Source: Enorma burkinafasonensis
GTDB lineage: Bacteria > Actinomycetota > Coriobacteriia > Coriobacteriales > Coriobacteriaceae
Reading direction: 5' to 3'
NCBI RefSeq assembly: GCF_902150035.1
Contig: NZ_LR597517.1
Span: forward strand, 1-33,410
DNA length: 33,410 bases
This document shows positions 1 through 33,410 of this stretch, piece after piece (the stretch's first letter is position 1; each line of letters opens with the position of its first letter). Below the pieces are notes generated by a model. The model saw only the letters and a program-made list of their open reading frames with translations, searched no databases and had not been told where the DNA came from. Both the position numbers and the translations under genes were made by a program.

Positions 1-39
1 ATCGTATTTACTCACCGCCGTCGCCGGTGGCTTTGCCAT
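1..39 (-). CDS. Possible 5' end of a gene running off the left edge
   Basis: An ATG at 37-39 on the minus strand opens a frame of 13 codons (MAKPPATAVSKYD) with no stop before the window edge. No Shine-Dalgarno sequence precedes the ATG or the in-frame GTG eight codons later, so the start is doubtful. It would lie downstream of guaA on the same strand. The residues KYD would fit the beginning of a GyrB/ParE-type topoisomerase subunit, but so few residues cannot establish that. The frame could also be chance. Confidence 0.25.
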   Translation of the reverse strand, partial: MAKPPATAVSKYD

Positions 40-109
40 GACTGTCGTACGAAACGAAACTCAGCGGCACAGCGCGGCACTCAAAAATGCAGGTCAGAAC
101 CCTATCGGC

Positions 110-1720
110 CTACTCCCACTCGATCGTCGCGGGGGGCTTCGACGTGATGTCGTAGGCCACGCGGTTCACGCCGGGGACCTCGGCCACGATGCGGCCGGAG
201 ATGCGGGCCAGCACCTCGTAGGGCAGCTTCGCCCAGTCCGCGGTCATCGCGTCGCTCGACTCCACGGCGCGCAGGATCACCGGACGCGCGTAGGTGCGCT
301 CGTCGCCCATGACGCCCACGCTCTTGATGTCGGGGAGCACGGCGAAGTACTGCCAGCAGCTGTGCTCGGAGTTGCGCTCACCGGTCGCCTCGAAGAGGCG
401 CTGGTTGTAGGCGTCGAGCTCCTCGCGGACGATGGCGTCGGCCTCCTTCAGGATCTCGAGCTTCTCGGGGCTCACGGCGCCGATGATGCGGATCGCGAGG
501 CCCGGGCCCGGGAACGGCTGGCGGTACACGATGTGCTCGGGCAGCCCCAGCGCGAGGCCCAGCTCTCGCACCTCGTCCTTGAAGAAGTGGTCGAGCGGCT
601 CGATGAGGTCGAAGTGCACGCCCTCGGGGAACGGGATCAGGTTGTGGTGGCTCTTGATGGTCGAGGCCTTGCCGCCGGTCTTGCGGGCGCCGCTCTCGAT
701 GATGTCGGGGTAGATGGTGCCCTGGGCGAGGTACTTCACCGGGCGCCCATCCTGCTCGAGCTCGCGCGCGACGGCGAAGAACTCCTTCCAGAACTGCGTG
801 CCGATGATCCGGCGCTTCTCCTCGGGCTCGGTGACACCGTCGAGCAGCTGGGAATAGCGCTCCTCGGCGTGCACGTGGATGAAGTCGACGTCGAACTGCT
901 TGGTGAAGACCTCCTCGACCTGCTCGGGCTCGCCCTTGCGCAGCAGGCCGTGGTTGATGAACACGCAGGTCATCTGGCGGCCGATGGCGCGGGCGCCGAG
1001 CGCCGCCACCACGGAGGAGTCCACGCCGCCCGAGAGCGCCAGGATCACGCGGTCGCCGCCCACCTCGTCGCGGATCTCGGCGACCTTCTGCTCGACCAGG
1101 TTGTCCATGGTCCACATGGGCTCGAGCCCGCAGATATCGAAGAGGAAGTTCGAGAGGAGCTGCTGGCCGTACTCGGTGTGGCGCACCTCGGGATGGAACT
1201 GCGTGGAGTAGAGCTTGCGCTCCGGGCACTCCATCGACGCGACGGGGCAGACGCCGGTGCGCGCGGTCACGGTGAAGCCCTCGGGCACGCGGCTCACGGC
1301 GTCGCGGTGGCTCATCCAGACCGTCTGCTCCATGGGCGTCGCGTTGTAGAGGGCAGACGCCGCCTCGCGCTCGATGCTCGCGGGGCCGTACTCGCCCACC
1401 TCGGAATGCGCGACCTCGCCGCCGAGCGTCACGGCCATGATCTGGTGCCCGTAGCAGAAGCCGAGCACCGGCAGGCCCAGCTCGAAGATCGCGGGGTCGA
1501 TCGTGGGCGCGTCCTCGGCGTAGACGGATGCGGGACCGCCGGAGAGGATGAGCGCCGAGGGCTCCAGCGCGCGCACCTCGTCGGCCGTGATGTCGCAGGG
1601 CACGATCTCCGAATAGACGTGCAGATCGCGGACGCGACGGGCGATGAGCTGCCCGTACTGCGCGCCGAAGTCGAACACGAGCACCTTCTGGTTCATCTGG
1701 TCGGAAGCATGCGAAGCCAC
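110..1720 (-). CDS. guaA: GMP synthase (glutamine-hydrolysing)
   Basis: Converts XMP to GMP using ATP and glutamine, the last step of cytosolic guanine nucleotide synthesis. The 536-residue product is a normal full-length GuaA. The N-terminal class I glutamine amidotransferase domain has the nucleophile in GFCYGHQ (Cys about 89) and the His/Glu pair in QFHPE (about 176/178). The central ATP-pyrophosphatase domain carries the P-loop SGGVDSS (about 230-236). The C-terminal dimerisation domain ends in the family-typical PPATIEWE. I chose the GTG at 1718-1720 because a strong GAGAGGGG ribosome site sits 7 bases upstream. An ATG eight codons further in (1694-1696) has no such site. No guanine riboswitch is visible upstream. 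The gene stands alone downstream of brnQ on the same strand, with about 200 bases between them. Confidence 0.97.
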   Translation of the reverse strand: MASHASDQMNQKVLVFDFGAQYGQLIARRVRDLHVYSEIVPCDITADEVRALEPSALILSGGPASVYAEDAPTIDPAIFELGLPVLGFCYGHQIMAVTLGGEVAHSEVGEYGPASIEREAASALYNATPMEQTVWMSHRDAVSRVPEGFTVTARTGVCPVASMECPERKLYSTQFHPEVRHTEYGQQLLSNFLFDICGLEPMWTMDNLVEQKVAEIRDEVGGDRVILALSGGVDSSVVAALGARAIGRQMTCVFINHGLLRKGEPEQVEEVFTKQFDVDFIHVHAEERYSQLLDGVTEPEEKRRIIGTQFWKEFFAVARELEQDGRPVKYLAQGTIYPDIIESGARKTGGKASTIKSHHNLIPFPEGVHFDLIEPLDHFFKDEVRELGLALGLPEHIVYRQPFPGPGLAIRIIGAVSPEKLEILKEADAIVREELDAYNQRLFEATGERNSEHSCWQYFAVLPDIKSVGVMGDERTYARPVILRAVESSDAMTADWAKLPYEVLARISGRIVAEVPGVNRVAYDITSKPPATIEWE

Positions 1721-1841
1721 GGGCGGTCCCCTCTCGATAGCGCCGCGCCCCTCGCGGGCACGTGATGTCGAACTCGATAATTTTACACGCCCGCGGTGCG
1801 CGAAAGCCCTCGTCACATCATGCACACGCCCGGCCGCGTGC

Positions 1842-1906
1842 GCGAAGGCGGAGCCGGGCGCACCCGGCACCCGCGAAGGGCATGCCGCGAGGGCGGAGCC
1901 GGGCGC
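1842..1906. repeat. Pair of 20-bp imperfect direct repeats
   Basis: GCGAAGGCGGAGCCGGGCGC at 1842-1861 recurs at 1887-1906 with one A-to-G change, a 45-bp offset. Both copies lie in the intergenic stretch between brnQ and guaA. No function is evident. They could be remnants of a local duplication or a spacer repeat. Confidence 0.6.
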
Positions 1907-1921
1907 GCCGCGGCGGAGGTG

Positions 1922-3265
1922 CTACTCCTCGGCCGCCTTGCAGGCGGAGTGGACCACGGCCGAGTGGACCAGCCCGATGACGACGCCCGCGACCGCCGGG
2001 ACGACCCAGCTGAGGCCCAGGTCGGCCAGGGGCAGCGCGTCGAACGGCAGCCAGATGCCCTGCGCGAACGCGTCGCGCACGCTCACGATGACGCTCTCGA
2101 CCGCGACGATGGCGACGACCCACTTCCACACGTAGGGCACGCGGTCGACCTGGCGCGCGACGAGGCCCATGAGCACGAGCACGATCGCTGGCGGGTAGAG
2201 CGCGTTGAGCAGCGGGACGGAGAACGTGATGATCGCCGTGAGCCCGAAGTTGGAGACCGCGCACGAGAACACGGCGAACGCCGCCGCCCACACGCGGTAG
2301 GGGACGCGCGGGAACGTCTCGGCGAAGTAGCTCGCGCAGCTGCTGATGAGGCCGGTGCAGACGTTCAGGCACGCGATGAGGAAGATCGCCGCCACGATGA
2401 CGGTCCCCGCCGTGCCGAAATGGCCGGTCGCGGCCGCGGTGAGCACCTGCGCACCGTTGCCCGCACCCGGCACGAGGGCGCCGGTGACCACGCCCGCGTA
2501 GCCCAGCCCGCAGTAGATGATGAGCATGAGCACGCCGGCGATGACGCCCGCGCGCGAGATCTCGAAAGCCACCGCGCCGGGCTTCTCAACGCCCAGGTCG
2601 CGCACGTTCATGGCGATCACGATGCCGAAGCACAGCGCCGCGAGCAGGTCCATGGTCTGGTAGCCGTTGATGAAGCCCTGGACGGTGGGGTTCTGCGTGT
2701 ACGGGGCGACCGCCGGCTGCGCGTCGGCGAGCGGCGCCACGACGGACGAGCCCACCACGAGCACGATGAGCACGATGAGCGCCGGCGCCGAGATGCGGCC
2801 GAGCACGTGCGAGAGCTTGCCCGGGCGCAGCGCGAGCGCAAACGCCGCGGCGAAGAACGCGATCGAGAACGCCACCGAGACCGCGAGGGTCGGGGCGTCG
2901 GCGGGAAGAAGCGGCACCAGCATCTCGAATGCCGTCGAGGAGGTGCGCGGGATGGCGAGGCACGGGCCGATCGCGAGGTAGACGAGCACGGCGAAGGCGG
3001 CGGCGAACCAGGGGCTCACGCGCCCGGCGAGCCGCTTGAGGTCGCCCGCGAGCGCCACGGTCACGATGCCGAGCACCGGGAAGCCGATCGCCGTGATCAG
3101 AAACCCGATGAGGGCGGGCAGGGCGTCCTGGCCCGCCTGGGCGCCCAGAAGCGGCGGCAGGATGAGGTTCCCCGCCCCGAAGAACATCGAGAAGAGCGTC
3201 GCCCCCACGGTGAGGGACGCGCGTGCCGATAGCCGTTTTCCGCCGGTCATCTCAGGTTCCGCCAC
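1922..3265 (-). CDS. brnQ: Branched-chain amino acid carrier BrnQ (LIVCS family)
   Basis: Cation-coupled inner-membrane importer of leucine, isoleucine and valine. The 447-residue protein is hydrophobic throughout, with about 12 predicted membrane segments. Near residue 27 it has the family hallmark FSMFFGAGNLILPP, followed by the conserved IGPCLAIPRTSSTAFEM segment near residues 98-114. The start is a GTG at 3263-3265, with AGGGGAG eight bases upstream. An in-frame ATG five codons later is less well placed. The gene lies 61 bases downstream of pcrA on the same strand and could be co-transcribed with it, although a functional link is not obvious. Family assignment is firm; the exact substrate preference is inferred. 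Confidence 0.95.
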   Translation of the reverse strand: MAEPEMTGGKRLSARASLTVGATLFSMFFGAGNLILPPLLGAQAGQDALPALIGFLITAIGFPVLGIVTVALAGDLKRLAGRVSPWFAAAFAVLVYLAIGPCLAIPRTSSTAFEMLVPLLPADAPTLAVSVAFSIAFFAAAFALALRPGKLSHVLGRISAPALIVLIVLVVGSSVVAPLADAQPAVAPYTQNPTVQGFINGYQTMDLLAALCFGIVIAMNVRDLGVEKPGAVAFEISRAGVIAGVLMLIIYCGLGYAGVVTGALVPGAGNGAQVLTAAATGHFGTAGTVIVAAIFLIACLNVCTGLISSCASYFAETFPRVPYRVWAAAFAVFSCAVSNFGLTAIITFSVPLLNALYPPAIVLVLMGLVARQVDRVPYVWKWVVAIVAVESVIVSVRDAFAQGIWLPFDALPLADLGLSWVVPAVAGVVIGLVHSAVVHSACKAAEE

Positions 3266-3326
3266 TGGATCTCCCCTTTTCAGACACCGGCTCGGAGCAG
3301 CTGGGCGCGCTCGGCAATCGGCCGGC

Positions 3327-5984
<2,658 letters not shown>

Positions 5985-6048
5985 GCGTCCTCCGAGCGGT
6001 CGTGCACGCCGCCGCGCGGGGCGCGGCGGTCCGGTTTCGAGCCCAACC

Positions 6049-6054
6049 AGTATA
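6049..6054 (-). promoter_or_regulatory. Putative -10 element for pcrA
   Basis: TATACT on the minus strand, 65 bases upstream of the pcrA start, in an otherwise GC-rich stretch. No convincing -35 hexamer sits 16-18 bases further upstream, so this is a partial promoter call. Confidence 0.4.
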
Positions 6055-6113
6055 CTCGCCCGCCCGGTCGAACCTGTGAAGCGGGCGTGTGGCGACGACG
6101 CCCGGAATGTACG

Positions 6114-6180
6114 CACCGAATACCGCAACGAGTTTTCGGGATTCCGCAGGATTCCCGATTATCCGATGCGGTATTCGGTG
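6114..6180. repeat. Nested inverted repeat (14-bp outer arms) behind the MFS gene
   Basis: A perfect inverted repeat, CACCGAATACCGCA at 6114-6127 and TGCGGTATTCGGTG at 6167-6180, encloses 39 bases. These contain a second near-palindrome, CGGGATTCC GCA GGATTCCCG (6137-6157, one mismatched pair per arm). The outer arm begins six bases after the stop of the upstream MFS gene, so its RNA would fold into a long branched hairpin. No U-tract and no target-site duplication are seen. It could be a terminator, an mRNA-stabilising structure or a dispersed palindromic element. Confidence 0.7.
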
Positions 6181-6186
6181 TCAGTT

Positions 6187-7524
6187 TCAGCGCCTGTCCC
6201 CGTACGCCTCCTCGCGACGGGCGACCTCGTCGATCAGAATCGTGTCGCCGTGCTTGGCGGCGAGCACCGTGAGCAGCATGAACGCGCCCATGAGCGTGAT
6301 GTAGCCAAAGAGCATCGTCGGCGCCGCGTCCATCACCATGCCGGAGAGGATGGGCGTGACGACCTGCGCCGCCATCGAGACGGTGTAGTAGTAGCCCGAG
6401 TAGCGGCCGACGCTGTTCGAGTCGCAGAGCTCGAGGAGCATAGGGTACACGCACAGGTCGACGCCGCCGAGCGCGGCGCCCATGAACAGGAACACCACGT
6501 AGAAGAGCGGGTTGAAGCCCGGCACGAGCCAGATGATCGCCGAGCCCGCGACCACGACTGCAGAGGTGATGACGGCTATGAGCTTGCGGCCGTACTTGAG
6601 CGAGAGGTTCGCGATGGGCACGTACGACAGGAGGCCGCCCGCGATGGTCACGATGTTGATGATCGCGTAGCTGCCGCCGGCCATCCCGAAGAACGCATCG
6701 GCGTAGCGCGAGATGTTCGTGGTCATGGCGTTGTAGCTCATGTAGTAGAAGAAGGTCGCCGCGAGGATCATGATAATCGACAGGCGCACCGACGGGTCGG
6801 TGACGCGCTGCCTGCCGCCGGCCTCAGGCGAATCATCGGTGTCGATCTCGTCCTCCTCGATGCCCATCTCGAGGCTCTTCTCGTGCATGCGCTCCACGAG
6901 CTCGGGCTCGCGCACGCGCCAGAAGTAGAGCACCGCCGACCCCAGGATGAACGCCGCCTGCAGCCCGAAGAGCGGCAGGTAGTCCGGGTGCTCGACGTCG
7001 GGCACGAGCAGCGTGATGGCCACGAGCATCACACCCGTGCCCGCATAGCCCACGATCTTCTCGATGGAGTCCGCCTTGGTACGTAGCGGGCGCGGCGTGA
7101 TGTCCGCGACGATCGCCACGGTCATGGTGCGGTAGGCGCAGATCGCCACGAGCGTGAGCAGGATCATGGCGATGAGCAGCGGGAAGCTCCGCAGGTTGTT
7201 CGCGACGGCGATGAGCGGCACCGCGATGGCGGCCACCACGGAGCCCGCCATGATGAACGGCGTGCGGCGCCCCAGCCTGCTCGCGCAGCGGTCCGAGAGG
7301 ATGCCGAAGAGCGGAAGCAGGAACAGGCCGAACACGTTGTCGAGGGCCATCACCACGCCGGTGGCGGCGTTGTCGAGGCCGAAGGTGTCGGTGAGCATGA
7401 GCGGCACGATGCCGTCGAACACCTGCCAGAAGCTGATCATGCCCATGAAGGGCAGGGCCGCGAACGCGACGCTCGCGTAGTCGAGTCTGCTCGCGGCCTT
7501 CACCGCGTCTTTCGAAGCTGCCAT
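6187..7524 (-). CDS. MFS transporter, SLC45/GPH-like
   Basis: A 445-residue polytopic membrane protein with about 12 membrane segments split by a charged cytoplasmic loop (about residues 205-250, EEDEIDTDDSPEAGGRQR). Features of the SLC45-like branch of the major facilitator superfamily are visible in the first half: FWQVFDGIVPLML, ALDNVFGLFLLPLFGILSD and RLGRRTPFI, a version of the MFS loop 2-3 motif. Relatives are proton-coupled sugar carriers, but the substrate cannot be read from sequence. Start ATG 7522-7524 follows GGAAGGA. The gene is 27 bases downstream of an M20 peptidase gene on the same strand, so the two probably form an operon. The carrier might import or export the peptidase's substrate or product; that is inference. 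Confidence 0.88.
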   Translation of the reverse strand: MAASKDAVKAASRLDYASVAFAALPFMGMISFWQVFDGIVPLMLTDTFGLDNAATGVVMALDNVFGLFLLPLFGILSDRCASRLGRRTPFIMAGSVVAAIAVPLIAVANNLRSFPLLIAMILLTLVAICAYRTMTVAIVADITPRPLRTKADSIEKIVGYAGTGVMLVAITLLVPDVEHPDYLPLFGLQAAFILGSAVLYFWRVREPELVERMHEKSLEMGIEEDEIDTDDSPEAGGRQRVTDPSVRLSIIMILAATFFYYMSYNAMTTNISRYADAFFGMAGGSYAIINIVTIAGGLLSYVPIANLSLKYGRKLIAVITSAVVVAGSAIIWLVPGFNPLFYVVFLFMGAALGGVDLCVYPMLLELCDSNSVGRYSGYYYTVSMAAQVVTPILSGMVMDAAPTMLFGYITLMGAFMLLTVLAAKHGDTILIDEVARREEAYGDRR

Positions 7525-7551
7525 GGCAATCCTTCCCCCTTGGAGCCCCTG

Positions 7552-9063
7552 CTAGGAGAGCTCGCCCAGATTCTTGAGGAACGCGACGTAGAACTCGATG
7601 CCGCGCTTGTAGACGTCAACGCCGATGCGCTCGTTCTCCGTGTGGATGAGCGAGCGCGCCTCGCCGGAGTACTCGAACCCGCAGAAGCGGTACACGCGGT
7701 CGCAGATCGCGTTGAACTCGCGCGAGTCGGTGCAGGAGTTCTGCACGTACGGGGCGAACCCCGCCTCGGGATACACGCCGGTGACGCAGCGGTGCAGGTA
7801 GTCGAAGGCGGCATCGTTCTCGAACGGGCTCACGGGCGCGGGCTCCGTGTAGGGCACGGCAGTCGCGATCTCGACGGTCACGTGGTCGGGCGAGACGCCG
7901 CTCGCCGCGCACTCCTCGGCCGCGAGCGCGCGGGCGCGCTCGACGGCGTCGGCCACCGTCTCGAAGGGCGCGACGCGCACGTTGAAGTTCGCGCGCGCCA
8001 CGGGCGGCAGCACGTTGTGGGCGGGAGAGCCCTCGAGCTGCGTCAAGGCGTAGGTGGAGCGCAACATGGCCGCGGTCTCGCCGTTTCCCGCCATGATCTT
8101 CGCGACCGCGGGGCGCGTGAGCCACAGGTTCGAGAACACGAGGCGGTAGAGCAGGCTACTGCGGCTCGCGAGCTCCGCGAGCGTGGCGTCGAGCGCCTCG
8201 GTGAAGCACGGCATGCCCGGGTTCGCCGCGATGCGCTCGCACACTCGCGCGAGCAGGCGCGGGGCGTCGATGCTCGTGGGTGTCGAGGCGTGCCCGCCGT
8301 CGGCGCGCGCCGTGACGGTGAGGTCCACGTGCCCCTTCTCGGAGACGCCGACCATGGCCACGGGCACCTTGACGCCGAGCGGCGTGTCGCCCGCCACGGC
8401 GCCGCCCTCGTCGAGCACCAGATAGGGATGGACGCCGCTCTCGCGCAGCCACGCGACCGCGTCGCGCGCCGCGGGGCCGCTCACCTCCTCGCCGTTCGAC
8501 GAGAAGTACCACACGTCGCGCGGCGGCACGTAGCCCGAAGCGATGAGGTGCTCGGTCGCCTCGAAGAAGGCGCCGACGATGCACTTGGTGTCGAGCGACC
8601 CGCGCGCCCAGATCTCGCCGTCCGCGATCTCGGCGCCGAAGGGGTCGTGCTCCCACTTCTGCCCCTCCACGGGCACCACGTCGTGGTGCGCCATCATCAC
8701 GATGGGGTCGAGCGCGGCGTCCGCCCCCGGCCAGCGCAGCAGGAGGCCGAACTCGTCGATCATCGTGAGCTCGCAGGCCTCGAAGGTGAGCGGGTACAGC
8801 CGGCGCAGGGTGGGCACCCAGCGCTCGAACGGCTCGCGGTCGACGAGGGTGGGGTCATCGCGCGAGACCGTGGGAATGCGCAGCAGCTCCTGGAAGCGCT
8901 CGACCGCCGCGTCGTCGGCGGTGTAGCCGCCGGCGTCCAGCGGGCTCCCCTGGGCGCGCGACGGCCTCATGCGCGCCGCCCGCACCCCGCACACCGCCGC
9001 GAGCGACCCCGCCGCCATACCGGCAACCGTCGCCATAGCCAAACCGACCGTCCGAGCACGCAT
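7552..9063 (-). CDS. Membrane-anchored M20 family metallopeptidase/amidohydrolase
   Basis: A zinc-dependent hydrolase of the M20 family (carboxypeptidase S/PM20D1-like, 503 residues). Metal and catalytic residues are visible: AHHDVVP (about 125-131, metal His and Asp), GSLDTK (bridging Asp about 158), and SSNGEEVSG (catalytic Glu and metal Glu about 192-193). The dimerisation lid is in the middle and a late metal His follows (SLIHTENERIG). Residues about 5-27 form a single hydrophobic segment after RAR, predicting an N-terminal membrane anchor or uncleaved signal. No good lipobox is present (LAAVC). ATG 9061-9063 was chosen because AGGGGAG lies six bases upstream. The gene precedes the MFS carrier gene in a likely two-gene operon and is divergent from deoD. 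The substrate (dipeptides or N-acyl amino acids) is not determined by sequence. Confidence 0.88.
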   Translation of the reverse strand: MRARTVGLAMATVAGMAAGSLAAVCGVRAARMRPSRAQGSPLDAGGYTADDAAVERFQELLRIPTVSRDDPTLVDREPFERWVPTLRRLYPLTFEACELTMIDEFGLLLRWPGADAALDPIVMMAHHDVVPVEGQKWEHDPFGAEIADGEIWARGSLDTKCIVGAFFEATEHLIASGYVPPRDVWYFSSNGEEVSGPAARDAVAWLRESGVHPYLVLDEGGAVAGDTPLGVKVPVAMVGVSEKGHVDLTVTARADGGHASTPTSIDAPRLLARVCERIAANPGMPCFTEALDATLAELASRSSLLYRLVFSNLWLTRPAVAKIMAGNGETAAMLRSTYALTQLEGSPAHNVLPPVARANFNVRVAPFETVADAVERARALAAEECAASGVSPDHVTVEIATAVPYTEPAPVSPFENDAAFDYLHRCVTGVYPEAGFAPYVQNSCTDSREFNAICDRVYRFCGFEYSGEARSLIHTENERIGVDVYKRGIEFYVAFLKNLGELS

Positions 9064-9192
9064 ACGCCGCTCCCCTCGTCGTGTCCCGCGCCATCGCGCC
9101 GGGCCCCCATCCGTCAAGCAATACCAGTATCATAGACCTATAGGAACCGGCAGGGCGAGCGCGCCGCGCCGGCACGAGAAGGAGAGGCTCCC

Positions 9193-9915
9193 ATGGCAAA
9201 CACCCCCACCCCGCATAACGCCGCACAGGCAGGCGATATCGCAAAGACCGTCCTCATGCCGGGCGACCCGCTTCGCGCCAGGTACATCGCCGAGCGCTAC
9301 CTCGACGGCGCGCGCTGCGTCAACGAGGTCCGCAACATGCTCGCCTACACCGGCACCTACCAGGGCGCACCCGTCACGGTCATGGGGCACGGCATGGGCA
9401 TGCCGAGCGTGGGCATCTACTCCTATGAGCTCTTCAACTTCTACGACGTGGACGCCATCATCCGCATCGGCTCCGCGGGCGCCTACGCCGACGAGGTCGA
9501 GCTGCGCGACGTTATCGCCGCCCAGGGCGCCTGCACCGACTCGCGCTACGTCCACCAGTTCAACCTGCCCGGCGACTTCGCCCCCATCGCGAGCTACGAC
9601 CTGCTCGAGCGCGCCGTCGCGGCCGCCCGCGCCCAGGGCGTTCCGATCCGCGTGGGCAACGTGCTCTCGAGCGACGTCTTCTACGACGAGGACCCCTCCG
9701 CCGCGCTCGCCTGGAAGAAGATGGGCGTGCTCGCCGTCGAGATGGAGGCCGCCGCGCTCTACATGAACGCCGCGCGCGCCGGCAAGAAGGCGCTCTGTCT
9801 GCTCACCGTCTCGGACAAGCCGCTCGCCGGCGAGGGCCTCTCCGCCGAGGAGCGCCAGACCGGCTTCAGCGAGATGATGGAGGTCGCGCTGGCGGTCGCG
9901 GCGGAGCGGGCCTAA
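9193..9915 (+). CDS. deoD: Purine-nucleoside phosphorylase, DeoD type
   Basis: Phosphorolyses purine (deoxy)nucleosides to free base and (deoxy)ribose 1-phosphate in the cytosol. The 240-residue length is that of the hexameric bacterial DeoD class. Visible signatures are the phosphate-binding MPGDPLRARYIAE segment near the N-terminus, the MGHGMGMPS glycine-rich loop, RIGSAGAY, the nucleoside-binding EMEAAALYM, and the base-contacting TVSDKP region that contains the catalytic Asp. A strong AAGGAGAGG site precedes the ATG. deoB follows 43 bases downstream, so the ribose 1-phosphate made here would pass directly to the phosphopentomutase. Confidence 0.97.
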   Translation: MANTPTPHNAAQAGDIAKTVLMPGDPLRARYIAERYLDGARCVNEVRNMLAYTGTYQGAPVTVMGHGMGMPSVGIYSYELFNFYDVDAIIRIGSAGAYADEVELRDVIAAQGACTDSRYVHQFNLPGDFAPIASYDLLERAVAAARAQGVPIRVGNVLSSDVFYDEDPSAALAWKKMGVLAVEMEAAALYMNAARAGKKALCLLTVSDKPLAGEGLSAEERQTGFSEMMEVALAVAAERA

Positions 9916-9958
9916 CGGGCCCCGTCCCCCGATCGCCGGCAACCACGATAGGAGCACC

Positions 9959-11173
9959 ATGCCCGCAACACCCCGCTTCCGCCGCGTCCTCGTCATCGTC
10001 ATCGACTCCATCGGCGTGGGCTTCGCGCCCGATGCCGCCACGTACAAGAGCGCCGGGGCCGATACGCTCGGGCACATGGCGGAGTACTTCGCGAGCGAGC
10101 TCGGCCGCCCGCTCGCCATCCCCAATCTGGCGCGGCTCGGCGTCGCCCGCACGCATCCCGGCGGCCTGGCCGGCGTGCCGGACCCCGAGCGGCCGCTCGG
10201 CGCCTGGGGCCGCATGCAGGTCACGAGCTTCGGCAACGACTCGCTCGACGGCCATTGGGAGATGATGTGCCTGCCGGCGCGCTTCCACGTCGACTACTTC
10301 CCCGAGGGCTTTCCCGCCTGGCTGCTCGAGAAGCTCGAGGCGTTCTCCGGGCGCGGCATCATCTGCAACAAGCCCTACTCGGGCACGCAGGTCATCTACG
10401 ATTACGGCGAGCGCCAGCTTGAGACCGGCGAGCTCATCGTCTACACCTCGGGCGACTCGGTCCTGCAGATCGCCGCGCACGAGGACGTCATCCCGCTCGA
10501 CGAGCTCTACCGCATCTGCGCGTACGCGCGCACGCTCGTGAACGGACCCGAGATCACCATGGGGCGCGTCATCGCCCGCCCGTACGTGGGCACCTGCAAG
10601 GAGGACTTCACGCGCACGGCGAACCGGCGCGACCTGGGGCTCGAGCCCGTGGGACCGACCGCGCTCACGCGCCTCGAGGACGCGGGGATCGACGTCATCG
10701 CGGTGGGCAAGACCTGGGACCTCTTCTGCGGGCAGGGCTTTTGCCGCTCCTACCACAACGAGAGCAACATGGACGGCATGGACCACGTGGACGAGGTCAT
10801 GGGACAGGACTGGCAGGGGCTGTGCTTCACCAACCTGGTCGATTTCGACGCCGTGTACGGGCACCGGCGCAACGTCCGCGGCGACGGCGAGGCGCTCGAG
10901 GCCTTCGACGAGCGGCTGGGCCGCGTGATGGGCGCCATGCGCGCGGACGACCTCCTCATGGTCACGGCCGACCACGGCAACGACCCCACCTACCAGGGGA
11001 CCGATCACACGCGCGAGCTCGTGCCGCTGCTCGTCTGGTCGCCCTCGATGGCGAGCGCGGGTATCGACCTGGGGCTGCGCGGCACCTGCTCCGACCTCGG
11101 CGCGACCGTGCTCGAGAACTTCGGCATCCCGGGCATGGGCGAGGGCACGAGCTTCCTCGACCGCATCGGCTAG
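9959..11173 (+). CDS. deoB: Phosphopentomutase
   Basis: Interconverts (deoxy)ribose 1-phosphate and 5-phosphate, feeding nucleoside sugars into central metabolism. The 404-residue protein belongs to the alkaline-phosphatase-like metalloenzyme superfamily. It shows the N-terminal metal site IVIDSIGVG, the active-site Thr region GADTLGHM, NDSLDGHWEM, TSGDSVLQIAAHE, and the C-terminal metal ligands TADHGNDPT followed by DHTRE. Start ATG follows TAGGAG. It forms a two-gene salvage operon with deoD and ends at a strong hairpin terminator 20 bases after its stop. Confidence 0.97.
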   Translation: MPATPRFRRVLVIVIDSIGVGFAPDAATYKSAGADTLGHMAEYFASELGRPLAIPNLARLGVARTHPGGLAGVPDPERPLGAWGRMQVTSFGNDSLDGHWEMMCLPARFHVDYFPEGFPAWLLEKLEAFSGRGIICNKPYSGTQVIYDYGERQLETGELIVYTSGDSVLQIAAHEDVIPLDELYRICAYARTLVNGPEITMGRVIARPYVGTCKEDFTRTANRRDLGLEPVGPTALTRLEDAGIDVIAVGKTWDLFCGQGFCRSYHNESNMDGMDHVDEVMGQDWQGLCFTNLVDFDAVYGHRRNVRGDGEALEAFDERLGRVMGAMRADDLLMVTADHGNDPTYQGTDHTRELVPLLVWSPSMASAGIDLGLRGTCSDLGATVLENFGIPGMGEGTSFLDRIG

Positions 11174-11193
11174 GAGCGAACCCCTAGAGAGCG

Positions 11194-11228
11194 AAGGGCG
11201 CCCGTCGCGATGCGGCGGGCGCCCTTTC
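11194..11228 (+). terminator. Intrinsic terminator after deoB (possibly bidirectional)
   Basis: AAGGGCGCCCG and CGGGCGCCCTT form an 11-bp stem around an 11-base loop, followed by a short TTTCC tail on the plus strand. On the opposite strand it could also serve the EIIC gene that ends at 11294. It is preceded by GAACCCCTAGA (11178-11188), an element repeated before the terminator at 20395. Confidence 0.8.
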
Positions 11229-11293
11229 CTATCCCTATGGCTACCGAGCTGCGTCGGCGCTCAGGCGGGTGGTCGCGCGAAACGCGGGGGAGC

Positions 11294-12613
11294 CTACGCG
11301 GCCTCGGCCTCCGCGGCCTCGTCGGCCTCCTCCTGCTCGACGAGCTGCTTCTCATACGCCTTGTAGAACGGGTAGTAGATCAAGGCGTCGATGGCGATGA
11401 GCGCCACCACGAGCACGACGGCCTTCCAGTCGAACGTCGACAGGTAGGCGCCGAAGATGCTCGGCATGTTCCAGGACAGCAGCGCGAACGTCTTGGCGAC
11501 GATGCCCGTGAGCATGCACAGGTAGGCGATGATGGCGTTCACCGTGGAGGTAAGCAGGAACGGAATGAAGAACATCGGGTTCATCATCAGCGGCACGCCG
11601 AAGATGATGGGCTCGGAGATGTTGAAGAACGCCGGCACGATGCCCACGCGGCCGATGGTGCGGAGCTGCTTGGACTTGGAGCGGAGCAGCAGGATGGCGA
11701 GCGCCAGCACCGAGCCGCAGCCGCCGATGACGACGAAGTAGACCCAGAACGGCGTGGTGAAGATGTTCGGGAGCTCCTGGCCGGCGGCGGCAGCGGCGGC
11801 GTTGAGCGACAGCCCGCCGTCGCGGATGGGGCCGAGCACGCCGGAGAGGGCGGCGTCGTGCACGCCGAAGAACCAGAAGAACTGGACGAGCGCGGTCGCG
11901 ATGATGGCGAAGCCGAGCGAGTCGGTCGCATCGAAGACGGGCGCGAGGTTGGTGTAGATGAACGCGGGCAGGATGGTACCCATGAGGTTGAAGACCTGGA
12001 AGATCGCGGTGTCGACGGCGAGGATGATGATGCCGGGCACGAGCGAGGCGAAGGCCTCGGAGAGCGACGCGGGGACCGACGGCGGCAGCGAGATGCGGCC
12101 GACGTTGTGCTCACGCATGGCGTGGTAGGACTCGACGGTGAGGATCGCGATGAAGATCGCGCAGAGCAGGCCCTTGCCGTCCAGGTAGAGGATGTTCGCC
12201 GTCTTGGCGTCGAACCCGAGCTCCACCGGCCCGAAGCAGATCAGCAAAAAGCCCGCGGTGGAGAGCACCACCGGGATGAACGCGTCGATCTTGTAGTGCT
12301 TGCACAGGAAGTAGGTGACGCCGATGCAGATGTAGACGGACAGCGCACCGAGGGTCATCGTGTTGGCCCAGGTGAGCAGCGTCGAGTTGGCGGCGACGAA
12401 ATCGGACCACGCGAGCAGAAACGCGTTGGAGTTCTCGTCGACCGTGGGGCAGGACGAGAGGATCGTCGCGATGCCGCCGAACAGCGTGATGGGCACGAGC
12501 GAGATGAACGCGTCGCGGATGGCATGCAGGTGGCGCTGAGTGCTCAGCTTGTTGGCGATGGGGAGAACGTGCTTCTCCAGATACGCCGTGAAGGTGTCCA
12601 TGACGTTACTCAT
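11294..12613 (-). CDS. celB: PTS beta-glucoside/cellobiose transporter, EIIC component
   Basis: Membrane channel component of a lactose/cellobiose-family PTS permease. It moves the beta-glycoside inward while EIIB phosphorylates it. The 439-residue polytopic protein has the family's PAFFNISEPIIFGVPLMMNP motif near residues 325-344, where the Glu contacts the sugar, and GVHDAALSGVLGPI earlier in the chain. The last 25 residues are an acidic/Ala tail. The start at 12611-12613 is only two bases beyond the EIIB stop; its GGAG site lies inside the end of the EIIB gene, so translation is probably coupled. It is the last gene of the five-gene operon. The substrate could be cellobiose, an aryl-beta-glucoside or a galactoside. 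Confidence 0.93.
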   Translation of the reverse strand: MSNVMDTFTAYLEKHVLPIANKLSTQRHLHAIRDAFISLVPITLFGGIATILSSCPTVDENSNAFLLAWSDFVAANSTLLTWANTMTLGALSVYICIGVTYFLCKHYKIDAFIPVVLSTAGFLLICFGPVELGFDAKTANILYLDGKGLLCAIFIAILTVESYHAMREHNVGRISLPPSVPASLSEAFASLVPGIIILAVDTAIFQVFNLMGTILPAFIYTNLAPVFDATDSLGFAIIATALVQFFWFFGVHDAALSGVLGPIRDGGLSLNAAAAAAGQELPNIFTTPFWVYFVVIGGCGSVLALAILLLRSKSKQLRTIGRVGIVPAFFNISEPIIFGVPLMMNPMFFIPFLLTSTVNAIIAYLCMLTGIVAKTFALLSWNMPSIFGAYLSTFDWKAVVLVVALIAIDALIYYPFYKAYEKQLVEQEEADEAAEAEAA

Positions 12614-12615
12614 TG

Positions 12616-12906
12616 TTAAGCTCCGATACGGTCGATGATCTGCTGATAGACGGCCTTGCCGTTCATGACCCCGTAGTACTGCGGGGCGATGGAGTCCACC
12701 GGGCAGGAGACCTTCTCCTGGATGTTGGGCACCAGATAGCGGATCTGGGGACCCACGAGAATCATCTCGACGCCGTCGAGATGATCCTCGAACTCGGCCT
12801 CACCGTAGGCCTTGACCTCCAGGGTGTTCCCGCTCGCCTCCTCGATCTTCTTCGCCATGATGCCCGTGGACATCCCGGCGTTGCAGACCAGAATCACTTT
12901 CCTCAT
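12616..12906 (-). CDS. celA: PTS lactose/cellobiose-family EIIB component
   Basis: Small cytosolic phosphocarrier (96 residues) that takes the phosphoryl group from EIIA on its conserved cysteine and gives it to the incoming sugar. The active-site loop VCNAGMSTGIMAKKI places the phosphocysteine at residue 8, and the VGPQIRYL segment later on is characteristic of this family. AGGGGAGG precedes the ATG. It lies between the GH1 gene (18-base gap) and EIIC (two-base gap). Confidence 0.96.
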   Translation of the reverse strand: MRKVILVCNAGMSTGIMAKKIEEASGNTLEVKAYGEAEFEDHLDGVEMILVGPQIRYLVPNIQEKVSCPVDSIAPQYYGVMNGKAVYQQIIDRIGA

Positions 12907-12924
12907 CTGTCTGTTCCTCCCCTT

Positions 12925-14325
12925 TTACCGTTCCGACATATCAGCCTGCTGCTCCGCGATGAAATCGCGGTACCAGCGATAGCTCTTCTTCGGGGTGCGC
13001 GCGTACCCGTTGTCGAAGTCGACGGCGACCAGACCGTAACGCTTGCGGCACCCGTTCTTCCAAGAGTATAGGTCGAAGGTGCTCCACACGAAATACCCGC
13101 GCACGTCCGCGCCGGCCTCCTGGGCCGCCTGGATGGCCGCGATGTGGTCCTTCATGAAGGAGATGCGGTAGTCGTCCTGCACCTCGCCGGCCGTGACGTC
13201 CTCGGCCACGCCGATGCCGTTCTCGGTGATGTAGATCGGCAGGTGGTAGCGGCGCGTGACCTCGATGAGGCCGCGGCGCAGCCCGTCCGGGTAGATCTCG
13301 GTGCCCCACTCGGTGGTCTGCATGTTGGGGTCGTCGAGCACCTGCTCGAACCAGCCCTTGATGACCACGCGCTGGCTGCCCTTGAACGCCTTGCCGGAGT
13401 TGTTGACCACCAGCGACGTCTCGCCGTCGGTGTAGGGCTTCACGAGCACGCGTGAGTAGTAGTTGAGGCCCAAAAAGTCGACCGTGCCCTCGCGCAGCGC
13501 CGCGAGCTTGTCCGGCGTGATGTAGGACAGATCGAAGCGACGGTTGAGGTCGGTCAGAAGGTCGATCGGCAGCTCGCCGGTGGCGGCGGTGTCGAGGATC
13601 CAGTTGTTGGCGTAGTTGTCGGCGAAGCGCATGGCGATCTTGGTCTCAAGCGTGTCGTCGACGCCGTCCACCGGCCCGAAGCTGTGCACGATGCCCACGG
13701 AGCCCTGGTAGCCGCCCTCGCGGAACGCCTTCACGCCGAGCGCCGAGGCGTACATGACGTTGAACGCCGCGTGCGCGCACTTCTCGGGGTCCTGGAGCGC
13801 CGGCGGGTAGTTGCCGATGAGGTACCCGCTCATCACGAACCACTTGGGCTCGTTGAACGTGGCCCAGTAGCGCACGCGGTCGCCGAAGCGGTCGAAGCAG
13901 ACGCGCGCGTAGTGCTCGTAGGCATGCGCGGTCTCCTCGTTGAGCCAGCCGCCCAGATCCTCCCAGTACTGCGGAAGGTCCCAGTGGTAGATGGTCACGA
14001 ACGGCTCCACGCCGAACTCGAGGCAGCAGTCGATGAGCGCATTGTAGAACGCGATGCCCTCCTCGTTGACCTCGCCCTCGCGGTTCTTGATGATGCGGGG
14101 CCACGACAGCGAGAAGCGGTAGGCGTTCTGGCCGCCCTTCGCCATGGTCTCGATGTCCTCGCGGAAGCGATGGTAGTGGTCGCTCGCGACGTCGCCGTTC
14201 TCGAGGTCGTTCTCATGCAGGTAGCGGTCCCACATCGACTCGGCCTTGCCGCCTTCCTGCCACGCGCCCTCGCACTGGTAGGACGCGGTGGCGCTCCCCC
14301 AGAAGAACGGTGCCCGATCGTCCAT
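12925..14325 (-). CDS. Glycoside hydrolase family 1, 6-phospho-beta-glucosidase/galactosidase
   Basis: Hydrolyses the phosphorylated beta-glycoside delivered by the adjacent PTS. The 466-residue product is full length for GH1. The acid/base Glu is in TFNEP (159) and the nucleophile Glu in YITENG (368); the N-terminal FFWGSATASYQCEGA is typical. The phosphate-recognition set Ser421, Lys428 and Tyr430 (SWKNGCRKRYG) matches the Ser/Lys/Tyr spacing of 6-phospho enzymes, where non-phospho GH1 enzymes have Glu. Trp422 after the Ser resembles LacG-type 6-phospho-beta-galactosidases, so galactoside activity is possible. ATG 14323-14325 is preceded by AAGGAGG; an upstream in-frame ATG 15 codons earlier was discarded. 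It lies between EIIA and EIIB in the operon. Confidence 0.93.
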   Translation of the reverse strand: MDDRAPFFWGSATASYQCEGAWQEGGKAESMWDRYLHENDLENGDVASDHYHRFREDIETMAKGGQNAYRFSLSWPRIIKNREGEVNEEGIAFYNALIDCCLEFGVEPFVTIYHWDLPQYWEDLGGWLNEETAHAYEHYARVCFDRFGDRVRYWATFNEPKWFVMSGYLIGNYPPALQDPEKCAHAAFNVMYASALGVKAFREGGYQGSVGIVHSFGPVDGVDDTLETKIAMRFADNYANNWILDTAATGELPIDLLTDLNRRFDLSYITPDKLAALREGTVDFLGLNYYSRVLVKPYTDGETSLVVNNSGKAFKGSQRVVIKGWFEQVLDDPNMQTTEWGTEIYPDGLRRGLIEVTRRYHLPIYITENGIGVAEDVTAGEVQDDYRISFMKDHIAAIQAAQEAGADVRGYFVWSTFDLYSWKNGCRKRYGLVAVDFDNGYARTPKKSYRWYRDFIAEQQADMSER

Positions 14326-14346
14326 GTCTGTCCTCCTTCGTATCCC

Positions 14347-14364
14347 TGCCGGCGCGCGCCGGCA
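14347..14364. repeat. Perfect 18-bp palindrome between EIIA and GH1 genes
   Basis: TGCCGGCGCGCGCCGGCA is self-complementary end to end and lies in the 55-base gap, just upstream of the GH1 ribosome site. As RNA it forms a tight hairpin. It may be a processing or stability element giving unequal expression within the operon; no U-tract follows. Confidence 0.5.
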
Positions 14365-14379
14365 CCTCACACGGGTCCC

Positions 14380-14724
14380 TTACGCCTCGCGCAGACGGTA
14401 CAGCTCGATGATCTCGCGGATGAGCTCGCGCGCGAGATTCGAGGTCATCAGATGGTCCTGGGCGTGCACGAGCATCACGTTCACGGGCGTGTGCTCGCCG
14501 TTGGCCTCCTTGACCAGAAGCTCGGTCTGGCGGTTGTGGGCGCGCAGGTACGCCTCATCGGACTGCTTCATGTTCGCGTCGCTCGACTCGAAGTCGCCCT
14601 TCTTGGCGTCGGCGAGCGCCATGAACGCCAGGCTCTTGGCCTCGCCGGCGTCGGCGATCAGCGCGAACGAGAGCAGGTTGACCTCCTCCTCGATGGCCTC
14701 CTGGGTCTTTGCTTCCTCTGCCAT
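14380..14724 (-). CDS. celC: PTS lactose/cellobiose-family EIIA component
   Basis: Soluble trimeric helical-bundle phosphocarrier (114 residues) passing phosphate from HPr to EIIB. The conserved MLVHAQDHLMTS segment contains the phosphorylated histidine (most likely His87; His91 is the second family His). The LLSFALIADAGEAKSLAFMAL stretch is the usual first helix. ATG 14722-14724 has AAAGGA upstream and begins one base after the regulator's stop codon, indicating translational coupling. It is the second gene of the operon. Confidence 0.95.
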   Translation of the reverse strand: MAEEAKTQEAIEEEVNLLSFALIADAGEAKSLAFMALADAKKGDFESSDANMKQSDEAYLRAHNRQTELLVKEANGEHTPVNVMLVHAQDHLMTSNLARELIREIIELYRLREA

Positions 14725-14725
14725 G

Positions 14726-16717
14726 TCAGTTCCTTTCCTCTCCGTGTGCGATCTCGCGTACCAACGTTGCATATCCACGATCGTCCGCGATGCACCGGAC
14801 CCGCTCCTCGTGGGACAGCAGCTCGGCTATCCTCGAGAAGAGCCAGTCCAGGGCGTTGCGGCCGTCATCGCCTATCACGACGAGCAGCACGAGCTCGACG
14901 TCCTTGTCTCCCCAGCGGATGGGGCGCTCGGGGATGCCCGCGCACACGCGCGTGGGCCCCGGGAGGGAGCGGATGGGGTGCGGCAGCGCGAGCCCGCTAC
15001 CGAACGCGGTCGAGGAGACCTCCTCGCGCGCCACCGCCAGCTCGACGAGCTCGGCGGGCGCGGCCCCGAGCTCGACCATGCGACCCGCGAGCGCGCGGAT
15101 CGCCTCGGTCGGGGTGCGCGCCTTGAGGTGCGGCTCGAACCACGCCGGGTCGAACAGGCCCGTCCCGGCGGTCGCCGGCGGCGCGTCGCTCAGCAGCTCG
15201 TCGATCTGCCGGATGTCGATATCGTCCAGAAACGAGTGGATCTCCTGGATGGGGACGGGGAACTCCCCCTCGAGCGGCACCGTCGTGAAGATGTAGTCGA
15301 TGCCCGTGAGGTCCGCCGTCGAGACGTGCAGTGCGTCGCAGGGGACGATGCGGTCGATCCGTCCGCCGAAGCGGCGGCGGATGGCGTTCTCGAGTAGCCG
15401 CGAGGTGCCGAGCCCCGACGCGCAGACCACGAGCACGTTGCGCTTGGGCCCCTCCTCGCGCAGGCGGTCGAGGGCGAGCGCGAAGGCGAGCGCGATATAG
15501 CCCGTCTCCTCCTCCGAAAGGGGCGCGCCGTAGTGCGCGGCGAGCACGCCGGACGCCTCGCCCGCCATCGCGAAAGCGAGCGGGAAGCGCATCCTGATAT
15601 CCGAGAGCAGCGGGTTGTCCACGTTCAGGTTGAAGCGCAGGCGCGTGGCGAGCGGGACGATGTGCCGCGCGAGGTTCATGCGCAGCTCGAGGTCGCCGCG
15701 GAAGTCGAAGTGGAAGAGCTCCCAGACGCGGTCGAGCATCTCCGTGACCACGTCCCAGACCTCCTCGGGGATGACGAGGCTGCGCGAGGCGTCCGCCCCG
15801 TCGGCGGCGGGCCCCTCGGGGGCGCCGGGAGCGGGCACCTCGGAGGGCGCGGCGTCATCCGCAGGCACGATGCTCTTCTTGCCGGCGAGGTGGATGGCGA
15901 TGTAGGCGACCTCGGTGTCGGGCAGCTCGATGCCGAACTTCTCGACCAGGCGGTCGGCGACGCGACGGGCGGCGGAGAACTCGGAGGTGCGCGCGATGCG
16001 CTCGAGCGTCTCGTCGTCGAGCAGGATCAGGCACCGATCCTGGATGCGGCGGAACGCCACGACGATGTGGACCACGAGGTTCTGGAACGCCAGCATGCTG
16101 ATGTAGAACGAGGTCTCGGCGAGCGCCTCCTCGATGCAGGCGGCAACGTCCTTGACCACCTGGGGCAGCGCCTCGTCGCCGAAGGCACGCGAGCCGATGA
16201 GCCCCTCCGAGGCGATGCTTGCCAGGCAGAGCCTGCGCCCCATCTCGGGGCCGACCACGCGCACGCCGTAGCGCGGCTTGCGCTCGAGCGTGAGACCGAA
16301 CTCGGCGAGCTTGCCCGCCACGGCCTTCAGGTCCTTCGAGACGCTCTGCGGCGAGACGAAGAGCACCTGCGCCATATCGGCGATGGTGACCCAGTCGTTG
16401 CGCAGCACCAGGTCGTTGATGAGGTAGGAGACGCGCTTGCCGGCGGCGGTGGTGTCCGAGTCGGCGAAGGCGCCCATGCGCTCGATCCATGCGTCGAGCG
16501 CCGTCTCGTCGGTCACGACGAGCGCGTAGCCCGCGAGCTTGCGGGCGTACGAGATGTGCGCGATGCCGGCGAGCGCCTCGTTGGTGCGCTGCACGTAGAG
16601 GCGGACCGTGCGCGGGCTCACATCGAAGGCGGCCTTGAGCTCATCGGCGGGCACCGACTCGCGTCCGCGAAGATATGTCACGAGCTCGATGGCCTGCACG
16701 ATGTCCCCTTTCGACAT
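14726..16717 (-). CDS. licR: LicR/BglG-type PRD transcriptional activator with EIIB- and EIIA-like domains
   Basis: PTS-controlled regulator, probably activating its own operon according to sugar supply. The 663-residue layout matches LicR/MtlR activators. Two N-terminal helix-turn-helix modules (about 5-65 and 95-150) are followed by PRD1 with His217 (LVVHIVVAF) and His276 (AYIAIHLAG). PRD2 follows with His352 (LARHIVP), then an EIIB-like domain with Cys432 (VCASGLGTS) and an EIIA Fru/Mtl-like domain with His580 (LALPHPI). The second PRD2 histidine is replaced by Ala411 (GYIALAFALAL). An Ala/Pro-rich linker splits PRD1 from PRD2. It is first in the operon. The start is uncertain: ATG 16715-16717 has AGGG immediately before it, whereas an in-frame ATG at 16817-16819 abuts a -10 element and seems too early. 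Confidence 0.9.
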   Translation of the reverse strand: MSKGDIVQAIELVTYLRGRESVPADELKAAFDVSPRTVRLYVQRTNEALAGIAHISYARKLAGYALVVTDETALDAWIERMGAFADSDTTAAGKRVSYLINDLVLRNDWVTIADMAQVLFVSPQSVSKDLKAVAGKLAEFGLTLERKPRYGVRVVGPEMGRRLCLASIASEGLIGSRAFGDEALPQVVKDVAACIEEALAETSFYISMLAFQNLVVHIVVAFRRIQDRCLILLDDETLERIARTSEFSAARRVADRLVEKFGIELPDTEVAYIAIHLAGKKSIVPADDAAPSEVPAPGAPEGPAADGADASRSLVIPEEVWDVVTEMLDRVWELFHFDFRGDLELRMNLARHIVPLATRLRFNLNVDNPLLSDIRMRFPLAFAMAGEASGVLAAHYGAPLSEEETGYIALAFALALDRLREEGPKRNVLVVCASGLGTSRLLENAIRRRFGGRIDRIVPCDALHVSTADLTGIDYIFTTVPLEGEFPVPIQEIHSFLDDIDIRQIDELLSDAPPATAGTGLFDPAWFEPHLKARTPTEAIRALAGRMVELGAAPAELVELAVAREEVSSTAFGSGLALPHPIRSLPGPTRVCAGIPERPIRWGDKDVELVLLVVIGDDGRNALDWLFSRIAELLSHEERVRCIADDRGYATLVREIAHGEERN

Positions 16718-16820
16718 CCCTATCGTATGGATCGCCGTCCCCCGACTCCATCGCAGGCTCTGCCATACGCGTGGCAATACCGATAGAGGAATAGCGTCTA
16801 CCTGCTCTTTTTGCATCATT

Positions 16821-16826
16821 AGTATA
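16821..16826 (-). promoter_or_regulatory. Putative -10 element for the glycoside operon
   Basis: TATACT on the minus strand, about 104 bases upstream of the chosen regulator start. No good -35 lies 16-18 bases upstream, as expected for an activator-dependent promoter. It shares the divergent intergenic region with the oxidoreductase promoter. Confidence 0.45.
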
Positions 16827-16849
16827 CGCTATGACCCCCGATTTGAACC

Positions 16850-16878
16850 TTGTGATATGCGCGGCGGGGCGCTAGAGT
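16850..16878 (+). promoter_or_regulatory. Sigma-70-type promoter of the FAD oxidoreductase gene
   Basis: TTGTGA (16850-16855), a 17-base spacer and TAGAGT (16873-16878) on the plus strand. Transcription would begin near 16885, about 24 bases before the ATG, leaving just enough leader for the AAGGAGG site. Confidence 0.6.
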
Positions 16879-16908
16879 GTCTACGGCTTGAAACGCAAGG
16901 AGGACAAC

Positions 16909-18303
16909 ATGGAAGCAGACGTCGTCATCGTCGGCGCGGGCCCCTCGGGCATCTTCACCGCGCTCAGGCTGAACGAGCTCGATCCCGAGGCCCGCATCGT
17001 CATCGTCGAGAAGGGCCTGCCGGTGGAGCGCCGCAGCTGCCCCAAGGAGAAGGTCGGCCACTGCGTGGGCTGCCAGCCCTGCCGCATCACCACCGGGTTC
17101 TCGGGGGCGGGCGCGTTCTCGGACGGCAAGCTCTCGCTCTCGCACGAGGTGGGCGGCGACCTGCCCGAGCTCATCGGCGTCGACCTCGCCCAGCGCACCA
17201 TCGAGGAGGTCGACCGTATCTACCTCAAGTTCGGCGCGGACGACCGCGTCGAGGGCCTCGACGCGCCGGACGCCATCCGCCACATCCGCCTGCAGGCGAT
17301 CCAGGCCGGGCTCAAGCTCGTCGACTGCCCCATCCGCCATCTGGGCACCGAGAAGGCGCAGGAGATCTACCTGCGCATCGAGCAGCACCTCCTGGAGCGC
17401 GGCGTCGAGATCCTCTTCTCGCACGACTGCCGCGACCTCATCATCGAAGACGGCGTGTGCCGCGGCGTCTTCGCCACGGGCCCCGAGGGCGAGGTGCGCA
17501 TCGACGGCCGCGCGGTCGTGGTCGCCACCGGCCGGCGCGGCGCCGACTGGCTCGAGCACCTCTGCGCCGCCCACAACATCTCGCACCTGCCCGGACCGGT
17601 CGACATGGGCGTGCGCGTCGAGGTTCGCAACGAGGTCATGGAGCACGTGAACGACGTCCTCTACGAGGGCAAGCTCATCGGCTACCCCAACCCCTTCCGC
17701 AACAAGGTGCGCACGTTCTGCCAGAACCCGGGCGGCTTCGTCTCGCAGGAGAACTACGACGGCGGGCTGGCGGTCGTGAACGGCCACTCCTACAAGGAGC
17801 GCAAGTCCGACAACACCAACCTCGCGGTGCTCGTGACCCATAACTTCCGCGAGCCGTTCGACCAGCCCATCGCCTACGCGCAAAACGTCGGGCGCCTGTG
17901 CAACATGCTCGGCGACGGCCACATCCTCGTGCAGCGCTTCGGCGACATCCTCGACGGCAAGCGCACGTGGGACAAGGAGCTCTCGCGCTCGAACGTGCAC
18001 CCCACCCTCGTCGACGCGGTGGCGGGCGACATCACGAGCGCCCTCCCCTACCGCACGATGACCTCGATCGTGAACTTCATGCTCGCCGTGAACGAGGCCA
18101 TCCCCGGATTCGCCTCGGCGGAGACCCTGCTCTACGCCCCCGAGCTCAAGTTCTACAGCAACCGCGTGCGCATGGACGAGCGCTTCGACACCAACGTGCG
18201 CGGCCTGCACTGCCTGGGCGACTCGAGCGGCTGGACCCGCGGCCTCATGATGGCGAGCGTCATGGGCCACCTCATGGGCGGCTACCTCGCCGAGGAGCTC
18301 TAG
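16909..18303 (+). CDS. FAD-dependent dehydrogenase/oxidoreductase (COG2509 family)
   Basis: Flavoprotein of unknown substrate, 464 residues. The N-terminal Rossmann fold has the dinucleotide motif VIVGAGPSGI (residues 6-15) and the adenosine-ribose-binding acid at the end of strand 2 (IVIVEKG). Next comes a four-cysteine block, Cys44, Cys52, Cys55 and Cys58 (SCP...HCVGCQPC), then GFSGAGAFSDGKLSLS, which is characteristic of COG2509. A second flavin motif occurs as VVVATGRRG, and the C-terminal GLHCLGDSSGWTRGLMMASVMG closes the FAD site. ATG 16909 follows AAGGAGG with a five-base spacer; an in-frame TTG seven codons earlier was discarded. The cysteines could bind an iron-sulphur cluster or be redox active. 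It is divergent from the glycoside operon with no evident functional tie. Confidence 0.88.
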   Translation: MEADVVIVGAGPSGIFTALRLNELDPEARIVIVEKGLPVERRSCPKEKVGHCVGCQPCRITTGFSGAGAFSDGKLSLSHEVGGDLPELIGVDLAQRTIEEVDRIYLKFGADDRVEGLDAPDAIRHIRLQAIQAGLKLVDCPIRHLGTEKAQEIYLRIEQHLLERGVEILFSHDCRDLIIEDGVCRGVFATGPEGEVRIDGRAVVVATGRRGADWLEHLCAAHNISHLPGPVDMGVRVEVRNEVMEHVNDVLYEGKLIGYPNPFRNKVRTFCQNPGGFVSQENYDGGLAVVNGHSYKERKSDNTNLAVLVTHNFREPFDQPIAYAQNVGRLCNMLGDGHILVQRFGDILDGKRTWDKELSRSNVHPTLVDAVAGDITSALPYRTMTSIVNFMLAVNEAIPGFASAETLLYAPELKFYSNRVRMDERFDTNVRGLHCLGDSSGWTRGLMMASVMGHLMGGYLAEEL

Positions 18304-18378
18304 CCAGCAACCCATGCCCTGACATGCCGACTCCGGCCCGCGGGCTCCCCCTATGCCGCGCGGCCGACGGAACAGAGA

Positions 18379-18409
18379 GCGCCCGTCGCGTATCGCACGC
18401 GGCGGGCGC
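18379..18409 (+). terminator. Hairpin downstream of the FAD oxidoreductase
   Basis: GCGCCCGTCGCG and CGCGGCGGGCGC pair over 12 positions with one G-U, around a seven-base loop. The sequence is close to the deoB terminator stem. No U-tract follows, so termination efficiency is uncertain. Confidence 0.5.
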
Positions 18410-18444
18410 ACCTCGTACGGACGCCTGGCGCCCGCCCGGGAACG

Positions 18445-18693
18445 ACGGCCCCGGAGGGCCGTCCATATCCGTATGTCCCAGCATGTGATTTTCCGCTGCC
18501 GCTATCGCTTCGCGAAAAGCGGTGCACGGCCGTTCCCCGGGGACTGTCCATATTCATGTATCTCGGCGTCTGATTTCCCGCCGGCGCTCATCGAGATACT
18601 GCAAAATGGACGGAATCGGTGGAATTCCGGCCGATTCCGTCCATTCCTCTGTATCTCGATTGTTCGGCTTCATCGAGATACTGGAAAATGGAC
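18445..18693. repeat. Tandem array of palindromic repeat elements
   Basis: This fills most of a 496-base gene-free gap between convergent genes. A small hairpin (ACGGCCC/GGGCCGT, 18445-18462) leads into unit A (18461 to about 18535). Unit B (18546-18611) has the same left half (GTCCATAT...TGATTT.CCGC.G). Unit C (18639-18693) is a near-perfect hairpin with 22-base arms at 18639-18660 and 18672-18693, ending in ATCGAGATACTGGAAAATGG plus AC. Between B and C, ATGGACGGAATCGG (18606-18619) and CCGATTCCGTCCAT (18631-18644) form another perfect inverted repeat. The element resembles REP/BIME-type intergenic palindromes. Nothing recognisable is seen in 18694-18799. Confidence 0.8.
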
Positions 18694-18799
18694 ATTCCGG
18701 AATCCCGCGCCTTGCGACCGGATTCCAAGGCGCCCGGCCTGCGGCTCGCGGCCCGTGATGCCGTGGCCACGGCCTCAAGCCCGGGGCGCGGTGCCGTAG

Positions 18800-19744
18800 C
18801 TACGCGAGCACCAGGAAGTACAGGAGCACGAGCGCACCCAGGATGATGCGGTAGACGCCGAAGACCGTGAACGTGTGGCGGCGGACGAAGCCCATGAGCC
18901 ACTTGATCGCCACGAGCGAGACGAGAAACGCCACGACGCAGCCCACGACCATGATCGCGATCTCCGAGGTGCCGAACCCGCCCCCATCGACCAGGACGTA
19001 CTTGACGAGCTTGAGCGCGCTCGCCCCGAACATGACCGGGATGGCCAGGAAGAACGTGAACTCGGCGGCAACGGAGCGCGTCGTGCCCAAAAGCAGGCCG
19101 CCGATGATGGTCGAGCCCGACCGCGACGTGCCGGGGATCAGGGCGAGCACCTGGAAGCAGCCGATGCCGAACGCCGTGCCCCACGGCAGCTCGTCGAGGT
19201 TGGAGATGGCGCCGAAGTCGCCGCCCTCGGTGGGCTCGGCAGCGGGCGCCGGGGCCGAGGCGAAGTGGGCGCCCGCGGGGCGCATCGAGCGCTCCATGCC
19301 CGCCGCCATCACGCGAGCCTCGAGCCGGTGAGCGCGCCAGGTCTCGATGACGATGAAGGCGATACCGTAGACGATGAGCGCGGCGGCGACCACGTAGGCG
19401 TTGTAGAGGTGCTCCTCCATGAAGTCGTCGAACAGAAAGCCGATGACCGCCGCGGGGATGCAGGCGACGACGATCTTGCCCCAGAGCACCCAGGTGGCGC
19501 GGCGGCCGGCCGGGCCCTTGCTCGGGCTGAAGGGATTCAGTTGATGGAAGAAGAGCACGCAGACCGCGAGGATGGCGCCGAGCTGGATCACCACCTGGAA
19601 CATGTTCCAGAACTCCTGGCTCACATCGAGCTTGATGAACTCGTCGACCAAGATCATGTGACCGGTCGACGAGATGGGCAGCCACTCGGTGATGCCTTCG
19701 ACCAAGCCCAGGAACGCGGATTTGATGAGCTCGATGATATCCAT
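18800..19744 (-). CDS. uppP: Undecaprenyl-diphosphate phosphatase
   Basis: Recycles the cell-wall lipid carrier by dephosphorylating undecaprenyl diphosphate at the membrane; high dosage gives bacitracin tolerance. The 314-residue polytopic protein has the two catalytic signatures [14 protein letters not shown] (about 16-29) and PGTSRSGST in the second half. Oddity: a hydrophilic insert of about 40 residues (about 141-179, Ala/Pro/Glu/Arg-rich) sits in the loop before the second motif, making it longer than the usual 265-280 residues. ATG 19742-19744 follows GGAGGGG, so an upstream in-frame start nine codons earlier was discarded. It is monocistronic and convergent with the oxidoreductase gene across the palindromic repeat array. 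Confidence 0.95.
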
Positions 19745-19918
19745 CCAAAACCCCTCCGGTTGCGCGTGCAAACAGATGCCATTATCGCCTCAAGCGCGTG
19801 CGCACGGGGGAAAAGCGGCATCGTTCACAGAATAATGAGGAGCCGGTCGCGGGGTGCGGGGTATAACGGATGCAAAGCGGGGCGCGCCCCGCATCGTGCA
19901 CACCTAAGGAGGCTCACG

Positions 19919-20356
19919 ATGAACGAAGGCTATAGCAAGGTATTCGTAGCGCTCGACGGCACCGAGCAGCAGGATTTCGTCCTCGCCCGCGCCATCAAGG
20001 TGGCTGCCAACAACGGCGCCAAGCTCTTCATCGGGCATGTCATCGACTCGACGGCGCTCGAGTCGGCCGGCGCCTACCCGGTCGACCTCATCAACGGGCT
20101 CGAGACCGCCTTCAAGGACTCGATCGCCGCGCAGGTCGAGGAGGCCGAGGCTAACCCCGCGATACCCGAGGTCGAGATCATGATCCGCTCCGGGCGCATC
20201 CGCGAGACGCTGAAGGACGAGATGCTCGACGTGGTCCAGCCCGACCTCGTGCTCTGCGGCGCACGCGGCCTCTCGTCCATCAAGTACGCGCTACTGGGCT
20301 CCATCTCGACGTTCCTGCTGCGCAACACCGATTGCGACATCCTCGTCGTCAAGTAG
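19919..20356 (+). CDS. Universal stress protein (UspA superfamily)
   Basis: Small soluble nucleotide-binding stress protein, 145 residues, one Usp domain. The ATP-binding signature G-2X-G-9X-G-S is intact near the C-terminus (GARGLSSIKYALLGS), so it belongs to the ATP-binding subgroup rather than the UspA-like non-binding one. The first strand, KVFVALDGTEQ, carries the usual Asp. The ATG follows AAGGAGG. A TATAAC at 19862-19867 could be its -10, but no -35 is evident. It is monocistronic and followed by a strong terminator. Confidence 0.93.
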   Translation: MNEGYSKVFVALDGTEQQDFVLARAIKVAANNGAKLFIGHVIDSTALESAGAYPVDLINGLETAFKDSIAAQVEEAEANPAIPEVEIMIRSGRIRETLKDEMLDVVQPDLVLCGARGLSSIKYALLGSISTFLLRNTDCDILVVK

Positions 20357-20394
20357 GCACCCCCGGCAAGAGCCGGCAGAACCCCTAGATACCA

Positions 20395-20433
20395 AGGGCG
20401 GCGCCCCGGAACCTACTTCCGGGGCGCCGCCCT
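20395..20433. terminator. Strong bidirectional terminator between usp and metQ
   Basis: AGGGCGGCGCCCCGGAA (20395-20411) and its perfect complement (20417-20433) form a 17-bp stem with a five-base loop. CTTTTG follows a few bases later on the plus strand. It lies between convergent genes and can stop both. GAACCCCTAGA (20379-20389) precedes it, as before the deoB terminator. Confidence 0.88.
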
Positions 20434-20457
20434 GTCTGCGCTTTTGAGGAACCGTCG

Positions 20458-21333
20458 CTAGAACGCCGGCTGCGCGGAGCCGCCGAAGGTCTCCTCGAGG
20501 TAGGCCTTGAAGTCCTCGGTCTGGAGCATGGCCACGAGCGCGGCGATGCGCTCGTCGGCCTCGAGCGCGGGCGTAGTCACGATGACGTTCGCGTAGTCCT
20601 CGCGGATGGCCGTGGACTCGGCGTCCTCCATGGCCACCGCGTCGTCGAGCGAGAGCCCGGCGTCGATGGCGTAGTTGCCGTTGATGACGGCGAAGTCCAC
20701 GTCGTCCTTCGTGCGCGGCAGCGCCGCGGCCTCCTGCTCGGAGAACTCGAGGTTGTGCGGGTTTACGGCGATGTCGTTGGGGGTCGCCGTCACGCCGGCG
20801 CCCTCGTCGAGGGTGATGAGGCCCAGGTCCTGCAGGAGCAGCAGGGCGCGGCCCTCGTTGGTGGGGTCGTTCGGCACGGCGATCGTGGCACCGTCGGCGA
20901 TATTTTCGATATCGGTCGAGCGGCCCGCGAACACGGCCATCGGCTCGAAGTGGATGGCGCCGACGTTCACCAGGTCGGTCCCGTTCTCCTCGTTGTAGTC
21001 GGTGAGGTACTGGATGTGCTGGAAGTAGTTGGCGTCGATCGTGCCGTTCGAGGTGTCCTTGTTGGGCTGGATGTAGTCGGTGTACTGCTCGACCTCGAGC
21101 TCGATGCCCTGCTCGGCCAGAAGCGGCGCGGCATAGTCCTCGAGGATCACCGCGTGCGGCGAGGGGCTCGCGCCGACGGTGAGGGTGACGGTCTCATCGG
21201 CAGCGGCGGAACCGGCGGCGGACCCGGAGGCGGCATCATCGGAGCCGCAGGCGGCAAGGGCCGATGCGGCGGCGATGCCGGAGAGGCCGGCGACGAGGGA
21301 GCGACGGGAGAGGTAGATGTTCTTGAGGTTCAT
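20458..21333 (-). CDS. metQ: Methionine ABC transporter substrate-binding lipoprotein
   Basis: Captures methionine outside the membrane and delivers it to MetI. The 291-residue NlpA/MetQ-family protein has a signal sequence ending in the lipobox LAAC (LSGIAAASALAACGSD). The mature part shows the family fold signatures VGASPSPHAVILE, YIQPNKDTSNGTIDANYFQH, IAVPNDPTNEGRALLLLQ and VINGNYA. The signal peptide contains SRRSLVAG, a twin-arginine-like sequence, so export might be through Tat. ATG 21331-21333 follows AAGGAG; a longer in-frame start was discarded. It is the last gene of metNIQ, 53 bases after metI. Confidence 0.94.
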   Translation of the reverse strand: MNLKNIYLSRRSLVAGLSGIAAASALAACGSDDAASGSAAGSAAADETVTLTVGASPSPHAVILEDYAAPLLAEQGIELEVEQYTDYIQPNKDTSNGTIDANYFQHIQYLTDYNEENGTDLVNVGAIHFEPMAVFAGRSTDIENIADGATIAVPNDPTNEGRALLLLQDLGLITLDEGAGVTATPNDIAVNPHNLEFSEQEAAALPRTKDDVDFAVINGNYAIDAGLSLDDAVAMEDAESTAIREDYANVIVTTPALEADERIAALVAMLQTEDFKAYLEETFGGSAQPAF

Positions 21334-21386
21334 GGTGGTCTCCTTCTCAGATTTTGGGATGGCGCGGCGCGCGGGGAGCGTGCCGC

Positions 21387-22073
21387 CTAGTTGCCGAGCG
21401 TGCGGTGGTCGATCCTGCGGGCGATCACGTCGCACGCGCTCTGTATGATCTGCACCAGGATGATGAGCAGCACAACGGTGACGACCATCATCTGGTCCTC
21501 GTAGCGATAGTAGCCGTAGCGGATGGCGATGTCGCCCAGGCCGCCCGCGCCCACGGCGCCGGCGATGGCCGTGTAGCCGAGCGCGGCGATGAGCGTGATC
21601 GAGACGCCGCGGACGATGGAGGGCAGCGCCTCGGGCAGAAGCGCCGAGAACACGATGCGCGGCGTGCTCGCGCCGCAGGCCTCGGCGGCCTCGACCGACT
21701 CGCGCGGGACCTCGGCGAGCGACTGCTCGATCATGCGCGCCACGAACGGCGCGATGGACACCACGAGCGGCGGGATGACGCCGCGCACGCCCGAGGTGGT
21801 GCCCACGATCGCCTCGGTCATGGGCATGAGCGAGATGAGCAGGATGATGAACGGCAGCGAGCGGCCGATGTTCACGACCCAGCCGAGCACCGCGTTGAGC
21901 GCGCCCATGGGCCTCAGCGACCCCGGCGCGGTAAGGTAGAGGATGACGCCGAGCGCCGTGCCGATCACGTAGGCGATCGCCGTCGAGATGAAGAGCATGA
22001 CGAGGGTGTCGAGCAGCCCCTGGCCAAGGAGCTCGCCGTATTCCTCGATGAAGAGCGTCACGTCGCTAGGCAT
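21387..22073 (-). CDS. metI: Methionine ABC transporter permease
   Basis: Inner-membrane permease (228 residues, about five membrane segments) of the methionine importer. The ATPase-coupling EAA loop is visible as EAAEACGASTPRIVFSALLPEALP in the second half, and IGRSLPFIILLISLMP is a MetI family signature. The ATG at 22071-22073 lies inside the end of metN (eight-base overlap) with AAAGGG about nine bases upstream, indicating translational coupling. A TTG three codons earlier would leave no spacing from the ribosome site and was rejected. Confidence 0.95.
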   Translation of the reverse strand: MPSDVTLFIEEYGELLGQGLLDTLVMLFISTAIAYVIGTALGVILYLTAPGSLRPMGALNAVLGWVVNIGRSLPFIILLISLMPMTEAIVGTTSGVRGVIPPLVVSIAPFVARMIEQSLAEVPRESVEAAEACGASTPRIVFSALLPEALPSIVRGVSITLIAALGYTAIAGAVGAGGLGDIAIRYGYYRYEDQMMVVTVVLLIILVQIIQSACDVIARRIDHRTLGN

Positions 22074-22815
22074 CCCAATCAACCCTTTCCAGCAGCACCT
22101 GCGCGGCCTCGGAGGTGGGGTTCGCGAACACCTCGTCCACGCTCCCCTGCTCCACGACGCGCCCGTGCTCGAGCACGACCACGTTGCGGCAGATCTTCTC
22201 GACCACGCCCATGGAGTGGGTGATCACGATGATGGTGACGCCGGTCTTGCGGTTGATGTCGCGCAGCAGCTTCAGGATGACGTTCGTGCTCGCCGGGTCG
22301 AGGGCGCTCGTGGCCTCGTCGCAGAGGATGTACTCGGGGTCGCACGCGAGCGCGCGGGCGATGGCCACGCGCTGCTGCTGCCCGCCGGAGAGCTGGGAGG
22401 GATACGACGCTGCCTTCTCGGCAAGACCGACCATGTCGAGCAGCTCGAGCGCGCGCTCGCGGTTCTGCGCCGTGACGCGACCCGTCGCCGCCTTGTAGGG
22501 GAAGCAGACGTTGTCGAGCACGGTCTTCTGCGCAAGCAAGCCGAAGCTCTGGAAGATCATCGCCACGCGGCGACGGTAGCTGCGAAGCGCCGCACCCGAG
22601 AGCCCGGTCACGTCCTGGCCGTCGACCACTACCTTGCCCGACGTGGGGCGCTCGAGCAGGTTGATGCAGCGCACGAGCGTCGACTTGCCGGCACCGCTCA
22701 TGCCGATGATGCCCACGATGTCGCCGTCATCGATCGAGATGGTGACGTCGTCGAGGGCGCGCGGCGCCGAGTCAGCGGTACCGTAGGACTTGGTGAGGTG
22801 TTGGATTTCTATCAC
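22066..22815 (-). CDS. metN: Methionine ABC transporter ATP-binding protein, lacking the C-terminal sensor domain
   Basis: ATPase that powers the importer. Walker A GMSGAGKST (38-46), the Q-loop (FQS), signature LSGGQQQR (142-149), Walker B ILCDEATSALDP and the switch His (THSMG) are all present. The protein ends at residue 249 (ERVDWDA), whereas standard MetN is about 340 residues with a C-terminal NIL/ACT-like domain that binds methionine and inhibits transport. That domain is absent here, and the reading frame runs straight into metI, so this is not a recent frameshift inside the domain. The start is GTG 22813-22815 with GGAG six bases upstream. An in-frame ATG 58 codons earlier gives an unrelated low-quality extension and was rejected. 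Confidence 0.92.
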   Translation of the reverse strand: MIEIQHLTKSYGTADSAPRALDDVTISIDDGDIVGIIGMSGAGKSTLVRCINLLERPTSGKVVVDGQDVTGLSGAALRSYRRRVAMIFQSFGLLAQKTVLDNVCFPYKAATGRVTAQNRERALELLDMVGLAEKAASYPSQLSGGQQQRVAIARALACDPEYILCDEATSALDPASTNVILKLLRDINRKTGVTIIVITHSMGVVEKICRNVVVLEHGRVVEQGSVDEVFANPTSEAAQVLLERVDWDA

Positions 22816-22850
22816 GGGGAGCTCCGCTCGATGGATATGGTCTTGAGGAA

Positions 22851-22899
22851 GGCGGGCCATCTCCCGCCGGAGACGACCTAGTTGAGGCGCCCGGTCTCC
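22851..22899 (-). promoter_or_regulatory. Alternative hairpins between Met leader and metN (putative attenuator)
   Basis: Read on the minus strand, GGAGAC (22894-22899) can pair with GTCTCC (22869-22874) across the leader's stop codon. GGCGGG (22863-22868) and CCCGCC (22851-22856) form a second hairpin directly after. TCTCC can instead pair with GGAGA across the junction, and the GGGGAG of the leader can also pair with CTCCCC (22816-22821) next to the metN start. The competing folds suggest attenuation. There is no clear U-tract after the last hairpin, so control may be translational or by Rho. Confidence 0.45.
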
Positions 22900-22994
22900 C
22901 CATGCGCGCTGCTTGCGAGCGGCATGGCAAAGTGCCCGGGCGAGGGCATCTCCATGACCATCATCATCGCGATATGTGAGGCAGCGCAAATCAT
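22878..22994 (-). CDS. Met-rich leader peptide upstream of metNIQ
   Basis: A 38-codon open frame ends 62 bases before metN. Met occurs at positions 1, 10, 11, 12, 14, 16 and 24, with the core sequence MMMVMEM, and the stop lies inside the first of two alternative hairpins. The ATG at 22992-22994 has TAGG eight bases upstream. A shorter version starting at the Met run (ATG 22965-22967, 29 codons) lacks any ribosome site. Clustered codons for the transported amino acid directly ahead of the transporter operon are the hallmark of a ribosome-stalling attenuator leader. This identification is inference; I know of no named family for it. Confidence 0.55.
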   Translation of the reverse strand: MICAASHIAMMMVMEMPSPGHFAMPLASSAHGETGRLN

Positions 22995-23011
22995 ATGTTT
23001 AGCCTAGCAGC

Positions 23012-23027
23012 GCGCATCCGGATGCGC
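23012..23027. promoter_or_regulatory. 16-bp perfect palindrome in the met operon promoter region
   Basis: GCGCATCCGGATGCGC is fully self-complementary. On the minus strand it falls between a weak TTGCGC (-35-like) and TAGGCT (-10-like, 17-base spacing), about 20 bases ahead of the Met leader start. It could be an operator for a dimeric repressor, or chance in GC-rich DNA. Confidence 0.35.
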
Positions 23028-23054
23028 AAGCGGAAACAGGCTCGAAATACGCGA

Positions 23055-23078
23055 GGCGGCAGGACGAGACCCGCCGCC
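23055..23078 (-). terminator. Hairpin terminator after asp23
   Basis: On the minus strand GGCGGCGGG and CCTGCCGCC pair over nine positions (one G-U) with a six-base loop, 15 bases after the asp23 stop. Only a short TATTT follows. It separates the envelope-stress genes from the met leader. Confidence 0.55.
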
Positions 23079-23093
23079 GCATGCACCGCAAAC

Positions 23094-23654
23094 CTACTCC
23101 TCGGCCTCCTCGTCGCCCTTGTCCTCGGGCTTCAGGTTGTCGATGAGCTTCTTGCGGCTCGCCTCGTACTCCTCGCGCGTGAGCACATCCTCGATGCGCA
23201 GGTTGATGCCGGCGACCTCGAGGCCGGTCATAGCGTCGAGGCGCTCCACCACGCGCTCCTTCACGTCGTCGAAGATATCGGGCGCATAGCAGCCGTACTC
23301 GATGATGACCGAGATGTTGATGATCACGCGGTTGTCGTCGGTGACCTCGATCGTGACGCCCTTGGTGAGGTTCTCGGCGCCGAGCTGCTCCTGGAAGAAG
23401 TGGACGAGGTTGCCCTTCATGCCCAGCACGTGCGGCACCTCGCGCGTGGCCATGGCGACGATCTTCTCGATGACGCCGTTCGCGTAGGTGAGCGAGTCCT
23501 CGGAGTCGAGCTCCTCATCGTCCTCGCCCTCGATGTCATCCTCGGTAGCCGCGGGCGCGTCCTCGGCTGCCTGCGCGGGCGCCGCCTGCTCGGCCGCACC
23601 TTCCACGACGGCGTCGAGTTCGGACACGGCATCCATCGAATCGTTCTTGATCAT
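23094..23654 (-). CDS. Asp23/Gls24 family envelope stress response protein
   Basis: A 186-residue cytosolic protein of the alkaline-shock Asp23/Gls24 family, which assembles at the membrane through AmaP. The N-terminal 50 residues are acidic and low complexity (AAPAQAAEDAPAATEDD...). The family domain follows: LTYANGVIEKIVAMATREVPHV, GVTIEVTDDNRVIINISVIIEYG, and the C-terminal DVKERVVERLDAMTGLEVAGINLRIEDV. ATG 23652-23654 has AAAGGG upstream. It is the last gene of an amaP-DUF2273-asp23 operon, an arrangement also seen in Firmicutes. Confidence 0.92.
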   Translation of the reverse strand: MIKNDSMDAVSELDAVVEGAAEQAAPAQAAEDAPAATEDDIEGEDDEELDSEDSLTYANGVIEKIVAMATREVPHVLGMKGNLVHFFQEQLGAENLTKGVTIEVTDDNRVIINISVIIEYGCYAPDIFDDVKERVVERLDAMTGLEVAGINLRIEDVLTREEYEASRKKLIDNLKPEDKGDEEAEE

Positions 23655-23723
23655 TGCGATCCCTTTCGCTCACCCATCGCATGCGATGGCGCCCGCTCGG
23701 CGGGGCGTACGTACCCTTATCGC

Positions 23724-24113
23724 TCAGCGCCCGTTGCTGAAGAGGCGCCTGAAGAAGTTGACGATGCCGTTCTCGCCGTCGCGGATCTGCCCGACCATGG
23801 CTCCCACGACCACGAAGACCGCGATCACGATGGTGCTCCACAGGCCGATGGTCAGGATGAGCACCGCGAGCACCAGCCCGATGAACCCATAGGAGACCGT
23901 GTAGGGGTGCTTGCCCGCATAGTGCCAGGCAGCGGCCCCCAGCCCGCGCACGAAGCCGACGGCGCCCTCGAGGTCCTCGGCCGTGAGGAACTGGGCGTGC
24001 TTCTTCGCGGCGTCCTCGTCTACGACCTCGTCATGAACCTCATCGATACGCGTGGGCTCCTCCTGGTCTATGGAAAACTTGGGCGACGAGGCGCCCTTGC
24101 TACGCCTGCTCAC
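23724..24113 (-). CDS. DUF2273-type small membrane protein
   Basis: A 129-residue protein. The N-terminal 55 residues are hydrophilic and acidic, then two hydrophobic segments (about 72-92 and 93-107) are followed by a conserved-looking GQIRDGENGIVNFFRRLF tail that fits the DUF2273 small integral membrane family. That family is typically encoded beside Asp23 and AmaP. The start is GTG 24111-24113 with GGAGG upstream; it overlaps the end of amaP by 14 bases, so the two are translationally coupled. Molecular function is unknown. It probably helps anchor the Asp23 complex. Confidence 0.78.
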   Translation of the reverse strand: MSRRSKGASSPKFSIDQEEPTRIDEVHDEVVDEDAAKKHAQFLTAEDLEGAVGFVRGLGAAAWHYAGKHPYTVSYGFIGLVLAVLILTIGLWSTIVIAVFVVVGAMVGQIRDGENGIVNFFRRLFSNGR

Positions 24114-24651
24114 GTCGATCCTCCTTGATAACCGTCGTCTTGCTGGGAAGGAAGCGGATGCGCACCGTGACGCCCGGGGCGCCGAGCATGCGCTCGCATG
24201 CCTCGGTCACGTGCGCCTGCACGCGCGCGCCCAGATCGGCGAGACCGACCTCGGTGAACGCGATGAGCTCGAGGGTGACGAGCACCTGGGACCCGTCGCG
24301 GCCGGTGACGCGGCTGCGCACGCGGTCGACCAGCACGTCGAGCTCCTCGGCGGCGGCGCGCGCCACCGACGAGAGCGCGGAGATGCGCACCTCGAGGTTG
24401 GGGTTGCCGGCGGGATGCACGCTCGTGAGCTCGCGGCGCTCCGCAAACAGGCGGATCACCGTGATGAGCACGCCGAGCGCCACGATCGCGAGGCAGACGG
24501 CGAGCGCGATGGAGCCGGCGGGCCTATCGAGCAGCGACCCCAACCGGTCCTGGATCCGCGCGGTACCGAACCGCAACGCCACCATACTCCCCACGACGAC
24601 GATCGTGGCGAGCAGGTACACAAACGCGCAGAGTTTCCTGAGTACGCGCAC
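24100..24651 (-). CDS. amaP: Alkaline shock response membrane anchor protein AmaP
   Basis: A 183-residue membrane protein with two N-terminal hydrophobic segments (about 6-27 and 46-67) followed by a cytoplasmic Asp23-like domain (LEVRISALSSVARAAAEELD ... VRIRFLP). In Staphylococcus, AmaP recruits Asp23 to the membrane; the same role is inferred from the shared operon. The start is GTG 24649-24651 with GGAGGG six bases upstream. The gene heads the operon, and TATAAT at 24755-24760 on the minus strand might be its -10, although no -35 is visible. Confidence 0.8.
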   Translation of the reverse strand: MRVLRKLCAFVYLLATIVVVGSMVALRFGTARIQDRLGSLLDRPAGSIALAVCLAIVALGVLITVIRLFAERRELTSVHPAGNPNLEVRISALSSVARAAAEELDVLVDRVRSRVTGRDGSQVLVTLELIAFTEVGLADLGARVQAHVTEACERMLGAPGVTVRIRFLPSKTTVIKEDRREQA

Positions 24652-24757
24652 GCAACCCTCCTTATGCCTTCCGCGGTCCCGTCGCGCCGCACCCGTATCG
24701 GCAAGCGGAATCGCGAGGGGCGCTCGCGCCGATCAGATGGGCGGACTTCCCCTGATT

Positions 24758-24797
24758 ATAAAACGAGCCGGGCCCGCAACTGAGTGCGCGGCCCGGC
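24758..24797 (-). terminator. Intrinsic terminator after yebC
   Basis: On the minus strand GCCGGGCCGC and GCGGGCCCGGC pair with a one-base bulge, followed by TCGTTTTAT. It lies about 40 bases after the yebC stop and separates yebC from amaP. Confidence 0.75.
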
Positions 24798-24835
24798 ATC
24801 AAGAAGTTCGCCATAGGGAGCTTGGCGCGATAGCG

Positions 24836-25642
24836 CTACTCCTCCTCGAGCGCGGCGATGACCTCGTCGGTCATCTCCATGGTGTGGTACACGTCCTGGA
24901 CGTCGTCGAGGTCCTCGAGGCGGTCGATGAGACGCTGGACCTTCTTGGCGTCGGCGGCGGAGACGGCCGTCGGCGTGGTGGGGACCATCGTGAGCTCGGA
25001 GCCCTTGACCTCGATGCCCTGCTCCTCGAGACCCTTGGAGACGGCCATGAGGTCGCCGGGGTTGGTCCACACGACCCACTCCTCGCCGGCGTCCTCGTAG
25101 TCGTCGCCGCCGGCCTCGGCGACGGCCATCATGAACTCCTCCTCGTCACCTGCGGCGCCGTTGGCCATCAGGTTCTCCTTCTTGTCGTTGGGGTCGACGA
25201 TCTCCTTGGCGACCACGACCTGGCCCTTGCGCTCGAACTGGAACGCGACGGAACCGGAGGTGCCGAGGTTGCCGCCCGCATGGCTGAAGGCGGAGCGCAC
25301 GTCGGCCGCGGTGCGGTTGCGGTTGTCGGTCAGGCACTCGACGTACACGGCGACACCGGCGGGACCGTAGCCCTCGTAGACGATGTTCTCGTAGACGGCC
25401 GCATCGGCACCGGCGCCGAACGCCTTGTCGATGGCGGACTTGATCTTGTCCTTGGGCATCGACTGGGCCTTGGCCTTGGCGACGGCCGCGGCGAGCGAGG
25501 CGTTGTTGTCCGGGTTGGGGTCGTTGCCCAGGCGCGCCGCAACGGTGATGTTACGGGAGAGCTTGGAGAACAGGGCGGAACGCTTGGCGTCCTGAGCGCC
25601 CTTGCGGTGCTTGGTTGTTGCCCATTTCGAATGTCCGGACAT
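24836..25642 (-). CDS. yebC: YebC/PmpR family protein (TACO1-like)
   Basis: A 268-residue cytosolic protein of the conserved YebC family, long annotated as a transcriptional regulator and more recently linked to ribosome function on proline-rich stretches. The N-terminus MSGHSKWATTKHRKGAQDAKR is the family hallmark. IVYEGYGPAGVAVYVECLTDNRNRTAADVR marks the middle domain. Length is slightly above the usual 240-250 residues, with an acidic insert around EEEFMMAVAEAGGDDYEDAGEEW that is typical of the family. ATG 25640-25642 follows GAAGGAG; a longer in-frame start was discarded. It is monocistronic. Confidence 0.95.
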   Translation of the reverse strand: MSGHSKWATTKHRKGAQDAKRSALFSKLSRNITVAARLGNDPNPDNNASLAAAVAKAKAQSMPKDKIKSAIDKAFGAGADAAVYENIVYEGYGPAGVAVYVECLTDNRNRTAADVRSAFSHAGGNLGTSGSVAFQFERKGQVVVAKEIVDPNDKKENLMANGAAGDEEEFMMAVAEAGGDDYEDAGEEWVVWTNPGDLMAVSKGLEEQGIEVKGSELTMVPTTPTAVSAADAKKVQRLIDRLEDLDDVQDVYHTMEMTDEVIAALEEE

Positions 25643-25843
25643 GCGAGCTCCTTCTATACGCTTCTGGCCGCGCGCCCCGCGCTTCACCGCGGGTGCGCAC
25701 CGGCCCATCTGACCGTAAACCGTACCATGATATACCGAACGGCATCTTCGATAAAGCCCCAGCGTCGCGGACCATAGACGCACCACGCGCATCGTCCGGC
25801 GGGCGCTCGGGCGGGTGCGGGCCGGCAGCTGGGAGCGGGCCGC

Positions 25844-26506
25844 CTACACCTTGAGGACGTCCAGGATCCCCGGAATCTCGTCCACCATGAAGTCGGCGCC
25901 CTCCTGCGTGAAGGCGAAGCGCTCCTCGCGCTTGGCGATGACGGTGAGGCCGGCGCGCTTGGCCGCGGTGATGCCGTAGTCGGAGTCCTCCACGGCGATG
26001 CAGTCCTCGGCGGGCAGGCCGAGCTCGTCGATGGCATGCAGGTAGATAGCCGGGTTGGGCTTGCTCTGATGGAAGTCCTCGCCGCTCACCAGAAGCTCGA
26101 AGCGGTCCTTGATGCCGCACTGCTCGAGCACCTGCACGATATTGTCCTTCGGCGAGGACGAGGCCAGCGCGAGCCGCCATCCCTGCTGCTTGAGGGCGGC
26201 GAGTGTCTCGGGCACGCCGGGGTTTCTGATCGTCGCGTAGTCGAAGGTCTCGCCGCCGATCTCGATGAACACCTCGTGGTCGATCTCGCGGCCGGAGCGC
26301 TTCTCGCCCGTCGCGCGCTCCCACCACTCCGAGAACATGCGGCGGCTGTCCTGGCCGGACGCGCCCGCGATGATGTTGTACTCCTCGTCGGTGACCGGGA
26401 TCCCGTGCGCCGTGAAGTAGGTGCGGATGGCATCCTGGTAGACGCGCTCGCTGTCTACGAGCACGCCGTCCATGTCGAAGATGATCGCCTTCTTGTCGGT
26501 GAGCAT
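25844..26506 (-). CDS. HAD-superfamily phosphatase/phosphomutase, beta-PGM-like
   Basis: A 220-residue haloacid-dehalogenase-type hydrolase. Motif I is DMDGVLVDSE (nucleophile Asp11, acid/base Asp13), motif II LASSSP (Ser about 116), motif III Lys149 (HQSKPNP) and motif IV VEDSDYGI (Glu173/Asp174). The helical cap between motifs I and II places it with beta-phosphoglucomutase-like enzymes and sugar-phosphate phosphatases. ATG follows AAGGGG. It lies 18 bases after an unknown membrane protein gene and at the end of the SIS-domain cluster, so a sugar-phosphate substrate from that pathway is a reasonable guess, not a demonstration. Confidence 0.88.
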   Translation of the reverse strand: MLTDKKAIIFDMDGVLVDSERVYQDAIRTYFTAHGIPVTDEEYNIIAGASGQDSRRMFSEWWERATGEKRSGREIDHEVFIEIGGETFDYATIRNPGVPETLAALKQQGWRLALASSSPKDNIVQVLEQCGIKDRFELLVSGEDFHQSKPNPAIYLHAIDELGLPAEDCIAVEDSDYGITAAKRAGLTVIAKREERFAFTQEGADFMVDEIPGILDVLKV

Positions 26507-26524
26507 ACGCCCCTTCCCCCTTGA

Positions 26525-27112
26525 TCAGTTCTTGCCGAACGGCCGGAAGATGAGGCCGTTCGAGCGCAGCACTTCCAGATACCGCGGATGCCAGCGCTCC
26601 TCCCAGGCGCGCACCCGCTCCTTGAGCTGCGGCGAGACGTAGATGTTGATGGTCGGCACGATGCCTATGTGCTCGGGGTCGCCGTCGTAGGTCACGTAGA
26701 AGAACGTGCCGGGCGCGGGCCGGTCCACGCCCTCGACGATGTCCTCCACGACGGTGCACGCGAGCTCCTCGCCCGCATCGGTGAACACCGTGAGGTCGAA
26801 GGTGAACAGATGGTGCTTGGCGAGGCAGAAGTCGCGCACATCGCGCAGCGGGGTCACGCGCTCGACGCGCGCGAGGGCGACCTTGCCCGCCGCGACCATC
26901 GAGTGGATCATGACCGCCTCGGTATGGCGCACCACGGCGCGGATGGCCACGTAGCAGATGCCGGTGAGCGCGATGAAGATGCCCGCCACCCCGATCATGC
27001 TGCCGTCGGCGTAGGCGACGATCAGGTTGTACCCCAAAAACAGCAGCACGGCCAGCGCGAGCACGATGGCGAGCACGATGATGTTCTGGCGTTTGCGGGC
27101 AGCTTCGTACAT
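26525..27112 (-). CDS. Unknown membrane protein with a C-terminal soluble domain
   Basis: A 195-residue protein I do not recognise. Two hydrophobic segments (about 10-33 and 38-60) are separated by a short YADGS loop. A mixed alpha/beta soluble domain follows, with FTFDLTVFTDAGEELACTVVEDIVEG and FFYVTYDGDPEHIGIVPTINIYV, which resembles a beta-barrel or DUF3592-like membrane-associated domain, but this is weak. ATG 27110-27112 follows TAGGAG. It lies 102 bases downstream of the last SIS gene and 18 bases upstream of the HAD gene, all on one strand. Confidence 0.7.
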   Translation of the reverse strand: MYEAARKRQNIIVLAIVLALAVLLFLGYNLIVAYADGSMIGVAGIFIALTGICYVAIRAVVRHTEAVMIHSMVAAGKVALARVERVTPLRDVRDFCLAKHHLFTFDLTVFTDAGEELACTVVEDIVEGVDRPAPGTFFYVTYDGDPEHIGIVPTINIYVSPQLKERVRAWEERWHPRYLEVLRSNGLIFRPFGKN

Positions 27113-27214
27113 GGACGCTCCTAATCCTTCCGGCCCCGGCCGCGACCGGCCCCGACCTCCGGCAGCGCGAGGCGACGCGCACGCGCGCCGCCCCTGCCGC
27201 GCCGGCCTGGGACC

Positions 27215-28336
27215 CTAGTCCTCCTCGGCCGGATGCTCCGCGCGGAACTCCTCCGTGCGGAAATCGATGACCTTGTTCATCTCGTAGTACAGCGGATGCG
27301 AGGGCAGGCTGTCAAGGTCGCTCGACAGCGTGGACGCGACCGTCTGGAACACGGGCAGGCAGTACAGGAAGGTGAAGGGCTCCTCGCCCTCGATGGGCAG
27401 CGCCACCACGCGCGGGTCGGCAAGCTCCTCCTCGGAGCAGAGCGCCTCGGGCTTCACGAGGTAGGCGTTGGGCGTCACCTTGCAGAGCGCCTGGTGCACG
27501 CGGCGCGCGTGCGCCGTCGTCTCGTCGCCGCCGTCGATGACGAAGGCGGTGTAGCGCGGGCTCAGCTGGAGCGCCGGGCCGTGCAGGAACTCGTCCTGCT
27601 CGTAGGCGACCGCGAGCACCTTCACCGTCTCGCCGATCTTGAGCGCGCCCTCGAGCGCCGTGCCGTAGTTGCTGCCGCAGCCGAGCACGTAGACGCGGTC
27701 CATCTGCATGAGCTGCTGGTAGACGCGGGCGATGAAGGCGTCGGCGCGCTCGAGCACCGTGCCGTGGGCGGCGATGGCGCGCTCGATGCCCGCGACGCAC
27801 GCGGCGAGGGTGCCCTCCGCGCCGCCGAGCTCGGCAACACGGGCGGCGAACTGCATGAGGTAGGTGGCGAGCGACATCGGACCGAAGGTCACGTAGCCCA
27901 CGGCCTCCTCGCCGCAGCCCCAGTTGTAGACCTCGTCGGACACGCGGGCGCAGTCGCAGTCCGTGATGGTGGTCAGTAGGCGCGGCACGGCGCCGGCGGC
28001 GGCCACCGCCTTGAGCGCATCGATGCAGTTGACGCTCGCGCCGGACTGCGAGACCACGAGCACGAAGTCGTCGGCGCCGGTGAGCTTTGACTCGTAGTGC
28101 GCGAACGTGAACGGGAACACGACCTCGACGGGGATGCCGAGGGTCTGGGCGAGATACGGGCGGGCGCACATCGACGCCGTGTAGCTCGACCCCGAGGCGA
28201 CGAGCACCAGGCGGCGCCACGTACGCGCGGCGAAGGCCGCCGAGAGCCCGCCGATGAGCTCATCGGCATGCTCGATCTGGCCGCGCACCGCAGCCGGGGT
28301 CATCTCGATGCAATCGCGCATGGTCGTCTTGGACAT
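27215..28336 (-). CDS. SIS-domain sugar isomerase/deglycase (GlmS-isomerase-like)
   Basis: A 373-residue protein with two SIS (sugar isomerase) domains. The first has VASGSSYTASM and VVSQSGASVN for phosphosugar binding. The second has GCGSNYGTALEGALKIGETV, which resembles GlmS, and DEFLHGPALQL, where the HGP triad is the GlmS/deglycase catalytic-loop signature. No glutaminase domain is present. It is a clear paralogue of the protein encoded at 29624-30736. Known relatives split phosphorylated fructosyl- or glucosyl-amines, or deaminate amino sugars. ATG 28334-28336 follows GGAGG; a long upstream extension was discarded. It is the sixth gene of the cluster in transcription order. Confidence 0.82.
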   Translation of the reverse strand: MSKTTMRDCIEMTPAAVRGQIEHADELIGGLSAAFAARTWRRLVLVASGSSYTASMCARPYLAQTLGIPVEVVFPFTFAHYESKLTGADDFVLVVSQSGASVNCIDALKAVAAAGAVPRLLTTITDCDCARVSDEVYNWGCGEEAVGYVTFGPMSLATYLMQFAARVAELGGAEGTLAACVAGIERAIAAHGTVLERADAFIARVYQQLMQMDRVYVLGCGSNYGTALEGALKIGETVKVLAVAYEQDEFLHGPALQLSPRYTAFVIDGGDETTAHARRVHQALCKVTPNAYLVKPEALCSEEELADPRVVALPIEGEEPFTFLYCLPVFQTVASTLSSDLDSLPSHPLYYEMNKVIDFRTEEFRAEHPAEED

Positions 28337-28351
28337 GGGGACCTCCAAGTT

Positions 28352-28379
28352 CTGCGAAGGGATTCCTGCGAGGGGATTC
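28352..28379. repeat. 14-bp tandem duplication between two SIS genes
   Basis: CTGCGAAGGGATTC is followed directly by CTGCGAGGGGATTC, one mismatch, in the 95-base gap upstream of a SIS gene's ribosome site. It looks like a recent small duplication. The rest of the gap contains a short CCGCAC/GTGCGG hairpin and nothing else recognisable. Confidence 0.55.
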
Positions 28380-28431
28380 ATGCCGGCCGCGCGTGCCCCT
28401 AGCCGGGCTCCGCACGGCCGGCGGTGCGGCA

Positions 28432-29493
28432 CTAGACCGTGACCGTATGCTTGGACACGCCCTCCGGGTGGTCCGGGTCGTAGCCTCGAGAGAGGGAGAG
28501 CAGGCAGGCGAACATCTGGGAGATGACCGCGCAGCACAGCACCGCGCGAAGCCCGTCGAACTCGGCGGGGATGACGATCTGCTGCTCCCCCTTCCCAGCG
28601 ATATCGGGGTCGTTGGTGACGACCGTCGCGAAGATCTTGCGCTCCTCATGCATCCGGTCGAGCAGGTCGACGATACTGTCGTTGGTCTGCCGGTCGGCGA
28701 TGAAGAAGAGGGCGGGCACGAACCGCTGCGTCGTGGCGATGGGGCCGTGCTGGTAATCGCTCGCCGCATAGCAGCGGGCGTCGAAGTAGCTGGTCTCCTG
28801 GATCTTGAGCTCGGTCTCGGTCGCCAGGCCGTAGAGCAGGCCGCGCCCGAAGACGAGCATGTGCGAGCCGTTGCGGTAGGCGGGGATGACCGCGCGCACC
28901 TGGTCCTCGAGCTCATAGGAGGCACGGACCACGTCGGCGGCATCGTCGAGCGCGGCGAGCAGCTCCTCGTCGCCCGAGATATAGGCCGCGAGCCCCACCA
29001 CGAGCACGAGCTGCGTCATGTAGGACTTGGCCGCGGTGATGGAGAGCTCGGGCCCGCAGGCGTTGTTCATGCGCACGTGGCCGATGCCGGCCATGATGCT
29101 GCCCGGCTCGTTGGTGATCGAGACGCACACGCCGCCGTCATCGACGCACTTGCGCATGACCTCGTAGCAGTCCTGGGCGCCGCCGGACTGGCTGATGCCC
29201 ACCACGAGCGCGTGGGAAAGGTCGGGGCCGGCGCCGTAGCAGGTCACCGTCGAGGGAAGCGCGATGGTCGACACCATCCCCGTCTTGGTCTCGAACACGT
29301 AGCGTCCCACCTGGGCGGCGTGCTCGCTGCTGCCGCGCGCGGCGAAGACGACGGTCTTGATGCCGCGCTCGCGCACGAGGTTCGCCGCCTCCTGCAGCTT
29401 CGCGCGGTTCTCGCGCAGGCAGGCCTCGATGCAGTCGGCCTGCTCGTGGATCTCGCTCCACATGAGCGAGCTGGTGGTGTCCAGATTGAGCAC
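28432..29493 (-). CDS. SIS-domain protein, amino-sugar-phosphate deaminase/isomerase-like
   Basis: A 353-residue double-SIS protein distinct from its neighbours. Signatures are FAARGSSEHAAQVGRY, GISQSGGAQDCYEVM (first SIS phosphosugar loop), FGRGLLYGLATETELKIQETSY and SDYQHGPIA in the second SIS domain. The C-terminus, DPDHPEGVSKHTVTV, resembles the end of NagB-II/GlmD-type glucosamine-6-phosphate deaminases and AgaS-like proteins. It may therefore deaminate or isomerise an amino-sugar phosphate, or act as a deglycase. The start is GTG 29491-29493 with AAAGGAG upstream. A terminator hairpin lies directly upstream, between it and the preceding SIS gene. Confidence 0.82.
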   Translation of the reverse strand: MLNLDTTSSLMWSEIHEQADCIEACLRENRAKLQEAANLVRERGIKTVVFAARGSSEHAAQVGRYVFETKTGMVSTIALPSTVTCYGAGPDLSHALVVGISQSGGAQDCYEVMRKCVDDGGVCVSITNEPGSIMAGIGHVRMNNACGPELSITAAKSYMTQLVLVVGLAAYISGDEELLAALDDAADVVRASYELEDQVRAVIPAYRNGSHMLVFGRGLLYGLATETELKIQETSYFDARCYAASDYQHGPIATTQRFVPALFFIADRQTNDSIVDLLDRMHEERKIFATVVTNDPDIAGKGEQQIVIPAEFDGLRAVLCCAVISQMFACLLSLSRGYDPDHPEGVSKHTVTV

Positions 29494-29516
29494 GGTGCTC
29501 TCCTTTCGTCGGACAC

Positions 29517-29547
29517 AAAAAGGGCGGACGCGTCTTCGCGCCCGCCC
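29517..29547 (-). terminator. Internal terminator within the SIS cluster
   Basis: On the minus strand GGGCGGGCGCG and CGCGTCCGCCC form an 11-position stem (one G-U) with loop AAGA, followed by TTTTT. It lies between two same-strand SIS genes. Only about 25 bases separate the U-tract from the next start codon, too few for a new promoter, so downstream expression probably depends on read-through. Confidence 0.8.
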
Positions 29548-29623
29548 GATACGGTATCGCCCTGGTAGGGCGGGGACGTGCGGCGGAACGGTGCGCGCCC
29601 TGGCCATGGTCCTGGGTTCGACC

Positions 29624-30736
29624 CTAGTTGGGCATGATCTGGTCGATCTTGTCCGTCTTGGTGCTGATCGCGTCGCGGAAGCGCTCCTCGAACAGCGGAT
29701 GCTTCTCCCAGCGATGCAGGTCGGTCGTCGCCTGGTGGGCGATGATCTGGTAGAACGGCAGCACGTAGAGCGGCATCATGAGCGGCTCTTTGATGTCGAA
29801 CGGCATGCGGATGGCATGGTTGTCGTCGACGCGGTCGGAGTTGGTCACGATGAAGGCGTGGTCGGTCACTGTGCGCGCCGCGAGGTAGATGTCGACCAGG
29901 CGGTCGGAGCCCTCGGTGAGGTGGTCGATGCACACGACGGTGTAGTTGGGCGTGAGCTGCAGGTTGGGCCCGTGGATCCACTCCTCACCCTCGTAGGCGA
30001 AGCTCGGGATCTGGATGGTCTCGCCGAACTTGAGCGCGCCCTCGCAGGTGATGCCGTAGCCCTGCAGGAAGCCGCAGTGGTTCACGACGGTCATCGAGGT
30101 GAAGTCGGCCTTGTGGCGCTTGTAGAGCTCCCAGGTCTCCTTCTGGATGATCTCGTGGCGGCGCGGGGCGTCGGCCATCTCCTCGAGCAGCGCGGCGCGC
30201 TCCTCGGCCGTCACGGTGCCGGTGCGCACGCCGGCCTCGATGGCGAAGAGCATGAGGAACTGCGCGAGGGTGGTCACGCCCTTGGTGACGTAGCCCACGG
30301 TCTCCACGCCCACGCCGTAGTCCACGACGAGGTCCGCGTGGTCCTTGAAGTCGGACTCGACGTTGCCGGTGAGGCCGATGGCGGTGATGCCGAGCTTGCG
30401 GAGCTCGTCGAGCGCCTCGATGGAGTTGGTGGAGCAGCCGCTCTGCGAGATGACGAAGACGAAGTCGTCCTCATGCAGGTCGTGCTCGCCGTAGATGAAG
30501 GTCGACGGGGTCACGATCTTGACCTCGCGCTTGAGGTACTTCCTCATGAAGTAGCGGGCGCACTGCGCGCCGTTGGAGCTGGAGCCGCACGCGACGATCC
30601 AGATGGCGTGGCAGTTCTTCTTGGCGTAGAGGTCGACCAGCTCGCCCGTGAGCTCCTCGGCGCGCTCGACGTTGAGCTTGAGCTGGGCGGGGGTCTCCTC
30701 GATATAGGTGAGCATCGTGGGGGTTGCGTCTGCCAT
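29624..30736 (-). CDS. SIS-domain sugar-amine deglycase-like protein
   Basis: A 370-residue double-SIS protein. The first domain has VACGSSSNGAQCARYF and VISQSGCSTNSIEAL. The second has FLQGYGITCEGALKFGETIQIP and EEWIHGPNLQLTPNY. It is paralogous to the protein at 27215-28336 and shares the GlmS-isomerase fold without the glutaminase domain. Its position next to a mannose-family EIIA and FrlB/FrlD-like genes suggests a role like the gluco-/fructoselysine-6-phosphate deglycases of PTS-linked Amadori pathways. The exact amine and sugar cannot be read from sequence. ATG 30734-30736 follows AGGAGG; an upstream start 14 codons earlier was discarded. An internal terminator follows its stop. Confidence 0.83.
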   Translation of the reverse strand: MADATPTMLTYIEETPAQLKLNVERAEELTGELVDLYAKKNCHAIWIVACGSSSNGAQCARYFMRKYLKREVKIVTPSTFIYGEHDLHEDDFVFVISQSGCSTNSIEALDELRKLGITAIGLTGNVESDFKDHADLVVDYGVGVETVGYVTKGVTTLAQFLMLFAIEAGVRTGTVTAEERAALLEEMADAPRRHEIIQKETWELYKRHKADFTSMTVVNHCGFLQGYGITCEGALKFGETIQIPSFAYEGEEWIHGPNLQLTPNYTVVCIDHLTEGSDRLVDIYLAARTVTDHAFIVTNSDRVDDNHAIRMPFDIKEPLMMPLYVLPFYQIIAHQATTDLHRWEKHPLFEERFRDAISTKTDKIDQIMPN

Positions 30737-30772
30737 GGTTCCTCCTGTAGACGAAAGCGGACACGTACCGCA

Positions 30773-30787
30773 ATACATTCTAATACA
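30773..30787. promoter_or_regulatory. AT-rich motif shared with the cluster promoter
   Basis: ATACATTCTAATACA lies in the 72-base gap upstream of the SIS gene and matches ATACAACATAATACA at 33231-33245 in 12 of 15 positions. AT-rich blocks are rare in this window, so the shared motif may be a second binding site for the cluster's regulator. Confidence 0.4.
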
Positions 30788-30808
30788 AGCTAGGTCGCAC
30801 GGACCCGC

Positions 30809-31246
30809 TTAGAGCTCCTCGTCCTCGTCGGATTCCGTGAACGGTATGAGCTCGAACTTGGTCGCACCGGTATGCGCCTCGCCGAGCACCTGCTCCGCGA
30901 GCTCGTCGATATCGGTCGCGCCGGCATGCGCGAAGTAGGCCGAGATGAGCAGCGCCAGGTTGGTACCGGTCACCACGCGGACGCGCGGGTTCTCGGTCGC
31001 GATGGTCGCGGCGGCCTTGAAAGGCGAGCCGCCCAAGATGTCCGTGCACACGAGCACGCCCGCGGCGTCTGCGAAGGAGTCGACGGCGGTGGCGATCGCC
31101 GCCTCGAGCTCCTCGGGTGCCTGCGTGCCCTCGTAATCGATGACCTTGACGTCTTGGAGCGTGCCCGCGAGCAGCTCGAGCGCCGAGGTCACTCCCGTCG
31201 CGAAGTGCGCGTGTCCCGTGACGATCAATCCGATCATGTCATTCAT
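30809..31246 (-). CDS. PTS mannose-family EIIA component
   Basis: A 145-residue cytosolic phosphocarrier of the mannose/fructose/sorbose PTS family. The active-site histidine is His12 in IVTGHAHFATG, and the second catalytic segment VCTDILGGSPFKAA contains the conserved Asp (D in TDILGG). The C-terminus is acidic. No EIIB, EIIC or EIID gene of this family is in the window, so the rest of the permease must be elsewhere. The start ATG 31244-31246 overlaps the end of the kinase gene (eight bases), with AGGAAAGGG immediately ahead; an in-frame ATG three codons later is a possible alternative. Confidence 0.92.
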   Translation of the reverse strand: MNDMIGLIVTGHAHFATGVTSALELLAGTLQDVKVIDYEGTQAPEELEAAIATAVDSFADAAGVLVCTDILGGSPFKAAATIATENPRVRVVTGTNLALLISAYFAHAGATDIDELAEQVLGEAHTGATKFELIPFTESDEDEEL

Positions 31247-32114
31247 CCCTTTCCTGGAACGAACCGTCTACGATGTCGAACGCATGGCCGAAGCCGCCCG
31301 CCTGCGCGCAGGCCTCCTTGGCGTGCGCGGCGGCCGCCGCAAGGGCGTGCTCAACCTGCCCCGCCGCGATGGCGGCGCCCTTATGCCAGCCGGAGGCGAT
31401 GAGGTCCAAGACGAGCGCCGTGATGAAGGCGTCGCCCGCACCCATGGTGTCCGCCGCGGAACCCTCGGAGCGCAGGCCCTCGTAGACGGCGCCGCCGGCG
31501 CAGAAGAGCGGGGAGTCCGCCCCGCGCGTCGCGAGCACGGCGCAGCCGATGCCCATCCGGTCGATCTCGGCGAGCACCTCGTCGCGGCTCATCCCGCTCA
31601 TCGAGAACTGGGCGATATCGACCGCGGGAAGCACCTGCGCTAGGTACTCCGGCGTGCGGTACTTGTCCTTCTCGCCGAAGTCGAAGACCACGATGCCCGG
31701 CACCCCGGCGAGCTTGGCGACCTCTTCGGGCATCTTGGCGTTGCAGCTCGTGAGGATCGCGTCGAACGTGGCGGCAAACTCCACGAGCTCCGGCGTGAGC
31801 GCGAGCGGTCCCGCCCAGTTTTCACCCAGGTCGTTGCGCTTCCAGTGCCGCTCACCGTCGATGACGTCCTCGATGCAGCACTTGGTCGTGCTCGCCCCGG
31901 GACGCGGGCAGTGCGCGGCATCGACGCCCTCGCGGACGAGGACGTCCATCATGGTCTCGCCCTTGGCATCGGTGCCCACGTTCCCCAGATAGGCGGCCTC
32001 GGCCCCCAGGCGGGCGGCGTTCACGGCGACGTTGACGGCGTTGCCGCCCGGGTAGGCCAGGTCCATGTTCTCGTAGACGTCGAAGACGTTGTCGCCGAGC
32101 CCCAGGACCCTCAT
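31239..32114 (-). CDS. frlD: PfkB-family sugar kinase, fructoselysine 6-kinase-like
   Basis: A 291-residue ribokinase-family kinase. The N-terminus GLGDNVFDVYENMDLAYPGGNAVNVAVNAARLG resembles FrlD (GDN..D.Y and GGNAVNVAV), with substrate-binding GGN at 23-25. The C-terminal PfkB signature DTMGAGDAFITA carries the catalytic Asp228 and the anion hole. In FrlD the product, fructoselysine 6-phosphate, is the substrate of FrlB, whose homologue is encoded immediately upstream. The ATG at 32112-32114 shares its A with the TGA stop of the preceding gene (TGATG), so translation is coupled. Another phosphosugar-amine substrate is possible. Confidence 0.82.
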   Translation of the reverse strand: MRVLGLGDNVFDVYENMDLAYPGGNAVNVAVNAARLGAEAAYLGNVGTDAKGETMMDVLVREGVDAAHCPRPGASTTKCCIEDVIDGERHWKRNDLGENWAGPLALTPELVEFAATFDAILTSCNAKMPEEVAKLAGVPGIVVFDFGEKDKYRTPEYLAQVLPAVDIAQFSMSGMSRDEVLAEIDRMGIGCAVLATRGADSPLFCAGGAVYEGLRSEGSAADTMGAGDAFITALVLDLIASGWHKGAAIAAGQVEHALAAAAAHAKEACAQAGGFGHAFDIVDGSFQERDE

Positions 32115-33118
32115 CAGTACTCGACCGTCCTGTAGTAGCGGCGGATGTCGAGCGAATGGCCGGTCAGGTGCTCCATGTTCTTGGAGATGCGCTGCAGCGC
32201 CGCGTTGGCGACGACCGGCCCCAGAAGCGGACGGAACTCGTCGGAGATGCCCGGCAGGTCGAAGTCGGCCATGTCGATGACGAAGTGCTTGTCGGAGTAC
32301 TGCTCGATGAACTTCTTCACGCGCAGGTCGAGCGCACGGGTCGCGCCTTCGCTCACGAGCAGGGTAACGCTCGTGTCCTTCTCGACGAGCTCGAGCGTGC
32401 CATGGAAGAAGTCGGGGCTCGAGACGGACTTGGTGCGGATCCACTGGCTCTCCTCGAGCACGCACATGGCGTAAGCGTAGCAGACCGGCCACAGCTCACC
32501 GGAGGCGATCCAGATGTTGTACGGGTCGTCATGCGTGGCCTTGCAGTACTCGATGGCGCGCGCATCGAACTGCTTGCGTACCGAGACGAGCGCCGCGGGC
32601 AGGTTGGCGAGCTCGTCGGCGAACTTCGCGTAGGCGTCGAAGTAGCCCTTGTTGGCGAGGATCTTGCCGATGATGAGGTAGAGCACGAACTCCTGCGGGC
32701 GGCCGTCGCCGTAGACGAAGGTGTAGTCGCTCAGCTCCTCGAGCGGCGAGGCCGGCTTGCCCACGACCGAGACGATGGTGACGCCGCGCTCGCGCAGCCA
32801 CTTGGCCGCCGCGACGGTCTCCTTCGTGTCGCCGGACTTGCTCGACATGAAGACGAGGGTGTCCTCAGAGATCTGGTTGTGCCCGGTGAGCACGAGCACG
32901 CCCGAGAGCACCGAGAACACGGGGATGTCGCTCATCTGGTCGATGAACGTCGCGAATGGGTCGAGCATGGCCTGCGATCCGCCGGAGGAGGACAGCAGGA
33001 TGTTCTTGAAGCCCTTCTCGCAGATGGCGTCGGCGATGCCCTCGAGCTCGGTGCGATGGCTGTAGATGCGATCCCCTTGGGCGAGCAGGGCCGCCTCATC
33101 GAACGTGACCATATCCAT
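32114..33118 (-). CDS. frlB: FrlB-like fructosamine-6-phosphate deglycase (SIS domain)
   Basis: A 334-residue SIS protein close in length to E. coli FrlB (340). It has the N-terminal phosphosugar site LLSSSGGSQAM, SSKSGDTKETVAAAKWL in the first SIS domain, and FFHGTLELVEKD, the counterpart of the FrlB RHGPLEIVE segment. The terminal residues RRYYRTVEY nearly match the FrlB C-terminus. Known FrlB cleaves fructoselysine 6-phosphate to glucose 6-phosphate and lysine. ATG 33116-33118 follows GGAGGGGAG. It is the first gene of the cluster, preceded by an AT-rich promoter with a 29-bp dyad. Confidence 0.82.
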   Translation of the reverse strand: MDMVTFDEAALLAQGDRIYSHRTELEGIADAICEKGFKNILLSSSGGSQAMLDPFATFIDQMSDIPVFSVLSGVLVLTGHNQISEDTLVFMSSKSGDTKETVAAAKWLRERGVTIVSVVGKPASPLEELSDYTFVYGDGRPQEFVLYLIIGKILANKGYFDAYAKFADELANLPAALVSVRKQFDARAIEYCKATHDDPYNIWIASGELWPVCYAYAMCVLEESQWIRTKSVSSPDFFHGTLELVEKDTSVTLLVSEGATRALDLRVKKFIEQYSDKHFVIDMADFDLPGISDEFRPLLGPVVANAALQRISKNMEHLTGHSLDIRRYYRTVEY

Positions 33119-33216
33119 GATGTCTCCCCTCCGCCGCGCTCCCCCGCACGGCTTCGATCTGGTCGCGCACGGCACCGCGCCGTGCGCTGAGCGGACGCCA
33201 CCGCTCGGTATAAGAC

Positions 33217-33252
33217 ATTATAGGACAACCATACAACATAATACAGGTTGTC
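33217..33252 (-). promoter_or_regulatory. Promoter and 29-bp dyad operator of the SIS/PTS cluster
   Basis: TATAAT on the minus strand (33217-33222) is a perfect -10. The -35 position has no consensus and is instead covered by a 29-bp dyad: GACAACC (33224-33230), the 15-bp AT-rich core ATACAACATAATACA and GGTTGTC (33246-33252). An operator overlapping the -35 would suit a repressor or activator, for example a GntR-type protein; the regulator is not identified. Confidence 0.6.
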
Positions 33253-33311
33253 ATACATTCACCGCGAGCGGTCCGTTCACGTCCCTTGATTATCAACTTT
33301 ATCCGAACACC

Positions 33312-33349
33312 TCCCACATTCATCCGCACATGTGCGGATGAATGTGGGA
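33312..33349. repeat. 38-bp perfect palindrome in the divergent intergenic region
   Basis: The arm TCCCACATTCATCCGCACA (33312-33330) is followed with no spacer by its exact complement (33331-33349). No U-tract follows on either strand. It lies between the cluster promoter and the start of a divergent plus-strand gene, so a role as protein-binding site, cruciform or leader hairpin is possible. Confidence 0.85.
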
Positions 33350-33363
33350 ACCCGATACCCTGA

Positions 33364-33382
33364 GGGCCGGATCGGCCGGCCC
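33364..33382 (+). promoter_or_regulatory. Leader hairpin before the divergent plus-strand gene
   Basis: GGGCCGG, loop ATCGG, CCGGCCC forms a seven-base-pair GC stem ending nine bases before the GGAGG ribosome site of the gene that starts at 33402. It has no U-tract. It could modulate translation or be chance. Confidence 0.35.
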
Positions 33383-33401
33383 CGGGAGATCGGAGGACGG
33401 C

Positions 33402-33410
33402 ATGTCCGGA
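33402..33410 (+). CDS. Start of a divergent gene cut by the right edge
   Basis: ATG TCC GGA at the very end of the window is preceded by GGAGG at a good distance (five to six bases), so a plus-strand gene almost certainly starts here, divergent from the SIS/PTS cluster. Its product cannot be told from three codons. A divergent position fits a regulator or the missing transporter components. Confidence 0.5.

Follow-up and report, generated by a model that had tools for sequence, protein, structure and literature searches.

What does a short reading frame crowded with methionine codons do directly ahead of genes for methionine import? The question is raised by a stretch of 33,410 nucleotides from Enorma burkinafasonensis (Coriobacteriaceae), here called the window, in which a 38-codon open reading frame on the minus strand encodes MICAASHIAMMMVMEMPSPGHFAMPLASSAHGETGRLN, followed by a stop codon, with methionine at positions 1, 10, 11, 12, 14, 16 and 24. 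The operon downstream of this leader is metNIQ, that is, methionine import genes, and 62 nt separate the leader stop from the GTG start of metN (22815). Leader-peptide attenuation is a textbook device, while in Gram-positive bacteria RNA control of methionine genes usually falls to the SAM-I riboswitch (S box) and the T-box (see also PMC1262725), alongside repressors. A first-pass annotation of the DNA had reported the frame, its seven methionines and its distance from metN, all confirmed by translation of 22994..22878. It had also proposed a ribosome-mediated attenuator, allowing that the Met run might be chance repetition of ATG triplets.

The analysis described here indicates that the leader is likely a methionine-responsive, ribosome-mediated attenuator of metNIQ, the response to methionine being predicted from comparative sequence evidence. 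This reading follows from the combination of a Met run suited to act as sensor, targets in methionine import and synthesis, and competing hairpins that could provide the output.

Organisation of the leader locus

The features of the locus are collected in Table 1, where A2 denotes an alignment of 45 metN leaders. The scores of MetN (TIGR02314) and MetI (NF008049) lie below the curated cut-offs, yet these models are the best matches for each protein. An HMM search finds a single copy of the leader in the genome to which the window belongs.

Table 1. Leader, RNA segments and downstream operon in the window
Feature	Position	Strand	Evidence or remark
-35-like hexamer TTGCGC of leader promoter	23024..23029	-	17 nt 5' of the -10; first T of TTG invariant, TGC near-invariant (45 metN leaders)
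-10-like hexamer TAGGCT	23001..23006	-	leader ATG 6 nt further on; TA...T invariant near ATG, 45/45
Leader frame, 38 codons and stop TAG, proposed name metL	22878..22994	-	conservation, in-frame starts
Met run, codons 10-16 (ATG ATG ATG GTC ATG GAG ATG), putative sensor codons	22947..22967	-	Met cluster in 42/42 family leaders
Segment A, CGCCCGG, codons S18-G20, directly 3' of Met run	22936..22942	-	pairs with B; covaries across families
Segment B, GGAGACCGGGCGCC; A-pairing part CCGGGCG, possible C1-pairing part GGAGAC	22886..22899	-	pairing in alignment
Segment C1, GGTCGTCTCC; begins with the last base (G) of the leader stop TAG	22869..22878	-	covariation with C2
Segment C2, GGAGATGGCC; partner of C1, with GGCG in the loop	22855..22864	-	two-sided changes at 9/10 pairs
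Alternative terminator-like hairpin C2:D, GGCGGG (22868-22863) and CCCGCC (22856-22851), then UUCCU	22846..22868	-	z < -1 in 38/45
Shine-Dalgarno-like element of metN, GAGCGGAG	22822..22829	-	largely conserved in A2
metN, ATPase of the methionine ABC transporter, GTG start	22066..22815	-	TIGR02314, E 3.6e-92, 309 bits
metI, permease, ATG start assigned in the analysis	21387..22073	-	NF008049, E 4e-60, 203 bits
metQ (MetQ/NlpA), substrate-binding lipoprotein, ATG start assigned in the analysis	20458..21333	-	Pfam Lipoprotein_9, E 9e-81

Immediately 5' of the leader, the window carries an Asp23-family gene (23654-23094, minus strand), and the C-terminal end of such a gene is likewise found upstream in L006, L007 and L009. 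In the congeners L006 and L009, the interval from the Asp23 gene to the leader contains palindromic repeat units, approximately 100-300 nt 5' of the leader promoter, that differ between the two.

Conservation within Coriobacteriaceae

The family sample comprised 67 genomes of Coriobacteriaceae (the Collinsella family), all of which were searched for MetN. An ortholog is present in 42, and inspection of every upstream region showed that each of the 42 carries the leader, once (for example, MFTVAAHITMMMVMEMPSPGHFVMSRDRRGHAETGRLR and MFTYSAHMMMAMAMEMPSPGHLAACVACGETGRL). Conservation had been named as the key test of the proposal, and the metN upstream regions of relatives bear it out: the frame, its start and the Met cluster are retained while the surrounding DNA drifts. 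The number of methionines and the neighbouring residues vary among leaders, while the frame stays constant.

A leader HMM gives one strong match in each of the 42 metN-bearing genomes (E 1e-12 to 4e-20) and no significant match in the 25 family genomes that lack metN (best E 0.018). The model was built from 34 leader peptides (A3), partly these same family leaders, and the clean part of the test is therefore its silence in the 25 metN-less genomes. All 25 genomes without metN and leader, including G009-G023, belong to one genus, g3, which matches Collinsella. Pattern matches in these genomes (L106-L114) fall inside long open reading frames and were set aside as noise.

Histidine ahead of the Met run is encoded by CAT without exception and never by CAC, despite the GC-rich genomes, and the tetranucleotide ACAT (22973-22976 in the window) is invariant in A2. 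This constitutes a constraint at the nucleotide level, for which no pairing partner was found.

Leaders across the class

The distribution of the leader extends well beyond one family. At E 1e-3, the HMM matches 103 of 398 genomes of the class Coriobacteriia, spread over 37 genera, with two or three copies in three of them. In Coriobacteriales, including families beyond Coriobacteriaceae, the leaders sit ahead of metN. In other orders, most precede metY, the gene for O-acetylhomoserine sulfhydrylase in methionine synthesis, and have a Shine-Dalgarno sequence, GGAGGTG, before the leader (for example, MVRLSVFVMMMDMMMTQPGSGRVGGCSGRLGHPAGR). At one locus, the identity of metY was checked against TIGR01326 (O-acetylhomoserine aminocarboxypropyltransferase), giving 649 bits where the cut-off is 495. 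All genuine leaders that were inspected lie upstream of either metN or metY. Outside Coriobacteriales, nearly all of the leaders with a Met run (L060, L061, L063-L068, L070-L081, L124, L179-L194) stand ahead of metY. Both the metY leaders and the f2 HMM leaders were found by pattern or HMM, and so indicate the extent of the leader, not its frequency.

Where the HMM finds no match, metN upstream regions of other families may carry a shorter form. This was recognised in about 23 of 60 such regions. It mostly has fewer methionines, and its core reads M-[PL]-K-P-G or a near variant (for example, MNFEFVHSMMMCMPKPGFVGVRADTQA); in some families, the Met count falls to two. A nucleotide pattern for the core matches 21 of these 60 regions on the forward strand vs one on the reverse strand. 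The remaining regions of the 60 contain no recognisable leader, which counts against the attenuator reading, and in several metQ precedes metN. One operon that starts with metQ (L395) has a Met-dense short frame, MTMAMSMYMPSSRAPRLARVFAA, roughly 100-150 nt 5' of metQ, starting some 1126 nt ahead of metN. This frame, perhaps an independent methionine leader, is the one possible case of a leader before a leading metQ among the few genomes examined.

In a 396-genome sample of the phylum, the HMM detected nothing outside the class, a search that divergent forms could escape. Pattern matches outside Coriobacteriia in public genomes proved to be long open reading frames or unrelated short frames and were rejected.

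Evidence for a reading frame

Leader starts can be placed independently of the frame. In metN leaders, the criterion was an ATG that follows the end of a -35/-10 pair by 5-7 nt; in metY leaders, it was the first ATG downstream of GGAGG. Each of the 101 starts so placed shares its frame with the Met run and is separated from it by 10 to 19 open codons, although the 101 leaders are related by descent and are not 101 independent events. In Coriobacteriaceae (f1), all leaders (42/42) have the promoter pair at 5-7 nt from the ATG. The promoter rule placed no start in 29 other metN leaders, and a strict consensus scan did not call the -10 of the window.

The spacer between start and Met run occurs in nine different lengths, every one a multiple of three, which is hard to account for without a reading frame. 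Similarly, leaders average 3.0 to 5.5 Met codons in frame vs 0 to 0.03 in the other frames. Chance repetition of ATG triplets is thus rejected on the strength of both conservation (42/42 against 0/25 family genomes) and the frame test. The leader is a reading frame, and is predicted to be translated. In metN-type leaders, the invariant -10, approximately 6-7 nt before the ATG in A2, suggests that the transcript is probably leaderless.

RNA hairpins and their covariation

The alternative hairpins noted earlier around the end of the leader are indeed present. Segment A begins two codons past the last Met of the run, and its pairing with B (CGCCCGG:CCGGGCG) holds in 97.8% of cells across 45 sequences, compared with 12-43% when the register is slid. 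Within the family the A:B pairing is nearly invariant; across families it takes the forms GCCCGGG:CCGGGC, GCCUGGG:CUCAGGC and GCCCAAGC:GUUUGGGC. Cross-family covariation amounts to 19 two-sided cells vs 5.5 in shuffles (0/500), in an alignment assembled from 24 distinct A and B arms, with the register chosen by the analyst, so that the test is biased towards pairing. Covariation was used here instead of duplex energy, which did not discriminate A:B from mononucleotide shuffles in the GC-rich f1 leaders.

The C1:C2 hairpin shows two-sided changes at nine of its ten pairs, with 44 such cells vs 10.3 in shuffles (0/500). Against mononucleotide shuffles, the mean z is -3.2 for A..B, -4.1 for C1..C2 and -2.1 for C2..D, and z falls below -1 in 45/45 sequences for C1..C2 and in 38/45 for C2..D. 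B:C1 and C2:D, two competing pairings that draw on the arms of A:B and C1:C2, are themselves less well supported.

In at least seven leaders (L039, L094, L158, L159, L161-L163), the stop codon lies 5' of B, and B is still kept. In L335 and L379, the stop falls inside segment A, and the RNA segments are likewise retained. Since the segments persist where the stop precedes them, they are kept as RNA rather than as peptide.

Terminator-like signals and the possible wiring of the leader

U-rich positions occur at +5 to +9 after C2, following CGCC, in 35 family loci. Because they start five bases after C2, the hairpin GGCGGG..CCCGCC-UUCUU (C2:D) is the likelier candidate for an intrinsic terminator. 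In the window itself, the U-tract is poor (UUCCU) and strict scanning for terminators called none, which is a weak point of the reading; the same scan called a canonical terminator-like site in the congener L007.

In Coriobacteriaceae, an arrangement in which C2:D is the terminator is favoured, although the choice between it and a classical arrangement is close to even. Transcription would begin at the leader ATG. With charged Met-tRNA plentiful, the ribosome would proceed to the stop codon and cover C1, preventing C1:C2, and C2:D would then terminate transcription before metN. With methionine scarce, the ribosome would wait in the Met run, A:B and C1:C2 would form, C2:D would be blocked, and metNIQ would be transcribed. 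Three features speak for this arrangement: D is followed by a U-rich tail, C1 overlaps the stop codon, and C1:C2 is strong. Against it stand the leaders, at least seven, that stop before B.

The classical, trp-like arrangement is a real contender, to be held tentatively. Here, the same sensor would be read differently, with C1:C2 as the OFF structure: a ribosome stalled on the last Met would cover A, B would pair with C1, and C1:C2 would be prevented. The arrangement gains from the constant distance between the last Met and A, since a ribosome stalled two codons away would be well placed to cover A, and from the leaders that end just before B, which fit only if covering B means OFF. The GAGAC motif is kept even where it is untranslated, and GGAGAC:GUCUCC pairs in 85% of cells vs 28-62% when slid. 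However, B:C1 has no covariation excess and a mean z of -0.7, and the U-rich positions come after D, four bases past C2.

A further alternative retains the same sensor and changes the output to translation initiation, or to Rho-dependent termination, at least in the f2 and metY loci. Neither the f2 relatives nor the metY loci inspected show a U-tract (none at all in f2, none obvious in metY). The Shine-Dalgarno region of metN, AUCGAGCGGAG, is well conserved, and part of it is complementary to the CUCCG of C1. Seliverstov 2005 (PMC1262725) also describes leaders in Actinobacteria that have no obvious terminator. This output is possible, if rather doubtful. Leaders of f1 mostly have CGCC followed by a U-rich stretch, L007 has its canonical terminator-like site, and the relatives L049 and L050 alter the Shine-Dalgarno region with C1 unchanged. 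Under the favoured attenuation model, the other families would combine the same sensor with different downstream hairpins, possibly with translational or Rho control.

Known RNA controls and a possible small protein

The earlier statement that no SAM riboswitch or T-box is visible holds up. At the Rfam gathering threshold, nothing matches the locus, in the window or in relatives, and relaxing the search to E up to 10 adds only implausible matches. The SAM-I riboswitch (RF00162) has no match at the locus or anywhere in the genome, and the T-box (RF00230) has none at the leader locus. The leader thus resembles these elements in being a putative RNA control of methionine genes, and differs in that neither matches it. 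Two weak, sub-threshold T-box matches lie on other contigs of the window's genome (L382, G000:C29:31623-31740; L383, G000:C13:174727-174844).

A metabolite-binding riboswitch for SAM or methionine, with the ATG triplets incidental, would account for the conserved RNA segments, the covarying hairpins and the third base of the CAU before the Met run, which never changes in A2. Besides the absence of an Rfam match in the window or relatives, it has to contend with a start-to-run spacer that varies in whole codons only and is always open, and with a Met number that varies while the frame is kept, and is very improbable. That the frame specifies a small Met-rich protein with a function of its own (metal binding, for example), merely cotranscribed with metNIQ, can hardly be credited despite the conserved peptide and its H...M-rich pattern, given that early stops remove the C-terminal part in some species while the RNA segment stays, that the peptide has no Pfam match, that some families have as few as two methionines, and that the frame is linked to methionine genes.

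Relation to known leaders

The proposed attenuator shares its main elements with those of trpL, hisL, leuL, ilvL and pheL: a short open reading frame in which the codon for the regulated amino acid is abundant, hairpins that exclude one another, a leader stop adjoining the control hairpin, and a terminator-like hairpin ahead of the operon. Unlike trpL-type attenuators, it uses methionine, whose only codon is the start codon, has a transporter operon as its target, and probably starts leaderless.

Two methionine leaders have been proposed previously. Campylobacter jejuni MetL, of 20 amino acids with three Met codons, precedes metBA and is a proposed attenuator for which a short terminated RNA was seen (Porcelli et al. 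2013, PMC3847290). It is similar in being a short Met-containing frame ahead of methionine genes. However, it serves a biosynthetic operon in a different phylum and is limited to three species, C. jejuni, C. coli and C. doylei (PMC3847290). Streptomyces lividans metL, MSTTSDRTPATEATTTPGARCMCRRMCAF, is similar as a proposed leader of metNIQ with a leaderless start; the passages of that paper on metL call termination unclear (PMC8079986). By eye, it differs from the present leaders in having two internal methionines, no Met run and no MPxPG core, and the same passages do not show conservation (PMC8079986). Both precedents are unproven single-lineage proposals.

Seliverstov et al. (2005) found no conserved RNA structures upstream of methionine operons in Actinobacteria (PMC1262725), and the excerpts available from a broad attenuator screen report no methionine leader (PMC2965389). 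Among open-licence papers, no established methionine leader family was found beyond the two precedents. As far as could be found, methionine leader attenuation elsewhere has been proposed in isolated cases and never demonstrated. While the principle of attenuation is known, a methionine-specific family conserved this deeply and common to metN and metY appears to be new.

Implications for Coriobacteriia

Conservation, covarying hairpins and the recurrence of the leader at a second methionine gene, metY, support the ribosome-mediated arrangement that was first suspected in the window, with the response to methionine predicted from these same features. Taken across the class, the leaders probably represent a methionine-specific attenuator, the first with broad comparative support, which would act on import through metNIQ in Coriobacteriales and, in sister orders, on synthesis through metY. 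The codon it senses doubles as the start codon. Leaders of the metN type would moreover be translated from a leaderless RNA, so that initiation and sensing would rely on the same amino acid. This also constitutes a point against an attenuator, as a shortage of methionine should impair initiation at the leader too. It raises the question of how a starvation sensor works when its own start codon requires methionine.

A conserved methionine leader would fill a regulatory gap in Coriobacteriia, which are common gut bacteria, and would gauge charged Met-tRNA instead of SAM. The leader HMM can be used for annotating the regulation of metN and metY throughout the class.
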